Positions 1 through 64,000 of a stretch of DNA of 64,000 nucleotides are shown one piece after another. The notes below the pieces were generated by a model. It was not told where the DNA came from. It saw only the letters and a program-made list of their open reading frames with translations, and made no database searches. A program made the position numbers and the translations under genes. Position 1 is the first letter of the stretch, and the number at the start of each line of letters is the position of its first letter. The stretch is from assembly GCA_014055465.1 (NCBI GenBank), contig WIAF01000004.1:124001-188000 (forward strand), in the 5' to 3' direction. Source of the DNA: Nitrospira sp. CR1.1 (lineage in GTDB: Bacteria; Nitrospirota; Nitrospiria; Nitrospirales; Nitrospiraceae).

Positions 1-1
1 C

Positions 2-268
2 ACTCTGACAGTTCGTTCGCCCCACGCGTACCAGAAACGGCGCGAGCAGGCCAGTAATCAAGATTGCCAGACCGATGGAGAGAGGCCAGGAAAAAGGCGC
101 ATGTGTCACGGCGCCCAGGATGAGCGGCGGGAACGCAAGATAAGACCGAAGCGATCGCCCATCGAGCCAGAGGCCGAGCAGGGGGAGCACGATGACCCCG
201 GCCAAGACCAATGCAATGGTGGACCAGTGCGGCCTCGAGCACATGGATGATGCCTTATTCTGCGACAT
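2..268 (-). CDS. Partial membrane protein, open at the left edge
   Basis: An open frame runs from an ATG at 268 to the window edge with no stop, giving 89 residues of a longer protein. The start reads MSQNKASSMCSRPHW. It is followed by a strongly hydrophobic stretch (around residues 17-35), a short charged loop with LDGRSLRS, and a second hydrophobic segment (about 55-77), so at least two transmembrane helices are predicted. I do not recognise the family and the C-terminal part is missing. No convincing ribosome-binding site lies upstream, so the start is tentative. Confidence 0.5.
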   Translation of the reverse strand, partial: MSQNKASSMCSRPHWSTIALVLAGVIVLPLLGLWLDGRSLRSYLAFPPLILGAVTHAPFSWPLSIGLAILITGLLAPFLVRVGRTNCQS

Positions 269-482
269 TGTCCGGACTTCCGTAGCGTAAGGGCTGAGAC
301 AACATGTCCCTCATGGACCAGATGCGCGACAACTCGGACGCACTTCTAGAAGCATGTGGCTGACAGGCGATATACGCACCGAAACCCATCGCGACTCCTG
401 ACGACCGCCTTCCGTGGCCATTCAGGCGCGCTACTTAAAAGCGTAATTTCCGCTGATCCATCTTTGTCAGAAAGAAACTGAC

Positions 483-719
483 ATGATGAAAACTTTCATC
501 CTGACCGGCACACTCATCCTGTGCTTGTTTGTCGTCGCGCTCATGATTTCGGTTCGTGCTCAATGTCAAACCAGGAGCACACGCGAGAACGACCGGGGCT
601 TGGCGCACCACGAGTTGGAATTGGCCCGCCTCTTCCATCTTCATTCCCCCCCACTGCTGATTTTTCCCACGTCCTCCGCACGCGCCCAAACTCTTCGCTT
701 ATGCATAACGATGTGTTAG
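483..719 (+). CDS. Doubtful small ORF with a hydrophobic N-terminus
   Basis: A 78-residue frame starting MMKTFILTGTLILCLFVV has a hydrophobic segment that could be a signal anchor. The rest (many Arg, His and Pro residues) looks like random translation, and only a weak purine stretch precedes the ATG. It lies in the otherwise gene-free stretch 269-749. I see no attC site, promoter or RNA gene there. It may well be non-coding. Confidence 0.2.
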   Translation: MMKTFILTGTLILCLFVVALMISVRAQCQTRSTRENDRGLAHHELELARLFHLHSPPLLIFPTSSARAQTLRLCITMC

Positions 720-749
720 GGTAACGGACCCTTTGATTGGAATTTCCTT

Positions 750-1391
750 TTGCGTCGATCTATCTTCCTTTTGCTTCTCGTCATGACGGTTTCGACCGGA
801 AACCTCCTCCTGACCGAAACACCTTCGCACAGTCAGGGCGGAGGGAGCCAGGTCACCATCACGCCAACCGACGGCAAAGTCATTGCCTGGTCTGCTGCAG
901 GGGGAGGGGTTGAGGAATCGCTGGAACCCGGAGAAGCGGTCGTCACCTCCGGAGCGCGCGGACACACCGGATTCGTCCAGACGTCGAGCCGGTTGTTAGG
1001 ATTTTCTGCCGGCCTGCGTCAATGGCGGGAGGTTTCACTCGGAGTCGAAGAACGGATCGGACGGCATCAATTGCTGCCGTTTCTGATTCTCGCCCACAGC
1101 AATCAGCAGGTGTATGGATTCCAGGAAACGCGCGGACATTGGACCACCGTTTCGCTGGGACCCAACGAGACCGTGTCGCAGCTTCGCGGTCATGGACATG
1201 TCGCCGTGGCCATCACCAACGAACGGGCCCTGGGGTTTTCGACCTATACCGGCGGTTTCTTCAACATCGCCTGGACGCCTGAAGAGCGAGTCCTGTCCGT
1301 CGACGGCAGCCAGAGCGGCATAGTCGTCCGCACCTCGTCTCGCACCGTCATCTTCAAGTCTCAATCCACCGGCTGGACCGAGGTGCGATAG
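750..1391 (+). CDS. Secreted repeat protein of unknown function
   Basis: The 213-residue product starts at a TTG (750). It has a signal peptide-like start (RRSIFLLLLVMTVSTG) and then repeating units of about 40 residues, each with a Gly/Phe core (GHTGFVQTSSRLLGFSA, NQQVYGFQETRGHW, NERALGFSTYTGGFF, RTVIFKSQSTGW). The spacing resembles a beta-propeller or tectonin-like fold built from short blades. It would act outside the inner membrane. No catalytic motif is visible. A later ATG at 783 would remove most of the signal peptide, so the TTG is preferred. It stands alone on the plus strand. Confidence 0.6.
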   Translation: MRRSIFLLLLVMTVSTGNLLLTETPSHSQGGGSQVTITPTDGKVIAWSAAGGGVEESLEPGEAVVTSGARGHTGFVQTSSRLLGFSAGLRQWREVSLGVEERIGRHQLLPFLILAHSNQQVYGFQETRGHWTTVSLGPNETVSQLRGHGHVAVAITNERALGFSTYTGGFFNIAWTPEERVLSVDGSQSGIVVRTSSRTVIFKSQSTGWTEVR

Positions 1392-1418
1392 CGAGTCTCC
1401 ACACACCCGATCACGAGC

Positions 1419-1850
1419 TCACATCCGTCCTTCGTCCAGCTCGATCGCATCGACCCAGGTGGTCGCGGGAGGCAGCGCCGTCACCGGTACGCCTCGCTTC
1501 GTGGCGATGTCCTGCAGACGCCCCTGATACCGCTGCTTCGCCGCATCATCCTTCGGGCCTCCGGTGAGAATGCCCTTCGACCACTCGGCAATTTCTTGAT
1601 CGGAATGCTTACGGCCGTGAGTGGTGACCCAAGCTAGTAGTGACTCATCGCTTCCACCCGCCAACACCTGCTGCTCGAAGGCTTTCGGGTCGATCTGCAG
1701 AAAATCGATCAAATACTTATCGAACCCGACCGTGATGTAGTTGTAATCCTGAATCTTGCCGGCATGCCGCAGGCGGACTTTATCAATGAAGCGGCCCAGG
1801 TGAGCGATGCCGCCGAGGAGGGCTTTGGGACTGCGGGGATAATTCATCAT
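1419..1850 (-). CDS. DUF5069 family protein
   Basis: The 143-residue product starts MMNYPRSPKALLGGIAHLGR and contains FIDKVRLRHAGKIQDYNY and a WSKGI motif, the pattern of the DUF5069 family. No biochemical role is established for that family. The frame is open upstream to 2039, but the extension covers the neighbouring toxin gene and is unlike the family, so the paired ATGs at 1850/1847 are chosen. It lies 35 bp downstream of the toxin-antitoxin pair on the same strand. I see no attC-like site separating it from its neighbours, so I do not count it as an integron cassette. Confidence 0.75.
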   Translation of the reverse strand: MMNYPRSPKALLGGIAHLGRFIDKVRLRHAGKIQDYNYITVGFDKYLIDFLQIDPKAFEQQVLAGGSDESLLAWVTTHGRKHSDQEIAEWSKGILTGGPKDDAAKQRYQGRLQDIATKRGVPVTALPPATTWVDAIELDEGRM

Positions 1851-1885
1851 CGTAATGTTCTCCAATCGAAAGGCTTGTTTGAAAG

Positions 1886-2182
1886 TTACGTCTTGCCTCG
1901 CGAAACCCAATAACCAGGTTTTCGTTTCAGGTGCATGACAGCCGCAACATAGATGACTTCTCCTTCGACCGCATAGATCACGCCGTAGGGAAACCGCTGC
2001 AGAAGATAGCGTCGGAATCGGCCCTTGAGGATTCGCCACACTGTGGAGTGTTGTCGAATCTGTTCGAAAGCAGACTCAACCGCGTCGAGAAACTCTTGCC
2101 CGAGTCCCTCACGGCAATCTTCATAAAACAATGCGGCTTGGCGGATTTCCAACTTCGCGGCGGGATCGAGGCGTACTCTCAA
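1886..2182 (-). CDS. ParE/RelE-superfamily toxin
   Basis: The 98-residue product begins with a TTG that overlaps the antitoxin stop as TTGA, indicating translational coupling. The core EIRQAALFYEDCREGLGQEF, a FRRYLLQRFPYGVIYAVE strand and a C-terminal VAAVMHLKRKPGYW match the ParE branch of the RelE/ParE toxins, which includes gyrase poisons and ribosome-dependent nucleases. The Arg-rich beta sheet and the H-x-x-R-x-P-x-Y-W ending typical of the family are intact, so the toxin is probably functional. Its partner is the immediately upstream antitoxin. Confidence 0.85.
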   Translation of the reverse strand: MRVRLDPAAKLEIRQAALFYEDCREGLGQEFLDAVESAFEQIRQHSTVWRILKGRFRRYLLQRFPYGVIYAVEGEVIYVAAVMHLKRKPGYWVSRGKT

Positions 2183-2412
2183 TGCCCAAGTTCCTTGCGG
2201 ATCTCACGCAGCGCCGTACGTGCAGCAACTGTCTTGGTCGCCTTTCGCTTCCACGCGGCAAATCGCTTCTCAGCCTCCGCAATCCACGCTTCGTCCACGA
2301 CAGTGAGTGGCTCGCGCTTCATCTGCACAAGTAATCGTTCAGCCAACCGCTCGCGTTCGGTCGCCGGCAACTTCCGCGCCTGTTTTTCGAGAGCCAACGC
2401 TCGTGCGGTCAT
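2179..2412 (-). CDS. Addiction module antitoxin (PF09720-like)
   Basis: The 77-residue product starts MTARALALEKQARKLPATER, with LAERLLVQM and DEAWIAEAEKRF motifs. This is the usual layout of the unstable antitoxins of the TIGR02574/PF09720 family that pair with ParE-like toxins. The ATG at 2412 has a strong AGGAGG 6 bp upstream, so the longer frame (to 2517) is rejected. Its TGA overlaps the toxin TTG. It likely neutralises the toxin by wrapping around it and may autorepress the operon. No operator palindrome was identified. Confidence 0.85.
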   Translation of the reverse strand: MTARALALEKQARKLPATERERLAERLLVQMKREPLTVVDEAWIAEAEKRFAAWKRKATKTVAARTALREIRKELGH

Positions 2413-2425
2413 CGTTTTCCTCCTG

Positions 2426-2620
2426 CTACAGACAGTCTCCGCTGAGTGCAACCGCCGCTTCACGAGAGACCGAGGGAAAGTCATCGAGAAAGTCCTCAAG
2501 AGAGGAGCTTCCTTCAAGGTAGTCGAAGAGAGTCTGAACCAGAACGCACGTTCCCTTGAAACAGAGGGCGCCGCTCATGATTTCCGGATCACGGCTGAGA
2601 TATTGGGCTTCTATAGGCAT
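2426..2620 (-). CDS. DUF433-type antitoxin-like protein, partner missing
   Basis: The product is 64 residues from the ATG at 2620 (a TTG at 2626 is also possible), with GGAGAGG about 9 bp upstream. YLSRDPEIMSGALCFKGT and LEGSSSLEDFLDDFPSVSRE match DUF433 small winged-helix proteins, which normally precede a DUF5615 PIN-like toxin. Here the C-terminus is short (ends ALSGDCL rather than the usual longer helix) and no DUF5615 gene follows. Instead the ParE-type module begins 14 bp downstream. It looks like a toxin-antitoxin relic whose toxin was replaced. Confidence 0.7.
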   Translation of the reverse strand: MPIEAQYLSRDPEIMSGALCFKGTCVLVQTLFDYLEGSSSLEDFLDDFPSVSREAAVALSGDCL

Positions 2621-2800
2621 CTCCAAGAGCCTCTCCTGCCGGCAAGTCTACTGGTAAGTACAACAGAAATCTATACGGAAGCCAGAACCCCCATTATCCA
2701 GTTTTCTCTGTCGGTGAAGCCTCGGCGGGACCCCGTTCCTCCGGCAAGGTCGCGCGGTAATAGGCCAGCGGTCGTTTCCTACCTGAATCCAGAAAGACTC

Positions 2801-2834
2801 CCGACCCCTTTGTTCCTCCGACCCCTTTGTTCCT
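2801..2834. repeat. 17-bp perfect tandem duplication
   Basis: The unit CCGACCCCTTTGTTCCT occurs twice head to tail (2801-2817 and 2818-2834) in the 270-bp gene-free stretch between the DUF433 gene and the first attC-like site. No gene is evident in that stretch. Confidence 0.9.
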
Positions 2835-2894
2835 CCTCAGAAGTCAGCCTCAAAGGTTTGATCTTCCTTCACTGGACCGAACAGCCTCCCTGCG

Positions 2895-2954
2895 TTCTAA
2901 CGCGCCGGTTCAACAGCGGCGCGCAGCGCCGTCCGCTGCAACCGGTTGTTAGAC
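2895..2954 (-). other. attC-like recombination site 1
   Basis: A 60-bp imperfect palindrome is bounded by TTCTAAC (2895-2901) and GTTAGAC (2948-2954), matching RYYYAAC...GTTRRRY core boxes. Inner arms GCCGGTT and AACCGG pair, as do GCGGC-type blocks around the centre. It sits 16 bp beyond the stop of the VOC gene. Its arms are nearly identical to those of the site at 4775-4838, as expected for one chromosomal integron's attC family. Confidence 0.85.
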
Positions 2955-2969
2955 CGCTGCCCGACTACC

Positions 2970-3497
2970 TCAAAAGTTACCAGACTTCAGATTGCGCCGG
3001 AGCTCATGGCCTGCTTCGGCGGAACCGACAATCTCGGTGACGACGCCAATAACCCGACGCGTGTCGTAGTAGCCGACACGTAAGATGGGCAACCGGAAGC
3101 TCTGAATCTTGGGATAGCCCGAGGACTCCAGGTGAGCGGCTGCGGCGTCATAGTCCGCATCGTCCAGCCAGTACGCCACGTGCTGAACGGCGTCACCGTG
3201 GCGATCAAGTGACTCCTGGTACATGCTGGCCCCCGAGACAGGCTGGATCAGTTCGATCTGGGTGTCTCCTGCGTAGGCGATGTGAAGGTTGCAGACCCAG
3301 TTCCCGGGCTTCCCGAGATAAGTGCCCTCGGTGTCCTTTGCGGCAAGGTTGTCCATGTGCATGAAGCGGCTGATTCCCATCGTTTCAACGAAGAACTTCT
3401 CGGCGGCCGCAAGGTCTCGGACGACCCAGGCCACTTGGCAGAACGCTGGGGCCAGTACTGGCTTTGTCATGGTCGGACTCCTATGGTTTCTGTGCAT
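2970..3497 (-). CDS. VOC (glyoxalase-fold) family cassette protein
   Basis: The 175-residue product contains FCQVAWVVRDLAAAEKFFVE, HIAYAGDTQIELIQPVSG and DRHGDAVQHVAYWLDD, the paired beta-alpha-beta-beta-beta motifs of the vicinal-oxygen-chelate superfamily (glyoxalases, dioxygenases, resistance proteins). Metal-ligand candidates are the His and Glu residues in the IELIQ and VQHVAYW strands. The gene starts 10 bp from one attC site and stops 16 bp from the next, so it is an integron cassette. VOC proteins are common cassette cargo. The substrate cannot be predicted. Confidence 0.8.
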   Translation of the reverse strand: MHRNHRSPTMTKPVLAPAFCQVAWVVRDLAAAEKFFVETMGISRFMHMDNLAAKDTEGTYLGKPGNWVCNLHIAYAGDTQIELIQPVSGASMYQESLDRHGDAVQHVAYWLDDADYDAAAAHLESSGYPKIQSFRLPILRVGYYDTRRVIGVVTEIVGSAEAGHELRRNLKSGNF

Positions 3498-3506
3498 ACC
3501 GAAGCG

Positions 3507-3546
3507 GTCTAACGGATCGCGGCTCAGCTGCAGCCGCTTGTTAGGC
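3507..3546 (-). other. attC-like recombination site 2 (very short)
   Basis: Only 40 bp separate GTCTAAC (3507-3513) and GTTAGGC (3540-3546). The interior GCGGCTCAGCTGCAGCCGC forms a compact hairpin. It is short for an attC site, so it may be a deletion derivative, but it lies exactly between two cassette genes. Confidence 0.75.
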
Positions 3547-3560
3547 GGCAGCCGCGCCAG

Positions 3561-3986
3561 CTATGGAGATGTAAGAGCAAGCCCCGCGGCCAGTAACGAG
3601 ATTGCCATGCACAGTGGGCTGTAGAACCGCGAATCTCGGCGCGCGAAGACCGTGCCCTGTACGCGCTTGAAGAAGCCCACGTATCGAAATTCGCCCACCG
3701 CCCGCGCCGCGAACACGAATGAGACGCCCCAGACGCCGAGATGCGGAAGCCAGGCCGGAAACCCAGACGTCAGAACGCCCGCCTGCAAGCCACACACGGC
3801 CCCCGCCATGAGCAATGCGATGGCGACAGCAGCGGATGCTCCTGGACCCGGAACGAAGACCGGACGACCGCCTTCAGTGGGAAGGGCGCCCTCAAACGCC
3901 CAGCGGCCCCCGAGCGCCCAGTAGATATGAAGCAACGCGAGAGCTGAGAAGATAGCGATGAGGGCAGTGGCCAGTGTGACGTGCAT
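3561..3986 (-). CDS. DUF3995 membrane protein cassette
   Basis: The 141-residue protein has about four hydrophobic segments: residues 3-25 (including LLHIYWALGGRWAFEGALP), 48-70, 80-97 and a C-terminal one. The IYWALGG and RYVGFFKR motifs are typical of DUF3995, a small integral membrane family found often in integron cassettes. The biochemical role is unknown. The start lies 15 bp from the attC site at 4001 and the stop 15 bp from the site at 3546. Confidence 0.8.
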   Translation of the reverse strand: MHVTLATALIAIFSALALLHIYWALGGRWAFEGALPTEGGRPVFVPGPGASAAVAIALLMAGAVCGLQAGVLTSGFPAWLPHLGVWGVSFVFAARAVGEFRYVGFFKRVQGTVFARRDSRFYSPLCMAISLLAAGLALTSP

Positions 3987-4000
3987 CCCTTCTTCCTGAC

Positions 4001-4081
4001 GCCTAACGTTGAAGGTGAGGGACGCTTCGCAAGCGGGTGGAGCCCGCTTGCGAAGCGTCCCTCTCGACCGACTCGTTAGAC
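4001..4081 (-). other. attC-like recombination site 3 with perfect long stem
   Basis: The site is bounded by GCCTAAC (4001-4007) and GTTAGAC (4075-4081). Its interior, 4017-4064, is a perfect inverted repeat of about 21 bp (arms starting GAGGGACGCTTCGC and ending GCGAAGCGTCCCTC) around a 5-nt loop. The stop codon of the adjacent methyltransferase gene (TAA, 4076-4078 on the minus strand) lies inside the terminal core box. The stem is more perfect than in most attC sites, where unpaired bases set strand choice. Confidence 0.85.
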
Positions 4082-4759
4082 ATGATGAACCAGTAGCATT
4101 TCGTTTCCGCCCCTTTGAAATTCGTAAGGGACAGGTCTCACCTCAACACCGAACCCGTGCCGTTCAAGAGCTTCAGTTACGACGCCCATGTGTGGCGACT
4201 TAGTTCCATCAAGCGTCAGCACGGGAAACACTCTGGCTTCGCGGGCCGCCCGCAGCATCTCCTTGAGCGCCTGAATGTGAAACTCAGCCGACAAATGAGC
4301 ACTGTAAAGAAACAAGAAATGGGATGACAAGGCGATGTCGAAACTTCCGCTTTCGACCGGAAGCGCGGGTAGTTCCCCGGCGATATATCGTCCTTCACTC
4401 TTTCCGAGGTCGTAGTCGGACAGAAAGGCGTTCATGGCGGACATACGAACGTGCTCAAACTCTTCAATAGACGAGATAGCAGTCCAAACATAATCGCTGT
4501 GGTTCTTCTTCATTTGAGCCATCACGGTTTCATACGTCTCATGAACACGACCCCTAATCTGCGAAGTGTCGAAGGCGTAGATCGGGTCAACAGAGACGAC
4601 CGTTCCACCACGCCTCGTGAGTTCCGCATTGAATCCGGCTGGACCATCACCACAGCCAATCACCCGAAGCTTCAGGTCGGAGCTTGTGAGGTCAAACATG
4701 GCGACGTATTCGTCATAGGAGCGTCCCCACGGTACAACCTTATCGAGTGTGAATCCCAT
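4076..4759 (-). CDS. SAM-dependent methyltransferase-like cassette protein
   Basis: The 227-residue product has a class I methyltransferase core: MFDLTSSDLKLRVIGCGDGP (motif I, with GCGDGPAGFN), VVSVDPIYAF (motif II with the acidic residue) and FDIALSSHFLFLYS (motif IV). The N-terminal MGFTLDKVVPWGRSYDEYV is typical of small methyltransferases encoded in environmental cassettes. The substrate is unknown. The gene is bracketed by attC sites: the start is 16 bp from 4775 and the stop codon lies within the 4001-4081 site. Confidence 0.75.
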   Translation of the reverse strand: MGFTLDKVVPWGRSYDEYVAMFDLTSSDLKLRVIGCGDGPAGFNAELTRRGGTVVSVDPIYAFDTSQIRGRVHETYETVMAQMKKNHSDYVWTAISSIEEFEHVRMSAMNAFLSDYDLGKSEGRYIAGELPALPVESGSFDIALSSHFLFLYSAHLSAEFHIQALKEMLRAAREARVFPVLTLDGTKSPHMGVVTEALERHGFGVEVRPVPYEFQRGGNEMLLVHHV

Positions 4760-4774
4760 TGGTTTTGCCCGGAT

Positions 4775-4838
4775 GTCTAACGTGCCGGTTCAGCGGCGGG
4801 CCGCGGAGCGGACCGTCCGCTGCAACCGGTTGTTAGCC
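4775..4838 (-). other. attC-like recombination site 4
   Basis: The site is bounded by GTCTAAC (4775-4781) and GTTAGCC (4832-4838). Its arms (GTGCCGGTTCAGCGGC and GTCCGCTGCAACCGGTTG) are almost the same as in the site at 2895-2954. The GIY-YIG gene stops 3 bp away on one side and the methyltransferase gene starts 16 bp away on the other. Confidence 0.85.
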
Positions 4839-4840
4839 GG

Positions 4841-5575
4841 TCACATGAACTTGCGCCGCTTGAACGCGGTAACATCCTTGGCCGTGAGTTCAAACCATTC
4901 ACCATTCTTCCGGCGATCACTGAATCGACCGTGCCAGTAGTTCTCGATGCCCACCGGATCATCGGTCTTGATCGAGTGAACGACCTTCGCCTCCTCGGGA
5001 AGTTGAATTGCCAACTCACGCTCTCGCCGACCCACTGCGTTCGAACGGCCGACCTTGAAAAAGCGACCGGACTTCAGCAAGTACACGTACCTGAGATCCG
5101 GCTCGGCCTCCACCGCCGCGTCCTCGGCAGCATTCGGCTCGCTCCTGGCAAGACGAGCGATCACCGGGTCACAAAGCTGCGCTACATCTTCGTAGCCACG
5201 CGTCAGAGCGAACTCGCGCACCCGCGCAGCTAGCTTCTGCTTACCGCCGAAGCGCGAGAAGGTGTTGTGCCACGGGAAGCCGGGCTCGGTTCTGGCCTTC
5301 AACTTGATCTCGTTCGCGACCGGAAAGTGGCCGAGTTCGCGGGCGAAGAGGACGAGGCTTTCCAGCAGATCGTCCTCGCCGCGCGGACCCTGAAGGACGT
5401 TCGGCTGGAATCCAGCCTCAACCAAAGCGTCGCCCCAACGAGCCCAGAACTTGCCCATCCAGTCCGAGGACCTGATGCCGGTCTCGGTCTCAAAACGCGC
5501 TGTACCCAGCGGAGATCCGCCGTTCCCCTGCGCGGTGCGCTTGATCTCCGAGATGATTTGGGCCTTGGTGATCAC
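4841..5575 (-). CDS. GIY-YIG nuclease-domain protein (first cassette)
   Basis: The 244-residue product has an N-terminal part with repeats like homing-endonuclease-associated segments (NGGSPLGTARFETETGI, ELGHFPVANEIKLKA). A C-terminal GIY-YIG domain of the T5orf172/Mug113 type covers about residues 163-240: YVYLLKSGRFFKVGRS, a conserved Arg (GRRERELA), a Glu (GIENYWHGRFSDRR) and GEWFEL. The catalytic Tyr, Arg and Glu positions look intact. It may cut DNA or bind it in a defence or repair role, but the target is unknown. It is the cassette nearest the integrase remnant. Confidence 0.75.
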   Translation of the reverse strand: MITKAQIISEIKRTAQGNGGSPLGTARFETETGIRSSDWMGKFWARWGDALVEAGFQPNVLQGPRGEDDLLESLVLFARELGHFPVANEIKLKARTEPGFPWHNTFSRFGGKQKLAARVREFALTRGYEDVAQLCDPVIARLARSEPNAAEDAAVEAEPDLRYVYLLKSGRFFKVGRSNAVGRRERELAIQLPEEAKVVHSIKTDDPVGIENYWHGRFSDRRKNGEWFELTAKDVTAFKRRKFM

Positions 5576-5643
5576 GTCTCCTCATCGACCCTTTATCACG
5601 GGTTCTTATGCGTATCCGCATCACACCACCTCGTTGAGGAAGC

Positions 5644-5960
5644 TCACCATCCGTCCAGGGGACTGCGAACACCCCCTGGCCCTCGGTTGAGCACATGCGT
5701 GTAGATCATCGTTGTTTTGATGTCGCGATGCCCCAACAATTCCTGAATGGTTCGAATGTCAGAGCCGCGTTCGAGCAGGTGCGTGGCAAACGAGTGGCGG
5801 AACGTATGGCACGTGGCTCGTTTCGTGAGCCCGGCCTTCGCCACGGCCTTCCTGACAACTTTCTGTACCAGTGATTCGTCAATGTGATGGCGCCAGTATC
5901 TTCTGAATCACGCTGTCTCTTCTTCATTTCAGAACAAAGCCCGATGAGGGGAAACATCAA
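5644..5960 (-). pseudogene. intI: Integron integrase IntI, C-terminal fragment
   Basis: The intact reading frame covers the last 90 or so residues of an IntI-type tyrosine recombinase: [70 protein letters not shown]. The catalytic H-x-x-R, the second His in LLGH and the nucleophile Tyr in MIYTHV are retained. Upstream of YWRHH there is an in-frame TGA, and a recognisable MMFP (compare YVFP of IntI) lies in another frame, so there is at least one frameshift. The N-terminal catalytic Arg region is absent. It cannot be active unless complemented in trans. Confidence 0.9.
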
Positions 5961-6202
5961 TCACGGCGCATATTTTCGGCGGATTCATGTGCGGCGTCAA
6001 GCGCCACCCGAATGGCTGCCCTGAGAAATACTTCCATTACAGTTGGTCAGTTACAAACCGAGGGTTCCACACCATGGGCTGAGTCCGGGGAGGGATTTCC
6101 AATTCTCTACTTGCCACTTCCAAATCTTGAGGGGAATCGCCAGACAGGCCTTCACGACGCGCATCGAGCAACCACCGCCTTCCTATTCGTCTCTTCAGCC
6201 TT

Positions 6203-6298
6203 GAGGGCAGGCTAGATGCTCTCCCGCTGTGCGTGTCCAACGAGGGGAGTCTGCGACCGCGCGTTGCACGAGCACAGGAGAGCATCTAGTCTGCCCTC
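6203..6298. repeat. Long-hairpin repeat, copy 1
   Basis: Arms at 6203-6224 (GAGGGCAGGCTAGATGCTCT...) and 6277-6298 are inverted repeats of 22 bp with one mismatch. They enclose a loop of about 52 nt that is homologous to the loop of copy 2. The loop contains internal near-repeats (TGTCCAACGAG and GCGTTGCACGAGCA). Confidence 0.85.
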
Positions 6299-6388
6299 TC
6301 TCCTCCACGCTTGCGCGTTATGTCTCTGGGGATGGGGGCTGATTGATCTTCCCCTGCGCACGTCTTCACACTTCCCCATTTCATTTTC

Positions 6389-6482
6389 AAGGGCAGCCTG
6401 GTCGATCCTCGATTGCGCGCGTCGAACGAGCACATTCTGATCGTGCGCGTTCCGCGAGCAGGAGGACGGCCAGGCTACCCTT
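6389..6482. repeat. Long-hairpin repeat, copy 2
   Basis: Arms at 6389-6410 (AAGGGCAGCCTGGTCGATCC...) and 6462-6482 pair with a few mismatches. The approximately 51-nt loop carries GCGCGTCGAACGAGCAC and GCGCGTTCCGCGAGCAG blocks, aligned with the loop of copy 1 at roughly 70 percent. The arms differ between the copies while each stays self-complementary. Confidence 0.8.
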
Positions 6483-6814
6483 CCAATCCTTCGGAGGCCG
6501 CGCGTTGCGCTAGTCTAGTATAAGAATTGACCAGGCGAGACTATGATTTTTGAATTATAAAGCGAGAACGACGCTTGGTGAAAAGCGCGTCTCGACGTGC
6601 CGGAGTGGGTGAGTGAAAAGAGTCTTTTGTGGCGAGGCCGCCCACGACAACATAGTGCACTCCTGCCGTATTCAGTATTTGAAATATAGGTTCAAAGACC
6701 GACATGGCACTATTTTAGCGGATACGGATACAATTAGCAGTCGATCTTACAGTGGCAGAGATGACCACGTGACAAGCCCAGCGGATTACCGACAAGGGAT
6801 CTTTACAGTCACTC

Positions 6815-6938
6815 CAGGCCGCTCAAAAAGCCTATCCAGCTAGGCCGCAGCGAGCGAAAACCCGAGGCGTACTGTTTCGGGTACGTTGAGGGTTTGAGCG
6901 AAGCGAGAACGACGCTGGGAGGCTTTTTCAGCGGCCTG
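6815..6938. repeat. Palindromic element, copy A (overlaps gltD stop)
   Basis: Ends at 6815-6840 (starting CAGGCCGCTCAAAAAGCC) and 6914-6938 (ending CTTTTTCAGCGGCCTG) are imperfect terminal inverted repeats of about 25 bp. The interior has GGCCGCAGCGAG and GCGAGAACGACGCTGG blocks flanking a GTACTG...GGTACG centre, shared with the copies at 17191, 31798, 33567 and 38909. The gltD stop codon (6928-6930) lies in the right-hand repeat, so the element supplies the last residues and stop of GltD. Confidence 0.85.
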
Positions 6939-8361
6939 TTTTCGCAGACTTGTTGGCTTGCAGATACTTATCCACGCCTGCCGCCATCTTGCGCCCTTCG
7001 GCGATGGCCCAGACGATGAGGGAGGCGCCGCGCTTGGTATCGCCGCCGGCAAAGACGCCGTCGAGGTTGGTCATGAAGTTCTCGTTGACGGTCACGCAGC
7101 CGCGCGCGTCACAATTCACGCCAAGGCTGTCGAGGAATCCGTTGCGCACCGGGCCTGTGAAGCCCATGGCGAGGAGCACAAGATCCGCATCCAGTTCAAA
7201 GGCCGTATTGGGCATGGGGACGAACTTACCGCCTTCGAACTTCACACGATTGGCATGCAGCTTGGTGACATGCCCGTTGTGACCGGTGAATTTAGTAGTG
7301 GACACACTCCACTGACGATCGCAGCCTTCTTCGTGTGCATGCGAGGTGCGGAGTTGCATCGGCCAGAGCGGCCACGGAGTCGTGCCCGCACGCGTGGGCG
7401 GTGGCTCCGGCAGCACTTCGAACTGATGCGCTTCACTGCAGCCCTGGCGATGCGCGGTTCCCAGGCAATCGGACCCGGTGTCGCCGCCTCCGATGATCAC
7501 CACGCGCTTCCCCTTGGCGGTGATCGGCTCCTCGGACACGGAGATCCCTGCCGTCCGCTTGTTCTGCTGCGTAAGGTATTCCATGGCGAAATGGATGCCC
7601 TTGAGTTCACGACCCGGCACCGGCAGATCGCGCGCCATTTCCGCGCCCATGGTCAACCCCACCGCATCGAACTGTTGGCGCAACTGGTCACCGGTGATAT
7701 CGACTCCCGCCGTCACACCGGTTCTGAATTCCACGCCCTCGGCTTTCATCTGCTCCAACCGCCGGTCAATCACCCACTTTTCCATCTTGAAATCGGGGAT
7801 GCCGTACCGCAGCAACCCGCCGATACGATCGGCCTTCTCGAACACGGTGACGCTATGACCGGCGCGCGCCAACTGCTGCGCAGCCGCCAGACCGGCCGGA
7901 CCAGACCCGATGATGGCGACCGTCTTGCCCGTTTTTCTGACTGGCAAGGCCGGCTCAACCAGGCCTTCGTTGAAGCCGCGATCGATGATGTTCCATTCGA
8001 GCACGCGGATCGACACCGGGTCGCTGTTGATGCCCAGCACGCAGGCGCCTTCGCAGGGCGCAGGGCAGAGACGGCCGGTGAATTCCGGAAAATTGTTCGT
8101 GGTGTGCAACGCCTTGAGCGCATCTTTCCAGCGCCCGCGATAGACGAGATCGTTCCACTCGGGAATGAGATTCACGACAGGACAGCCGGTATTGCCCTGG
8201 CAAAAAGGCACACCGCAATCCATGCAGCGCGCGCCTTGCACCTTGAGCTTTTCCTCAGGGATGGGCTCGTACATTTCTTTCCAGTCGAGCACGCGCAACT
8301 CGACCGGTTTGCGCTTCGGTCCCTCACGCGCGTATTTCAAAAAGCCTTTCGGATCACCCAT
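6928..8361 (-). CDS. gltD: Glutamate synthase small subunit
   Basis: The 477-residue GltD transfers electrons from NAD(P)H to the large subunit for glutamate synthesis from glutamine and 2-oxoglutarate. MGDPKGFLKYAREGP is the standard N-terminus, so the ATG at 8361 is chosen over longer frames. CMDCGVPFCQGNTGCPVVN carries the N-terminal Fe-S cluster cysteines (around residues 46-60). VAIIGSGPAGLAAAQQLARA binds FAD and VVIIGGGDTGSDCLGTAHRQ binds NAD(P)H. It lies 80 bp downstream of gltB. The C-terminal codons lie in palindromic element A, so the ancestral C-terminus was probably altered by its insertion. Confidence 0.95.
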   Translation of the reverse strand: MGDPKGFLKYAREGPKRKPVELRVLDWKEMYEPIPEEKLKVQGARCMDCGVPFCQGNTGCPVVNLIPEWNDLVYRGRWKDALKALHTTNNFPEFTGRLCPAPCEGACVLGINSDPVSIRVLEWNIIDRGFNEGLVEPALPVRKTGKTVAIIGSGPAGLAAAQQLARAGHSVTVFEKADRIGGLLRYGIPDFKMEKWVIDRRLEQMKAEGVEFRTGVTAGVDITGDQLRQQFDAVGLTMGAEMARDLPVPGRELKGIHFAMEYLTQQNKRTAGISVSEEPITAKGKRVVIIGGGDTGSDCLGTAHRQGCSEAHQFEVLPEPPPTRAGTTPWPLWPMQLRTSHAHEEGCDRQWSVSTTKFTGHNGHVTKLHANRVKFEGGKFVPMPNTAFELDADLVLLAMGFTGPVRNGFLDSLGVNCDARGCVTVNENFMTNLDGVFAGGDTKRGASLIVWAIAEGRKMAAGVDKYLQANKSAKTGR

Positions 8362-8441
8362 CGCTAATTCGTCTCTCGTCCTTCGTAGCTCAGCTATCGA
8401 TCTGGATTGCTCACACGTGCGCGTCAACAGACGCGCGCCAT

Positions 8442-11400
8442 CTATTTTTGCACTTTGGCTGCAGCGGCCTTCCGCTCGGCTAGCACCCGCTTATAATCGA
8501 TCGGCATGACCTTCACAAACTTGGGCAGGATCGCCTCCCAACCATCCAGAATACGCTTGGCATTGCGGCTGCCGGTATAGAGGAAGTGCGACGTGATCAT
8601 GTCGTGCAACAGCCGCTTATCCTCGTCGCTGACAACCGGCTCCAGCTCGACCATGCCCAAGTTGCAACGAGACTGGAACTTATCCAACTCGTTTAAGACA
8701 AACGCCACCCCGCCTGACATACCGGCGGCGAAATTCCTACCGGTGCGGCCCAAGACTGCCACGACTCCGCCGGTCATATATTCACACCCGTGGTCGCCGG
8801 TTCCCTCGACGACGGCACGCACACCGCTGTTTCGCACCGCGAACCGTTCGCCGGCCATACCATAAAAATAGGCTTCGCCCTGCGTGCCGCCATAGAGCGA
8901 CGTATTACCGACGAGAATGGTTTCTTCCGGCGTGTAAATCGCATTCTTCGGAGGGAAGACGATAATCTTGCCGCCCGACAATCCCTTGCCGATATAGTCG
9001 TTGGACTCGCCTTCGAGGATCAGGGTGATGCCGCGCGAGAGAAATGCCCCGAATGACTGGCCGGCCGATCCGTTGAACTTAATTGTGATCGTGTCAGCAG
9101 GCAATCCCTCCTGGCCGTATTTCTTTGAGACCTGGCTCGACAACATGGTGCCCACAGTCCGGTTCAGATTCCGGATCGGCAGTTCGAGGGTCACTTTTTG
9201 ACCCTGAGCAATCGCCGGTGCGCATTCTTCGATAAGCGTGCGGTCCAAAATCTCGGCAATGCCGTGATCCTGCTTCTGCACGCAATACCGCGGCACTTCA
9301 GGACCGACTTCAGGCATCTTCAGCAACGGCGTCAGATCCAGACCCTTGGCCTTCCAATGTTCGACGGCCTTGTGGATCTTGAGCTTGTCCACGCGCCCGA
9401 CCATTTCATTAATGGTGCGGAATCCCAGCTTCGCCATGATCTGCCGCAACTCTTCGGCGATAAAGAAGAAGAAATTGACGACATGCTCCGGCTGGCCGGT
9501 AAACTTCTTGCGCAAGACCGGATCCTGAGTTGCAATGCCGACAGGGCAGGTATTGAGGTGGCATTTCCGCATCATGATGCAGCCTTCGATGATGAGCGGT
9601 GCCGTGGCAAATCCGTATTCTTCCGCCCCCAACAGCGCCGCAATGGCCACATCACGCCCGGTCTTCATCTGGCCGTCGGTCTCTACCCGAATCCGTCCGC
9701 GCAAATCGTTGAGCACCAGCGTTTGATGCGTTTCCGCCAATCCCAATTCCCAAGGCACACCGGCGTACTTGATGGAGGAAAGCGGAGAGGCGCCGGTCCC
9801 GCCTGAATCGCCGCTGATGAGCACCTTGTCCGCATGGGCCTTGGCCACTCCGGCGGCTACCGTGCCGACGCCGACTTCGGAGACCAGCTTCACCGAGACG
9901 GCCGCATCGGAATTGGCATTCTTCAAGTCGAAGATGAGCTGCGCCAGGTCTTCGATGGAATAGATGTCATGGTGCGGCGGCGGTGAAATAAGCTGCACGC
10001 CGGGCGTGGAGTAGCGTAGCCGCGCGATGTTCTCATCGACCTTGTGACCTGGCAACTGACCGCCTTCACCGGGCTTGGCGCCCTGCGCCATCTTGATTTG
10101 CAGTTCCTTGGCGTTCACGAGGTAATGGCTCGTGACCCCGAATCGCGCCGACGCCACCTGCTTGATGTAGCTGTTGCGGGAGTCCCCGTTCGGGAGCGGC
10201 GCGAATCGTTCCGGATCTTCGCCTCCTTCGCCTGTGTTGCTCTTGGCGCCCAGCCGGTTCATGGCGATGGCCAACGTCTCATGCGCTTCTCTACTGATAG
10301 AACCGAACGACATGGCTCCGGTGGTGAAGCGTTTGACGATGTCCTTGGCCGGCTCCACTTCGTCCAACGCGATCGGCTCAGGGAGAAACTTGAACTCCAG
10401 CAGGCCGCGCAGGTTCGAGCGACGTTTGCTCTCGTCATTCACCAATTGGGAGAACTCAGCGAATGTCTTGGGATCGTTATTCTTCGTCGCATGCTGCAGC
10501 TTATAGATGGTATCCGGATTCCAGTTGTGGTGCTCGCCCTGAATCCGGTAGTGAATCTCGCCGCCGAAATCCAGCTGACGAATCGGGACCGGCTCATAGG
10601 CCACCCGGTGACGGCGCAACGTCTCTTCCCCGATCTCACGAACGCCGATACCTTCGATCCTCGACGGCGTGCCGGTGAAGTATCGATCAATCAATTCGTG
10701 ATTGAGCCCGATCGCTTCGAAAATCTGCGCGCCGCAGTACGACTGCACCGTGGAGATACCCATCTTCGAGAAAATCTTGAGCAGGCCTTTGTTAATGGCT
10801 TTGATGAACTTGCCCTCGGCGGTCGCCGAGTCCAATCCTTCCGGGAAATACCCGTCGCGCTCCAGGTCCACGAGCGATTCGAAGACCAGATAGGGATTCA
10901 CAGTCCCGGCGCCGAAGCCGATCAAGCAGGCGAAATGATGCACGTCGCGCGGCTCGCCGGTTTCCACCGTCAGGCCGACCTCGGTTCTCGTGCATTCCCG
11001 CACCAGATGGTGATGGACCGCCGCCACACCGAGCAGACTCGGGATCGGCGCCCATTCCGCATTCACCCCGCGATCGCTGAGGATGAGGAATTTGTAGCCT
11101 TCACGAATCGCTTGCGACGCCTGCCGGCAGAGATCATCCACCGCAGCCCCCAATCCTTCCGGACCTTCGGCCACGCGGAACAACATCTTCAACGTCTTGC
11201 TCTTGAAATGCGGATCGGCAATCTCGCGGATCTTGTGCAGATCGGCATTCGTCAAAATCGGCTGTTTCACCCGGATACGGCGGGCCGATTCCGGATGCTC
11301 GTCCATCAGATTGGGCTTGGGGCCGATGCTGGTGGTGAGCGACATCACGAGTTCTTCGCGGATCGGATCGATCGGCGGATTCGTCACCTGTGCAAACAGT

Positions 11401-12962
11401 TGCTTGAAGTATTTGAAGAGCAGCTGCGGCCGTTCAGACAACACCGCAAGCGGCGTGTCCGTGCCCATCGAGGAGATGGCTTCCTGCCCCTCCACCACCA
11501 TCGGGGTGATGACCATCTTCAGTTCTTCGATGGTGTACCCGAACGCCTGTTGACGCTGCCGAATCGTGGGATGGTCAGGCTGCGGCACGTTGATCGGATC
11601 GGGTAACTCATCCAGGGAAATGCGATGCTCGGTGACCCAGGACCGATACGGCTTGCGACGAACGATATCGGCTTTGACTTCCTCGTCGTCGATGATGCGG
11701 CCCTGCTCGGTATCGACCAGGAACATGCGGCCCGGCATCAAACGGCCCTTTTGACGGATGCGCTGCGGGTCCATCGGCAAGACACCGGCTTCAGAAGCCA
11801 ACACGACCAATCCATCGGTCGTCACTTGATACCGGCATGGGCGCAACCCGTTCCGGTCCAATGTGGCACCGATCAGTTTGCCGTCGGTGAAACAGACAGC
11901 CGCGGGGCCATCCCAGGGTTCCTGCATCGCGGCGTGGTACTCATAGAACCCACGGCGATCCAGATCCATCTGCGGATTGGCGACCCACGGTTCCGGGATC
12001 AACATCATCATCGCGTGCGGCAGTGATCGGCCGCCGAGCACCAGAAATTCCAAGGCGTTATCCAGGCTGGCCGAGTCGCTCTGATTCTCGTAGACGATCG
12101 GGAAGAGCTTTTTCATGTCCTCGCCGAACAGCTCGGAATTCAGCCGCCCCTGCCGCGCGCGCATCCAATTGACATTGCCCTTCAACGTGTTGATCTCGCC
12201 ATTGTGGCAAATGTAGCGATAGGGATGAGCCAGCGGCCAGGTGGGAAACGTATTCGTGCTGAAGCGGGAGTGGACGAGGGCCATGGCGCTCGTCAGGCTG
12301 CTGTCGGTGAGATCCTGATAATACTGCGGGATCTGGTGCGGGAGCAGGAGCCCTTTGAACACGATGGTGCTGCTGGACAAACTCGGGATATAAAAATAGT
12401 CGCGGCCTTCAATGGCGGATTCGCGCACCGCCCGCTCCGCGCACTTGCGGATGACGTACAAGCGCCGCTCGAATTCCTCATCCGTGAAAATACCGCGAGC
12501 GATAAAGACCTGCCGCATGAACGGCTCAGTGCTGCGCGCAACCGGTCCGATGGCATCGCTCTTGACCGGCACATCGCGCCAGCCCAGCAGCTTCGCGCCC
12601 GCGTCCTTGATCACCCGAGTGAACACCGTCTCGCACTGCGCGCGGGCATCGGCATCGGGTGGCAAAAACACCATGCCGACGCCATACTCTCCCGCTCCGG
12701 GCAACTTGATCCCGCTGTCCTTTGCGGCACGCTTGAAGAACTCATGCGGGACTTGAAGCAGGATGCCTGCGCCGTCTCCGGTACAGGGATCGCACCCCTG
12801 CGCGCCGCGGTGGGTCAGGCTTTCTAAAACCTGAAGTCCCTGCTCCACGATCCGATGCGAGCGTTGGCCCTTGATATCGACGACAAATCCGACTCCGCAC
12901 GAGTCTTTCTCGTGCTGCGGATCATAAAGCCCTTGTTTGGGAGGAAGCCCTGGTACATTCAT
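8442..12962 (-). CDS. gltB: Glutamate synthase large subunit
   Basis: The 1506-residue GltB is full length for the bacterial enzyme. After a 21-residue propeptide, Cys22 (DSCGVGFV) is the glutaminase nucleophile of the class II amidotransferase domain. The central domain and the FMN-binding domain follow ([30 protein letters not shown]). The 3Fe-4S cysteines are in [19 protein letters not shown], and the C-terminal part is the beta-helix GXGXG domain ([23 protein letters not shown]). With GltD it forms the main ammonia-assimilation enzyme beside glutamine synthetase. gltB is transcribed divergently from the prenyltransferase gene, with 235 bp between them. Confidence 0.97.
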
Positions 12963-13160
12963 GGCACGTATTCTCGTCTAGAGGCAGGCAATGAACCGGG
13001 GAACAGACTCCCCTCTCGGGGACATTGAAGCTGTCGCACGACCACGGTGACTGCTACCATTCAGTTGGGGAAATCAGCGAAGGGTCACCTTACTGGATGG
13101 GCCGTTATACTGTCAAGAGAACGGCGACGCAAACCGAAGCACAAACCCGCCGACCAGCGC

Positions 13161-13190
13161 TTGACTTAGTGGAGTTTCCTGCCCTACTAT
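13161..13190 (+). promoter_or_regulatory. Candidate sigma70-type promoter of the prenyltransferase gene
   Basis: TTGACT (13161-13166) and TACTAT (13185-13190) are separated by 18 bp. Transcription would start close to the ATG at 13198, giving a leaderless or nearly leaderless mRNA. This agrees with the absence of a ribosome-binding site before that ATG. Confidence 0.5.
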
Positions 13191-13197
13191 CCGCCCC

Positions 13198-14202
13198 ATG
13201 TCGAACGGACCGTCCACTCTCACACTCCACAGCATGGCCGATGTCTGGGACGTGTATCGTGAAGAGCTCGAGGGGGTCGAGGAACAGATCCGGAAAAATC
13301 TCGACTCCAGCGTAGACCTGGTCAATACGGTCGCCGCCCACATCTTGAACAGTGGCGGTAAACGCGTCCGTCCCCTCTTTGTTCTCCTGAGCGCCCATCT
13401 CTGCGGATACGCCGGCCAGGACCACCAAGCCCTCGGCAGTCTCGTTGAATTTATCCATACCGCCACCCTGCTGCACGATGACGTCGTGGACGACGCCGAT
13501 CTGCGACGGGGCCGCCGTACCGCGAGTAAAGTCTGGGGCAATCAAATCAGCATCCTCGTGGGTGATTATCTCTATTCCCGGGCCATCTGCCAGATCGTCG
13601 ACTTCCGCAATCAAGGGATCAACGAAGCGCTCTCGGAAGCCTGCCGAAAGATGGCCGAAGGCGAAGTCCTTCAACTGTATTACAACGGCAATCCGCTGAT
13701 GCCGGAACCGGAGTATCTCCGCATCATCGAGCATAAAACCGCCGGATTGATTGCGGCCTCCTGCAAAATCGGCGCGATCGTCGGCGGAGCGACGGAGGAA
13801 TTACAGGAGGCGCTGTTCCGCTTCGGACAGCGGCTGGGCATTGCGTTCCAACTGGCGGACGACACACTGGACTACACCGCCAACGGCGAACATCTGGGCA
13901 AAACGCTCGGGCAGGACCTTCGGCAAGGCAAAGCGACGCTGCCGCTGTTGCATCTCTTGCAACATTGCTCGGAACCGGACCGGCAGTTGATCAAAGATCG
14001 CATGGAAACCAGGACCTTGACTGATGAGGAACTGCGCCGTATCGTCGCCTTGATGCAGGAGTATGGGTCCATCGCCTACGCCATGGAACGGGCGCACGCG
14101 TTTGTCACCGCCGCCAAACGGGATCTCGACCTGTTCCACGACAACACCGCCAAACGCGCCCTGTCCATCGCCGCCGACTATATGGTGACTCGCGACCGCT
14201 GA
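13198..14202 (+). CDS. ispB: Polyprenyl (octaprenyl-type) diphosphate synthase
   Basis: The 334-residue all-helical trans-prenyltransferase extends isoprenoid diphosphates with isopentenyl diphosphate to make the long side chain of quinones. GGKRVRPLFVLL precedes the first aspartate-rich motif LLHDDVVDDADLRRGR (about residue 94). HKTAGLIAASCKIGA and the second motif QLADDTLDY follow, with KATLPLLHLL near the end. The chain-length determinant residues before DDVVD are small (HTATL), consistent with a long product, but the length cannot be fixed from sequence. A start at 13234 (MADVWDVYREEL) is also possible and closer to the usual N-terminus. Confidence 0.9.
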   Translation: MSNGPSTLTLHSMADVWDVYREELEGVEEQIRKNLDSSVDLVNTVAAHILNSGGKRVRPLFVLLSAHLCGYAGQDHQALGSLVEFIHTATLLHDDVVDDADLRRGRRTASKVWGNQISILVGDYLYSRAICQIVDFRNQGINEALSEACRKMAEGEVLQLYYNGNPLMPEPEYLRIIEHKTAGLIAASCKIGAIVGGATEELQEALFRFGQRLGIAFQLADDTLDYTANGEHLGKTLGQDLRQGKATLPLLHLLQHCSEPDRQLIKDRMETRTLTDEELRRIVALMQEYGSIAYAMERAHAFVTAAKRDLDLFHDNTAKRALSIAADYMVTRDR

Positions 14203-14367
14203 GTTGCCGCCGTCCGGCTTCACAACGCCCACGCTCTGCTGACCGTGTGAATTCGTTCCGTGACGGTTGTATTTCGCCGCCGGATGAACCCATAAAAAAT
14301 GGCAAGTCCCTACCCACTACGGTTATATGACGCTCGAAGACTCACACGCTTGCACAGCAACCGCCGC

Positions 14368-14422
14368 AGGCTGTTCGGAAAGGCTGTCCGTCAACTTTCC
14401 GCCGGCGGCTTTTCCCGACAGC
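14368..14422. other. Imperfect hairpin upstream of the DUF1015 gene
   Basis: GGCTGTTCGGAAA at 14368 pairs with TTTTCCCGACAGCC ending at 14422, with further pairing inside (CCGCCGGCGG). It lies in the 264-bp spacer before the DUF1015 start and could be a terminator without a T-run, an attenuator or chance. A 39-codon frame (start 14327) overlaps it but has no ribosome-binding site. Confidence 0.4.
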
Positions 14423-14466
14423 CCGCATGCCACACCGTACCCATAGAGAAAAAAGGATAGAACCGC

Positions 14467-15789
14467 ATGGCACACGTCATCCCCTTTCACGGCACCCTCT
14501 ATAATCCCACGACGATCGGCGACGTCAAGCAGGTGGTCGCACCGCCTTACGACATTATCGACAGCACGCTGCAAAAGACGTTGCACGACCGCCACCCGAA
14601 CAATGTCATCCGCCTGGAACTCGGCTACGAACAAGCGGGCGACATGCCTGGCAACAATAAGTACACCCGCGCCACGGCTGCCCTTACCGACTGGCTGAAG
14701 ACCGGGGCCCTCCGCAAGGACTCCCAGCCGGCAGTCTACTACCACACCATCGAATACCGGCCGCCCTACTCTGCACCCGGCACACCGACCAAGGTCTTCA
14801 AAGGATTCCTGTCGACGGTGGAGCTTGAAGAATTCGGTTCGGGCAAGATCTATCCGCACGAGAACACCCGCGCGGCGGCGAAAACCGACCGGCTCAATCT
14901 CCTCGAAGCCTGCCGCGCCAATTTCAGCGCCATCATTTCGCTGTATTCGGACCCCCAGAACGAGGTCCTCACCTTGCTCGAACAGTCGATCGCTACGGAG
15001 AAACCGCGCATCGATTTCCAGGACGACGAGGGATTCCGGCAGCAGTTGTGGAGTGTCACCGATGCGAAGGTCCTCGCAAAGGTCGTCCAGATCATGCACA
15101 CGAAACAACTGTTCATCGCCGACGGCCATCATCGGTACGAAACGGCTCTCAACTACCGCAAATCCAGACGGCAACAGGCTGGAGCCGCCACCTCACCACA
15201 ACCTTACGACAACGTGCTGATGCTGTTCGCGAGCCTGGAGGACAAGGGCCTGACCGTGCTGCCGACCCATCGTGTCCTGACGACACCGGTTCCGGCGACG
15301 AAGGATCTGCTGGGGAAATTCGATCCGGTGTTTGAGGTCACTGCACTCCCCTTTCAAGCAGGCAATGAATCGCAGGTGCGCGCGCAATTCATCGACCGGC
15401 TACGCAGCCAGGGACAGTCCGTGCCGATGTTCGGCTTAGCCCTAAAGAACGATTCAAATTATTACCTGCTGACCCTACGGGAATCCCATCGCCCCACGGC
15501 GTCCGCGTCACCGCGCGATCGCCTGGACGTGTCGCTCCTACAGCAGCATGTGATTGCCACGCTCTGCCCGAGCCAGCAGGAGCAGGAAGCCATGGTGTAT
15601 TCGAAAGATGACCACGAAGCACTGAATTGGGTGCGCCAGGGAAAAGGCACGGCTGCCCTCCTGCTCAACCCGACGAAGGTGGCCGAAGTCAAAGCGGTCG
15701 CCTCAGCGGGCGAACGGATGCCCCACAAGTCGACCTACTTCTTTCCCAAGCCGCTGACAGGCCTGGTCATGAATGTGATGGAAGGCTAA
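14467..15789 (+). CDS. DUF1015 family protein
   Basis: The 440-residue product starts MAHVIPFHGTLYNP with VVAPPYDIIDSTLQKTLHDR, the signature of DUF1015 (PF06245 type). A conserved FIADGHHRYETALNYR motif near residue 220 and MLFASLEDKGLTVLPTHR follow. The family is widespread in bacteria and archaea and sometimes lies near serine or one-carbon genes, but no firm function is known. AAGGAT precedes the ATG by 9 bp. The regulator gene begins 20 bp downstream, so the two are probably cotranscribed. Confidence 0.85.
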   Translation: MAHVIPFHGTLYNPTTIGDVKQVVAPPYDIIDSTLQKTLHDRHPNNVIRLELGYEQAGDMPGNNKYTRATAALTDWLKTGALRKDSQPAVYYHTIEYRPPYSAPGTPTKVFKGFLSTVELEEFGSGKIYPHENTRAAAKTDRLNLLEACRANFSAIISLYSDPQNEVLTLLEQSIATEKPRIDFQDDEGFRQQLWSVTDAKVLAKVVQIMHTKQLFIADGHHRYETALNYRKSRRQQAGAATSPQPYDNVLMLFASLEDKGLTVLPTHRVLTTPVPATKDLLGKFDPVFEVTALPFQAGNESQVRAQFIDRLRSQGQSVPMFGLALKNDSNYYLLTLRESHRPTASASPRDRLDVSLLQQHVIATLCPSQQEQEAMVYSKDDHEALNWVRQGKGTAALLLNPTKVAEVKAVASAGERMPHKSTYFFPKPLTGLVMNVMEG

Positions 15790-15808
15790 GAATGACACGC
15801 AGGACGCG

Positions 15809-17185
15809 ATGAAGGCCAAGGTACTCATAGTCGATGACGATCAAGACATCGTGACGATGTTACAGGATCGCCTTGATGCGGGCGGATACAAAACGCTCAC
15901 CGCCGGCGACGGCCAACGTGGGCTTGAACTCATCGAACAGGAATCACCCAATCTGGTTCTGCTGGATCTGTACCTACCGCGCCTCAAAGGCATGGACGTC
16001 CTGAAACGCATGGCCCAGAACAAGCAATGCGAAGACATTCCGGTGATCGTCATGACCGCTGCCGGCACGATTCCCGACGCGGTCGAAGCCATGCGCCACG
16101 GCGCGTATGACTTTCTGACCAAGCCGTTGGAAAAAGATCACCTGCTGATCGTGATTCAAAAAGCGCTGGAACGGGACTCGTTAAAGCGACAGGTCGCCGC
16201 CCTCAAGTCCGACGTGCAGAACCGCTATGCCACCATTGTCGGAGACAGTCCGAAGATCAGGAGCATCATCGAATCAGCCCAGCGCGCCGCCAAGTCGGAT
16301 GCCAGCATTCTCCTGCTGGGAGAAAGCGGGACCGGCAAGGAACTCTTCGCACGATCCATCCATCAGTGGAGCCCGCGGCAGAGCATGCCCATGGTCGTCA
16401 TCAACTGCGTGGCCCTCACCGAAACGCTGCTCGAGAACGAACTCTTCGGCCACGAACGCGGCGCCTTCACCGGAGCGGATCGGCTGCAGAAGGGCAAACT
16501 TGAAATGGCGGAGGGCGGGACGGTCTTTCTCGACGAGATCGGGGACATGCCCCTGCCGTTGCAGGCGAAGCTTCTGCGAGTGCTGCAGGACAAGGAGTTT
16601 CAACGGGTCGGCGGCACACGGTCGGTGTCGGTCAACATTCGCTTCGTGGCGGCTACCAACAAGGATCTCCGGCAATCGGTCAAGGCCGGACAGTTCCGGG
16701 AGGATCTCTTCTTTCGGCTCAACGTCGTCAGCTTTACGCTCCCTCCCTTGCGGGAACGGAGCGAAGACATCGTCCAGCTCGCGGAATTTTTCCTCAAGCG
16801 GCATGCCTACGAGGCAAAGCGCCCCGGCGTGACCCTGAGTGCGGCGGCCAGGGCCGCGCTGACGCACTACTCCTGGCCCGGCAACATCCGCGAACTCGAC
16901 AATGTCCTGTCGCGCGCAGTCGTGCTCAGCCCGCATGACGTGATCGAACCGGAATTTCTGGCCTTGTCCCCCGATGACGCGGCAGGCAAAGGCGGGGCCG
17001 ATCATGCGCTTCCCTATATGAATCTCACCTACCATGAGTCCATGGAGGCGCACAGTGCCTATATCATCGATCGGGCATTGGAAAAAGCGGCGGGAAATCA
17101 GACGAAGGCGGCGGAATTTCTGGACCTGCAGCGTACCTATCTCGCGCGCCTGATCAAGCAGCGTAAGCCTACGCCAGCGGAATAA
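15809..17185 (+). CDS. NtrC-family sigma-54 response regulator
   Basis: The 458-residue protein has three domains. The receiver domain (about 1-120) has the phosphoacceptor Asp53 (LLDLYLP). The AAA+ domain (about 145-380) has Walker A GESGTGKE, the sigma-54 contact loop GAFTGA, Walker B FLDEIGDMPL and an arginine-finger region RFREDLFFRLN. The C-terminus is a Fis-type helix-turn-helix (NQTKAAEFLDLQRTYLARLI). It would activate sigma-54 promoters when phosphorylated. No histidine kinase gene is adjacent, so its partner must be elsewhere. A palindromic element begins 5 bp after its stop. Confidence 0.93.
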   Translation: MKAKVLIVDDDQDIVTMLQDRLDAGGYKTLTAGDGQRGLELIEQESPNLVLLDLYLPRLKGMDVLKRMAQNKQCEDIPVIVMTAAGTIPDAVEAMRHGAYDFLTKPLEKDHLLIVIQKALERDSLKRQVAALKSDVQNRYATIVGDSPKIRSIIESAQRAAKSDASILLLGESGTGKELFARSIHQWSPRQSMPMVVINCVALTETLLENELFGHERGAFTGADRLQKGKLEMAEGGTVFLDEIGDMPLPLQAKLLRVLQDKEFQRVGGTRSVSVNIRFVAATNKDLRQSVKAGQFREDLFFRLNVVSFTLPPLRERSEDIVQLAEFFLKRHAYEAKRPGVTLSAAARAALTHYSWPGNIRELDNVLSRAVVLSPHDVIEPEFLALSPDDAAGKGGADHALPYMNLTYHESMEAHSAYIIDRALEKAAGNQTKAAEFLDLQRTYLARLIKQRKPTPAE

Positions 17186-17190
17186 CCAAG

Positions 17191-17380
17191 CAGGATGGTG
17201 AAAACGACCGCCAGCTTCGTTCTCGCATCGCTCAGGCCCTCAACGTACCCTACGGGTACGCCTCGGCCCTAAGACACGGCCGGCTCACCATCTCGCCGGC
17301 GTCCACAAGCGTGGCGCTCATTATGCTTCGCGCCGTGGACCTCGCTGCGGCCTTGCTGGACAATCGTTTTGACCATCCTG
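17191..17380. repeat. Palindromic element, copy B (with internal insertion)
   Basis: It starts CAGGATGGTGAAAACGACCG (17191) and ends CAATCGTTTTGACCATCCTG (17380), the terminal inverted repeats of the family. The interior shares CCAGCTTCGTTCTCGC, ACGTACC...GGTACGCCTC and CTCGCTGCGGCCTTGCTGGA with the other copies. About 65 bp between roughly 17271 and 17338 are extra and themselves contain a GTCCAC...GTGGAC hairpin. It lies between the response regulator and murU, which converge, so it may terminate both. Confidence 0.85.
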
Positions 17381-17438
17381 TACAGCCAACTCCATTCGCT
17401 AGCACGCTCACAGACTGGGCATTCCCCCGATATTCAGC

Positions 17439-18179
17439 TTAGTTACTCGCTGAGCGAGCAGACAGACTGAGTCGTCCCGCCGCCGCGTCCTGCTCAACTT
17501 GTGCGTAACGTTCCGGCGTTCCCACGTCGCTCCAGAATCCGTCGAAATCAAATCCTACGATTCGCTCTCCATCCTGAATGCCTTTCACGTAGGCATCGAT
17601 GATCGAACATTCCTTGCCAACTGGCAGGTACCGCAACAAACGGGGATGGAGAATGTGGATGCCCGCAAACATGCGTGCGGTCGTCGGGATTGGCTCAGAC
17701 AACCCACGTCCGGTAATCCGAACCACTTCACCCCGATCCGTCACCTCGACCAGTCCCCACCGTGCGGCTTCAGGGTCCTGCCGCAACACCAGGGTCGCCG
17801 CAGCCTGTTGCGCCACATGAAACGCGATCAATGCGCCGAGATCCAGTTCGAACAGCGTGTCGCCGTTCAGAATCAACACCGGTTCACCATTGAAATGCGG
17901 TTCCGCCTGCTTGATTCCCCCGCCGGTGCCGAGAATGACCGGCTCGTGCGAATAGACGATTCGCATCCCCAGCGCGCGGCCGTCGCCCAGGGCTTGCGAA
18001 ATCATCGTGCCCAGATGATGCAGGTTGATGATGACGTCACGAATGCCATGCCGCTTCAGAAGCAGCAGGTTCCAGACGATCATCGGCGTGCCGGCGACCG
18101 GAAGGAGCGGTTTCGGGGTGGTATCGGTCAGCGGTCTCAGCCGAGTGCCAAGGCCGGCTGCAAGAATCATCGCCTTCAT
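17439..18179 (-). CDS. murU: MurNAc-1-phosphate uridylyltransferase-like nucleotidyltransferase
   Basis: The 246-residue nucleotidyltransferase starts MKAMILAAGLGTRLRPLTDT with PKPLLPVAGTPMI, the sugar-phosphate nucleotidyltransferase signature. LILNGDTLFELDL holds the metal-binding Asp. It is the length of MurU (about 220-250), without the extra domains of glucose-1-phosphate enzymes. The gene 112 bp upstream encodes an AmgK-like sugar kinase, and amgK-murU pairs make UDP-MurNAc from recycled MurNAc without going through GlcNAc-6-P. That assignment rests on the pairing; a mannose-1-phosphate guanylyltransferase is the alternative. Confidence 0.8.
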   Translation of the reverse strand: MKAMILAAGLGTRLRPLTDTTPKPLLPVAGTPMIVWNLLLLKRHGIRDVIINLHHLGTMISQALGDGRALGMRIVYSHEPVILGTGGGIKQAEPHFNGEPVLILNGDTLFELDLGALIAFHVAQQAAATLVLRQDPEAARWGLVEVTDRGEVVRITGRGLSEPIPTTARMFAGIHILHPRLLRYLPVGKECSIIDAYVKGIQDGERIVGFDFDGFWSDVGTPERYAQVEQDAAAGRLSLSARSASN

Positions 18180-18185
18180 ACCGAC

Positions 18186-18297
18186 CAGGCGTGAAAGGTG
18201 AAAAGTGAAACGTGAAACGTGGAACGCGAAAGGGACATGATCGTGCGGAATCGTTCTCTCACAACCCGTTTCACGTTTTACGTTTTTCGTCTTACGG
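18186..18297. repeat. GTGAAAC-rich inverted repeat between amgK and murU
   Basis: Short direct repeats of the type GTGAAACGTGAAACGTGG (18198-18222) face an inverted counterpart CCGTTTCACGTTTTACG (about 18269-18285). Together they could form a long imperfect stem in the transcript between the two genes. It may affect processing or relative expression of amgK and murU. Confidence 0.5.
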
Positions 18298-19398
18298 TTC
18301 TTGCAGTTCAGTCACGTACGGCGCGAGGTGCTGCCGGAGTGTAGCCAGCTCGGGATATTTTGCGAGGTTCCGTTTGACATACCCCAGCACGCGAGGGATA
18401 TCGGCCAGAAATTTCGGATTGTGTTTCACCCGATCGATATACACGAACCGGCCGGCGGCTTTGAGATTGCGCTGGATGCTGGTGAGATCGAACAGGCGGC
18501 GAAAGGCCTCGCGGTCGTCGACCTTCGCCCCCAAACCCTCGAGGCGATCGAGAAAATGCTCGACCAGCGCATCCACAACCGCATCATCTAATTCGATATA
18601 GGCATCCTTCAACAGCGACGCCAGATCATACGTGGCCGGCCCCATGAGCGCATCCTGAAAATCGATGATACCCATGCGTGCCCCATCCACCATGAGGTTG
18701 CGGGAATGGTAATCGCGATGCACCAACACCTGCGGCTGCCCGGCCAACAACCCGGCAATACGCTTGAACTCGATACGAATACCCGCCTCGTCCTCGGCCT
18801 TCATCGGCCGACCAATACGGGCGGTGATGCCATATTCGAGAAAGTGGTCGAATTCCCACATCAACAGCGGCACATCGAAGCGCCGGTGAAACGCGATGCA
18901 GCCCGGCGCGGGCGGTGTGGTGCCTTTCACCTGCAGGAGAGTCAGTTGATCGATCGCCTGGCGATACAAAGCATCGAGCTTGGCCGGGGCCGCGTGGCGA
19001 CAGGCTTCCGCCAACGTCAGATCGCCGAAATCCTCCAGGTACAGCAGCCCGGCTTCGCGATCGAAGTAGTGCAGCGTTGGCACAGTCACGCCGGTCCGTT
19101 GTAGATGCGTCAGCACATTGGTGAACGGCAATTCGGCAATGTGAGCAGACGCGCCACTCACCGCCTCCTCGGATTTCTTGAATCCTTCCGGGTCGGCAAG
19201 CTGCATGAGAATCAGCGCCGGGGGTGTGCCCTTCAGGGCAATGCGGAAATACCGGCGATTGGACGCGTCGCCCGCAAGCGGGCTGAGTCCGGCCATCTCG
19301 CCGCGAAACGGCAACCTGGTTGCGACAGTGTTGCCAATACGTACGGGATCGGGAGGTGCAAGCGGCGCCGCAGGCGCGGCTGGGTTTGTCGTGGTCAT
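18292..19398 (-). CDS. amgK: AmgK-like anomeric MurNAc/GlcNAc kinase (APH fold)
   Basis: The 368-residue protein has the aminoglycoside phosphotransferase (choline kinase-like) fold: SPLAGDASNRRYFRIALKG (nucleotide loop), LYLEDFGDLTLAEA (hinge), VLVHRDYHSRNLMV (catalytic HxDxxxxN-type loop) and IIDFQDALMGPATYDLASLL (metal-binding Asp). These match AmgK, which phosphorylates MurNAc at the anomeric carbon. The gene is followed by the murU-like gene, the hallmark of the Gram-negative recycling route that bypasses fosfomycin-sensitive MurA. A Pro/Ala-rich N-terminal extension of about 30 residues makes the exact start uncertain. Confidence 0.82.
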   Translation of the reverse strand: MTTTNPAAPAAPLAPPDPVRIGNTVATRLPFRGEMAGLSPLAGDASNRRYFRIALKGTPPALILMQLADPEGFKKSEEAVSGASAHIAELPFTNVLTHLQRTGVTVPTLHYFDREAGLLYLEDFGDLTLAEACRHAAPAKLDALYRQAIDQLTLLQVKGTTPPAPGCIAFHRRFDVPLLMWEFDHFLEYGITARIGRPMKAEDEAGIRIEFKRIAGLLAGQPQVLVHRDYHSRNLMVDGARMGIIDFQDALMGPATYDLASLLKDAYIELDDAVVDALVEHFLDRLEGLGAKVDDREAFRRLFDLTSIQRNLKAAGRFVYIDRVKHNPKFLADIPRVLGYVKRNLAKYPELATLRQHLAPYVTELQEP

Positions 19399-19551
19399 AC
19401 GATCGGCATTATAGCCAAACCGTTCCGAACTGCCAGTAGAAAGTCACCTGCTGCATCCGACCTCCGCGCCTCCCGCGGTCACCCATGCCGTGATTGGTTG
19501 TCAGCGTCCATCAGAAGCCGGTATTCTGATCGTTCTAGCCAAGGAGGCCCC

Positions 19552-20523
19552 ATGCAATACGTTCACCTCGGCCGCTCCGGTTTGCGTGTCAGTCGCCTGT
19601 GCCTCGGCACGATGAACTTCGGTCCTCACACCTCCGAAGCCGACAGTGGCCTGATCATGGATCACGCCCTCGAATCGGGCATCAATTTTTTCGACAGCGC
19701 CAACGTCTATGGCTGGAAGCTAGGGGAAGGCGTGACGGAGCAGATCGTGGGTCGCTGGCTGGCCCAGGGAGGCGGGCGGCGCGAGAAGGTCGTGCTGGCC
19801 ACTAAAGTCTACGGACGTATGGGGGACTGGCCTAATGAATCGCGCCTGTCAGCCTTGCATATCAAACGCGCCTGCGAGGCCAGCCTGCGGCGACTGAAGA
19901 CTGACCATATCGATCTTTATCAGATGCACCATATAGATCGCGACTCCCCCTGGGAGGAAATCTGGCAGGCCATGGAGCAACTGTGCCGGGAAGGCAAAGT
20001 GCTCTACATTGGTAGTAGTAACTTTGCCGGTTGGCACATCGCCCGGGCGCAGGAGTTGGCTCAATCGCGCCATTTTCTCGGACTGATTTCCGAGCAAAGT
20101 CTCTACAATCTCCTTGAGCGAACGGTCGAACTCGAAGTGATTCCTGCCTGTCAGGCCTACGGCATCGGGATCATTCCCTGGAGTCCCCTCGCGCGAGGAT
20201 TGCTCGGCGGCGCGTTGAGCCCGAGCGCAAGCGGTCGCCGGGCGGAAGAGGACGTCCGCAAAGACATCGAGATCCATCGTCGGAAGTTAGAGGCGTATGA
20301 GCAGTTCTGCAGCACGTTGAGCGCCGCGCCCGCTGCCGTCGCCCTCGCCTGGCTTCTGCACCAACCAACCGTGACCGCTCCCATTATCGGTCCGCGCACG
20401 ATGGAACAATTGACCCACGCGATCCTGAGCCTGGACCTCACATTGACGCCAGAACAACTGAAGACGCTGGACGCGATTTTTCCCGGCCCCGGAGGGGCGG
20501 CCCCGGAAGCCTATGCCTGGTAA
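19552..20523 (+). CDS. Aldo/keto reductase
   Basis: The 323-residue protein starts MQYVHLGRSGLRVSRLCLGT after a strong AAGGAGG (19541-19547), so the longer frame upstream is rejected. Asp48 and Tyr53 (GINFFDSANVYG), the Lys of VVLATKVYG and the His of LYQMHHID form the catalytic tetrad. IGSSNFAGWHIARAQELA and APIIGPRTMEQL complete the NADPH-binding barrel of the AKR superfamily (YghZ/Tas-like group). It would reduce aldehydes or ketones with NADPH, and the physiological substrate is unknown. It is a single gene. Confidence 0.92.
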   Translation: MQYVHLGRSGLRVSRLCLGTMNFGPHTSEADSGLIMDHALESGINFFDSANVYGWKLGEGVTEQIVGRWLAQGGGRREKVVLATKVYGRMGDWPNESRLSALHIKRACEASLRRLKTDHIDLYQMHHIDRDSPWEEIWQAMEQLCREGKVLYIGSSNFAGWHIARAQELAQSRHFLGLISEQSLYNLLERTVELEVIPACQAYGIGIIPWSPLARGLLGGALSPSASGRRAEEDVRKDIEIHRRKLEAYEQFCSTLSAAPAAVALAWLLHQPTVTAPIIGPRTMEQLTHAILSLDLTLTPEQLKTLDAIFPGPGGAAPEAYAW

Positions 20524-20524
20524 G

Positions 20525-20691
20525 GGCAGACAGTGAGAGGAGGGTTGCGGCAAATATTTCCTGCGCACAGGATTCCATAACCTTCGCTCCCCGCAAGTGC
20601 CGGGTCGCCTTCGCCCCTGACATGCCCGGGCGAAACCGTACGTGACCGCGCTGTTCACGGCTACCGTGCGGTAGCCCTCCTCTCATCTGCC
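20525..20691. other. Long inverted repeat downstream of the aldo/keto reductase gene
   Basis: GGCAGACAGTGAGAGGAGGG (20525-20544) is complementary, apart from three extra bases, to CCCTCCTCTCATCTGCC (20675-20691). The spacer also holds smaller palindromes (CCCGGGCG and CTACCGTGCGGTAG). It begins one base after the reductase stop codon, like the palindromic elements, but its sequence is different. It may be a terminator-like or mobile hairpin. Confidence 0.6.
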
Positions 20692-20790
20692 ACATCACAA
20701 ATCAGCCGGCCTCGGTCGCGCCCCGCAGGCATCTTCTTTGCGTAGCCTCCGATCCATCTCCATTCACCATCCCCGCAGAGGAGGACATCC

Positions 20791-21093
20791 ATGCCACCAC
20801 CTTCCTTTCTGACACACCAGCACAGGAACACCGCCTCGCCCGGCAGCCTCAAATCCGCCGGCCTCGCTTGTTCACACTGTCAAGGACACCTCGTCGCCGA
20901 CCTCTACATTGACAGGGTTGACGCGGGAGGCCATGTCTGGATTCGTGCGCGACGTTGCGTTCGGTGCGGTACTATCGAGGAGACGGGACGCGTGGGAGAC
21001 GCATCGCAGAGATTAGCGACAACCAACGGCCCCGCAAGGCAGGGAACAGCCCGGAAGGGACTGGATGATGAAATGATCGTGCTGGGAACCTAG
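20791..21093 (+). CDS. Small zinc-ribbon protein
   Basis: The 100-residue product starts at an ATG 6 bp after AGAGGAGG. It carries two CxxC knuckles, ACSHCQGHL and RRCVRCGTIEE, about 30 residues apart, the layout of a treble-clef or zinc-ribbon fold. DLYIDRVDAGGHVWIRARR lies between them. The remaining N- and C-terminal parts look disordered. The function is unknown; similar small ribbons bind nucleic acid or proteins. Its end overlaps the convergent VanZ gene by 4 bp. Confidence 0.7.
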   Translation: MPPPSFLTHQHRNTASPGSLKSAGLACSHCQGHLVADLYIDRVDAGGHVWIRARRCVRCGTIEETGRVGDASQRLATTNGPARQGTARKGLDDEMIVLGT

Positions 21094-21605
21094 TCGCAGT
21101 ACCTACGCCGCTCGATCCAACGCCAGCCCCACGCCCCCACCGCCCCGCCAACCGTGTCGGCGACCACATCCAACAGATCCGCGTCGCGAAGAGGCACAAA
21201 CAATTGATGCGTCTCATCGCTCATGCCATAGAGCGCCGAACCGGCCACCGCTGCCAACACCGCATGTTGCGCCATCCGCGGACCTGCCGCATGACGGCAC
21301 GCACGGTAGATCAAGGCCCCGAGCAGCGCATATTCACTGAGATGTAGCACTTTGTCGGACAGTTCCTTCAGCAGCGACGAAATCGCATCGGGCGGGCTCG
21401 AGATCGATGAGCCGAAAAAGATGAGACCGGCATACAGCCCCACCGGTCCCCAGTATCGAACAATCGACAGGGGCGTGATTGACGACGCTATCTGCATCTC
21501 AGCCGAGATCATCTGCTCAGAAGCCATCTTCGTGAATTCCTCGCTTCCCACACTCATCTCGAGACCGGAACCGCCACACGGCCGCAAGAAGTGATCGCCC
21601 GTCAT
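21090..21605 (-). CDS. VanZ family membrane protein
   Basis: The product is up to 171 residues from the ATG at 21605; internal ATGs (for example MASEQM, preceded by GAGGA) may be the true start. YWGPVGLYAGLIFFGSS, KVLHLSEYALLGALIYR, AVLAAVAGSALYGMSDETHQLF and RDADLLDVVADTVGGAVGAW match VanZ-like proteins, with four membrane helices and the conserved His and DE residues. VanZ confers low-level teicoplanin resistance in enterococci, but chromosomal homologues are of unknown role. It converges with the zinc-ribbon gene. Confidence 0.85.
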   Translation of the reverse strand: MTGDHFLRPCGGSGLEMSVGSEEFTKMASEQMISAEMQIASSITPLSIVRYWGPVGLYAGLIFFGSSISSPPDAISSLLKELSDKVLHLSEYALLGALIYRACRHAAGPRMAQHAVLAAVAGSALYGMSDETHQLFVPLRDADLLDVVADTVGGAVGAWGWRWIERRRYCD

Positions 21606-21677
21606 CAATCCAACCGTTTCGTTGCAACGCTCATACCCCTATGACATACTGCCCGTGAGTCTGCAAGAAACTTCCCG

Positions 21678-23879
21678 ATGAAAACCATACAGCTCTGCTT
21701 TCTCTGGCATATGCATCAGCCGTATTACACGGACCCGCTCACCGGGACCGCGAGTATGCCCTGGGTCCGCTTGCATGCCACGAAGGCCTACTATGATATG
21801 GCCTTCGTGCTCGAACAGTTTCCTGAGGCCCGTTCGACCTTCAACTTCACCCCCTCCCTGCTGCTGCAACTCGAAGAGTTCTCCGCGGGGCGCGTCCGTG
21901 ATCTGTTCCTTGAACATGCGCAACGTCCGGCCGCCGACCTCACGCCGACGGAAAAAGCCTTTCTCGTCCGCCATTTTTTTTCGGCCAACTGGGCCACGAT
22001 GGTGCGGCCGTTTCCGCGCTACCAGGAACTGCTGGTCAAACGCGGCCTCGATGTCCACGGACAGGATCTCGAACGGCTGGCCCGCCAGTTTTCCACCCAG
22101 GAGCTTCTCGATCTTCAGGTGTGGCACAACCTCGCCTGGTTCGGATACGGCAGCCTGCAACGATTTCCCCGCCTGGCGGAACTGCGCGCAAAGAATCGGG
22201 GGTTTACGGAAGAAGACAAGCAGGAAGTGCTGGGCTTGCAGCAAACGGCCATCCGGCAAATCATCCCAATGTATCGCGCGCTCCAGGACCGGAAACAGAT
22301 CGAATTGACGACGACTCCATTTTTCCACCCGATCCTTCCCCTGGTCATCGACTCGGAAATCACGCGTCGCGCCAGACCGGACCTGCCGCTTCCGGCCAGA
22401 TTTCATGCGCCGGCCGATGCCGAGGCGCAAGTCAGGCGGGCGGTCGAGTACCACCAGCGCACGTTCGGCCGCGCGCCGGCAGGGCTCTGGCCATCTGAAG
22501 GATCGGTCTGTCCAGAGTTGTTACCGATCGTGGCAAAAGCCGGAATCCGCTGGCTGGCCACGGATGAAGGCATCCTCTACCGCTCGTTGCAGATGGCCGG
22601 ACAAGGCTGGAACCGCCACTATCATCTCTATCAGCCCTATGCGGTCGGCACGGAGACCCCTCCGCTCTCCATCGTGTTCCGTGACCGGGACATCTCCGAC
22701 GCATTTGGTTTCGTCTACCATAAAACCACTCCGGAAGCCGCAGCGGACGACGTGCTCCGGCGGATCCGCAGCCTCGCCTATGACATCCGCGTGGATAATG
22801 GAATGATCGCGGTCATTCTCGACGGCGAAAATCCCTGGGAACATTACTACGACGGCGGCGAACGCTTTCTCTCCCTGCTGTTTCGCGCATTCGAACGGGA
22901 CGGGCTCCAACTGGGCCACGGCATCCGCGTGCGCTTGAACACCATCAGCAATGCCATGGAAGCCGCTCCGCCAACGCAGCGACTCGAACAGCTGCACTCC
23001 GGATCCTGGATCAACCAGGACTTCAAGATCTGGATCGGCCACCAGGAGGACAATCGCGGCTGGGATCTCCTGCAACACACGCGGGCACGCCTCGTCGAAC
23101 TGACACCGTCGTTGGAGCCGGCCAAGGCGCGCGCAGCCTGGGACGAACTGTATGCCGCCGAGGGCAGCGATTGGTTCTGGTGGTATGGCGATGATTTCGA
23201 CACCGACTACAAACAGGAATTCGACCGCCTGTTTCGCACGCACCTGCGCAACGTCTGGACCTATGCCGGGATGACGCCCCCTGATATCCTGAATCAACCC
23301 CTGGTCGAAACGCGCACGCCCCAAGGCCTCGATCTGGTGCAGCTCCCCCTGGCTCTGATCACCCCCACCCTGGACGGCCGGGCGTCGAACTTTTTCGAAT
23401 GGCGCGGGGCCGGCGCCATCAATCCGACGCCTCCCCTGGGGGCGATGTGGAAATCCGAAGGACTCTTCACCGCAATTTTCTTCGGATTCGATCCCGAACA
23501 CCTGTACTTCCGTCTCGATTTCGATGAGCGATCCGAAACCCGCCAGGAGCAATGCACGGCGGATCTGTACATCGGCTCAGGCATCCAGCAATACAAACTG
23601 TCCTTTGCCTTGACGGGCGAAGTCGAGAGCTTCCAGCTCGCACGGACGGATGAATCCGGCACGTATCGCGACATGGGCGCATACAGCACCATCTGCCGCC
23701 AGAAAATCCTGGAACTGGGCATTCCGTTCAAAGACCTGGAGATCGATGTCGGCACAGAATTGCGGTTGACGCTGACGGTGTCGGAGCACGGAATGGAAAT
23801 CGCACGATACCCTCATCACAGCCCGGCTACCTTTACCCGCCCGGGAGACGACTTTGAAGCCACAATGTGGCGGGTGTAA
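21678..23879 (+). CDS. Glycoside hydrolase family 57 protein
   Basis: The 733-residue product has the GH57 (beta/alpha)7 barrel. Region 1 is FLWHMHQPYYTDP (His11, His13), region 2 is GLWPSEGSVCPELLP (about residue 271), region 3 is WLATDEGILYR, region 4 is ILDGENPWEHYYDGG and region 5 is WIGHQEDNRGWDLL. The C-terminal approximately 200 residues look like a beta-sandwich. GH57 enzymes are alpha-amylases, 4-alpha-glucanotransferases, branching enzymes or amylopullulanases acting on glycogen-like glucans. There is no signal peptide, so it is probably cytoplasmic. A galT-like gene follows on the same strand, suggesting glycogen or hexose-phosphate metabolism. Confidence 0.9.
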   Translation: MKTIQLCFLWHMHQPYYTDPLTGTASMPWVRLHATKAYYDMAFVLEQFPEARSTFNFTPSLLLQLEEFSAGRVRDLFLEHAQRPAADLTPTEKAFLVRHFFSANWATMVRPFPRYQELLVKRGLDVHGQDLERLARQFSTQELLDLQVWHNLAWFGYGSLQRFPRLAELRAKNRGFTEEDKQEVLGLQQTAIRQIIPMYRALQDRKQIELTTTPFFHPILPLVIDSEITRRARPDLPLPARFHAPADAEAQVRRAVEYHQRTFGRAPAGLWPSEGSVCPELLPIVAKAGIRWLATDEGILYRSLQMAGQGWNRHYHLYQPYAVGTETPPLSIVFRDRDISDAFGFVYHKTTPEAAADDVLRRIRSLAYDIRVDNGMIAVILDGENPWEHYYDGGERFLSLLFRAFERDGLQLGHGIRVRLNTISNAMEAAPPTQRLEQLHSGSWINQDFKIWIGHQEDNRGWDLLQHTRARLVELTPSLEPAKARAAWDELYAAEGSDWFWWYGDDFDTDYKQEFDRLFRTHLRNVWTYAGMTPPDILNQPLVETRTPQGLDLVQLPLALITPTLDGRASNFFEWRGAGAINPTPPLGAMWKSEGLFTAIFFGFDPEHLYFRLDFDERSETRQEQCTADLYIGSGIQQYKLSFALTGEVESFQLARTDESGTYRDMGAYSTICRQKILELGIPFKDLEIDVGTELRLTLTVSEHGMEIARYPHHSPATFTRPGDDFEATMWRV

Positions 23880-23986
23880 GCGGGACTGATTACAGCTCGC
23901 GGTTCACGGAATCAGTCTGTGTCGATTCCCGCGCTGAACAGCGAACAGGACGCACGAATCATGTGTCAGGAACGATAGGAGTTGAG

Positions 23987-24988
23987 ATGCCCGAATTGAG
24001 AAGAGACCCGATCGTCGGCCGCTGGGTGATTATCTCGACCGAACGGAGCGGACGCCCTCAGGATGTGCATATGCCGTCTGCGCCGCTTCCCTCAGCAGCC
24101 CTCTGTCCGTTTTGCCCGGGACAGGAACGGCTGACCCCGAAAGAAATTCTTGCGTACCGGCCCCACGGCTCCGGGCTGGACGGTCCGAATTGGACCGTGC
24201 GAGTCATTCCCAACAAGTTTCCCGCCTTGCAGGTGGAGGGAGACATGGGCAGGGAAGGCCTCGGCTTGTACGACCGCATGAACGGAATCGGGGCTCATGA
24301 GGTCATCGTTGAAACCCCTACTCACAAAGAAAGCCTCGGCGATCTGCCGGCAAAACGAGTGGAGGATGTGCTCTGGGCCTATCGCGACCGGATTCTCGAC
24401 CTGAAGAAAGACCTTCGGCTTCGGTACATCCTGATTTTCAAGAACCACGGGGCCGCGGCGGGCGCGACGTTAGAACACAGCCATTCTCAGCTGATCGCCC
24501 TGCCGGTTGTGCCGACCAGCGTGCTCGAAGAGATCGATGGGTGCAAACAACACTTCCAACAAAAAGAGCGCTGTATTTACTGCGATATCCTGCGGCAGGA
24601 ATCCGCGGAGGGAACGCGAGTGGTCCTGGAGAATCCGGAATTCCTCTGCCTCACGCCCTATGCGCCGAGATTTCCTTTTGAGATGTGGATTCTTCCGAAG
24701 CGCCACACCGGTTATTTCGAAGAGTGTCAACGGACCCAGTTCGAATTTCTGGCCCCCATGCTCGGTGAAGCACTCCGGCGCATGGATGCGGTGCTGGCGC
24801 GGCCGGCGTATAACTTCATCCTGCACAGCTCGCCGCTGCATGAAAAAACGGGGGACTTCTATCACTGGCACATCGAGATCATTCCAAAACTCACGCAAGT
24901 GGCCGGATTCGAATGGGGCACGGGATTTTACATCAACCCGGTCGCACCGGAAGAAGCGGCCAAATGCCTCAGGGATGCCCTGCTGTGA
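23987..24988 (+). CDS. galT: Galactose-1-phosphate uridylyltransferase-like protein
   Basis: The 333-residue product starts MPELRRDPIVGRWVIIS with GGAG upstream; an upstream frame of 40 residues is rejected. CPFCPGQE carries the first zinc cysteines. GATLEHSHSQLIALPVVP and DFYHWHIEIIPKLT carry the HIT-superfamily catalytic His motif H-x-H. The nucleophile should be the His of HWHIEI. It fits GalT, which exchanges UMP between UDP-glucose and galactose-1-phosphate. Homologues in organisms without other Leloir genes can act as ADP- or UDP-glucose phosphorylases. No galK or galE is nearby, so substrate use is open. Confidence 0.87.
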   Translation: MPELRRDPIVGRWVIISTERSGRPQDVHMPSAPLPSAALCPFCPGQERLTPKEILAYRPHGSGLDGPNWTVRVIPNKFPALQVEGDMGREGLGLYDRMNGIGAHEVIVETPTHKESLGDLPAKRVEDVLWAYRDRILDLKKDLRLRYILIFKNHGAAAGATLEHSHSQLIALPVVPTSVLEEIDGCKQHFQQKERCIYCDILRQESAEGTRVVLENPEFLCLTPYAPRFPFEMWILPKRHTGYFEECQRTQFEFLAPMLGEALRRMDAVLARPAYNFILHSSPLHEKTGDFYHWHIEIIPKLTQVAGFEWGTGFYINPVAPEEAAKCLRDALL

Positions 24989-25567
24989 GTGATACGTCCC
25001 GTGTCGAACCACCATTCCCCCGCTCCACGCGTGGCGTTGAGCAGGGTCCGCCTCTTCACCTCGAGCTTCTTGCCCGTCTGGCATGAAACGGACCACCTTC
25101 CCTCTCATCAGCATAGACCGTGGTATTCTATTCACGCTATTTTCCATGGGACGGAGGCAGCGGTTCCTACCGGTCAATGACGGCGCTCGCTTCGCTGGAA
25201 TTTGCACCTGACCACCGCTGGAACTCGCCGGGACACGAGATCGTCGAAGAGGCCATCGCTCAATCCAGTGTCTGTGGCCGGTTCCGCGGCGACATGTCAC
25301 GGCCACCCTGCACGGCAAAGCCAGCAGTGTCATCCGCCAATTTTCACCAAGCGCGATTGGATAAAATCCGGTCGCTACCAGAATTTTGTCCAGTATCTTT
25401 CATTGCAATTCCAGGTATGCGAGCGTATACCAACCAGGGAGTATGCCCAGGGAACTCGCGATTCGGGATGGTCCTCAACGTAACCGCTCAATCAGTCACA
25501 CATTCATCCCGCAGAACGGGATGGGGAGGCGGGGTCTACCGAGACGGGAGAAGGACAGGAGGAGATA
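24989..25567. other. Intergenic stretch upstream of a micro-gene
   Basis: There are 579 bases without a convincing gene. A 172-codon frame (25120-25638) lacks codon bias and a ribosome-binding site and ends inside the micro-gene in another frame. The stretch probably contains the promoter and a long leader for the small membrane protein. I see no recognised riboswitch. Confidence 0.5.
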
Positions 25568-25720
25568 GTGAACGAACAGAACCTCGATTGGAAAAACTCT
25601 TCATTCAGCGCGTTGGACATCAACAACCAGAAATATAAACGTCTGGCAGTGGCATCCGCAATGTTGTTCCTCGGCGTAGTCGGGTTGCTGATCTACCAGA
25701 TCATCCAGAACGTCAGGTAA
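25568..25720 (+). CDS. 50-residue single-pass membrane protein
   Basis: A GTG start at 25568 follows a strong AGGAGG by 4 bp. The product begins [17 protein letters not shown], then a basic stretch NNQKYKR, then one transmembrane helix [20 protein letters not shown], and ends IQNVR. The gene is too short for usual length cut-offs. The N-terminal 25 residues would be cytoplasmic (positive-inside near KYKR). Its function is unknown; similar small membrane proteins stabilise or regulate larger membrane complexes. It precedes the sulfur-carrier gene by 136 bp. Confidence 0.75.
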
Positions 25721-25856
25721 CGCTCCACAGCCGGTCAGTAGAGGTGCAGCCGGCGCTTGCCTCGGACCGTCTCACGGGACGACCTCTCTCCCCGCTTCAT
25801 CTCCGGGGGCTCATCATCCGATTGCAATCCCGCGCGCATCAGCCGTATCATCGCGC

Positions 25857-26057
25857 ATGCTCGTACAATTGAGTCACCCGCACAGACAAGTCGAGATCAA
25901 AGGACCGAAGCGCACCAAGGAACTGCTGCGCGAGCTCAATCTGGTCATGGAGGCGCATCTGGTCATCCGCGGCGATGAACTCGTCACGGAAGATGAAATG
26001 CTGGCCGACGCCGACCAGGTTGAGATCCGCCCGGTGATCTCCGGCGGAACATTTTGA
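25857..26057 (+). CDS. ThiS/MoaD-like sulfur carrier (TtuB-like) with masked Gly-Gly
   Basis: The 66-residue ubiquitin-fold protein reads MLVQLSHPHRQVEIKGPKRT, then LLRELNLVMEAHLVIRGDEL, and ends IRPVISGGTF. Active sulfur carriers end exactly in Gly-Gly, whose carboxylate is adenylated and turned into a thiocarboxylate. Here two residues (Thr-Phe) follow the diglycine, so it would need trimming, as for QbsE by the JAMM protease QbsD. The ttuA-type thiolase gene starts 58 bp downstream, pointing to a role as sulfur donor in tRNA 2-thiolation. No protease gene is nearby in the window. Confidence 0.82.
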   Translation: MLVQLSHPHRQVEIKGPKRTKELLRELNLVMEAHLVIRGDELVTEDEMLADADQVEIRPVISGGTF

Positions 26058-26115
26058 GTGGCGAGTTTGGTCTGCCACTCAGCACTCACAACTTACCACT
26101 CAACACTGCTCAACC

Positions 26116-27066
26116 ATGAATTGCACCAAATGTCCGACCAGTACACGCGCGGTCATCGGATTGCCGCGGCACAATGCCGCCTTCTGCAAGGCCTGCTTTA
26201 CGACCTTTGTCCATGAACAGGTCGCGCGCGCCGTGAAGGCCTTCAAGATGTTCACGCCCGAAGACCGGATTCTCGTCGCAGTCTCCGGCGGCAAAGACAG
26301 TCTGGCCCTGTGGCATATCCTGCTCGCGCTCGGGTATCGCGCCGACGCGCTGTATGTGAATCTCGGCATCGGCGCCTATTCGGAAGAGTCACACCGGAAA
26401 GTGCGGCACTATGCCGAGACGGTGGCCGCTTCTCATGGCGCGAAACTGCTGGTGCACGTCGTCGAACAGGAAGCCGGAGCCGGCATTCGTGAACTGGCCA
26501 CCATCCTTCATCGTCCGACCTGCTCCACCTGCGGAACGATCAAACGCTATCAATTTAACCGCGCGGCAGTTGAGCAGGACTATGACGTCATGGCCACCGG
26601 CCATAACCTCGACGACGAAGCGGCGCGCCTGTTGGGCAATGTCTTGCACTGGCAGGACGACTATCTGGATAAGCAGAGCCCGACGCTGCCGGCATCGGTG
26701 CAAGGATTTGCGAAGAAGGTCAAACCCCTCTGCCGATTGTCCGAACGGGAAATCGCCGCCTATGCCGTGGTCAATCGCATCGACTACATCGTCGAAGAAT
26801 GCCCCATGGCCAAGGGCTCCAAGATGATTCTCTACAAGGAAGTGCTCAACCGGCTGGAGACCGAATCCCCGGGCACCAAGCAGCGTTTTTACTGGGGGTT
26901 TCTAGACAAACAATCCACCGCCACACCCGCCACGGAGTCCATGGCCGAGAAGGATCAACGCACCCTCATTCCATGCGAGTCTTGCGGACAGCCGACGACC
27001 GCCGGCACCTGCTCCTACTGCAAGATGATGGCGAAGGCCAAAACCGCCGCACCGCCGCGCGCCTGA
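26116..27066 (+). CDS. ttuA: TtuA/Ncs6-type tRNA 2-thiouridine synthetase
   Basis: The 316-residue protein is an N-type ATP pyrophosphatase. It has an N-terminal zinc finger (Cys3, Cys6, Cys24, Cys27), the PP-loop SGGKDS (57-62), a CSTC pair in RPTCSTCGTIKRYQFNRAA and a third Cys in VEECPMAKGSK, which match the three 4Fe-4S ligands of TtuA. The C-terminal zinc finger is CESCGQPTTAGTCSYC. The family adenylates uridine in tRNA and adds sulfur (TtuA at U54 in thermophiles, Ncs6/CTU1 at U34). The preceding ThiS-like gene is the likely sulfur carrier. Confidence 0.9.
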   Translation: MNCTKCPTSTRAVIGLPRHNAAFCKACFTTFVHEQVARAVKAFKMFTPEDRILVAVSGGKDSLALWHILLALGYRADALYVNLGIGAYSEESHRKVRHYAETVAASHGAKLLVHVVEQEAGAGIRELATILHRPTCSTCGTIKRYQFNRAAVEQDYDVMATGHNLDDEAARLLGNVLHWQDDYLDKQSPTLPASVQGFAKKVKPLCRLSEREIAAYAVVNRIDYIVEECPMAKGSKMILYKEVLNRLETESPGTKQRFYWGFLDKQSTATPATESMAEKDQRTLIPCESCGQPTTAGTCSYCKMMAKAKTAAPPRA

Positions 27067-27111
27067 CGCGAACGTTTCCGACGGCCCGCTGTCTCGCCGC
27101 CGCAGACCTAA

Positions 27112-27209
27112 CAGGCTGCGGAAAAACTCATTTTTTGCACGCTACGCCGCGATCAGCTCACGTGGCGTGTTGGTATCAGGATAGTACGCAGGATGCGCAA
27201 CAAGGCCTC
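27112..27209. repeat. Palindromic element, copy C (truncated)
   Basis: It starts CAGGCTGCGGAAAAACTCAT. For about 90 bp it is almost identical to the left part of copy E (33490), including TGGTATCAGGATAGTACGCAGGATGCGCAA. After AACAAGGCC the match to the core decays, so the right half is lost or rearranged. It lies 45 bp after the ttuA stop. Confidence 0.85.
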
Positions 27210-27317
27210 CCACCTGCTGCAGCGCGCCGAGGCCTGGCGACCATGGCGGGCATACGCGGCCCAGTATTTCTGGATCCTCGATCAATAAGCACCGTCACCG
27301 CAACAGGGAGATCCATC

Positions 27318-27842
27318 ATGGCTCACCAGCTTCACCTTCTCACGGAGACCCTGACGACGCCGATCGGAACCTTGGTCGTGATCTCAGATGATGAGGGACA
27401 TTTGCGTGCTGTCGATTGGGTAGACTTCGAGGATCGCATGCGGCGGCTGTTGGCGCGTCACTATGGATCACAGGGCATGATCCTGACACCGGCAGTGGCA
27501 TCATCGCGGCATGCCTCGGCCCTCGCGGACTACTTCGAGGGAAATCTCCGCGCCATCGACTCACTCCTGACGTCAACCGCAGGCACCGCCTTTCAGAAAC
27601 GCGTGTGGAAGGCGCTGCGCGAGATTCCAGCAGGACAGACGGTGAGTTATGGTGACCTGGCAAGACTCATCGGGCAACCGACCGCAGTGCGCGCGGTCGG
27701 CCTCGCCAATGGCGCCAATCCCATCGGCATCGTCATCCCTTGCCACCGGGTCATCGGCGCCGACGGGTCCCTCACCGGTTACGGCGGCGGGCTGAACCGC
27801 AAACGTTGGTTGCTGAATCACGAAAAACAGGCGATAGAGTAG
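27318..27842 (+). CDS. ogt: Methylated-DNA--protein-cysteine methyltransferase
   Basis: The 174-residue product has the suicide-acceptor active site IPCHRVIGADGSLTGYGGG with the reactive Cys, and the DNA-binding helix RVWKALREIPAGQTVSYGDLA. The N-terminal LLTETLTTPIGTLVVISDDEG is the Ogt/AdaB ribonuclease H-like domain. It removes methyl groups from O6-methylguanine and O4-methylthymine. The ATG at 27318 is chosen because the longer upstream frame runs through palindromic element C. The length is the usual one for Ogt. Confidence 0.93.
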   Translation: MAHQLHLLTETLTTPIGTLVVISDDEGHLRAVDWVDFEDRMRRLLARHYGSQGMILTPAVASSRHASALADYFEGNLRAIDSLLTSTAGTAFQKRVWKALREIPAGQTVSYGDLARLIGQPTAVRAVGLANGANPIGIVIPCHRVIGADGSLTGYGGGLNRKRWLLNHEKQAIE

Positions 27843-27918
27843 GCGGCGCGTTCAGGGGCGTCAGGCCATGCGGCACCGTGATAGGATGTACCCCATTTCA
27901 TAGCAGGAGGTGACAGAC

Positions 27919-28305
27919 ATGAAGGTTCCATTCACGCTCGGCGCAGTCTGGCATTTCGGGCTGGCGGTTCGCGATCCACGCGCCAGCGCCCGGTGGTTCA
28001 TGCGGATATCCGGACTCAGCAAACAGTTTGAATATGAAGGCGGCGTGGGGATCGGAAATGCCAATGTGCTGATCGTCTTCGCCAAAGGAAAGCCATCGCC
28101 GAAAACCGTCGGGCACGTGGCGTTCCATCTGCCCTCGATGACCGCACTGAAGAAAGCCCTGGCCCATCTCAAAAAACTCAAGGTGGAGGTGGAGGATCCG
28201 GGAGATGAAATCGGGCCCGTGGCGCCAGGATCCAAGAGCATGGGAATCTGGTTTTCGGACCCCGATGGCTACCGGTGGGAACTGGCCGTGCAGAGCAAGA
28301 AATAA
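27919..28305 (+). CDS. VOC (glyoxalase-fold) family protein
   Basis: The 128-residue product starts at an ATG 7 bp after AGGAGG. VWHFGLAVRDPRASARWFMR, GIGNANVLIVFAKGKPSP, GHVAFHLPSMTALKKAL and WFSDPDGYRWEL form two glyoxalase motifs, with likely metal ligands in the HFG, HVAFH and WEL strands. The fold covers glyoxalase I, extradiol dioxygenases and fosfomycin resistance proteins, and the substrate here is unknown. It follows ogt by 76 bp and may share its transcript. Confidence 0.85.
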   Translation: MKVPFTLGAVWHFGLAVRDPRASARWFMRISGLSKQFEYEGGVGIGNANVLIVFAKGKPSPKTVGHVAFHLPSMTALKKALAHLKKLKVEVEDPGDEIGPVAPGSKSMGIWFSDPDGYRWELAVQSKK

Positions 28306-28354
28306 GAGACGGGCCTGGCCGGTGGTGGCACTATCCAAGCCCGCCTGCCTCACC

Positions 28355-28669
28355 TCAATAAATACGCTTGCTCACTTCGCTTGAGTGGAGACTTTCATTC
28401 TTGCTCTGGTCGTATGCGGTCACGGAAACGTAATACGTGGCTCCAGATGACAAATTCCTGGCCGTATAGGTCGTCACATTTCCCACGTCTACCGGTGTGC
28501 CGTAGAGGCCGGACGATGTCCTCATGTACACCTTGCACCCCGCCAGGTCACTGTCGGTGTGAGGCACCCAGGAGACGGTTGCCGTTGTCGCGGCGGTCAC
28601 AGATTTGGTAGAGGCCGCCGACGCGACCGTCATGGTGAGAGGAATAGCCCTTCGTTTCTTTTGCATCAC
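28355..28669 (-). CDS. Fibronectin type III domain protein
   Basis: The 104-residue product has a basic, weakly hydrophobic N-terminus (MMQKKRRAIPLTMTVASAAS) followed by a single FN3 domain: ATVSWVPHTDSDLAGCKVYM, YTARNLSSGATYYVSVTAYD, NESLHSSEVSKRIY. Such short FN3 proteins are usually exported adhesion or scaffold modules. It is on the opposite strand to its neighbours and diverges from the ABC transporter operon. Confidence 0.75.
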   Translation of the reverse strand: MMQKKRRAIPLTMTVASAASTKSVTAATTATVSWVPHTDSDLAGCKVYMRTSSGLYGTPVDVGNVTTYTARNLSSGATYYVSVTAYDQSKNESLHSSEVSKRIY

Positions 28670-28700
28670 CCCACCGGACTGTGTATAACCTGACAGAGTG

Positions 28701-30077
28701 ATGCGATGGAGATCTCCACGTCAGCGCATCCAGCGCCCGTCACAGTCGTCTGCCGGAACGGCATTCCGCTGGATCGGCCTGCTCACTGTCCTCCTGCTGA
28801 CCTGCAGCGCCGGTATCGCGTGCTCGGAATCACCGCCTGGTGCTGTTCGCACAACCTCGGAGCCGCGCGTCACACTTCGGTTTGTCTCCTGGAAACCTGA
28901 CCATGCGCGCGTATGGGATGCGGTGCTCGCGGACTTCTCCCGCGCACACCCCCAGATCTCGGTCGTGCGCGAACTCGCCCCGCACAGTTCAACCGCATAC
29001 CACGATCTCCTGACCCAGAAGTTGAAGAATCGTGATGCCACGGTCGATGTCTTTTTTATCGATGTCATCTGGGTCCCGGAGTTTGCCGTGGCCGGATGGG
29101 CTCGCCCGCTTGACGACGTATTTTCACCGGCCATGCGAGGGGAATTTCTGCCTGCCGCCGTCGAGGTCGGCCGGTACGACGCTCATTACTACGGTGTCCC
29201 GAGCCGGATTGATGCCGGGCTGCTGTACTATCGCCAGGACCTGCTTGCGAAATATGGGTTCGCCGTACCGGCGACCTGGCCGGAACTCGTCCGCCAGGCA
29301 GAAACCATCCTGGCCGGCGAACAGCCAACCAATCCCCTGCTGCAAGGTTATTCCGCGCAGTTCAAGCAATACGAAGGCTTGGTCTGTAACATGCTGGAAT
29401 TTATAGAGGGGCATGGCGGAAACCTGCTGCGGCCGGATGGGACCGGTTCGACCTTGTCCTCGCCTGACGCGCTGGCAGCCGTGCAATTCGTCCGCGATAG
29501 AGTCATTGGCCGGCTCAGTTCACGCGCCGCCCTCACCTATCAGGAACCGGAAGCCCTGTCCCTGTTTCTGCAGGGCCATGCGGTCTTTCATCGAAACTGG
29601 CCCTACGCCTGGGAACTTGCCAACAACCGGTCGCGTTCGACGATTGCCGGACACGTGGGCGTGGCGCCTCTGCCGGGATTTGCGCCCGGACGGACTGCTG
29701 CGGCGCTTGGCGGTTGGCTCTACGGCATCAGCGCCTATTCCCAACACCCGGACGAAGCCTGGGCCCTCATCGAATTTCTCTCCAGCCAGGCCGTGCAAAA
29801 GAAATTCTCGCGCGAAGCCGGTATCGCGCCGTCCCGGGAATCGCTCTTCTCTGACCCCGAAGTCCTGGCCCGCTCGCCGCAGCTCCGAAACCAGCGCGAC
29901 GTCCTCCACGCCGCCACGTCTCGCCCACGGTCCCCGGTCTATCCCGCCATTTCACATCTCTTGCAGCGATATTTCAGCCGCGCCCTGGCCGTTGACGGCC
30001 TCGACCTCGCACAAGAGGCGGCGATCACCGATGCGCACATCGATCGGCTCCTGGCACTGACACAGGCGGCGCCATGA
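28701..30077 (+). CDS. ABC transporter sugar-binding lipoprotein
   Basis: The 458-residue extracellular solute-binding protein family 1 member has a basic N-terminus, a hydrophobic stretch WIGLLTVLLLTCSAGIAC with a possible (weak) lipobox ending at Cys, and VTLRFVSWKPDHARVWDAVL. DVFFIDVIWVPEFAVAGWARPLD, ALGGWLYGISAYSQHPDEAW and FLSSQAVQKKFSREAG are typical of maltose/trehalose-type binding proteins. It captures a sugar in the periplasm for the permeases that follow; its stop overlaps the first permease start by 4 bp. The specific sugar is not predictable. Confidence 0.9.
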   Translation: MRWRSPRQRIQRPSQSSAGTAFRWIGLLTVLLLTCSAGIACSESPPGAVRTTSEPRVTLRFVSWKPDHARVWDAVLADFSRAHPQISVVRELAPHSSTAYHDLLTQKLKNRDATVDVFFIDVIWVPEFAVAGWARPLDDVFSPAMRGEFLPAAVEVGRYDAHYYGVPSRIDAGLLYYRQDLLAKYGFAVPATWPELVRQAETILAGEQPTNPLLQGYSAQFKQYEGLVCNMLEFIEGHGGNLLRPDGTGSTLSSPDALAAVQFVRDRVIGRLSSRAALTYQEPEALSLFLQGHAVFHRNWPYAWELANNRSRSTIAGHVGVAPLPGFAPGRTAAALGGWLYGISAYSQHPDEAWALIEFLSSQAVQKKFSREAGIAPSRESLFSDPEVLARSPQLRNQRDVLHAATSRPRSPVYPAISHLLQRYFSRALAVDGLDLAQEAAITDAHIDRLLALTQAAP

Positions 30078-30985
30078 TCCACAGGCATTCGCGTCTACGA
30101 CACCGTGAGGGACTGGCCGCCTGGGCGATGGTGGCGCCGGCGCTCCTGGTCACAGTGGTCTTCGCGTTATATCCCGTGATGGACTCACTCTGGCTCAGCC
30201 TGCACCACATCTTCGTGGGCATTCCACACCTTGGCAGTCCGTTCGTGGGCCTCGATAATTACCTGGCGCTGTTCCACGATCCGGTCGCGCGGCAGGCGTT
30301 GGGAGTGACCCTCGCGTTTGTGGCCCTCTCCACCCTGCTCGAGTTGGCCTGCGGACTGATCATTGCACTGGTGATTCACGAGCGATTTCGCGGCCGGGGC
30401 CTGGTACGCGCCGCCATCCTGATTCCGTGGGCCATTCCCACGGTGGTGGCTTCACAATTGTGGCGTTATATTTTCAACGACCAGTACGGGTTCGCGAATC
30501 TGCTGTTGTTCGGCGACCGCGTCACGGACTATCTCCCCTGGTTGTCCTATCCGAGCGTGGCCTTTGCCGTCGTCGTCCTGGCCGACGTGTGGAAAACCTC
30601 CTCCTTCGCTGCCCTCTTAATCCTGGCCGGCCTTCAGGTCATTCCACACGATGTGTACGATGCCGCCCGCGTCGACGGCGCCACCGTGTGGCAGCGGTTT
30701 TGGCACATCACCCTGCCGCTCCTCAAACCGGCGCTGTTGCTCGCACTCCTGTTTCGCACCATGGACGCGTTTCGCGTCTTCGATCTGGTGTTTGTGATGA
30801 CGCAAGGGGGCCCTGGCGACGCCACCCAGGTGCTGCAGTTTTATGGCTATCAAACCCTCTTCACGGAGGGCCGCATCGGGTACGGATCTGCCATATCCGT
30901 GGCCGTGTTTCTGATGATCCTCGCTCTGTCGTTGACGTACCTCCGCGCCATTGGATCGAGCCTCCTGGAGCGTGGACGCCCATGA
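30074..30985 (+). CDS. ABC sugar transporter permease (MalF-type)
   Basis: The 303-residue protein has six predicted membrane helices, starting with LAAWAMVAPALLVTVVFALY. The EAA loop YDAARVDGATVWQRFWHITLP contacts the ATPase. It forms the heterodimeric channel with the next gene. The gene overlaps the binding-protein gene (4 bp) upstream and the second permease gene (ATGA) downstream, so the three are translationally coupled. Confidence 0.92.
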   Translation: MIHRHSRLRHREGLAAWAMVAPALLVTVVFALYPVMDSLWLSLHHIFVGIPHLGSPFVGLDNYLALFHDPVARQALGVTLAFVALSTLLELACGLIIALVIHERFRGRGLVRAAILIPWAIPTVVASQLWRYIFNDQYGFANLLLFGDRVTDYLPWLSYPSVAFAVVVLADVWKTSSFAALLILAGLQVIPHDVYDAARVDGATVWQRFWHITLPLLKPALLLALLFRTMDAFRVFDLVFVMTQGGPGDATQVLQFYGYQTLFTEGRIGYGSAISVAVFLMILALSLTYLRAIGSSLLERGRP

Positions 30986-31797
30986 GCCGCCGGATTCCAC
31001 TGATTGGCGGCATCCTCGCGACGGTGGGACTCAGTCTGCTGCCGTTTCTCTGGTTTGTCCTCACCTCGTTCAAGTCCCAAACTGAAATCGAAGCGGCCCC
31101 ACCTTCCTGGTGGCCCTCAGGCAGCTTGGGGTTCTATCGCGCGGCCCTGTTCGACCATCATCTGTTTGACTACGTGCTGAACAGCGTCGTCGTGGCCGGC
31201 TCCACCACGCTGGTGGCCCTTCTATTCGCGATCCCGGCTGCTTATGCACTGGCGCGGCTGACCCTCCCCGGAAAACACGGCATTTTGGGCGTGCTGCTCT
31301 GCGTCTCGATGTTCCCGCAAATGGCCATCGCCGGACCGATCTGGCGGCTACTTGATTCGCTGGGCGGACTCAACCATCGTTGGGGCGTCGTGTTGCCGTA
31401 TGTTGCGCTGACGCTGCCGTTGGCGATCTGGATTCTGGCGAGCTTCTTCAAGGAATTGCCGTCCGAGCTGGAGGATGCGGCACGGGTGGATGGCTGCGGG
31501 CCTTGGAGCACCCTGTTCCGCATCACACTCCCCCTGGCGGCGCCGGGGATTTTCACGGCCGCGATTCTCATCCTGATCTATGCCTGGAACGAGTTCTTCT
31601 TTGCCCTCTTGATTCTGACCCAACCCGAACAGCAAACATTGCCTGTGGGCATCGCGCTTTTCCAGGGAGAGTTCACCATGCCCTGGGGCGAGTTGGCGGC
31701 TGCCTCGGTGATCGCGACTCTGCCGTTGATTGGAGTCGTCCTGTTGTGCCAACGATGGATTGTGAGCGGACTATCCGCCGGGGCCGTGAAAGGCTAG
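30982..31797 (+). CDS. ABC sugar transporter permease (MalG-type)
   Basis: The 271-residue protein starts MSRRIPLIGGILATVGLSLL, has six predicted helices and the EAA loop LEDAARVDGCGPWSTLFRIT, and carries the MalG-type ending IVSGLSAGAVKG. The longer frame beginning at 30427 runs out of frame through the first permease gene and is rejected. Palindromic element D begins directly after the TAG stop, between this gene and the ATPase gene. Confidence 0.92.
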   Translation: MSRRIPLIGGILATVGLSLLPFLWFVLTSFKSQTEIEAAPPSWWPSGSLGFYRAALFDHHLFDYVLNSVVVAGSTTLVALLFAIPAAYALARLTLPGKHGILGVLLCVSMFPQMAIAGPIWRLLDSLGGLNHRWGVVLPYVALTLPLAIWILASFFKELPSELEDAARVDGCGPWSTLFRITLPLAAPGIFTAAILILIYAWNEFFFALLILTQPEQQTLPVGIALFQGEFTMPWGELAAASVIATLPLIGVVLLCQRWIVSGLSAGAVKG

Positions 31798-31922
31798 CAG
31801 ACTATCGGAAACGACCGCCACCTTCGTTCTCGGTCGCGCATCTCCCTGCGACGTACCGCAAGGGTACGCCTCAGTCGACGTGCTTCGTATGGCCTTGTTG
31901 GACAGCCGTTCTGAATAGCCTG
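31798..31922. repeat. Palindromic element, copy D (diverged)
   Basis: It starts immediately after the permease stop codon (TAG then CAG at 31798) and ends near 31922 (AATAGCCTG). It retains CGACCGCCACCTTCGTTCTC, a GACGTACC...GGGTACGCCTC centre and GGCCTTGTTGGACAG, but the ends are more diverged than in the other copies. It splits the transporter operon from its ATPase gene. Confidence 0.75.
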
Positions 31923-32049
31923 CGTCTGCCACGCATGAAAGTGACAGACATCCAGATAAATACTCCGGCAAGGCCGGTATAAGCAGGGCCGTCGAGATCG
32001 AGAACCCTTTTGAGCATGCTGTGAGCATGTTATCTGCTAGAGAATCGCT

Positions 32050-33150
32050 ATGGCCGAACTAGAACTGCGCTCCGTCTCAAAATCTTTTGGCGATCAACCA
32101 GTCTTACGCGACGTGTCGCTAAAGGTGCCTGACGGCAGCTTCACGATTCTGCTCGGCCCTTCCGGCTGCGGCAAATCCACGCTGTTGCGCATTATCGCCG
32201 GACTCGACAATCAGACCGCAGGTGAAGTGTTGATCGACGGCCAGTCAGTGAATCACTTGCCACCGGCCGACCGCGACATTGCCATGGTGTTCCAGCAGTA
32301 TGCGCTGTATCCGCACCTGTCGGTTCGTGAAAATCTCGCCTTTGCGCTCAAGATGCGCCGCGTGCCACGCGACACCATTGAAGCCCGCATCAGCGAAGCC
32401 GCGCAGCTCCTGGACATTCAGCGGCTGCTGGATCGCAAGCCGAAAGACTTATCCGGAGGGCAACGGCAACGGGTGGCCATGGGACGCGCCATTGTCCGCA
32501 AGCCCAAGCTGTTCCTCTTCGACGAACCGCTGTCCAATCTGGACGCCCAACTTCGCACCACAATGCGCATCGAGCTCAAGAAGTTACAACAACGCCTGCA
32601 GGCCACCATGATCTATGTGACCCACGATCAAGTGGAGGCGATGACCCTGGGCGACCGCATCGTCGTCATCGAAGGTGGACGGATCAGACAGGCGGATGAG
32701 CCCCAGCAGACATATACCGCGCCGGCCGACCCCTTCGTCGCCGCCTTCATCGGCACCCCGCCGATGAACCTCTGGGAAGGCAGTCTCAGCGCACAGGCGG
32801 GTGAGACAATCTTTCACAGCGACGGCTTGTCGGTGCCGCTTCCGTCGCGATTGATAGCAGGCCCTCCGCAACAGCCAACGCCTGTCATGCTCGGCATCCG
32901 CCCGGAGGACATTGCGCTGCAGGAAACGCCGGAGTCACTCATGGTCGACGCCCAAGTAGACTTGATCGAAGACCTCGGCGCGGATCTGCTGCTACACTGC
33001 CGCGTCGGGCCCCTTCGACTTGTCGCACGGGCCGATCGTGGCATCGCCCGCAGCGCGAACTCGTCGGTACGCCTCTATTTTCCTACCCGCAAATTGCATC
33101 TATTCATCGACCGCCAGCGGGTCGATCCGCTATCAACGACGCCTGCTTGA
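32050..33150 (+). CDS. ABC sugar transporter ATPase (UgpC/MalK-type)
   Basis: The 366-residue protein has Walker A GPSGCGKST, Q-loop FQQYALYPHLSV, signature LSGGQRQRVAMGRAI, Walker B LFLFDEPLSNLDA and the H-loop YVTHDQVEAMTLGDR. A C-terminal TOBE/regulatory region (VMLGIRPEDIAL) is typical of the MalK/UgpC branch. It energises sugar import by the two upstream permeases, from which it is separated by 252 bp containing repeat D. Its expression may therefore be uncoupled from theirs. Confidence 0.93.
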   Translation: MAELELRSVSKSFGDQPVLRDVSLKVPDGSFTILLGPSGCGKSTLLRIIAGLDNQTAGEVLIDGQSVNHLPPADRDIAMVFQQYALYPHLSVRENLAFALKMRRVPRDTIEARISEAAQLLDIQRLLDRKPKDLSGGQRQRVAMGRAIVRKPKLFLFDEPLSNLDAQLRTTMRIELKKLQQRLQATMIYVTHDQVEAMTLGDRIVVIEGGRIRQADEPQQTYTAPADPFVAAFIGTPPMNLWEGSLSAQAGETIFHSDGLSVPLPSRLIAGPPQQPTPVMLGIRPEDIALQETPESLMVDAQVDLIEDLGADLLLHCRVGPLRLVARADRGIARSANSSVRLYFPTRKLHLFIDRQRVDPLSTTPA

Positions 33151-34269
33151 GCGACACCAGTCACTTTCTAGCGGCGCGGAACAAATGGCACGAGAGATCT
33201 CAGCCCGCAGCGAACGGTGCGACCGCAAGACATACCCTAACTTGAACGCTTGACACCCAGCTCCCCCCTTTACACTTGGCCAGACTGCGTAGAGACACCA
33301 CAATGAACAATGCAACGACCGGCTGATTCTGGTCGACCGCACTGAGTCGATGCTTCAACCAGCACGCACAGGGAGCTGATCTAGTGATGAGTAACCCAGA
33401 CGCGTGCTTACTCGACAGTCTCCAGAAAATACCCAGGAGGTCGCCGATCTGTCGTCAACAAAGAATCATGGTGTGGTGTATTGTCTTAGCAGGCTGCGGA
33501 AAAACTCATTTTTTGCACGCTGCGCCGCGATCAGGTCACGTGGCGTGTTGGTATCAGGATAGTACGCAGGATGCGCAAAAAGGCCATCCAGCAAGGCCGC
33601 AGCGAGTGAAGCGGCGAATCGTACTCTTGTCGTACGTTGAGCCGCTGAACGAGGCGAGAACGCCGCTGGTGGACTTTTTCCGCATCCTGTTAGACCTGTC
33701 CGCAAGCATGGACATCCTGGGCAACGTTCATCGTAACTGGACGGACACAGCAGGAAGACAGTTCCTTGTCAGTCATGCGACGAATCTCTTCTCCAGCACC
33801 ATCCCTGTCCGAACAGGACCCAATCCTGTCCTGCTCACGCAGTCCATCACATCATTTTATTCTGAAGGCCCGCAGGATCATCCTGGATCTGTACCAGTTC
33901 GTCTACATTCCAAGCCGGCTCGGAACCGGCCACCGACCTCTTCCTAGCGATCATCCTTTGGGAACTCGCATGGTCTCGCCGACGACAGTAACGCCGAACC
34001 GCACGCAAGAGACGGTAGGCTTCACACGCCCGCCTGTCCTGGCACAGGGGATAGCCGGCCAAGACGCATTGCGCTCCGTCGTGTCGCCTCGCCCTAATCT
34101 CCGGCCCTTGACTACGCGAAGGACTTTCTTATCTCGTGAGGAGAAAGAACGGCGGCAAAGAGGAAAAACCATCAGTTCACTTGCAATGCGCCGGGAGACT
34201 CCGTAAGCTCCGGAAAGGATTACACTCCTTGCCTGCGCGCCGCACAAGATTTTCTACGGACAGATCCTG
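33151..34269. other. Gene-free stretch holding palindromic element E
   Basis: There are 1119 bases without a convincing gene. Frames across 33384-33947 and 33766-34206 lack ribosome-binding sites, and the first is partly a translation of element E (33490-33689). The rest contains short repeats of TCCTG type but no recognised promoter or RNA gene. Confidence 0.6.
33490..33689. repeat. Palindromic element, copy E (long form)
   Basis: The full 200-bp form starts CAGGCTGCGGAAAAACTC (33490) and ends TTTTTCCGCATCCTG (33689), so its outer ends are also inverted repeats. The inner core 33567-33689 has CAGGATGCGCAAAAAGGCC and GGACTTTTTCCGCATCCTG as ends, GCAAGGCCGCAGCGAG and GAGAACGCCGCTGG as inner arms, and GTACTCTTGTCGTAC as centre. 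The core reverse complement aligns along its whole length with copy F. Confidence 0.9.
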
Positions 34270-35301
34270 ATGGCTACAGCACAACGCGGTTACTACGACA
34301 TCCTCGGCATCCAACGGGACGCCTCTGCCGACGACATCAAGAAGGCATTTCGCAAGCGGGCCCGCGAAATTCATCCCGATCTCCATACCGGCGTGAAAAA
34401 AACGGAAATGGAGAAAAAGTTCAAGGAATTGAACGAAGCGCATGAGGTGTTGTCGGATCCCGACAAACGCAAAAAATACGATCAGTACGGCCAGAACTGG
34501 GAACAGGCCGAAGCCTACGAGAAAGCCCGGCAGCAGGCAGGCGCCCAAACCGGACGAGGCGGCGCAGCCGGGGGATTCAGCGGTGGTGACTTCGGGGATA
34601 TCTTCGAAACCTTCTTCGGCGGACGGGGACGCGGCGGAAACGCCACGGGATTTGCCGTCGATGGAGAAGACCTGGAAACAGATGTGGAGCTCAGCATCCG
34701 CGACGTGGCGACCGGCGTCAGCCGGCGCATCGACCTCACCGAGCGCGTGCCCTGTAAGGCGTGCGGCGGCAGCGCCATCGTGAGAGGCCGCCCCTGCGTC
34801 GTCTGCGGCGGCACCGGCACTCAAACCGAAAAGCGTACGATTGAAGTTCGTATTCCGGCAGGTGTTCAAGACAATACGCGCGTTCGTATCGCAGGCAAAG
34901 GTCAACCGGGAGTGAATGGAGGCCGACCGGGTGATCTGTACCTGCGCGTCCATCTTCAAGCCAACGGCGTCTTCCGGCAGAAGGGGTCCGACATTCACGT
35001 CACCCTCCCGGTCTGGCCATGGGAAGCGGCGCTCGGCGCTGAAGTGATGGCGCCTACGCTGGCGGAACCGGTAAAGGTGAAAATTCCGCCCGGCAGTAAA
35101 GCCGACAGCAAGCTGCGCCTGAAGGGCAAAGGCCTGCCCACTGCCGCCGGGGAGCATGGGGATCTGTTCCTGAAGCTGAAAATCGTCATGCCGACGGACA
35201 TATCCGCCGAAGAGCGGGCGCTCTATGAACAGTTGAGACAGGGCCGCCACAGCGATCCACGAGCCGAGATCCTCGCCGCGTCGAGACGCAGTTCGTCCTG
35301 A
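34270..35301 (+). CDS. DnaJ/CbpA-like co-chaperone with a reduced zinc finger
   Basis: The 343-residue protein has a J domain (YYDILGIQRDASADDIKKAF, with the HPD tripeptide in EIHPDLH) and a Gly/Phe-rich linker GGFSGGDFGDIFETFFGGRG. A short cysteine region has only two CxxCxG motifs (CKACGG, CVVCGGTG) where classical DnaJ has four. Client-binding C-terminal domains follow (VRIPAGVQDNTRVRIAGKG, VTLPVWPWEAALGAEV). It stimulates an Hsp70 partner. The reduced finger puts it between type I DnaJ and type II CbpA. The MarC gene starts 15 bp downstream. Confidence 0.88.
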   Translation: MATAQRGYYDILGIQRDASADDIKKAFRKRAREIHPDLHTGVKKTEMEKKFKELNEAHEVLSDPDKRKKYDQYGQNWEQAEAYEKARQQAGAQTGRGGAAGGFSGGDFGDIFETFFGGRGRGGNATGFAVDGEDLETDVELSIRDVATGVSRRIDLTERVPCKACGGSAIVRGRPCVVCGGTGTQTEKRTIEVRIPAGVQDNTRVRIAGKGQPGVNGGRPGDLYLRVHLQANGVFRQKGSDIHVTLPVWPWEAALGAEVMAPTLAEPVKVKIPPGSKADSKLRLKGKGLPTAAGEHGDLFLKLKIVMPTDISAEERALYEQLRQGRHSDPRAEILAASRRSSS

Positions 35302-35315
35302 TCCGCACGATCCTG

Positions 35316-35978
35316 ATGCCGGCCACTTCTATGACGATGGTCGAATATGCCTTCCTCGCGTTCAGTTCCCTCTTCGTGATCGTCGATCCCATCGCCGTGG
35401 TCCCGGCGTTTCTCGCCATGACCCCTCGCGATTCAGTCGCCCAGCGACTTCGAACCGCGCGGGTCGCTTGTCTCGTGACGGTCGGGATCCTGAGTGGTTT
35501 CGCCCTGTTCGGCCAAACATTGCTCAGTCTGTTGGGCATTTCCTTACCCGCCGTACAAATCGCCGGCGGACTTATTTTGTTATTGGTCTCGCTGGACATG
35601 TTGCGCGCCCAACGGTCCACGGTTCAGGAAACGGCGGCAGAAACCGCCGCCGGCACCAGCAAAGACGATATCGCCATCACCCCGCTCGCCATCCCCATGC
35701 TGGCGGGACCAGCGGCGATCTCAACCGTGATTCTGCTGGAAACGCAGGCCACCACCTGGTTGTTGCGTATAGTATTGTTGGGATGCCTTGTACTGATCGG
35801 ATTGGCGAGTTACAGTATATTAGCGATCGGCGCGCGCAGCGCGAAATGGCTGAATCCCATCGCCGAGAAAATCATCGCTCGCTTGATGGGATTGTTGCTG
35901 GCTGCGTTGGCCGTTCAATTTATGGTGAATGCCCTCACCGGTGACCGGGGTTTGTTACGTGGGCTGACAGGACATTAA
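35316..35978 (+). CDS. MarC family integral membrane protein
   Basis: The 220-residue protein has six predicted helices. FSSLFVIVDPIAVVPAFLAM and ITPLAIPMLAGPAAISTVIL are the two conserved MarC repeats. LMGLLLAALAVQFMVNAL is at the C-terminus. MarC was once linked to multiple antibiotic resistance, but its function is unproven and transport of small metabolites is suspected. The start could be 35316 or the later in-frame ATG at 35331 (MTMVEYAFL). Confidence 0.88.
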   Translation: MPATSMTMVEYAFLAFSSLFVIVDPIAVVPAFLAMTPRDSVAQRLRTARVACLVTVGILSGFALFGQTLLSLLGISLPAVQIAGGLILLLVSLDMLRAQRSTVQETAAETAAGTSKDDIAITPLAIPMLAGPAAISTVILLETQATTWLLRIVLLGCLVLIGLASYSILAIGARSAKWLNPIAEKIIARLMGLLLAALAVQFMVNALTGDRGLLRGLTGH

Positions 35979-36004
35979 TCGCACTTAACTGAAGGAGGAA
36001 CCGA

Positions 36005-36604
36005 ATGACGACGAAACTGTTCACTCTGGCCACCGCGTCTGCCGTTGCCTGCGCGCTGACACTCTCCCCCGCCTGGGCGAATCCCGAAGGCGGATATGGC
36101 GGGCACGGCGGCGGCTACCAGAAAGGCCAGCACGGCATGGGCGCCGCCATGATGGAGATGATGATGCATGGGGGCGCCGGCCACCTCATCCGTCACCTTC
36201 TGAAGCATGAAAAGGAGATCGGGTTGAGCGCCGATCAAGTGACCAAGCTGAAGGAACTGCAGCTGAATCTCGACAAGAACCGGATCAAGATGGAGGCCGA
36301 TATTCAGGTCGCCGAACGGGAAGTGAAGGCGCTGACCGATGACGAAAAGTCCGACATCGGAGCCATCGAAGCGAAGTTGAAGCAGAGCGCCGACGTGCAA
36401 ATCGGACTCCGGGTGCTGTCGGTCAAAACCAGACGGGATGTCCTTGCGCTGCTGACTCCCGAACAGCGCGCCAAGGAACAGGCCGAGCATGAGAAGATGA
36501 TGCAGCAGCACAAGGGCATGGGCCAGGGCGCACCCCATGGAAAGAATCCGCACGGCGGCAACCCTCATGGCGCGAATCCACATGGCGAAGCGAAACCTCA
36601 GTAA
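36005..36604 (+). CDS. Spy/CpxP-like periplasmic protein
   Basis: The 199-residue protein has a signal peptide (TKLFTLATASAVACALTLSP, cleavage after AWA) and a His/Gly/Met-rich segment (GGHGGGYQKGQHGMGAAMM). A helical hairpin holds IGLSADQVTKLKELQ and LLTPEQRAKEQ, the LTxxQ motifs of the Spy/CpxP/ZraP family. The tail is rich in HGxNPHG repeats, likely to bind metal. Such proteins are periplasmic chaperones or metal-stress sensors. AAGGAGG lies upstream. The PepSY gene follows 32 bp downstream, probably in one operon. Confidence 0.82.
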   Translation: MTTKLFTLATASAVACALTLSPAWANPEGGYGGHGGGYQKGQHGMGAAMMEMMMHGGAGHLIRHLLKHEKEIGLSADQVTKLKELQLNLDKNRIKMEADIQVAEREVKALTDDEKSDIGAIEAKLKQSADVQIGLRVLSVKTRRDVLALLTPEQRAKEQAEHEKMMQQHKGMGQGAPHGKNPHGGNPHGANPHGEAKPQ

Positions 36605-36636
36605 TCCGTTCACCTGAACTGAATCGGAGGTCACAG

Positions 36637-37005
36637 ATGATCAAGCACCTGGCAGTTCCAGCCCTCATGGTTGCGGCCCTGTGTCTCATGACGACTCCCG
36701 CGTGGAGTGACAAGGGCCACAAGGGCAAGGACGAGACATGCGATGTCGCGGACCTGGTGAAGGACGCCAAAGTCACCATCGACCAGGCGATCAAAACTGC
36801 GTTGGAGGCGGCGCCGGGCACGGCAGTCGAAGCTGAACTCGAAAAGAAGCACGACAAGACGGTCTGGGAAGTTGAAGTGCTCGGAGCCGACGGCGCGATG
36901 ACGGAAGTGCATATCGACGCAGCCACAGGCGCCGTTATCGACAAGGAAGCGAAGCACGAGAAACACGACAAGAAAGAAAAGCACGACAAGAAGGACAAGC
37001 ATTAA
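36637..37005 (+). CDS. PepSY-domain periplasmic protein with His/Lys tail
   Basis: The 122-residue protein has a signal peptide (KHLAVPALMVAALCLMTTPA) and a PepSY domain (VTIDQAIKTALEAAPGTAVE, TVWEVEVLGADGAMTEVHID, AATGAVID). The C-terminal tail is made of repeats of the KHDKKEKHDKKDKH kind that could bind divalent metals. PepSY domains inhibit or modulate partners in the periplasm, including proteases and two-component sensors. Position next to the Spy-like gene suggests a common envelope-stress or metal-handling role. Confidence 0.82.
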   Translation: MIKHLAVPALMVAALCLMTTPAWSDKGHKGKDETCDVADLVKDAKVTIDQAIKTALEAAPGTAVEAELEKKHDKTVWEVEVLGADGAMTEVHIDAATGAVIDKEAKHEKHDKKEKHDKKDKH

Positions 37006-37234
37006 TACTCCTTGCGGCAGGGTCGCATCCTCGGGTGCCTCCCTGCCGCGCGTTCGGTACCGCCTCCCCGTTCATCCCCCCTTCAGCGCTCCAGCATTGC
37101 CAGTGTCCCTGCCAGGCCTGACCATCATGTACGCGGATTGACCCCCCACGCCCATCTATGCGAAAGTTTGCGATCAATCTCGACACGTCTCGCATTGAAC
37201 GGTGGTGTCCCGTCCCGTAACTGAAGGAGTTTCC

Positions 37235-38908
37235 ATGACGATCGACCCTCGGCACAAAAGTCATAACCTGCTCGACGGACCGGGCCGCGCGCCGGCCCGC
37301 GCCATGCTGAAAGCCGTCGGATTTACCGATGCCGACCTCGAACGCCCCTTGATCGGCGTCGCCAACACCTGGATAGAAGTCATGCCCTGCAACTTTCACC
37401 TGCGCCGGTTATCGGAGCGGGTCAAGGCAGGCATCCGCGCGGCTGGCGGCACCCCGATCGAATACAACACCATTGCGGTCTCAGACGGCATCTCCATGGG
37501 CACCGAGGGCATGAAGGCGTCGCTCATCAGTCGTGAGGTGATCGCCGATTCCATCGAGCTCGTCGCACGCGGGCATCTCTTCGACGGCGTCGTTGCCTTA
37601 TCGGGATGTGACAAGACCATTCCCGGCACGGTCATGGCGCTCTGCCGGCTGAACGTCCCCTCGCTCATGATTTACGGCGGCTCCATCATGCCGGGACACT
37701 TTCAAGGACATGATGTCACCATTCAAGACGTCTTCGAGGCAGTCGGCAAGCACGCGTCCGGCAAGATGACGAATGCCGAGTTGAAAGACTTGGAAGATCA
37801 TGCCTGTCCGGGACCCGGCGCCTGCGGCGGCCAGTTCACCGCCAATACCATGGCCATTGCGTTCGAATTCCTCGGTATCTCGCCGATGGGACGCAACGGG
37901 GTTCCGGCCATGGATGCGCGCAAGGACGATGTGGCCTTCGAATGCGGCAAATTGGTCATGGACCTGCTCAAGAAAGACATTCGCCCCAAACAGATCATCA
38001 CTCGCCGCTCAATCGAAAATGCCATCGCCGCCGTCGCGACGACCGGCGGCTCGACCAATGCCGTCCTGCATCTGCTGGCGGTGGCCCGTGAGATGGGTGT
38101 GCGTCTCACCATCGACGATTTCGACAAGATCAACCGGAAGGTGCCGCTGCTGGCCGATCTGAAGCCGGGCGGTCACTTCACGGCGGCGGATCTCTATGCG
38201 GCCGGGGGAACGACCCTCGTGGCGAAACGCTTGATCGATGCAAAGATCCTGCATCCGGACCAGATTACCGTCACCGGACGGACGATCGGCGAAGAGGCCA
38301 AGGCCGCCGTCGAGAAAGCGGATCAGCAGGTGTTGCGCCCGCTGTCCAAGCCGATCAAACCGACCGGCGGCCTGGTCATTCTCAAAGGCAACCTGGCCCC
38401 GGAGGGGTGCGTCGTGAAAGTCGCCGGCCATTCTATCCTGCATTTCAGCGGGCCGGCCAAGGTGTACGAGCGCGAGGAAGATGCTTTCAAGGCCGTGCAG
38501 GCCGGAAAGATCACAGCCGGCGATGTCGTCGTCATTCGATACGAGGGACCGTCCGGCGGGCCGGGCATGCGGGAAATGCTCGGCGTAACAGCCGCCATCG
38601 TCGGCGCAGGACTCGGCGATTCCGTCGCGCTGCTCACCGACGGGCGATTCTCCGGCGCGACACACGGCCTGATGGCAGGACATGTCGCCCCTGAAGCCAT
38701 CAAGGGCGGCCCGATCGCCGCCGTGAAGACCGGGGATGTCATCACCTTCGACATTGTGAAACGGCGGTTGGACGTCAACGTGACCCAGAAAGACATGGCC
38801 GCTCGTCTGAAGAAAGTCAAACACCCGGCGCCCCGTTATCTCTCCGGGGTGATGGGGAAATACGCCCGCCACGTCTCCTCCGCTTCCGAAGGGGCGGTGA
38901 CCAGCTAG
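37235..38908 (+). CDS. ilvD: Dihydroxy-acid dehydratase
   Basis: The 557-residue enzyme catalyses the dehydration step of valine, isoleucine and pantothenate synthesis. The ATG at 37235 ([20 protein letters not shown]) follows AAGGAG by 6 bp. Fe-S cluster cysteines are in [13 protein letters not shown] and [15 protein letters not shown], with a third in the N-terminal VMPCNFHL. The Mg site and active Ser lie in [16 protein letters not shown] and [11 protein letters not shown]. It is a single gene, and palindromic element F starts on the base after its TAG stop. Confidence 0.96.
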
Positions 38909-39031
38909 CAGGATGCGGACAAAGTCCGCCAGCGGCGTTCTCGCGTCGTTCAGAAGCTCACCGTACCAAATGAGTACGACTCGCTTCTTCACTCGCTGCG
39001 GTCTCGCTGGACGGCCTTTCTGCGCATCCTG
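38909..39031. repeat. Palindromic element, copy F
   Basis: It is a 123-bp element starting CAGGATGCGGACAAAGTCC at the first base after the ilvD stop and ending GGCCTTTCTGCGCATCCTG. Inner arms CCAGCGGCGTTCTCGC and CACTCGCTGCGGTCTCGCTGG flank ACCGTACCAAATGAGTACGA. It aligns end to end with the reverse complement of the core of copy E at about 80 percent or more by eye. Confidence 0.9.
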
Positions 39032-39076
39032 CGGTGATTGTGGCACCAACAAGACATGCGAGCGAAGGGCGACGTC

Positions 39077-40018
39077 ATGCAACGCAACGAGGTCTTTCGT
39101 AATTTGCTAGCCATGGCAATTCGGTCTCGATGGAGTCTCGCGGCGGCGCTGTGCGCCGCCGTTTGTCTCTTCGGGCCTGGCCCTGGCGCTGCAACTGATT
39201 CCCACCAGGCCCTGTGCGAAGACTGGCAGAGCCGGCACCCCGAATGGATCTGGTGCGATGATTTCGAGATCGACCGTTTAAGCCATTACTTCGAGTACGA
39301 CATCCGGCATGGCCGCTTCGTCCGCGAAGACGGGGCAGGCGTCGGGGCCTCCATCGGCATGCGCGCGGAATACCTTCCCGGCGATCCGCATGGAGGTTCG
39401 CTCCATCTGGCCTTCGGAAAGACTCCAAGCGGCTACATGAGGCCGGTCGATGCGGGGACGGCTCAATACCGCGACATCTACTGGCGATTCGACCTGCGGC
39501 TGCAACCGGGCTGGACCGGTGGCGGAGCCGATAAGTTAACCAGGGCCACCATTCTCTCCAGCGACCGATTTGCTCAGGCGGCAATCGGCCATTTGTGGAG
39601 CGGGGCCCGTCCGGACTCGGATCCCGACCGCCTCTACATCGATCCCGCATCCGGCACCGACGAATCAGGCGCATTGCGCACGACCACTTATAACGATTTC
39701 TCGCGCCTGCGATGGCTCGGCGCCGCCGGCGGCCGGACTGCGCTGTTCAACCCTGCCAACATCGGGAAATGGTTTTGTCTCGAAGTACACATGAAATTGA
39801 ACAGTCGCGATGCGGAAGACGGCGTCCTGGAATATTGGATCGATGATCAGTTGGAAGCGCAACGGACCGGCGTGAATTGGATCGGCCGCTATCATGAATA
39901 TGGCATCAATGCCGTGTACCTGGAACAATATTGGACCTCTGTTCCATTGAGCAAAGTTCAACAGCGCTATTTCGACAACTTCGTGGTCTCCACCGCCAGG
40001 ATCGGCTGTGCCCGATAA
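39077..40018 (+). CDS. Secreted protein with a lyase/lectin-like beta-sandwich fold
   Basis: The 313-residue product starts MQRNEVFRNLLAM, preceded by AAGGG, with a signal peptide MAIRSRWSLAAALCAAVCLF; 39113 is an alternative start. The mature part has WIWCDDFEIDRLSHYFEY, YRDIYWRFDLRLQPGW, IGKWFCLEVHMKLNSRD, GVLEYWIDDQLEAQRTG and YFDNFVVSTARIGC. This pattern of beta strands resembles concanavalin-like polysaccharide lyases (heparin lyase I, families 14/20). No catalytic residues can be assigned. It may bind or cleave an extracellular polysaccharide. Confidence 0.65.
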   Translation: MQRNEVFRNLLAMAIRSRWSLAAALCAAVCLFGPGPGAATDSHQALCEDWQSRHPEWIWCDDFEIDRLSHYFEYDIRHGRFVREDGAGVGASIGMRAEYLPGDPHGGSLHLAFGKTPSGYMRPVDAGTAQYRDIYWRFDLRLQPGWTGGGADKLTRATILSSDRFAQAAIGHLWSGARPDSDPDRLYIDPASGTDESGALRTTTYNDFSRLRWLGAAGGRTALFNPANIGKWFCLEVHMKLNSRDAEDGVLEYWIDDQLEAQRTGVNWIGRYHEYGINAVYLEQYWTSVPLSKVQQRYFDNFVVSTARIGCAR

Positions 40019-40059
40019 CGGGCGAATCCGGCAGCAGGTCCGGCCGGTAACCGGAAAAA

Positions 40060-40090
40060 GTTAACCGTTTCTTGATCTGCCGTGACACCC
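40060..40090 (+). promoter_or_regulatory. Candidate operator/promoter motif upstream of ppk1
   Basis: GTTAACCGTTTCTTGATCTG followed by CCGTGACACCC shows blocks at about 11-bp spacing. A TAGACT -10-like hexamer starts at 40099, about 12 bp downstream of the motif core. A closely similar motif lies at 42299-42329. The periodicity resembles PhoB/PhoP boxes, which would suit a polyphosphate kinase gene, but this is inference. Confidence 0.4.
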
Positions 40091-40119
40091 GGCTGGTGTA
40101 GACTGCCCACCCATTACGT

Positions 40120-42258
40120 ATGGCATTACGGTCGACAGTTTCAGACAGCCAACCCCAGGCGCCGACACCTAAGGCTGCTCCCGGACGCCCGGTCACGAGC
40201 GATCTCTCCCGTCCCGAATGGTTCATCAATCGTGAGCTGAGTCTCCTGGAATTCAACCGCCGCGTGCTTGATCTGGCCAAAGACCAGAAAGTTCCCCTGC
40301 TGGAACGATTAAAATACCTCTGCATCGTCAGTTCCAACCTCGATGAATTTTTCGAGGTTCGAGTCGCCGGGCTTAAAGAACAGGTCACGCATGGAGTGGA
40401 GCAGCGGGGAGCCGACGGTCTGACGCCGTCGGAGCTCCTGGCCCGCATCGCCGTACTCACCCACCAACTGGTGCAGGAACAGTACGTCGTGCTAAACCAG
40501 TCGCTCATTCCGAAACTCGCCGACGAACGGATCCGCTTTCTAAAACGGGCCGACTGGATGCCGTCGCACATTCGCTGGATGCGCCGGTTCTTTTCGCGCG
40601 AGTTGCTCCCGTTGCTGAGTCCGGTCGGGCTGGACCCCGCGCATCCTTTTCCGAAACTGCTCAATAAGAGTCTGAACTTTCTCGTGACCCTGGAAGGGAC
40701 CGATGCGTTCGGGCGCCCCAATGGGACGGCCATCGTACAAGTTCCGAGGTCGCTGCCGCGCGTGATTCAACTCCCCGTTCGCAATGCAGCCTGGCCGCAC
40801 GATTTTGCGTTCCTGTCGTCGGTGATTCATGCCTTTGTGCATCAACTGTTTCCCGGCATGCATGTCACCGGCTGCTACCAATTCCGCGTGACGCGAAACA
40901 GCAATCTGTTCGTCGACGAAGAAGACGTGGACGACCTTCGCCGGGCCCTCGAGGGGCAGTTGCCGGATCGCCGCTTCGGCGATGAGGTGCGACTGGAAGT
41001 GGCGGACAATTGCCCCCCGGACCTGGTCTATTTTCTCCGCGAGCAATTCCATCTCGATGCGCGTGATATTTATCAATGCCACGGTCCAGTCAACCTGCAC
41101 CGGCTCATGGCCGTGCCCGACCTGGTCGATCGACCGGATCTGAAGTTTCAGCCATTCACGCCCGGCGTTCCCGCGACTCCGGTGCCGAGCGAGGATTGGT
41201 TCGATGCCATCCGGCAGAACGACATCCTCTTGCATCATCCGTATCAATCATTCGCTCCGGTCACCGAGTTTCTTCGCCAGGCGGCCACCGATCCCCACGT
41301 GCTCACGATCAAGCAAACGTTGTATCGAACCGGGGCCGATTCTGCCATCGTGCAATCCCTCGTGGATGCCGCGCGCGGCGGAAAAGAAGTCACGGTGGTG
41401 ATCGAATTGCGAGCCCGCTTCGACGAAGAAGCCAATATCGAGCTGGCGCATGATTTGGAGGAAGCCGGAGCCCATGTGGTGTATGGCGTGGTGGGACTCA
41501 AGACGCATGCGAAGATGAGTCTCGTGCTTCGGCGCGAAGGCCGGCTTCTGCGCAGCTATACCCATCTCGGCACCGGCAACTATCACGCCCGCAATGCCCG
41601 GCTGTATACGGATTTCGGATTGCTCACCTGCGATGCGGCGATTGGTCGGGATGTGCGAACGGTGTTTCAACAACTCACCTCGCTGGGGCAACCGGGTCGA
41701 CTCAAACATCTGCTCCAATCGCCGTTCACCTTGCATACGACATTGCTGAAATGGATCGCGCGAGAAACCGACCGCGCCAGGAAAGGCAAACCGGCACACA
41801 TCATCGCCAAGATGAATGCGCTTCTGGAGCCGCAGATTATTCGCGCGCTCTACAAGGCCTCTCAAGCCGGCGTCAAAATCGATTTGATCGTCCGTGGACC
41901 TTGCGCCCTGCGACCCGGGATCGCCGGCCTCTCAGAACATATTCGCGTACGTTCGATCATCGGACGCTTTCTCGAGCACAGCCGGATTTTCTATTTCCTC
42001 AACGACGGCGATGACAGAGTGTTTCTCTCCAGCGCAGACTGGATGGATCGCAATTTTTTCCGGCGGATCGAAGTCGCGTTTCCAGTCTTGGATCCGATAC
42101 TTCGCCACCGGATCATCGAGGAAGGTCTCCGTCCCTACCTGGAAGACAATACCCACGCCTGGATTCTCCATCGAGACGGAACCTACAAGCGACAAACGCC
42201 CGGCCGAAGAGCGGCGCGGTCAGCGCAACAATGGTTGATGAACCGACTCGTCACCTAA
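40120..42258 (+). CDS. ppk1: Polyphosphate kinase 1
   Basis: The 712-residue enzyme polymerises the gamma-phosphate of ATP into polyphosphate. The N-terminal domain (FINRELSLLEFNRRVLDLAK, CIVSSNLDEFFEVRVAG), the head domain and the two phospholipase-D-like C domains are complete. The phosphorylated His is expected in GLKTHAKMSL, with the second His in YTHLGTGNYHARNARLYTDF. The ATP-site Arg/Glu residues are in VVIELRARFDEEANIE. The length is normal for PPK1. No ppx is adjacent. A Pho-box-like motif lies upstream. Confidence 0.95.
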   Translation: MALRSTVSDSQPQAPTPKAAPGRPVTSDLSRPEWFINRELSLLEFNRRVLDLAKDQKVPLLERLKYLCIVSSNLDEFFEVRVAGLKEQVTHGVEQRGADGLTPSELLARIAVLTHQLVQEQYVVLNQSLIPKLADERIRFLKRADWMPSHIRWMRRFFSRELLPLLSPVGLDPAHPFPKLLNKSLNFLVTLEGTDAFGRPNGTAIVQVPRSLPRVIQLPVRNAAWPHDFAFLSSVIHAFVHQLFPGMHVTGCYQFRVTRNSNLFVDEEDVDDLRRALEGQLPDRRFGDEVRLEVADNCPPDLVYFLREQFHLDARDIYQCHGPVNLHRLMAVPDLVDRPDLKFQPFTPGVPATPVPSEDWFDAIRQNDILLHHPYQSFAPVTEFLRQAATDPHVLTIKQTLYRTGADSAIVQSLVDAARGGKEVTVVIELRARFDEEANIELAHDLEEAGAHVVYGVVGLKTHAKMSLVLRREGRLLRSYTHLGTGNYHARNARLYTDFGLLTCDAAIGRDVRTVFQQLTSLGQPGRLKHLLQSPFTLHTTLLKWIARETDRARKGKPAHIIAKMNALLEPQIIRALYKASQAGVKIDLIVRGPCALRPGIAGLSEHIRVRSIIGRFLEHSRIFYFLNDGDDRVFLSSADWMDRNFFRRIEVAFPVLDPILRHRIIEEGLRPYLEDNTHAWILHRDGTYKRQTPGRRAARSAQQWLMNRLVT

Positions 42259-42298
42259 CGCTTCCATCAACGACCAGAGTCTTTTTCCTCCGCACGTT

Positions 42299-42329
42299 GT
42301 AACCCCTTCTTAACCTGTCCGTGATCCGC
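42299..42329 (+). promoter_or_regulatory. Second copy of the ppk1-type operator motif
   Basis: GTAACCCCTTCTTAACCTGT followed by CCGTGATCCGC matches the motif upstream of ppk1 (shared TAACC, TTCTT, CTG and CCGTGA blocks in the same order and nearly the same spacing). It precedes the small gene at 42390, with a TAGCCT hexamer at 42347. Confidence 0.4.
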
Positions 42330-42389
42330 TTGTCGTGTTCACGCGGTAGCCTGTGGCCGCAACAGTCACTTTACCGATGGGAGGGGGGC

Positions 42390-42620
42390 ATGGGCGTCGC
42401 GCATGTCGTTCGATCACGATCACGTCACCAGGCGTTCCGATCCATTCGCCGGCAATTGCTTCACGAACAGCGCAACTTATTGCGGCAAGCTGCGGACTGG
42501 ACACCAGCGGCAACGCAATCGGAACTTCACGCCGATGTCCTCGACACCGCCACGTGCGAACGCGACCTGGCGCTCGACGAGCTCGTGAGACATCGCGCCC
42601 TGTTGCGTACGGGGGCCTAA
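42390..42620 (+). CDS. Small coiled-coil protein, DksA-helix-like
   Basis: The 76-residue product starts at an ATG right after GGGAGGGGGGC. It is Arg/Leu-rich and helical: RSIRRQLLHEQRNLLRQAA, then ELHADVLDTATCERDLALDE and LVRHRALLRTGA. The arrangement of two charged helices separated by a short acidic loop resembles the coiled coil of DksA/TraR proteins, but the zinc finger is absent. The function is unknown. The motif at 42299 suggests co-regulation with ppk1. Confidence 0.6.
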   Translation: MGVAHVVRSRSRHQAFRSIRRQLLHEQRNLLRQAADWTPAATQSELHADVLDTATCERDLALDELVRHRALLRTGA

Positions 42621-42944
42621 TCGCTTCGTGGGATGGGAGTTGAGCTGCGCCCACCTCTCCGCACCTCCTCTCCCGGGCTGTCCCCCTCTTCTGAGCCGGA
42701 GCGGGACAGCTCCCCTTATCTATCGTGACTGTGCATCATTGGTGACGGAGCGAGAAAATAGAGGGCGCTCGGTTCCAGCTCATGCCGGGACGACGATTAG
42801 AAAGATTCGAGGCATGAGGAGGAACGCTGACAGGAGGACAGATGCCGATTTCTGTACCTCCCGCCATGCAGCGCGCACAGCGGTTGGCACCGGACACTCC
42901 CGCGCAGCCTTTACAGGTCAGACGGCGGCCCTGGTGAACCCATC
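42621..42944. other. Intergenic stretch without visible genes
   Basis: There are 324 bases between two small convergent genes. No ribosome-binding site, attC-like site or RNA gene was seen. It probably holds the 3' ends of both transcripts. Confidence 0.5.
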
Positions 42945-43160
42945 TTACAACGCGTCGGCAGAGAGACGTTCAAGTCGTTCGGCTATGCAACCCTGGCACA
43001 GCGTCGCCTGAGGTCGACGGATCCCGGGGACGGCGCGAAGATCGGTTCTACACTCACGGCAGACGCCGTTAACCCTGGACAACCCATGACGAAACGACAA
43101 GATATTTTGACGGCGTGGACGGAATCGACTGATCTTCAGCCCTTCCTGTACAAGTCGCAT
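42945..43160 (-). CDS. Small four-cysteine zinc-finger protein
   Basis: The ATG at 43160 lies 6 bp after AGGAGG; a longer frame to 43199 is less likely. The 71-residue product has a basic N-terminus (MRLVQEGLKISRFRPRRQN) and a C4 zinc-finger pattern VCRECRTDLRAVPG...LCQGCIAERLERL, similar in spacing to the C-terminal finger of DksA/TraR. The function is unknown; transcriptional control is possible. It faces the coiled-coil gene at 42390. The next 237 bases (to 43397) hold no gene. Confidence 0.65.
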   Translation of the reverse strand: MRLVQEGLKISRFRPRRQNILSFRHGLSRVNGVCRECRTDLRAVPGIRRPQATLCQGCIAERLERLSADAL

Positions 43161-43397
43161 GTGATTCCTCCTGCGGTGGTGGTGAGGTGAGTCGATCACG
43201 ACCAGCGTACAGGTGGAAGATCACAGAGCGCTCCGGAGCAAGTAAACAGTGTGTTAACGAGGAGCGGCCATGTTGAACACATGGCCTGCGCTGATAACAT
43301 GTGGGTCACGAATAGGCAGGGTCTTGCCGGATGCGTCATACAAACGGTTGCGCACCGACCGTATGGTGCGCAACCTCAGACTGATGCGTTCCGCCTC

Positions 43398-44150
43398 TTA
43401 CTTCGCCGACGCTCGATACCGTTCAATGATCGGCGCCCACGAAGGTTCAAGATCGCGCTTCGCCGTTGCCTGAAACCGGGCTTCAGCCTCTCCATCCCGG
43501 CTTCCTCGTTTTACGCTAACAGTATGAACGGCGAAATAGGCAGGCGTGCCAAGGACCTGGAGATCGGCAATCACTTGTCCCAAGGGTTTCCCCCAGAAGG
43601 CTTCGAAGTAATGGGCTTGCACGTCATCGGCCGCATTCTCCTGCAGCACCATCATCGACGCGCCGACCTCATACTCCCCCATGAAATGCATGCTCCCGGG
43701 AGTCACGGTCGTGTCGCTCTGCTTCACCGCCGTCTTCGGCAACAGAAAGAGGGTCACCTCCCGCACCTTACCAAACCCCTTTTCCGATGTGCTGAACGCC
43801 ACCGCGGCATAACGTCCCGGCGGCACGTTCTGCACATACACCGTTCCGCCTCCCCCGCTTCCCGGAGGTGGGGCCACGATACTCGTCGGAATAAGCTTCG
43901 TTCCTTCGAATACATCGCGATCATTCTCGATCTTTACGAGATACAGGCGATCCTCTGTGTTCGGCGTCCATGCGGAACTCTTGAGCGTGATCCCGATCAC
44001 GGCGCTCTGCTGGTCGATCGGCTTGGTAATGTGGACCGGCGAGACAAACTCCCCCGCTAGCCGCTGAAACTGTTTCTTCGGGGGCTTACTCGCACAGGCC
44101 GCACTGACGAGAAACACGACGGCTACCATCGAGATGACCATTCGATTCAT
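43398..44150 (-). CDS. Outer-membrane-type lipoprotein of unknown function
   Basis: The 250-residue product has a lipoprotein signal, MNRMVISMVAVVFLVSAACA, with lipid attachment expected at the Cys of SAAC. AGAGGAAG precedes the ATG. The mature part contains SAVIGITLKSSAWTPNTEDR, YVQNVPPGRYAAVAFSTSEK and MHFMGEYEVGASMMVLQ, consistent with a beta-sandwich (transthyretin or carboxypeptidase-regulatory-like) fold. I do not recognise a named family. The stop lies 204 bp upstream of nothing related; the TPR lipoprotein gene lies upstream on the same strand. Confidence 0.7.
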   Translation of the reverse strand: MNRMVISMVAVVFLVSAACASKPPKKQFQRLAGEFVSPVHITKPIDQQSAVIGITLKSSAWTPNTEDRLYLVKIENDRDVFEGTKLIPTSIVAPPPGSGGGGTVYVQNVPPGRYAAVAFSTSEKGFGKVREVTLFLLPKTAVKQSDTTVTPGSMHFMGEYEVGASMMVLQENAADDVQAHYFEAFWGKPLGQVIADLQVLGTPAYFAVHTVSVKRGSRDGEAEARFQATAKRDLEPSWAPIIERYRASAK

Positions 44151-44354
44151 AGAACTTCCTCTTGGTGGGTCGCACTGACCGGTTCGTCGGCCACAGTGTA
44201 GGAGATTCTACGTTGTGTCTCAATCGATACTTACGAAGGGGGCATGTCGCCGCCGGGCGGGCTTCGCCAAGAAGCAGGCATGCAATCACCTGATTGTCAG
44301 GTGAGAGGCAGGAGAGAGGACAGGAGAATCGGTCGGGGGGCAGTGCTGCAGTTC

Positions 44355-45617
44355 CTATGGGACCGGAGAAACAGGCGCAAGCGGCATATCCGCGGCAGTT
44401 TTCCCCAGGTTCTGACTCTCCAACGAGAGGCGCTTCAACACGCTATTCGCCCGCTCTTCCAGGCGTTCGGCCTCGCCCGAGCGTTGCCGGCGTCTCAATA
44501 AGGAGGCATAACTCTTCAAGGTCTTCACATACGTCTCACGATCATACCCGACAGCCTGCTCGTAGATAACCAGGGCCTGTTTGTACAGATCTTCCGACTG
44601 ATCCAGCTTATTCTGCGACTGGTAGAGCGACGCCAGATTTTTCAGCTCGCCCGCCACTTGAGGGTTATAGGCGCCCTGCTGTTTTTCCCGAATCGCAATC
44701 GCCTGCTGAAACAACGGCTCTGCCTGCGAATAGAGTCCCTGCAGTTCATAGAGTTGTCCCAATCGACTCATGGCCTCTGCCGTATCTACATGGTCGCTCC
44801 CGAGCGACTTTCTGAAGATGCTGACGGCACGCTGATACAGCGCTTCGGCCTGTGGATATTGATTCTGCGCGCGATAGGTGTCGCCCAGATTTTCCAGGTT
44901 CCTCGCCACGATCGGGTGATTGGGGCCGAAGGCCTTTTCATGAATGGTGAGGGCGCGCTGATACAGCGGCATGGCGCGGGGATGTTGCCCCTGCGCCTGA
45001 TACATTTTCGCCAGATTGTCTCGTGTGATCGCCGTCAGGCTGTGCTCCGGACCGAGCTGCTTTTCGAAAATGGCAAGGGCACGCTGCAGCACCGGTTCCG
45101 CATCGGAGAATCGCCGTTGATCCTGATACACTACGGCAATGTTGTTGAGACTTTCCGCCGTTTTGTTGTGATCAGGGCCGAACACCTTCTCACGGATTTC
45201 TCTGGCTCGTTGATGGAGCGCTTCCGCCTGCGTGTACAACCCTTGGAGGCGATAGAGCTCGCCTAAGTCCGTCAAACTCGCAGCCGTCTCAGCATGGGCG
45301 GGTCCATACACGCGCTCTCTGATGGCCAAGGCCTCCTGAAAGAGTGCTTCAGCGCGGGGATACCGGCCCAGCTCACGATTCACTTCTCCCAATTGGCTCA
45401 AGGTTTCGGCGAGACGCTTGCCTTGCGGGTCCAATACTTCCGCTTCTTTACGCGCCGCCACAAAGGATTCTTCGGCATGCGTATAATCGCCCGAGCGCAT
45501 CGCGTTATTGCCACTATTCATCGCCGCGCGCCAGCGATGGTCCTCCGCGCATCCGGAGAAGAAGCCCAGAAAGGCTAGACCAATGGTAAATGCCAGCGCA
45601 TTCGATCGCATGTTCAT
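44355..45617 (-). CDS. Tetratricopeptide-repeat lipoprotein (kinesin-light-chain type)
   Basis: The 420-residue product has a lipoprotein-type signal, NALAFTIGLAFLGFFSGCAE, with Cys in FSGC. About seven to eight 42-residue TPR units of the kinesin light chain type follow (for example ALFQEALAIRERVYGPAHAE, TAASLTDLGELYRLQGLYTQ, ALAIFEKQLGPEHSLTAITR). These build a superhelical protein-binding surface, probably in the periplasm. The partner is unknown. The near-identical repeats make copy-number variation by recombination likely. Confidence 0.85.
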   Translation of the reverse strand: MNMRSNALAFTIGLAFLGFFSGCAEDHRWRAAMNSGNNAMRSGDYTHAEESFVAARKEAEVLDPQGKRLAETLSQLGEVNRELGRYPRAEALFQEALAIRERVYGPAHAETAASLTDLGELYRLQGLYTQAEALHQRAREIREKVFGPDHNKTAESLNNIAVVYQDQRRFSDAEPVLQRALAIFEKQLGPEHSLTAITRDNLAKMYQAQGQHPRAMPLYQRALTIHEKAFGPNHPIVARNLENLGDTYRAQNQYPQAEALYQRAVSIFRKSLGSDHVDTAEAMSRLGQLYELQGLYSQAEPLFQQAIAIREKQQGAYNPQVAGELKNLASLYQSQNKLDQSEDLYKQALVIYEQAVGYDRETYVKTLKSYASLLRRRQRSGEAERLEERANSVLKRLSLESQNLGKTAADMPLAPVSPVP

Positions 45618-45851
45618 GATGGTTAACTCTTCGGTGGTGAGGCGGTTGCTGTTTGAAGACTACCTTTGCTTGCGGAATACAATAAGACTTACCCCCTCTA
45701 GAGACTCAAATCAACCCCGGGGAAGCAACTATTTTGACAGGAGGTGGATCGTTCACTTTTTCAGGCACTTAGCCCTCTCGATCCGGACAGATATTCTGCG
45801 GACCAGAGGCCATCAACGACTGCAGGGGCACATCGTGAGGAAGGAAACCAA

Positions 45852-47867
45852 CTATGGTTTTTCCAATGCGGAATCGACGTGAGGAGCGAGCTTCGCGATC
45901 CCGGAAGTATCGTAGGGCAACACACTGAAGACTTTAGCCACATCGATCGCCGGCTTCCCGGGACGCAAGACTTTTTGCGCCAATGTTGCCAGCCACGACA
46001 GCGGAACGAGGACGAACCTGGGCAGCCACCACACCGACAGATCCGGATTGGCCTGGCGGAGACGATGCAGCAGCTCACGTTTGGTCGGAGACACGGGGTC
46101 AAGCAGATTCAAGGGACTGGGCGCCATGTCCCAGGCGTCTGTCATCCAGCCGAGGAATCGACCGGCAAATCCGACATCCACCACTCCAAGACGATCACCC
46201 GCTGATCCGACCGCCACAAAGATATTGCCCAATCGCTTGCCGAGACGGCCGGGCGGGTCAAAATCGCGATAATCGACCAATGCGCCAGGACGGACGACCT
46301 TCACCGACAGGCCCAGCTCTCTGCCGAGTTGCACCGCCAGACGTTCTGATTCCAACTTCCCCCATACATAAGGTCCCGATCCCTTGCTGTCCGGTTCCAA
46401 GGGATGATTGTCGGGAATCGGCTGCCCCGTGCCCTGTGCCAGCACGGCGAGGCTGCTGACATGAACGAAGTGTTTGACGCCCACCCCGGCCGCCCCTCGC
46501 AGCATCTGCTCCGTCGCATCCAACGAATTACGCTGATGCTCCGGCCAGCCACCCGCGGTTTCTGCGGCTGCATGAATGACCGTATCCACCCCCTTGAAGA
46601 GAGACGCGGCAGCGCCGGTCGCCACATCGGCCACCACATATTCGGCGCCGGCAATCCGTTCCCATGGCGATGGCTCGCGCCGTGCCACCACACGAACAGG
46701 ACGTCCGCGCGACAAGAGCGCGCGGACGATTTCCTTCCCTAAAAATCCCGTTCCGCCGGTGACCAGCACGCCGCGGCTCTCGACCGGTTTTGGTGCGGCC
46801 GCCGCCAGGGCCTTGGCTTCCCCTGCCTTGAGTGCCTTCGCCACCCGCTCGCAGATACGCACGGTCTCGAGCAAACTCTCGGGCGACAGCGGCGACTGGT
46901 GACCGGTGCGGGCCGACTCGTAAAAGGCCGAAAACAGTTCGGCCAATCCCGGATAACTCCGCTGGCTCTTGAGGAACCGGCTCGCCATCGCAGAAGTGGT
47001 CCCGGCCAACAATTGCCAGGCCTGCCGGTAGGGCGCGAAGAGCTTATCAATGCCGGACGATCCCGGCCCGATAGCCCGTTGGGTGGTACTCCGAACGTAA
47101 TCAGCAAATAACGAACCGTTGCGACCGATCACCCGCAGATAACTTTCGACAGGGCGTCCCTCCAGCGTCACGATCAACGTCCCGGTGACGCCGCCGCGTC
47201 GTACCAGCGCGTGTACGGTTCCGGCTTGACTGACCTCCAGCGACAATAGTTCCGTGCGCCCCTCTCCGGCTTGCTCCAACACCTGCAGCAGAAGATAGAC
47301 GGGATGCGGCAGGATATCGAGTAATTGATGGTCGGCGCGAAGCACCTTCCGTCCGCCAGGCGCATGCCGGACGGTCCGAAAGGAAAAGTAACTTTCGACG
47401 TGCACGACCCGGCCAATCGAGGGCAAATATTGCGTCAGCACCCGGGTGGGCGGTTCGTAGAGCAGCTGGTGGCCGGCACAGACGCGAAGGTTTTTTGCGC
47501 TCGCCTCATCCAGGATCTGCTGTGCGTCTTCGACCGACTCGGTGAACGGTTTTTCCACATAAATGTGGCATCCGGCCTTAAGCGCCATACGCGCGAGCGG
47601 GGCATGGGTCGCCGGCGGAGTGATGATATGGACGACGTGAAGCTTTTCCGAAGCAAAGAGCTCTTCCGGCGTCTTAAAACAGCCAATACCCGGCACGATG
47701 TCGCGCATGGCGGCTTGAGCTGCATCGGAAGGATCGGCCACCGCAACCAACTGCACACCGGGACATCGCAAGATGGCGCGGGCATGGTGTTGCGCGTGGC
47801 GGCCTGCGCCGATGAGCGCAATCCGCAACGGCCCTGAAATTGGAGTGTTCTGGCTAGGGTTTGTCAC
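45852..47867 (-). CDS. Fusion of Gfo/Idh/MocA oxidoreductase and SDR epimerase
   Basis: The 671-residue product has two complete NAD(P)-dependent units. Residues about 12-345 are a Gfo/Idh/MocA oxidoreductase (ALIGAGRHAQHHARAILRC, YVEKPFTESVEDAQQIL). Residues about 370-670 are an extended SDR (VLVTGGTGFLGKEIVRALL, VVADVATGAA, HVSSLAVLAQ, catalytic YVWGK). Each usually acts on nucleotide sugars as separate enzymes, so the fusion suggests two steps on one sugar substrate, fitting the adjacent glycan locus. There is no frame disruption at the junction. The exact reactions cannot be assigned. Confidence 0.85.
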   Translation of the reverse strand: MTNPSQNTPISGPLRIALIGAGRHAQHHARAILRCPGVQLVAVADPSDAAQAAMRDIVPGIGCFKTPEELFASEKLHVVHIITPPATHAPLARMALKAGCHIYVEKPFTESVEDAQQILDEASAKNLRVCAGHQLLYEPPTRVLTQYLPSIGRVVHVESYFSFRTVRHAPGGRKVLRADHQLLDILPHPVYLLLQVLEQAGEGRTELLSLEVSQAGTVHALVRRGGVTGTLIVTLEGRPVESYLRVIGRNGSLFADYVRSTTQRAIGPGSSGIDKLFAPYRQAWQLLAGTTSAMASRFLKSQRSYPGLAELFSAFYESARTGHQSPLSPESLLETVRICERVAKALKAGEAKALAAAAPKPVESRGVLVTGGTGFLGKEIVRALLSRGRPVRVVARREPSPWERIAGAEYVVADVATGAAASLFKGVDTVIHAAAETAGGWPEHQRNSLDATEQMLRGAAGVGVKHFVHVSSLAVLAQGTGQPIPDNHPLEPDSKGSGPYVWGKLESERLAVQLGRELGLSVKVVRPGALVDYRDFDPPGRLGKRLGNIFVAVGSAGDRLGVVDVGFAGRFLGWMTDAWDMAPSPLNLLDPVSPTKRELLHRLRQANPDLSVWWLPRFVLVPLSWLATLAQKVLRPGKPAIDVAKVFSVLPYDTSGIAKLAPHVDSALEKP

Positions 47868-48037
47868 AAGTAATCTGCAAATCTGCAGTGTTACTATAGT
47901 CTATTCTCGCGCGTTCTTGAAGTGTTCTTCGAAATTCGTGCAACAAGGCGGAGCAGCCCTACGAAGCGGACGCGTACCATCGACCCACCGACGTGGCACC
48001 ACCGAAAGCGTGATAAATTGTTCGGGAATGCCTCGCG

Positions 48038-48400
48038 CTACTTATGCCTGCCGTCGAAGGGGAAGCACTGGTCCATAGAGTCCGGACAGAGCCGGCCGTT
48101 GAACTGAATCGCCGAGCGTTCTGCGATGAAGGTGGCGAGATCATACCACTCGCCGGACTGTTCCGTGACCCGTTTGCGCCAGAAGCACAGATTGATGATC
48201 CCCTGCGGCCTTCCAAGCCGCTCCTCCATTCTCCACATCGCTTCGTCCTGCCCGATTGACCGGACAAGGCTCTGACTGTGTGGGGCGCGCTCATAAAAAA
48301 CAACCACTGCCCCAAGCACCGCGCCGATGTCATCGTTCGCACAGGGGAGATGCGCCGCCTACATGATCCAGCAGCTCGATGGCCGATAGCACCGACGCAC
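48038..48400 (-). pseudogene. Remnant of a PAS/zinc-ribbon signalling protein
   Basis: One frame (from about 48340) reads NDDIGAVLGAVVVFYERAP, like the end of a PAS domain. It then reads INLCFWRKRVTEQSGEWYDL and FIAERSAIQFNGRLCPDSMD, resembling the C-terminal zinc-ribbon of some sensor proteins (ICxxCKxIRD...SHGLCPEC), but three of four cysteines are lost. Just upstream the frame is closed by TAG, while another frame continues as ASVLSAIELLDHVGGA, also PAS-like. This indicates a frameshift. The remaining flanks to 47868 and 48586 hold no gene. Confidence 0.5.
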
Positions 48401-48586
48401 CTTCACCCACCGCTGATACGGATGTGCAATTAACTCCTACAAGAGAAGACATCATGCGGGCTTCCTCCCAGATCTCACCGTACGTCGAGGCCTGACCGGC
48501 GATCATGAAACAGAGAATGATTGATGTCGATCAGAATGAGGAGGCCTGGAGCGGAGAGCCTTCAACTCTGAGGAAGCATGCCTGAG

Positions 48587-49705
48587 TTATCGTTTGCGGT
48601 AGAAGGAGGCGATCATCTGCACGACGTACTGAAGCTGCTCATCGGTCAGTTCTGCATAAATCGGAATCGACAACACTTCCTCCGCGGCCTGTTCCGATTG
48701 CGGGAACGCGCCTTTCTGATAGGCCAAGTCGCGATAACAATTCTGCAGATGCAACGGCAATGGATAATACACTTCCGACCCCACGCCGTGATCCTTCAAG
48801 TATGCCCGCAACTCATCGCGCTTCTGGACACGAAGTGTGAATTGATTGAAGACATGGAAGTTATCAGGACGTGTAACCGGCAGCGTGACATAATCGGTCA
48901 ATTGCGCGTCGGCAAACAATTGTGTATACCGCGCAGCATTCCTCCGGCGGCCTTCGGCCCATTGATCGAGCCGTTTCAACTTTACCAGCAAGACGGCCGC
49001 TTGCAAGGCATCCAACCGGCTGTTGATGCCGATCGCTTCATGCACGTACCGCACGCGGCTCCCGTGAACCCGCAACATGGCGATGGATTCCGACAGCTCC
49101 TTATCATTGGTCGTCACCATGCCGGCATCACCGAAACCGCCCAGGTTTTTCGACGGGAAGAAGCTGAAACAGGCCACATCTCCCAACACACCGGCGCGCC
49201 GTCCGTGTTGCGCGGCGCCGATAGCCTGGCAGGCGTCTTCGATCACGCCGATCTTGTGTCGTCGCGCAATGTCGTTGATCGCGCCCATCTCCGCGCATTG
49301 GCCGAACAGATGCACGGGAATAATGGCCTTGGTCCGTCCGCTGATCGCTCGTTCCAGCAGCTTCGGATCCATGTTGAAATCATCAGGGCGGATATCAATA
49401 AACACCGGCTTGGCGCCTAGCCGGGAAATCGCTCCCGCCGTCGCAAAGAAGGTAAAGGGTACCGTGATGACTTCGTCGCCCGCCTTGACTCCTAACGCCA
49501 TCAACGCAAGCAGCAAGGCATCGCTGCCTGAGGCCACGCCCACCGCATACGTACTGTTCGCATAGGCCGCCACTGCCTGTTCGAGCGCCGCCACTCGCGG
49601 CCCGAGGATAAAGCCCTGCTCATCGCAGGTGGCCTCGATAGCCGCCAGGATTTCACTGCGCATGGATTGGTACTGGGCTTTCAGATCAAGTAGCGGAATA
49701 TTCAT
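48587..49705 (-). CDS. DegT/DnrJ/EryC1/StrS-family sugar aminotransferase
   Basis: The 372-residue PLP enzyme starts MNIPLLDLKAQYQSMRSEIL (ATG at 49705; a GTG at 49729 overlaps the upstream gene). ASGSDALLLALMALGV and PVHLFGQCAEMGAI are typical. The PLP Lys is in CFSFFPSKNLGGFGDAGM, and VRYVHEAIGINSRLDALQAA contributes to the partner site. It transfers an amino group from glutamate to a keto nucleotide sugar such as a UDP- or dTDP-keto-hexose. It is the last gene of the glycan locus as transcribed, following a GT4 gene. Confidence 0.92.
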   Translation of the reverse strand: MNIPLLDLKAQYQSMRSEILAAIEATCDEQGFILGPRVAALEQAVAAYANSTYAVGVASGSDALLLALMALGVKAGDEVITVPFTFFATAGAISRLGAKPVFIDIRPDDFNMDPKLLERAISGRTKAIIPVHLFGQCAEMGAINDIARRHKIGVIEDACQAIGAAQHGRRAGVLGDVACFSFFPSKNLGGFGDAGMVTTNDKELSESIAMLRVHGSRVRYVHEAIGINSRLDALQAAVLLVKLKRLDQWAEGRRRNAARYTQLFADAQLTDYVTLPVTRPDNFHVFNQFTLRVQKRDELRAYLKDHGVGSEVYYPLPLHLQNCYRDLAYQKGAFPQSEQAAEEVLSIPIYAELTDEQLQYVVQMIASFYRKR

Positions 49706-49725
49706 CGTCTTAACCGGTTCCCTCT

Positions 49726-50916
49726 TCACATTCGATTGGGCTGCAACTTCATCATATCTTCTGCCGGCCGCGTGGCGTGCAGGAGATACGTGTAAAGCGA
49801 GTGATACTGTTTGACCGTTTCCTGAATCGTAAACTCTTCCGGCAATTCCTGCGTCCCGTTCCGCAGATCCGCACGAAGTCGCTCATCGCCCAGTAATTGA
49901 CACACGCGACTCGCTATAGCCCGGACATCGCCCGCGGGACAGAGCGTGCCCTGGATGCCCTCAACAATCGCTTCGGCGGAGCCGCCTACTCTGGTCGCCA
50001 CGATGGGAATCCGGCTCGCCCTCGCTTCCAGAATCGCGCAGGGCAATCCCTCCCATTGAGACGTCAACACGAAGACATCGAACGCCTTCAGCAATGAAGC
50101 CACATCCCGTCGCCAGCCGAGCAACGTGACCCGCTCCTGAAGCCCTTGCGCTTGGATCATCGCTTCGATCTGCGGCCGTAACGCGCCGTCGCCGACCAAC
50201 ACACATTTGGCTGCAGGCATACGCTGGCAGACGATCGCGGCGACGCGGATAAAGTCTTCGGGAGATTTTTGCGGTTTCAAGCACGAGACCGTTCCTACGA
50301 GCAGCTGCTCAGGTCCTACTCCCAGCGAGGCTCGAAGGCGGTCTCGTTCCGCCGGCTCGATGCGCGCCGCGAATGCTGTCGGATCAACGCCCGGCCTGAT
50401 CACCGATACCTTCGACGCGCTGAAGAGCTCCCACTCGAGTCCCTGACGGCGATCGGCCTGAGAGACCGCAATCCAATGGGTAGTCACGCGCCCGACCATC
50501 CATTCAAGCCCGATGACCATATGTTGGAGCCACAGTGGCTGGGCAGGTGTCACGCCATACCCGTGTATCGTGTGCAGGATGCAAGGAACCCCGGCAAGCC
50601 AGGCGGCCAACCGCCCTAGGATACCAGCTTTTGAACTGTGGGTGTGCACAATCTTTGGCCGGAGCCGCCGAAACGTGGCGACCAGTTCCCATAACGCGCG
50701 CAAATCTTGTAGGGGGCGAATGTCTCGAACGAGCGAGGGAATCAGACGAAGCTCGACGCCTTCGAGCGCATGCGCCTCCTCAGTCAACAAACCGCCGGGC
50801 CCGGCGATGAGCACCGGGCGGAATCGCCGTCGATCCAGACTCGACACCACCCGCATCGCCACTTCCTGTGCGCCGCCCAATTCGAGTTTGGTGATGACGT
50901 GACAGATTACATCCAT
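49726..50916 (-). CDS. Glycosyltransferase family 4
   Basis: The 396-residue GT-B enzyme has the N-terminal VITKLELGGAQEVAMRVVSS and IVHTHSSKAGILGRLAAWLA. In the C-terminal donor domain, LVGTVSCLKPQKSPEDFIRV and VFVLTSQWEGLPCAILEARA carry the EX7E-type site. RIPIVATRVGGSAEAIVEG completes the fold. It adds a sugar from a nucleotide donor in the cytoplasm, most likely to the lipid-linked glycan of this locus. It is 14 bp downstream of the FAD enzyme gene. Confidence 0.92.
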   Translation of the reverse strand: MDVICHVITKLELGGAQEVAMRVVSSLDRRRFRPVLIAGPGGLLTEEAHALEGVELRLIPSLVRDIRPLQDLRALWELVATFRRLRPKIVHTHSSKAGILGRLAAWLAGVPCILHTIHGYGVTPAQPLWLQHMVIGLEWMVGRVTTHWIAVSQADRRQGLEWELFSASKVSVIRPGVDPTAFAARIEPAERDRLRASLGVGPEQLLVGTVSCLKPQKSPEDFIRVAAIVCQRMPAAKCVLVGDGALRPQIEAMIQAQGLQERVTLLGWRRDVASLLKAFDVFVLTSQWEGLPCAILEARASRIPIVATRVGGSAEAIVEGIQGTLCPAGDVRAIASRVCQLLGDERLRADLRNGTQELPEEFTIQETVKQYHSLYTYLLHATRPAEDMMKLQPNRM

Positions 50917-50929
50917 GCTGTTGATGCGC

Positions 50930-52240
50930 TCAGGCCGCGGCCCTCATTCGCAATCGCATGGCAATCTGCTGCCCCTGGGCGATTGCGTCTTCCATCGACG
51001 TATGCTCCCACAAGCCATATCTCCCGATTGACGAAATGCCGCGCCGTTCCAGCTCAGCCAGTAACTCTTTCACAGCGCGGCCGCGGTACCGGTCGAACAG
51101 CACATAGGCGTAGTACAAATCTTTGACGTCCGACATGACCAGCTCATCAGTCGGCTGCAGCACGCCCGCCTCTTCCAACCCGCGGCGAACCCGCTCGATC
51201 AGCGCGGCCTCCGACTCTTTCTCCGTCGGCCGGTGCGAAATTTCCACATAGAGCGAACTGCATCCGGGCCGTCCCATGGAGGCAGAGAAATTCATGGGGA
51301 ACCCAGCCCGATAGAACGGGTACCGGTGCTCCGGGAAATAGATCCAGTGTGTGTCGGAAATGCGTTCCCGGGCGACGGCCAGATTGACGTTGTACACAGA
51401 CACCCAACGCAGCGACCCGGCCAATTCCCGCATCGACGCCGGAAGATCAACACACCGCCGCACCAGCTCCGGCAATGGAATCGTCGAAATGAGACGGTCG
51501 TACTCCTCGGTGCGCTCCCCCTGAGCACTCCGGAAAATAGCGCGGCGCCTCCCCGTTTCGATCTCCACCAAATCGGAATCGTACGAAAGGTTTTCGACCG
51601 ACGGGAGGAACGCTTCCGGCAATACCTTAATGCCGCCGCTCACCGGATACTGAAACGATGGGTTGTAGCCAAATGCCTTGTCCTTAATGCCCAATGCCCC
51701 GCTGACCACATCCTTGACATCCGGTTTCGGCACGAGCCACGACACCCAGTCTGAGGTGAGGTCATCGAGCGGCACCTGCCAGAGCTTTTCATTAAATGGC
51801 ACCATGAAATGTTTGGCGATCCCTTCGCCCAGGCTGTCGATGATCCATTGTTTGAACGATGGACTCTCGACCGACGGCGTAGATGCGGACTGTGTCAGTG
51901 TGGCGATGAATCCCAACAGGCACTCACGTACCACCTCCGGCGGAAGTCCGTACGTATTGACCTGAAACGGGTACTCCGTATAGGTGTCGTGAGAAAACAC
52001 ATAGGATTTGCGCGCGTGCCGCTGAAGCCGATCGGGGAGAAGGCTTTCCACCAATGCCTTGATCGCCGTCTGGCGAAAGTGGAGCAGATGTCCCGTATAG
52101 TCGAAGGTGAATCCGTCTTTGACGTACGACCGGCAGAGTCCTCCGACTTCGCGTTCCCGTTCCAGAATCTTGTACGGCATCCCGCGCAAGTGATAGGCCG
52201 CGCTGAGCCCTGCCAACCCCGCCCCGACGATCACAATCAT
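50930..52240 (-). CDS. FAD-dependent amine-oxidase/UGM-like protein
   Basis: The 436-residue protein starts MIVIVGAGLAGLSAAYHLRG, an FAD-binding Rossmann motif, followed by REVGGLCRSYVKDGFTFDYT and an active-site-like GHLLHF. YDRLISTIPLPELVRRC is typical of protoporphyrinogen-oxidase-like and UDP-galactopyranose mutase-like flavoproteins found in polysaccharide loci. It may isomerise or oxidise a sugar nucleotide; the reaction is not assignable. Its ATG overlaps the stop of the upstream WecA-like gene by 4 bp, showing coupling. Confidence 0.85.
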   Translation of the reverse strand: MIVIVGAGLAGLSAAYHLRGMPYKILEREREVGGLCRSYVKDGFTFDYTGHLLHFRQTAIKALVESLLPDRLQRHARKSYVFSHDTYTEYPFQVNTYGLPPEVVRECLLGFIATLTQSASTPSVESPSFKQWIIDSLGEGIAKHFMVPFNEKLWQVPLDDLTSDWVSWLVPKPDVKDVVSGALGIKDKAFGYNPSFQYPVSGGIKVLPEAFLPSVENLSYDSDLVEIETGRRRAIFRSAQGERTEEYDRLISTIPLPELVRRCVDLPASMRELAGSLRWVSVYNVNLAVARERISDTHWIYFPEHRYPFYRAGFPMNFSASMGRPGCSSLYVEISHRPTEKESEAALIERVRRGLEEAGVLQPTDELVMSDVKDLYYAYVLFDRYRGRAVKELLAELERRGISSIGRYGLWEHTSMEDAIAQGQQIAMRLRMRAAA

Positions 52241-53298
52241 ACCGCGTCGGTCCTTTCTGTCGAACGTGCCGGGACGACCTCAGGGCTCACGGCAACGACT
52301 CCGCTGCACACATTCACCCGCGTCAGCGCGACCGCAGCGGCGGCCAGCCCCAGCACGGTCACGCCGCTCAAGATCACGGCGAGATCCTGCGGAACGGCCA
52401 TGACCAGCAATCCGATCCCGCCTAAGATTGCCGCGCCAAGGTAACTGAGCAACACCACGTGCGTGACCGAGAGCCCCCAATGACGCAACCGTATCGCGAT
52501 GTGGTCGGGGCTGCCGAGAAAGACCGGCAATCCGCGCAAGAATCGGATGTACATGACGAACAGCGTGTCAAAAATCGGCATCCCCAGGATCAAAACCGGC
52601 GTCAACAGCGAGACGGAATGACCTTCCGTGTACTTGCCGATCATCGACAGGGCACCCAGCATCAGGCCGATGAACATGGCGCCGGAATCCCCCATGTAAA
52701 TGGACGCCGGCCGCCAGTTGTATCGCAGAAAACCCAGCAGGCTTCCCATCAGCGCGGCCAGCATAAAAGCGATCGTCTGGTCACCGTTCAAAATCGCGAC
52801 CACGCACAGAAACGCTGCGCTGATCACGCCAACCCCGGCCGACAAGCCGTCCATGATGTCCAGAAGATTGAAGGCATTGATGATGCCGATCATCCAGAAC
52901 ACGGTCAGCAGGATATCGACCCAATCGGGAAGAGACGCAATCTCGATACGTATGCCGCTCTTGATCAAGACAAACACCGCCAGGAACTGTCCCGCCAACT
53001 TGGCGCCGGGCGACAACACTCCGAAGTCGTCGATCAATCCCAGCATGATGATCAACGTTCCCGAGAGCACGATGCCGAGCACGTCCTGCCGGAACTCGAA
53101 GGTAAACGCCAGGCTCACGAGAAAAGAGAGGTAGATCGCCAATCCGCCCAAATACGGAACCGGCTCTCCCTGATGCTTGAGCCGGCCATCCGGGCTATCG
53201 ACAATGCCGAACTTCAACGCGGCCCGGCGCGCAATCGGCACGCCATACACCGACAGCAAAACGGCGACCAGGAATGTCAGCGCCAGGAGGATCATCAC
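52237..53298 (-). CDS. WecA/MraY-type undecaprenyl-phosphate sugar-1-P transferase
   Basis: The 353-residue polytopic protein (about 10-11 helices) has the conserved loops of the MraY/WecA family: DSPDGRLKHQGEPVPYLGGL, LIDDFGVLSPGAKLAGQFLA (Asp pair), NAFNLLDIMDGLSAGVGVIS and NWRPASIYMGDSGAMFIGLM. A cytoplasmic His motif is in GSPDHIAIRLRHWGLS. It transfers a sugar-1-phosphate from a UDP-sugar to undecaprenyl phosphate, the committed start of O-antigen or exopolysaccharide synthesis. It therefore fixes the locus as lipid-linked glycan assembly. Confidence 0.9.
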   Translation of the reverse strand: MMILLALTFLVAVLLSVYGVPIARRAALKFGIVDSPDGRLKHQGEPVPYLGGLAIYLSFLVSLAFTFEFRQDVLGIVLSGTLIIMLGLIDDFGVLSPGAKLAGQFLAVFVLIKSGIRIEIASLPDWVDILLTVFWMIGIINAFNLLDIMDGLSAGVGVISAAFLCVVAILNGDQTIAFMLAALMGSLLGFLRYNWRPASIYMGDSGAMFIGLMLGALSMIGKYTEGHSVSLLTPVLILGMPIFDTLFVMYIRFLRGLPVFLGSPDHIAIRLRHWGLSVTHVVLLSYLGAAILGGIGLLVMAVPQDLAVILSGVTVLGLAAAAVALTRVNVCSGVVAVSPEVVPARSTERTDAV

Positions 53299-54431
53299 GC
53301 ACCTGTGGAATGTCTACGGTCAGACAGAGGCAGGCCGACAGGCCGCTGCATCAGAAGATGAGGCTCGCCCTGGACAAAGGTGCGATAGACATCGGCCAGC
53401 CTGGGCCCCCATACCGCCAGGGAATACCGCGTCTCTACGGTCTGGCGGCCTGCCTGTCCCATGCGAGCGCGCAATTGTGGGTCCCGGCACAATGATTCGA
53501 GGCGCTCATACCACTCTTGTTCGGTCGAGGCGAAAAATCCATTGTCCCCATTCACAAGAATCTCGCGATTGACCCCGACAGGCGAGGCCACCGCCGGCAA
53601 CCCTACCGCGAGATATTGCAACAGCTTGAGCGCGCACTTGCCCCGGGCCCATTCTGTATCCTCCAGCGGCATCACGCCGATGGTGGCATCCTGAAGATCC
53701 TCAACTTCACGCCGCCACTCCCAGGATCGAAACTCGATGTCCAACCCGTCGAGCACCGGTGGCTGAGAACAGACGACGCGAAGCTTCACGCGATACCGCT
53801 CTTGCAGCCGGCGGAGTGCAGGCGCAAGCACGTTCAAATACTTGAGGTTGTAAGCCAGGCCGATCCAGACAATCGTGATAGGGTCATCGACCAAATCGGA
53901 TGCGGCGGTCGGTCGCAAGGGCCTGGGGGCAAATCGCTCAGTGTCCACCACCGTCGGCACCACCGTGACTTGAGAGGAATATTGGGTGGCGTAGGCGGCT
54001 AACCGATCGTTTCCAACAATGACGCCCATCGCCATCCTGAAGAGCACAGGCATCTTCCGTTCATGGCCACGAGTCAGATAAATGGCGTCATCCATTTCGA
54101 ACACCAACCGATACCGCAACCAGCGCAACAGCCGTTCGATCAGGGGAGGCGCATAGGGAAAGAGTTGCCCTTCGATCACGATCAGGTCCCGTCGCCCCAG
54201 AGTCAGGAGCGTTCCCAAACGTTTGAGAAAGCGGGCCAGGACATAGGGAATTTTCAGACAGGTTTGTAAGACTGATGAGCGCACTTGAAGAATCGAGAAG
54301 TAGGTGGCGCCGAACAGCGGATCTACATGGCAATCGATGCCCGACTGTTGAAGATGAGGCAAGAATTGGTAGACGCGGTAGCGACTACTCGGGCCGATGG
54401 GCGAGCTTTTGGAAAAATAGGTAACCGTCAT
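53295..54431 (-). CDS. Glycosyltransferase (GT1/GT4-like)
   Basis: The 378-residue product is read from the ATG at 54431 (MTVTYFSKSSPIGPSSRYRV); an upstream GTG would add 12 residues. DLIVIEGQLFPYAPPLIERL, RLVFEMDDAIYLTRG, ITIVWIGLAYNLKYLNVLAP and GVMPLEDTEWARGKCALKLL with AVGLPAVASPVGVNREILVN fit a GT-B glycosyltransferase with the donor site in the C-terminal half. It overlaps the WecA-like gene by 4 bp. The acceptor is unknown. The 183 bp upstream hold no gene. Confidence 0.85.
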   Translation of the reverse strand: MTVTYFSKSSPIGPSSRYRVYQFLPHLQQSGIDCHVDPLFGATYFSILQVRSSVLQTCLKIPYVLARFLKRLGTLLTLGRRDLIVIEGQLFPYAPPLIERLLRWLRYRLVFEMDDAIYLTRGHERKMPVLFRMAMGVIVGNDRLAAYATQYSSQVTVVPTVVDTERFAPRPLRPTAASDLVDDPITIVWIGLAYNLKYLNVLAPALRRLQERYRVKLRVVCSQPPVLDGLDIEFRSWEWRREVEDLQDATIGVMPLEDTEWARGKCALKLLQYLAVGLPAVASPVGVNREILVNGDNGFFASTEQEWYERLESLCRDPQLRARMGQAGRQTVETRYSLAVWGPRLADVYRTFVQGEPHLLMQRPVGLPLSDRRHSTGA

Positions 54432-54614
54432 GGCGCGTCTATCGTCCCGTTGCCTCGCAATATCCACTGTTTGTGCAGGGAAACCCGGCTAGTCAAATAG
54501 TACCGGAGTTCTCAGACAAGGATAGGTTTTTCGATTTTTTTGACGGATCAGACAGAGCCGAGGTACGGCCACAAATCCTGCCGGATCCACGCCTATGGTC
54601 GACAGCCCGGCTCT

Positions 54615-56444
54615 TTAGAATTTTAAATCGGAAGGAATGCGACGAAAGAATGAATGATGCCATTCAGCCAGCATCACCAATGCAAACAGAAGGCGCTCAT
54701 TCGGACAGGTGGAGACCAGTTCCCGCTCAACTAGGGATGCTGCCGCCTTCCCATCGAAGGCGGCAATGCGCTGCAGATCAAAATACTCAGACAGGTTCCC
54801 CACCCTCCGTAACCATTGCTGCAGCCACGTCGCCATTGGCAAGATAAATCCCTGCTTCTTGCGCTGAACGATATCGCGGGGCAGCAACAGGGCGGCAACT
54901 TCGCGGAGCGCGACCTTGCTGTGCGTCAAGGTCATCCGTCGGGATTCAGGCAGCCGAAGGGCCGTCTCGACCAACGCCGGAGACAAAAATGGCGCACGCC
55001 CCTCGAGACTATTCGCCATGGCCATGCGATCCAGCTTAACTAAGAGATCATCGGGCAACCAGGTCAGGATATCGGTAAGGGTGGCTCGTTGGAGGGAGTT
55101 CTCCGACTGTTGGAGCGTGGACTGCAACACATCTTCCCAGGGATCGGAATCTGGAACATACCCGCCAAGCAACCTTCGCCTTCCCGCCGAATCCATGACA
55201 AGCGGAAATCCGGACGGCGTCACGGGCCAAACGTTATCGCAGAGTTCTTGAAGGGGCACCGCAGACACTCGTCCTGTCATCCAGGCTCTCAGACGAGCAC
55301 GCCACGAGCAACGCGACAACAGGGCACCGTAGTACTCATACCCCGCGAATAACTCATCGGCTCCTTCTCCTGACAACACCACCGTCACGTGCCGCTTAGC
55401 TTCCCGACAGAGCCAATAGGTCGGAAGCAATGCTTGATCACCGAGCGGTTCATCCAGCCCATCAATCACCGCCGGCAGCAACTCGTGGAAGGCCGCTTCG
55501 TCAAAAGTGAAATGATGATGAGATGAGCCGATGGCGCGCGCCACCACCTGAGCATGTGGCGACTCATCGTAACGCACATCTTTGAAGCCCATCGAGAACG
55601 TATCGATTGCGGGATGATGCTTCGCGGCGACCGCCGCCACAATCGAGCTGTCGATACCTCCAGACAGGAAGACGCCAACAGGAACATCCGCGACCAATCG
55701 ACTCGTGACTGCGACCTCGATCCGCTCGACAAGCGTCCGTGTATCGACTGTTTCGACCGGCCCGACAGCGGGGCGATAATACTGTTCGTGGGTGACCCGG
55801 AGCGAATCAAGGGATAGCGTGAGTCGTTCGCCGGGCAGGACACGTTGAATCCCTTTAAAAATCGTGCGACGGCCGGGCACATAATGCAGCGCGAGGTACC
55901 GATCGACACTGTCCGCATCAATATCACGATCGACCCAGGGCAACCATGCCAAGGCAGTCGTATTCGAGCTGTACGCGAACTTGCCGCCTGAGGCACTATA
56001 GTACAAGGGCTTCTCTCCGAATCGGTCACGCGCCAGGTGCAGCTGATGATTCCGTCGGTCAAGAATGGCGATCGCATACATGCCGTCGAGACGTGCCAGC
56101 AACTCATCCATGCCCCAATAATCGTATCCGTGCGCTAACACTTCCGTGTCACTGGCCGTCAGAAATTCCGCACCGCCTTGTGTCAGCTCCCGTCGGAGGG
56201 CGGCATGGTTATAGATTTCCCCGTTTTGAAAGGCTACGACCTGGCCGTCTCGACTGAGAAGCGGCTGTCCACCGCCTTGGACATCGATCACCGCCAACCG
56301 CCGCATACCCATCATAATATGGTGATCAACGAACTGGCCTTCACCGTCAGGACCGCGTGCTGCCATCGTTGCCAGCATGCGCGACAGGACATGGCGTGCC
56401 TGTTGTGGCTCCATGCGATCACACACGCCGACAATGCCGCACAT
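54615..56444 (-). CDS. asnB: Asparagine synthase-like amidotransferase
   Basis: The 609-residue product has Cys2 as the glutaminase nucleophile (MCGIVGVCDRM), so the ATG at 56444 is chosen over the longer frame. The class II glutaminase domain includes ARGPDGEGQFVD and FQNGEIYNHAALRREL. The synthetase domain has the PP-loop LSGGIDSSIVAAVAA and VLSGEGADELFAGYEYYGAL. In glycan loci such AsnB paralogues often amidate a sugar carboxylate rather than make asparagine. The position between GT and methyltransferase genes supports that here, but it is not proven. Confidence 0.9.
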   Translation of the reverse strand: MCGIVGVCDRMEPQQARHVLSRMLATMAARGPDGEGQFVDHHIMMGMRRLAVIDVQGGGQPLLSRDGQVVAFQNGEIYNHAALRRELTQGGAEFLTASDTEVLAHGYDYWGMDELLARLDGMYAIAILDRRNHQLHLARDRFGEKPLYYSASGGKFAYSSNTTALAWLPWVDRDIDADSVDRYLALHYVPGRRTIFKGIQRVLPGERLTLSLDSLRVTHEQYYRPAVGPVETVDTRTLVERIEVAVTSRLVADVPVGVFLSGGIDSSIVAAVAAKHHPAIDTFSMGFKDVRYDESPHAQVVARAIGSSHHHFTFDEAAFHELLPAVIDGLDEPLGDQALLPTYWLCREAKRHVTVVLSGEGADELFAGYEYYGALLSRCSWRARLRAWMTGRVSAVPLQELCDNVWPVTPSGFPLVMDSAGRRRLLGGYVPDSDPWEDVLQSTLQQSENSLQRATLTDILTWLPDDLLVKLDRMAMANSLEGRAPFLSPALVETALRLPESRRMTLTHSKVALREVAALLLPRDIVQRKKQGFILPMATWLQQWLRRVGNLSEYFDLQRIAAFDGKAAASLVERELVSTCPNERLLFALVMLAEWHHSFFRRIPSDLKF

Positions 56445-56460
56445 GCGTTGAGGTCCCTGG

Positions 56461-57537
56461 TTATTCCGTTCGCCGGGTGCCCGGCACCGGTTTCTGACAG
56501 ATGAGGAACACGAAGTCTGACGGCAGGGCATTGCTTTTGATCAGCAGGTCTTCCAGGAGAAGAATCAATTTCACAATCGAATCAAAATCCCGCTTCCCCT
56601 GGTTCGCCAATTCAGTACGCAGGAGCGGATGCAACTGATGCAGCAGCGTGCCGTTATAGAACCGTTCGTAACGGACGTTGAAATACTTTTTCACCAGTGG
56701 ATAGACCTCGGCCGATCGCACCGCTTCTGACGGATCGCACCTGAGCATGCTCTCTATGGTCGGCCTCTCGAACTTGGTTTGTCTGCCATCCCGTAAATAG
56801 GCAGGGTCGAGGACGCTGAGCACCTGGTTCGCAATCTCGATCTGCTGATCGGTCCACTGAAACCGATTGGGGCCGATGAACTCGACCACCACGAAATATC
56901 CGTCCGGCGCCAAGGCGCGCTCTACCGTTGAGATAAGTCCTTCCAGATTGGTCGTGTGATGCAGCGCGCCGGTCGAGAAGATCAGATCAAAGGTGTCCTC
57001 AATGCGCAGCGAGTTGACATCCCCCACCTCAAATCGGTAGCACTCCGACGACGCGCCGGCCGCTTCAAACCTCGCCGCCGCCTGCTTGATGGCCCCTTCT
57101 GAAATATCGACCCCGCTCACGAATCGCACCTTACCCGATGTATAAAGTTGGATCTCGTGCGCCCCATCTCCGCAACACACGCTCAGGGACCGGTCGAACG
57201 TCCGCCCGGAAAAATAGTCGTTCATCAGCCACCTCAACCAATGCTGGGGAGTATCGGTCATCAGGCGATAGGTAGACTCCTCGACCAGCTTGTTATTGAG
57301 CCAGTAGGAATTGTCCACTCTCATCGCTTGAAACTGTTGTCCCCAATAGTCGGATACCCGGTCCTGGTCGTTCCCAGCATTGCCAGCAGCAAGAGGTCCA
57401 GATTCGTGAGGAGGACGGACGCTCGCTCGGAGCTTTCGCAGTAGAGGCACCAGCCCCAGCCGCCTCATTCCTGGGAGCAGCATGCTCCGCAATCGCTGTT
57501 CCATGAAACTAGGTCCCAACATCATCCTCCCGCGCAC
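56461..57537 (-). CDS. Class I SAM-dependent methyltransferase
   Basis: The product is 358 residues from the first possible start. The N-terminal approximately 45 residues are unusual (MRGRMMLGPSFMEQRLRSML), so an internal start is possible. The core has LSVCCGDGAHEIQLYTSGKV (motif I), VSGVDISEGAIKQAAARF, LIFSTGALHHTTNLEGLIST and YFVVVEFIGPNRFQW. It likely O- or N-methylates a sugar in the glycan. It lies 17 bp upstream of asnB in the same transcript. Confidence 0.85.
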   Translation of the reverse strand: MRGRMMLGPSFMEQRLRSMLLPGMRRLGLVPLLRKLRASVRPPHESGPLAAGNAGNDQDRVSDYWGQQFQAMRVDNSYWLNNKLVEESTYRLMTDTPQHWLRWLMNDYFSGRTFDRSLSVCCGDGAHEIQLYTSGKVRFVSGVDISEGAIKQAAARFEAAGASSECYRFEVGDVNSLRIEDTFDLIFSTGALHHTTNLEGLISTVERALAPDGYFVVVEFIGPNRFQWTDQQIEIANQVLSVLDPAYLRDGRQTKFERPTIESMLRCDPSEAVRSAEVYPLVKKYFNVRYERFYNGTLLHQLHPLLRTELANQGKRDFDSIVKLILLLEDLLIKSNALPSDFVFLICQKPVPGTRRTE

Positions 57538-57563
57538 GCAATATCCTTACCTTCGCTCGTTTC

Positions 57564-58739
57564 CTACGCAGCCAGTTGAAGCTGCGACTGATCAGTGCGC
57601 CCGTTCTCAGGGACATAACGATCTCGTAACCGATAGAATGTGACTTCGTAGTACCGATATAGAGCGAACGCCGAAGCAAATGTTGCAAAATGAAACATCA
57701 GAAACCATGCCACTCCGTCCACTCCGTCATTTACGATGAAGCAATTGATCAGGATCAGAACTGGCAGGTTCACCAGGTAGGCTGAATAGGAAATCTTCGC
57801 GATCAAAGTAACGACCGATGTCAGGCTGGATGGCAGCTGTAGAGGAAGCGATGCAACCACCACGGCCGCGCAACCGAAGGACGTGAAGGTAAAGAGAACC
57901 GTCTTGCTGAAATGCGAGTCATCCATTACCTCCATCGGTGTAAGTGAGACATAGATACCACACAGCACCAGCAGCACCATAAGAGACCGTGTCACTGCCT
58001 TTTCTCTGAGAATCCTAGCATCAGCCTGATCCAGCCAAGCGAGCAGCACTCCGACCATCAAGCTGTCGAACCGGAAGACAGCAACCTTTCGAACTTCCGC
58101 ATCCCAAGAGACAGATTCAGACGCCAGAATCCCGCGAGCGAGGAGCGATCCCAGAATGACGATGAGCGCCGTTACGAGAATTGCCGCCCTCCGCTTGATG
58201 CTCAACGCCCAAGACAATATCAGAAAGGACAGTGGGAACCCGATGTAGAACAGCTCTTCGATCGCGAGACTCCAGGCCTCTGGAAAGAAGTTCGGATGGG
58301 GTGTGCTCATGTTTTGAACAAATATCATGTATCTCCAGAGATCATCGGGGACGGGCGACCGCATCACCAGCAGTGCGAATACGATATTGACTCCCATAAA
58401 CAACACGTAGCTAGGAAGCGTCCGGAAGAACCGCCGTAAATAAAATGTCTTGAGCCAACCGTAGCGCGACTCATCTGCAGCGCGGAGTAACATCTGCCCA
58501 ATCAAGAACCCGCTGAGCACAAAAAACAACTCGACTCCGACAAATCCTCCGAACTTCAGCGATTCCGTCACATGGGGAATAAGTGGTTCCAAATAGCCAA
58601 CGCCATGACTGAACACCACCAAGCTAATAGCCACAGCCCGACACGCATCAAGCCCGACGTTACGAGACCGTTCTCCCGCAATCCCCACGTAGAGATTTCG
58701 CCCCGTCAAACTCCCGCTGCAGTTCTTTTCCTGATCCAT
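57564..58739 (-). CDS. Acyltransferase family 3 (OafA/YrhL type)
   Basis: The 391-residue membrane protein has about 10 helices. RNVGLDACRAVAISLVVFSH and GYLEPLIPHVTESLKFGGFV with GVELFFVLSGFLIGQML match acyltransferase 3 proteins that O-acetylate surface sugars. PEAWSLAIEELFYIGFPLSF is the second conserved region. The ATG at 58739 has AGAAGAG upstream. Longer frames (58868 or 58952) overlap the neighbouring methyltransferase and add charged sequence unlike the family. It probably decorates the glycan on the periplasmic side. Confidence 0.88.
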   Translation of the reverse strand: MDQEKNCSGSLTGRNLYVGIAGERSRNVGLDACRAVAISLVVFSHGVGYLEPLIPHVTESLKFGGFVGVELFFVLSGFLIGQMLLRAADESRYGWLKTFYLRRFFRTLPSYVLFMGVNIVFALLVMRSPVPDDLWRYMIFVQNMSTPHPNFFPEAWSLAIEELFYIGFPLSFLILSWALSIKRRAAILVTALIVILGSLLARGILASESVSWDAEVRKVAVFRFDSLMVGVLLAWLDQADARILREKAVTRSLMVLLVLCGIYVSLTPMEVMDDSHFSKTVLFTFTSFGCAAVVVASLPLQLPSSLTSVVTLIAKISYSAYLVNLPVLILINCFIVNDGVDGVAWFLMFHFATFASAFALYRYYEVTFYRLRDRYVPENGRTDQSQLQLAA

Positions 58740-58797
58740 GCGCTCTTCTGGACGATACCTTTTGGGATTGTTCAGTGTGGACGAACTAGCGCGATCG

Positions 58798-59934
58798 CTA
58801 CGGTCGCCGTCCTTCGAAAAAGAATCCTGCTGCCAAGATGGTTCGTCCGGCTTCACCGAGCGCGTCATCGAACTCCCCTGCTCCAGCCTGTAACTCTTTG
58901 CGCCATTTGGCCATCGTGTTGCGCCACTTTCTTGATGTGATGAAGGGCGCAATCGCCTCGAATTGCATCAATAGGCTCGCTGAGGGATGTTGGTAGTTCT
59001 TGATCCCGCATCGGAGTTCCTCAAAGGGAGCCATCACTTTCCGCAGGCCATGCTGGGTCATATTGAAAAAATGCCAAGGGTCTCCGTGTAATGGCTGCAT
59101 AAAGGCGGTGTCGAGGTGAATGATGCCCCCTGGGCGAAGGATACGACACAACTCTCGCGCCGTAAAATGCGGATCCTCAAGATGCTCAAATACGGCCTGA
59201 CTGACCACCGCATCGAAGGTGTGATCGCGAAATGGCAGCCGCGCGCGCGTGCAGACCAGGTCGGTCCATTCATATTGGACCGCATCGAGGTAGACCACAT
59301 GAGGCCGCAACAATTCTTTTGGCGTGTGCCCGGCCCCGAAATCCAGCACCAGCCCCGCACGGTGGCGGCCAAGGATCTCGAGCACATCGGTAGAATAGGG
59401 ATGGGTGTGTGTCTGCTCCGTGACATGCAGACAGGGCGTTCCCTGCTCCTGAAGAAAGTGCGGAACACGTCCTCTGAGAGGCACGAGCCTGGCACAACGA
59501 GGGCAGCCCCACCCAAGTTCCTGGCTCGCCAGAGGAGATCGGCATTCCGGGCAGACGAGAAGATCAAACAGATTGAAGGATCGGTCGCGCATGACCGGCG
59601 GGTGATAGGCCCCGACGGCATAGGTTCGGCGAAACAATTCCCGATCCTGCCCAGCTGCATCGAGGACCACCACCTCGACCGCCTGTGCCTGATCCTGTTC
59701 GGCCATGAGGAGATCGCCTTGAAACCCGCTAATGATGGCTTGCGAGTGATTCGAATAGACCGACGACACATCCCTTCGGACGCTTCCCCACTCCAACGAC
59801 GCCGCTCGTTTTCCATTGCAGGCCACGTACAACTGTGGACGACGGCCATGGTCCGGAATATACCAACCAGAGAACCGGTTGATCGTCTCCAACTGCGGTC
59901 CGCCTGGCGTCTCCAGATTAAACTGTGCCGTCAT
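58798..59934 (-). CDS. Methyltransferase with N-terminal zinc-ribbon segment
   Basis: The 378-residue product has an N-terminal domain of about 125 residues, then a Trm112/UPF0434-like zinc-ribbon segment, FDLLVCPECRSPLASQELGW with CPRCARLVPLRGRVPHF. A class I methyltransferase follows: VLDFGAGHTPKELLRPH, YLDAVQYEWTDLV, FDAVVSQAVFEHLEDPHFTA and LRPGGIIHLDTAFMQP. It likely methylates a glycan or lipid intermediate. Its ATG overlaps the stop of the big glycosyltransferase (ATGA), so the two are coupled. Confidence 0.87.
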   Translation of the reverse strand: MTAQFNLETPGGPQLETINRFSGWYIPDHGRRPQLYVACNGKRAASLEWGSVRRDVSSVYSNHSQAIISGFQGDLLMAEQDQAQAVEVVVLDAAGQDRELFRRTYAVGAYHPPVMRDRSFNLFDLLVCPECRSPLASQELGWGCPRCARLVPLRGRVPHFLQEQGTPCLHVTEQTHTHPYSTDVLEILGRHRAGLVLDFGAGHTPKELLRPHVVYLDAVQYEWTDLVCTRARLPFRDHTFDAVVSQAVFEHLEDPHFTARELCRILRPGGIIHLDTAFMQPLHGDPWHFFNMTQHGLRKVMAPFEELRCGIKNYQHPSASLLMQFEAIAPFITSRKWRNTMAKWRKELQAGAGEFDDALGEAGRTILAAGFFFEGRRP

Positions 59935-62900
59935 GACAAGAGTCCTCCGCCGCTCAGCCAGGCTTCGGCAAAGATGTCCGCATAATGCCCGACCATCTCA
60001 TCGAAATCAGTCCCGATGGCCAGCACGCTGGCGCTCTTCGACGCCAATCGGACCCGAAGCGCCTCATCCAGAAGTACACTCCTAAGGCGATCGGCCAACG
60101 CGCCGCTGTCACCCGCTTCATAAAACAAGGCATTCACTCCTTCTCGAACCTGCTCGCGGATCCCAAATACGGGAGTCGTCACGATCGGCAGGCCATAGGC
60201 CATCGCTTCCAATACCACCCGTGGGTAGCTCTCAAGCTGTGATGTACACACAAAGAGGTCCGCAGCACGATAGTACTGTGTGGTTTGGCGTGCTTCCGGA
60301 ATGAGATGCACTCGGCCGCGCAACTCAGACGGCAGTTCCGCGACAAGAGCATGTAGCGCTACACTGTACTCACTTGGCCGATCCCCTACGATGTAACATC
60401 GAACCCGCGCCTGGAGATCTGGAGAAAGCTGAGACAGGGCCTTGACAAGATCCTGCTGCCCCTTTCTGGGGCAGACCGTTCCAAGAAGCAATATCACCAC
60501 TTCACCATCACGCGCGCCGAGGGCCTTGCGTGCCTGCGCAGGGAGCCACTCCCTGCTCGCCTGTTCGATGCGCGTCCGGTCGAGACCGTTTCGAACGACG
60601 GTAAAATTGTGGCGCGTATTGAGCGCCGCATAGGCGTCTCGGGTGGCATCAGCAACGAAAACCACGCGATAGGGCAACGCAAAACAATCGTAGGCCTTTT
60701 GGACAACGCCGTCAGGCAAATAGTCAAAATAGGTCTGCCAGGGCTCGCTTTCTCGTGGATTCCATACGGAAGGCAATCCGGCTTCATGCGCCGCCGCGAC
60801 GGCGTAGAAACTTTGAAGTGTGTTGGCGTATGCCAGTTCCGCCCCCCACGAAAGGCACTTGGACGAAAAGGCTCGTACGGCCTCTTCATACTCCTTCAGC
60901 GTTGTCACACCCCAAAGCGGATGCCGATCGACCATGACCGGAATCCCCTCTTCTTCATAGAGTGACCGTAACGGGCCGTCCACGGGGGAAAATACAATGG
61001 GCTGAATGACCTTCCGGCGAACCAGCTCTTTCGTCAATTCGTATTGGCTCCAGGGCGCACCTTCGCAGTTCAAGCTCAATGCGGTCATCACCATCGGAAT
61101 CGGCTTCTGTCGCCGCGCCGCAATGGTGCGCGGCACAAAATTGAAGCCTTCATCGACCAAGGACAAATGCGGGCTATACCAGGGATCACGGCGGCGTTTG
61201 TACATTTGCTTGAATGCGGCGACCTCCGCTGGATCGTCTCGGAACCCTCTCGAGTAACCCTCGTAGTGAATGAGCTGCGCTTCGGGGCAGTAGACGCAGC
61301 GATACTTCTGGTCCACCAGACGATAGCAGTAGTCCACATCATTGTAGGCGACGCCGAACTCCGCCTCATTGAAGCCACCCAATTCCAGAAAAAGCCGACG
61401 AGATGTCAGAAGACAAGCCGCGGTAACGGCCGAGCAATTCCGAACAACGGAGGCATAGGCCAGATACCCATGTTCCCATGACGGCGTCAGCTTAAATGCG
61501 GGGCCGGCCATTCCATGGTACAAGCCATGGACAATACCGGCATGTTGAATGCGGCCGTCGGCAAAGATGAGTTTGGCCCCGACCGCGCCGACTCCCGACA
61601 TTTGCGCGTATCCCACCATTTGACTCAGCCAGCGTGGAGACTTTACCTCCGTATCGTTGTTCAAAAACAAGACAAGCTCGCCGGCTACTTGCTCTACAGC
61701 CCGATTATTGATTGCCGCATAGTTAAACCGTCCGGACGGATTGTCGATGCGAATGACTCGGTGGGGAAGCGAACGCAGATAGGCCACCGTCTCGGGATCG
61801 TCACTCTCATTGTCGATGATGACGATCTCATACTGTCGATAAGTGGTCGCGCGAAGAGACTCAACGCATTGACGCAGCACAGCGACCTGATTTTTGGTCG
61901 GAATGAGAATCGTCACGGTCGGTCCATCATCAGGAAATTCGTGACAATAAATACCCAGGTTTCCTGCAGCAGCAAATTCCGGTTGCGTCACACGGGCCGC
62001 GATGCCTCGCCGCTCGAAAGTCTCGGCAACCGCCCGCTGGCCTGCCTCGAGGCTGGCCGGCTTCGCCGCGCCGCTGGAGGCCGTCGAACCCGGCAATGCC
62101 CGCCAGTGATAAAGTACTTTCGGAATATGCCCGACCGCGCCCGTTCGCTCCGCCACACGCAGCGCGAGGTCATAATCCTGAGCGCCTTCAAATCCCGCCC
62201 GCATGCCTCCGACGGATTCAAATAATGACCGGCGCACCACGAACACATGACTCATGTACATGTAGGAGAGCAGCAACTCCGGCGACCAGTCCGGCTTGAA
62301 TTGTGGTGCATACCGCCGTCCCGACAGGTCGATCTTGTCGTCATCCGAATAGAGCGCATCGGTCTCATGATGGTCCGCAAGGTACAGAACTGCTTCGCCG
62401 ACAGCATCCGGCGTCAACTCATCATCGTGATCGAAGAATAAAAGAAACTCACCGGTCGCCAGCTCAGCGGCGCGGTTGGTAGCGAGACTGATATTGAGGT
62501 TTCGCTCCAGATACGTAATGCGAATACGAGGGTCTTTCTCGCGGAATCGCTCCAATTCATCCCGCACGGCTGGATTCGTACTGCAGTCGTCCGCGATACA
62601 CAGTTCCCATTCTCCACACACCTGCGCCCGTACTGAATCTATGGCTCTGGTGAGAAACTCAAGCGGCGGGTCGTGCACTGGCATGACCACCGAAATCGTT
62701 GGCAACCGGCCCGCATGTTGGCTCAGGCGGTCGAGCAGGTCATCACGCCTCCGCCGGTTCCAGACATTGACTCGCAACCAGGCCTCATAAGGCTGGAGCA
62801 CCGGCTCAATTGTTTTTGGAGCAGGCGATATTCGTTGGGCGAGTATTTTGAATCGAAAGAAGGCTTTCCGGAATAGATCGGCACACTCGGCTCTCCTGGG

Positions 62901-62996
62901 CAGACGACCGTGACGTCTATACCACCAGAGGCCTTCGACGATGGAGAATCGTGCAAACCGGAGGGATTTGATCAATCGCTGCATCATATAATTCAT
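59931..62996 (-). CDS. Three-domain glycosyltransferase (GT2-GT2-GT4)
   Basis: The 1021-residue protein has three catalytic units. The first GT2 domain (about 98-330) has PTISVVMPVHDPPLEFLTRA and the metal-binding LLFFDHDDELTPDAV. The second GT2 domain (about 355-600) has PTVTILIPTKNQVAVLRQCV and LVLFLNNDTEVKSPRWLSQM. The C-terminal GT4-type domain (about 650-1000) has VVILLLGTVCPRKGQQDLVK, LFVCTSQLESYPRVVLEAMA and LPIVTTPVFGIREQVREGV. Such proteins can add several sugars in sequence to one acceptor. The acidic residues of each domain look intact. It follows the right-edge methyltransferase gene by 99 bp. Confidence 0.9.
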   Translation of the reverse strand: MNYMMQRLIKSLRFARFSIVEGLWWYRRHGRLPRRAECADLFRKAFFRFKILAQRISPAPKTIEPVLQPYEAWLRVNVWNRRRRDDLLDRLSQHAGRLPTISVVMPVHDPPLEFLTRAIDSVRAQVCGEWELCIADDCSTNPAVRDELERFREKDPRIRITYLERNLNISLATNRAAELATGEFLLFFDHDDELTPDAVGEAVLYLADHHETDALYSDDDKIDLSGRRYAPQFKPDWSPELLLSYMYMSHVFVVRRSLFESVGGMRAGFEGAQDYDLALRVAERTGAVGHIPKVLYHWRALPGSTASSGAAKPASLEAGQRAVAETFERRGIAARVTQPEFAAAGNLGIYCHEFPDDGPTVTILIPTKNQVAVLRQCVESLRATTYRQYEIVIIDNESDDPETVAYLRSLPHRVIRIDNPSGRFNYAAINNRAVEQVAGELVLFLNNDTEVKSPRWLSQMVGYAQMSGVGAVGAKLIFADGRIQHAGIVHGLYHGMAGPAFKLTPSWEHGYLAYASVVRNCSAVTAACLLTSRRLFLELGGFNEAEFGVAYNDVDYCYRLVDQKYRCVYCPEAQLIHYEGYSRGFRDDPAEVAAFKQMYKRRRDPWYSPHLSLVDEGFNFVPRTIAARRQKPIPMVMTALSLNCEGAPWSQYELTKELVRRKVIQPIVFSPVDGPLRSLYEEEGIPVMVDRHPLWGVTTLKEYEEAVRAFSSKCLSWGAELAYANTLQSFYAVAAAHEAGLPSVWNPRESEPWQTYFDYLPDGVVQKAYDCFALPYRVVFVADATRDAYAALNTRHNFTVVRNGLDRTRIEQASREWLPAQARKALGARDGEVVILLLGTVCPRKGQQDLVKALSQLSPDLQARVRCYIVGDRPSEYSVALHALVAELPSELRGRVHLIPEARQTTQYYRAADLFVCTSQLESYPRVVLEAMAYGLPIVTTPVFGIREQVREGVNALFYEAGDSGALADRLRSVLLDEALRVRLASKSASVLAIGTDFDEMVGHYADIFAEAWLSGGGLLS

Positions 62997-63095
62997 GGGC
63001 TCATGATAAGACCGTGGGCAAGACGGCTGCCACCCTACCTCGATCGCCGATCGACGCAGGCAAGCTCAGTCCGAATGAGCCTCCGTGTAAACACT

Positions 63096-64000
63096 CTACG
63101 GTTCCTTCTCGGCCCGGCTTCCGCTGACAGCCCGAAGTGCATTTGCGACAACGCGAAGAGGTCGTGTCGCTTTCCAGGAATGTGAATTCATCATCAGTTC
63201 GATTGCCGTCTTCAACCCTGCCACCTCTTCCTCCAGCCCCAGGATTTTCCGGCCGGCATGCTCCAGCTGATGTTGGAGCACATGAATTTCAGGATCTGAT
63301 TCGCCGATTTGTTCAAACAGGCTGGAGGCTACTGCAGGCAAGACGGCGTCCGAAGCTATTGCCACTTGATAACAGGGACGCACGAGTCCGCTTGCTTTCT
63401 GTACTGCCGAACCCTGTTCTCGGGAGTAGTGAGCCGCTTCTCCTGTCACCCCTTGAGGCAGAATTGCCGATGCATACAGTACCCGCTGCCCGAGCATCGC
63501 CACCCGCTTGAAGTAGCGCTCAACAAGTCGCTGGAATTCTTCCGCATACAATTCTTTCACATGATAGGCATTGGCGTGATTGCTCCGTTCTGTATATTCC
63601 AGCTTGTCCGGACTGGACATGATCATGACCCCGCCAGGTCGCAAGACGCGTTTGATTTCCGCAAACATCGCCTCGTGCTCCGTGTGGTGCTCGATAGTCT
63701 CGAAACTCACCACCAGATCGACGGCACAGTCCGGGAGCGGAATCTCCGCGCATCGACCGATCAGGAACTCGAGATTGGACCGCTGATAGGACGCCTTGGC
63801 ATGGGCAATCGCATCCGGCGCAATATCTACCCCATAGACTCGCGACGCCACGCCCGCAAGCACTGCTGAGCCGTACCCTTCTCCGCAGGCGATATCGAGA
63901 ACAACTTTCCCCGGAGAAAAATCCTTCGCCAAGGCATAGCGATGCAAATGCTCCAGTGCGATTGTCCCCTGCATCTCAGGAAGAAATCGCTCCCCGGTCG
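63096..64000 (-). CDS. SAM-dependent methyltransferase, N-terminus beyond the window
   Basis: The frame continues past the right edge: the visible N-terminus reads TGERFLPEMQGTIALEHLHR, where GERFLPE is a conserved part before the apparent ATG at 63974. That ATG is therefore internal. Motif I is VVLDIACGEGYGSAVLAGVA, then VYGVDIAPDAIAHAKA and VSFETIEHHTEHEAMFAEIK. LRPGGVMIMSSPDKLEYTER and YHVKELYAEEFQRLVERYF are typical of methyltransferases from LPS and capsule loci. The C-terminal 60 residues form a coiled coil (EIHVLQHQLEHAGRKILGLE). It is the first gene of the locus visible here. Confidence 0.88.
   Translation of the reverse strand, partial: TGERFLPEMQGTIALEHLHRYALAKDFSPGKVVLDIACGEGYGSAVLAGVASRVYGVDIAPDAIAHAKASYQRSNLEFLIGRCAEIPLPDCAVDLVVSFETIEHHTEHEAMFAEIKRVLRPGGVMIMSSPDKLEYTERSNHANAYHVKELYAEEFQRLVERYFKRVAMLGQRVLYASAILPQGVTGEAAHYSREQGSAVQKASGLVRPCYQVAIASDAVLPAVASSLFEQIGESDPEIHVLQHQLEHAGRKILGLEEEVAGLKTAIELMMNSHSWKATRPLRVVANALRAVSGSRAEKEP

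What the first reader, a model, noticed from the sequence alone, without database searches (positions are those of the whole stretch)
25857..27066. TtuA-type thiolase paired with a sulfur carrier whose Gly-Gly is masked
The carrier ends GGTF instead of GG. Thiocarboxylation needs a free terminal glycine, so a protease must remove Thr-Phe, as JAMM-type QbsD does for QbsE. This adds a possible maturation checkpoint to tRNA thiolation in a bacterium.
Basis: partly seen in the sequence, partly recalled or inferred. Interest (0 to 1): 0.7.

Follow-up and report, generated by a model that had tools for sequence, protein, structure and literature searches.

The report
Sulfur-carrier precursors masked beyond Gly-Gly
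A small protein that hands sulfur to a tRNA-modifying enzyme is made in this Nitrospira bacterium with extra residues hiding its working end, and across the phylum what follows that end is unconstrained, even becoming the partner enzyme itself, which implies that a trimming protease must first uncover it.

Summary
A TtuB-type carrier at 25857-26057 ends ...VISGG-Thr-Phe-stop, 58 nt upstream of a TtuA-type tRNA thiolase. The genome is a Nitrospira close to N. defluvii, with one standalone JAMM peptidase and two MoeB-type E1 enzymes. Thr-Phe itself is not conserved. In 128 Nitrospirota genomes SGG is invariant, but 66 carriers continue past it: 1-38 unrelated residues, or in three species the whole of TtuA in frame (...ISGG-MKC...). 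In the window's genus, DNA identity falls from 86% before the Gly-Gly codons to 34% after. Most tails next to ttuA end exactly in an ATGA/GTGA overlap with its start. Carriers not next to ttuA mostly end at Gly-Gly (28 of 32 in the family). Four of the five carriers in this genome are masked. So carriers seem to be made as precursors, and an enzyme indifferent to what follows Gly-Gly, most likely JAMM, exposes the terminal glycine. That fits Thermus thermophilus, where deleting the JAMM gene disturbs TtuB conjugates and halves thiouridine. Cleavage was not shown here, and one complete JAMM-less genome also has masked carriers. A dedicated checkpoint is not supported; tolerance plus translational coupling fits better.

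The parts
25857..26057 (+). TtuB-type ubiquitin-like sulfur carrier, 66 aa, ends ...VISGG-TF-stop
   Evidence: (beta-grasp model, pLDDT 89.5, residues 63-66 disordered)
26043..26048 (+). codons of the invariant Gly63-Gly64, the predicted mature C-terminus
   Evidence: S62 G63 G64 invariant
26049..26054 (+). masking dipeptide Thr-Phe, not conserved
26058..26115 (+). 58-nt spacer between the carrier stop and ttuA; the stop does not overlap the ttuA start here, unlike in many relatives
26116..27066 (+). TtuA-type tRNA 2-thiolase: N-terminal zinc finger, PP-loop SGGKDS, CSTC and EECP cysteines of the Fe-S site, Lys after CxxC, C-terminal zinc finger

Best explanation
The gene pair is a TtuB/TtuA sulfur relay for tRNA 2-thiouridine, probably 5-methyl-2-thiouridine at position 54. 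TtuB is made as a precursor with residues after its Gly-Gly. A zinc protease of the JAMM kind, most likely the standalone JAMM of this genome (contig C19, next to the CysO-type carrier and a MoeB), cuts after Gly-Gly whatever follows. A MoeB-type E1 then adenylates the freed glycine, sulfur is added as a thiocarboxylate, and TtuA passes it to tRNA. Because cutting does not depend on the residues after Gly-Gly, the stop codon is free to drift. In many relatives it has moved into the start codon of ttuA (ATGA overlap, translational coupling), and in three species it is gone, giving a TtuB-TtuA fusion. Shown here: gene content, invariant SGG, unconstrained tails, overlap geometry, fusions, intact JAMM catalytic motifs. 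Inferred: the cut itself, the enzyme that makes it, the coupling, the tRNA position, and thiocarboxylation.
For: SGG is invariant while what follows varies in 128 genomes (62 end at Gly-Gly, 63 have 1-38 extra residues, 3 are fused). DNA identity in the window's genus drops from 0.86 to 0.34 at that point. The fusions have both domains intact: G290, G156 and G252, with an AlphaFold model of the G290 protein at pLDDT 89. G107 and G156 are in one genus; one has tail FL with an ATGA overlap, the other is fused. A JAMM homologue is found in 65 of the 66 masked or fused genomes (my count over the two lists), with E...HxHx7Sx2D intact in all 31 checked. The exception, G235, is a 230-contig draft whose relatives G070 and G036 share its tail and have JAMM. 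The carrier's sequence relatives in the PDB include SAMP2 of 5lda, and the own JAMM weakly matches JAMM1 of the same entry. Literature: deletion of the T. thermophilus JAMM gives aberrant TtuB conjugates and about half the thiouridine (PMC3980101). D. radiodurans JAMM cuts the natural MoaD-MoaE fusion to leave a terminal Gly, and P. furiosus JAMM1 is described as recognising SAMP2 regardless of the attached partner (PMC8832034). The TtuB C-terminus binds the TtuA Fe-S cluster (PMC7138817). TrmFO and MnmA are both present, which fits position 54 for TtuA and 34 for MnmA.
Against: No cleavage data. The own JAMM lies in a CysO/cysteine-type cluster, so it may serve CysO mainly. Outside TtuB, masked carriers also occur in genomes without a clear JAMM: G122 (100% complete; ThiS tail of 12 aa and a CysO-type tail of 4), G254, G215, and G118 where the expected JAMM side is cut by the contig end. 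In that comparison 21 of 30 carriers in JAMM-positive genomes are masked or fused, against 7 of 24 in JAMM-negative ones (p = 0.006, not corrected for relatedness). Many relatives with JAMM still end exactly at Gly-Gly.
Confidence: 0.7

Rival explanations
1. Tails are trimmed by another protease or carboxypeptidase, and JAMM acts only on CysO and other conjugates.
For: Masked ThiS and CysO-type carriers occur in G122, complete and without a detectable JAMM. The tail residues 63-66 are disordered in the model, so open to exopeptidases.
Against: Removing a whole TtuA from a fusion needs an endoprotease with Gly-Gly specificity, and JAMM is the known class for this fold. JAMM is present in 65 of 66 masked TtuB genomes.
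Confidence: 0.15
2. A regulated checkpoint: the Thr-Phe mask is kept so that processing controls tRNA thiolation.
For: Processing is needed in principle, and JAMM loss lowers thiouridine in T. thermophilus (PMC3980101).
Against: Tails are random and are absent in 6 of 15 genomes of the same genus. Other carriers show the same pattern, and gene overlap explains most tails.
Confidence: 0.08
3. The tail stays on and the carrier no longer carries sulfur; it is only a structural partner of TtuA or a protein modifier.
For: No activity has been measured; in some lineages the two proteins are fused.
Against: SGG is invariant while the tail is not, which makes no sense if Gly-Gly is buried inside the chain for good. 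The Fe-S site cysteines of TtuA are invariant.
Confidence: 0.07

Closest known systems
TtuA/TtuB of Thermus thermophilus (s2T54 pathway), with its JAMM homologue
   Same: Carrier and thiolase are the closest solved relatives by sequence and fold; Fe-S cysteines and the Lys after CxxC are conserved; a JAMM affects the pathway.
   Different: TtuB there ends at Gly-Gly in the solved entry. Here and in about half of the Nitrospirota examined it is made with extra residues, or fused to TtuA.
QbsE/QbsD and similar JAMM-processed carriers (from general knowledge; papers not held)
   Same: Carrier with residues after Gly-Gly that a JAMM must remove.
   Different: Different pathway. Here the tail is random and often set by overlap with the next gene, and the JAMM gene is not adjacent.
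MoaD-MoaE fusion cut by DR0402 JAMM (PMC8832034); ThiS-ThiG and MoaD-MoaE fusions (PMC1779556)
   Same: Carrier fused in line to its partner enzyme; MoaD-MoaE is cut to leave a terminal Gly.
   Different: Here the partner is the tRNA thiolase TtuA, in three Nitrospirota species; no report was found in the papers held.
Pro-SUMO and ubiquitin-ribosomal protein fusions (general knowledge)
   Same: Ubiquitin-like precursor with a tail or partner after Gly-Gly, cut by a protease indifferent to the tail.
   Different: Eukaryotic protein modifiers; a sulfur carrier in a bacterium here.

Membership tests
TtuB (sulfur carrier) | Ubiquitin-like beta-grasp fold closest to TtuB | tested here: met
   Foldseek best hit 5ztb_E, E 1.6e-6, TM 0.88; phmmer best 5ztb
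TtuB (sulfur carrier) | Gly-Gly at the C-terminus of the gene product | tested here: not met
   GG followed by TF. Met only after assumed processing; 62 of 128 relatives end at GG
TtuB (sulfur carrier) | Thiocarboxylate formed on the terminal Gly | not testable with these tools
   needs protein chemistry
TtuA (tRNA 2-thiouridine synthetase) | PP-loop SGGKDS, two zinc fingers, three Fe-S cysteines | tested here: met
   invariant across 22 sequences; PDB hits 5gha, 5b4e; Pfam TtuA_LIM_N
TtuA (tRNA 2-thiouridine synthetase) | Over the curated NCBIfam cut-off of the TtuA model | tested here: not met
   265 bits against a cut-off of 450; best model all the same, so a diverged bacterial branch
TtuA (tRNA 2-thiouridine synthetase) | 2-thiolation at tRNA position 54 | not testable with these tools
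   only indirect: TrmFO and MnmA present
JAMM-processed carrier (QbsE/QbsD type) | JAMM with catalytic residues in the genome | tested here: met
   C19:9422-9955, FECCGLLAG and HSHPKDPARPSHTD
JAMM-processed carrier (QbsE/QbsD type) | JAMM gene next to the carrier | tested here: not met
   JAMM is on contig C19 in a CysO cluster, the carrier on C4
JAMM-processed carrier (QbsE/QbsD type) | Tail removed by the JAMM | not testable with these tools
   inferred only

The most novel reading that the evidence does not exclude
In Nitrospirota the sulfur carriers as a class (TtuB, CysO-type, ThiS-like, ThiS, MoaD) are made as precursors. One Gly-Gly-specific JAMM matures them all, which has freed their stop codons to merge with the start of the next gene and, in the extreme, to vanish into carrier-enzyme polyproteins such as TtuB-TtuA. 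This would be a bacterial counterpart of pro-SUMO and ubiquitin-fusion processing.
Probability: 0.45. Interest if true: 0.65.

Novelty: new variant of a known kind. Interest (0 to 1): 0.5.

Why it matters
Sulfur carriers are usually recognised by a terminal Gly-Gly. Here about half of the TtuB genes examined, and four of five carriers in one Nitrospira genome, do not end there. If processing is confirmed, JAMM becomes an upstream maturation enzyme for tRNA thiolation and possibly for molybdenum-cofactor and thiamine synthesis, not only a deconjugating enzyme. The natural tails and TtuB-TtuA fusions give a ready set of substrates with which to test whether a bacterial JAMM cuts after Gly-Gly regardless of sequence.

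Tried and rejected
A conserved TF or GGxF motif was rejected: no relative shares it. The idea that long in-frame tails are selected to stay open was not supported: in the frame that closes at the ttuA start, openness of spacers of 15 nt or more is what base composition predicts (18 seen, 17.2 expected). Open frames occur only when they close in the ATGA overlap, however (18 of 27 against 0 of 17). G263 looked like a fusion without Gly-Gly but contains a run of N and was dropped. Wobble-U34 as the TtuA target is less likely because MnmA is present. A test of JAMM presence against tails inside TtuB-bearing genomes was not possible, since nearly all have JAMM; JAMM-poor Nitrospirota were used with other carriers instead, with a partial association. 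A first pass at those tails read minus-strand loci in the wrong orientation and was redone. Searches for QbsE papers and for Nitrospira with TtuA in the held library found nothing relevant.

Full report
What is there. The carrier is a TtuB: its closest solved relatives by sequence and by predicted fold are the TtuB chains of 5ztb and 5gha. The thiolase is TtuA-like, with PP-loop, two zinc fingers, Fe-S cysteines and the Lys after CxxC, though below the strict NCBIfam cut-off. The genome is a Nitrospira close to N. defluvii, whose own TtuA is 94% identical. It also has MnmA and TrmFO, so position 54 is the likely target; that is inference.

The machinery. The genome has one clear standalone JAMM with catalytic residues, two MoeB-type E1 enzymes near it, and a cluster of ThiS-like carrier, CysM, MoeB, ThrC, CysO-type carrier, NIL-domain-like protein, MoeB and JAMM (CysM, ThrC and NIL are named from the sequence, not from a family search). 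A frame with both E1 and JAMM domains also lies on contig C10.

The tail. Carriers were collected from 128 Nitrospirota genomes. SGG never changes. After it, 62 stop at once, 10 have one residue, 28 have two or three, 21 have four to fifteen, 4 have 16 to 38, and 3 run straight into TtuA. In the window's own genus, 9 of 15 have a tail (A, V, SV, TF, ARANSEL), and the DNA after the Gly-Gly codons is little more alike than chance would give (0.34 against 0.86 before). Thr-Phe is therefore one random member of a drifting set.

Where tails come from. When ttuA follows directly, 62 of 95 carriers have a tail or fusion; when it does not, 4 of 33 do (p = 1e-7; within the family 32 of 42 against 4 of 32; not corrected for relatedness). 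Forty-one of the 59 unfused tails next to ttuA end in an ATGA or GTGA overlap with its start. For spacers of 15 nt or more the carrier frame stays open only when it can close in that overlap (18 of 27 against 0 of 17). In G107 the stop overlaps the ttuA start with tail FL; in G156, same genus, the frame is fused. The Gly-Gly codons (GGnGGn) also resemble a ribosome-binding site, and in one family (f20) most lie 5-8 nt before the ttuA start, so coupling is a plausible gain; that is inference. The window's own pair is not overlapped (67 nt from Gly-Gly to ATG).

Other carriers. In the window's genome MoaD ends GG-SDGW, ThiS GGG-AK, the ThiS-like carrier GGG-R (its stop overlapping cysM), and the CysO-type carrier exactly GG. 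In relatives the CysO-type carrier has tails such as SSCRI, S, CHD, K, SR, SF or longer, and in G271 its frame runs into the next gene. In G107 and G156 ThiS runs on into an enzyme-length frame that looks like ThiG, and in G006 and G048 MoaD runs on into one that looks like MoaE (named from the residues, no family search made). As a control, JAMM-poor Nitrospirota have 7 masked of 24 carriers against 21 of 30 in JAMM-bearing ones. G122 is a clear exception, G118 an unresolved one.

Mechanism. A tail should not stay on a working carrier: in T. thermophilus the TtuB C-terminus itself binds the TtuA Fe-S cluster (PMC7138817). JAMM proteases cut ubiquitin-like carriers after Gly with little regard for the partner, cut MoaD-MoaE (PMC8832034), and affect TtuB conjugates and thiouridine in T. 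thermophilus (PMC3980101). The best account is precursor processing by JAMM, at 0.7.

Verdict. The real finding is wider: carrier termini in this phylum are free to drift, overlap and fuse, which is what a Gly-Gly-specific maturation protease would allow.

Noticed in passing
G290, G156, G252 (L153:1432-2544 +, L152:1439-2566 +, L151:652-1737 -): TtuB-TtuA in-frame fusions with ...VISGG-MKC... at the joint.
   Followed up: yes
L011:4443-9955 (own genome C19): Cluster of two carriers, CysM, ThrC, NIL-like protein, two MoeB and JAMM; the ThiS-like carrier ends GGGR with a GTGA overlap with cysM.
   Followed up: partly
L014 (own genome C10:48000-55000): A 785-aa frame holding both an E1 (ThiF) and a JAMM domain, possibly a bacterial ubiquitin-like conjugation or defence system.
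   Followed up: no
window 27109-27207 and 33487-33585; L011:10197-10296: A dispersed repeat of about 100 bp outside the annotated genes, 96-97% identical between copies.
   Followed up: partly
G122 (L305, L321): Masked ThiS and CysO-type carriers in a complete genome with no detectable JAMM.
   Followed up: partly
G271 (L302): The CysO-type carrier frame runs on into the following gene (ORF 179 aa).
   Followed up: no
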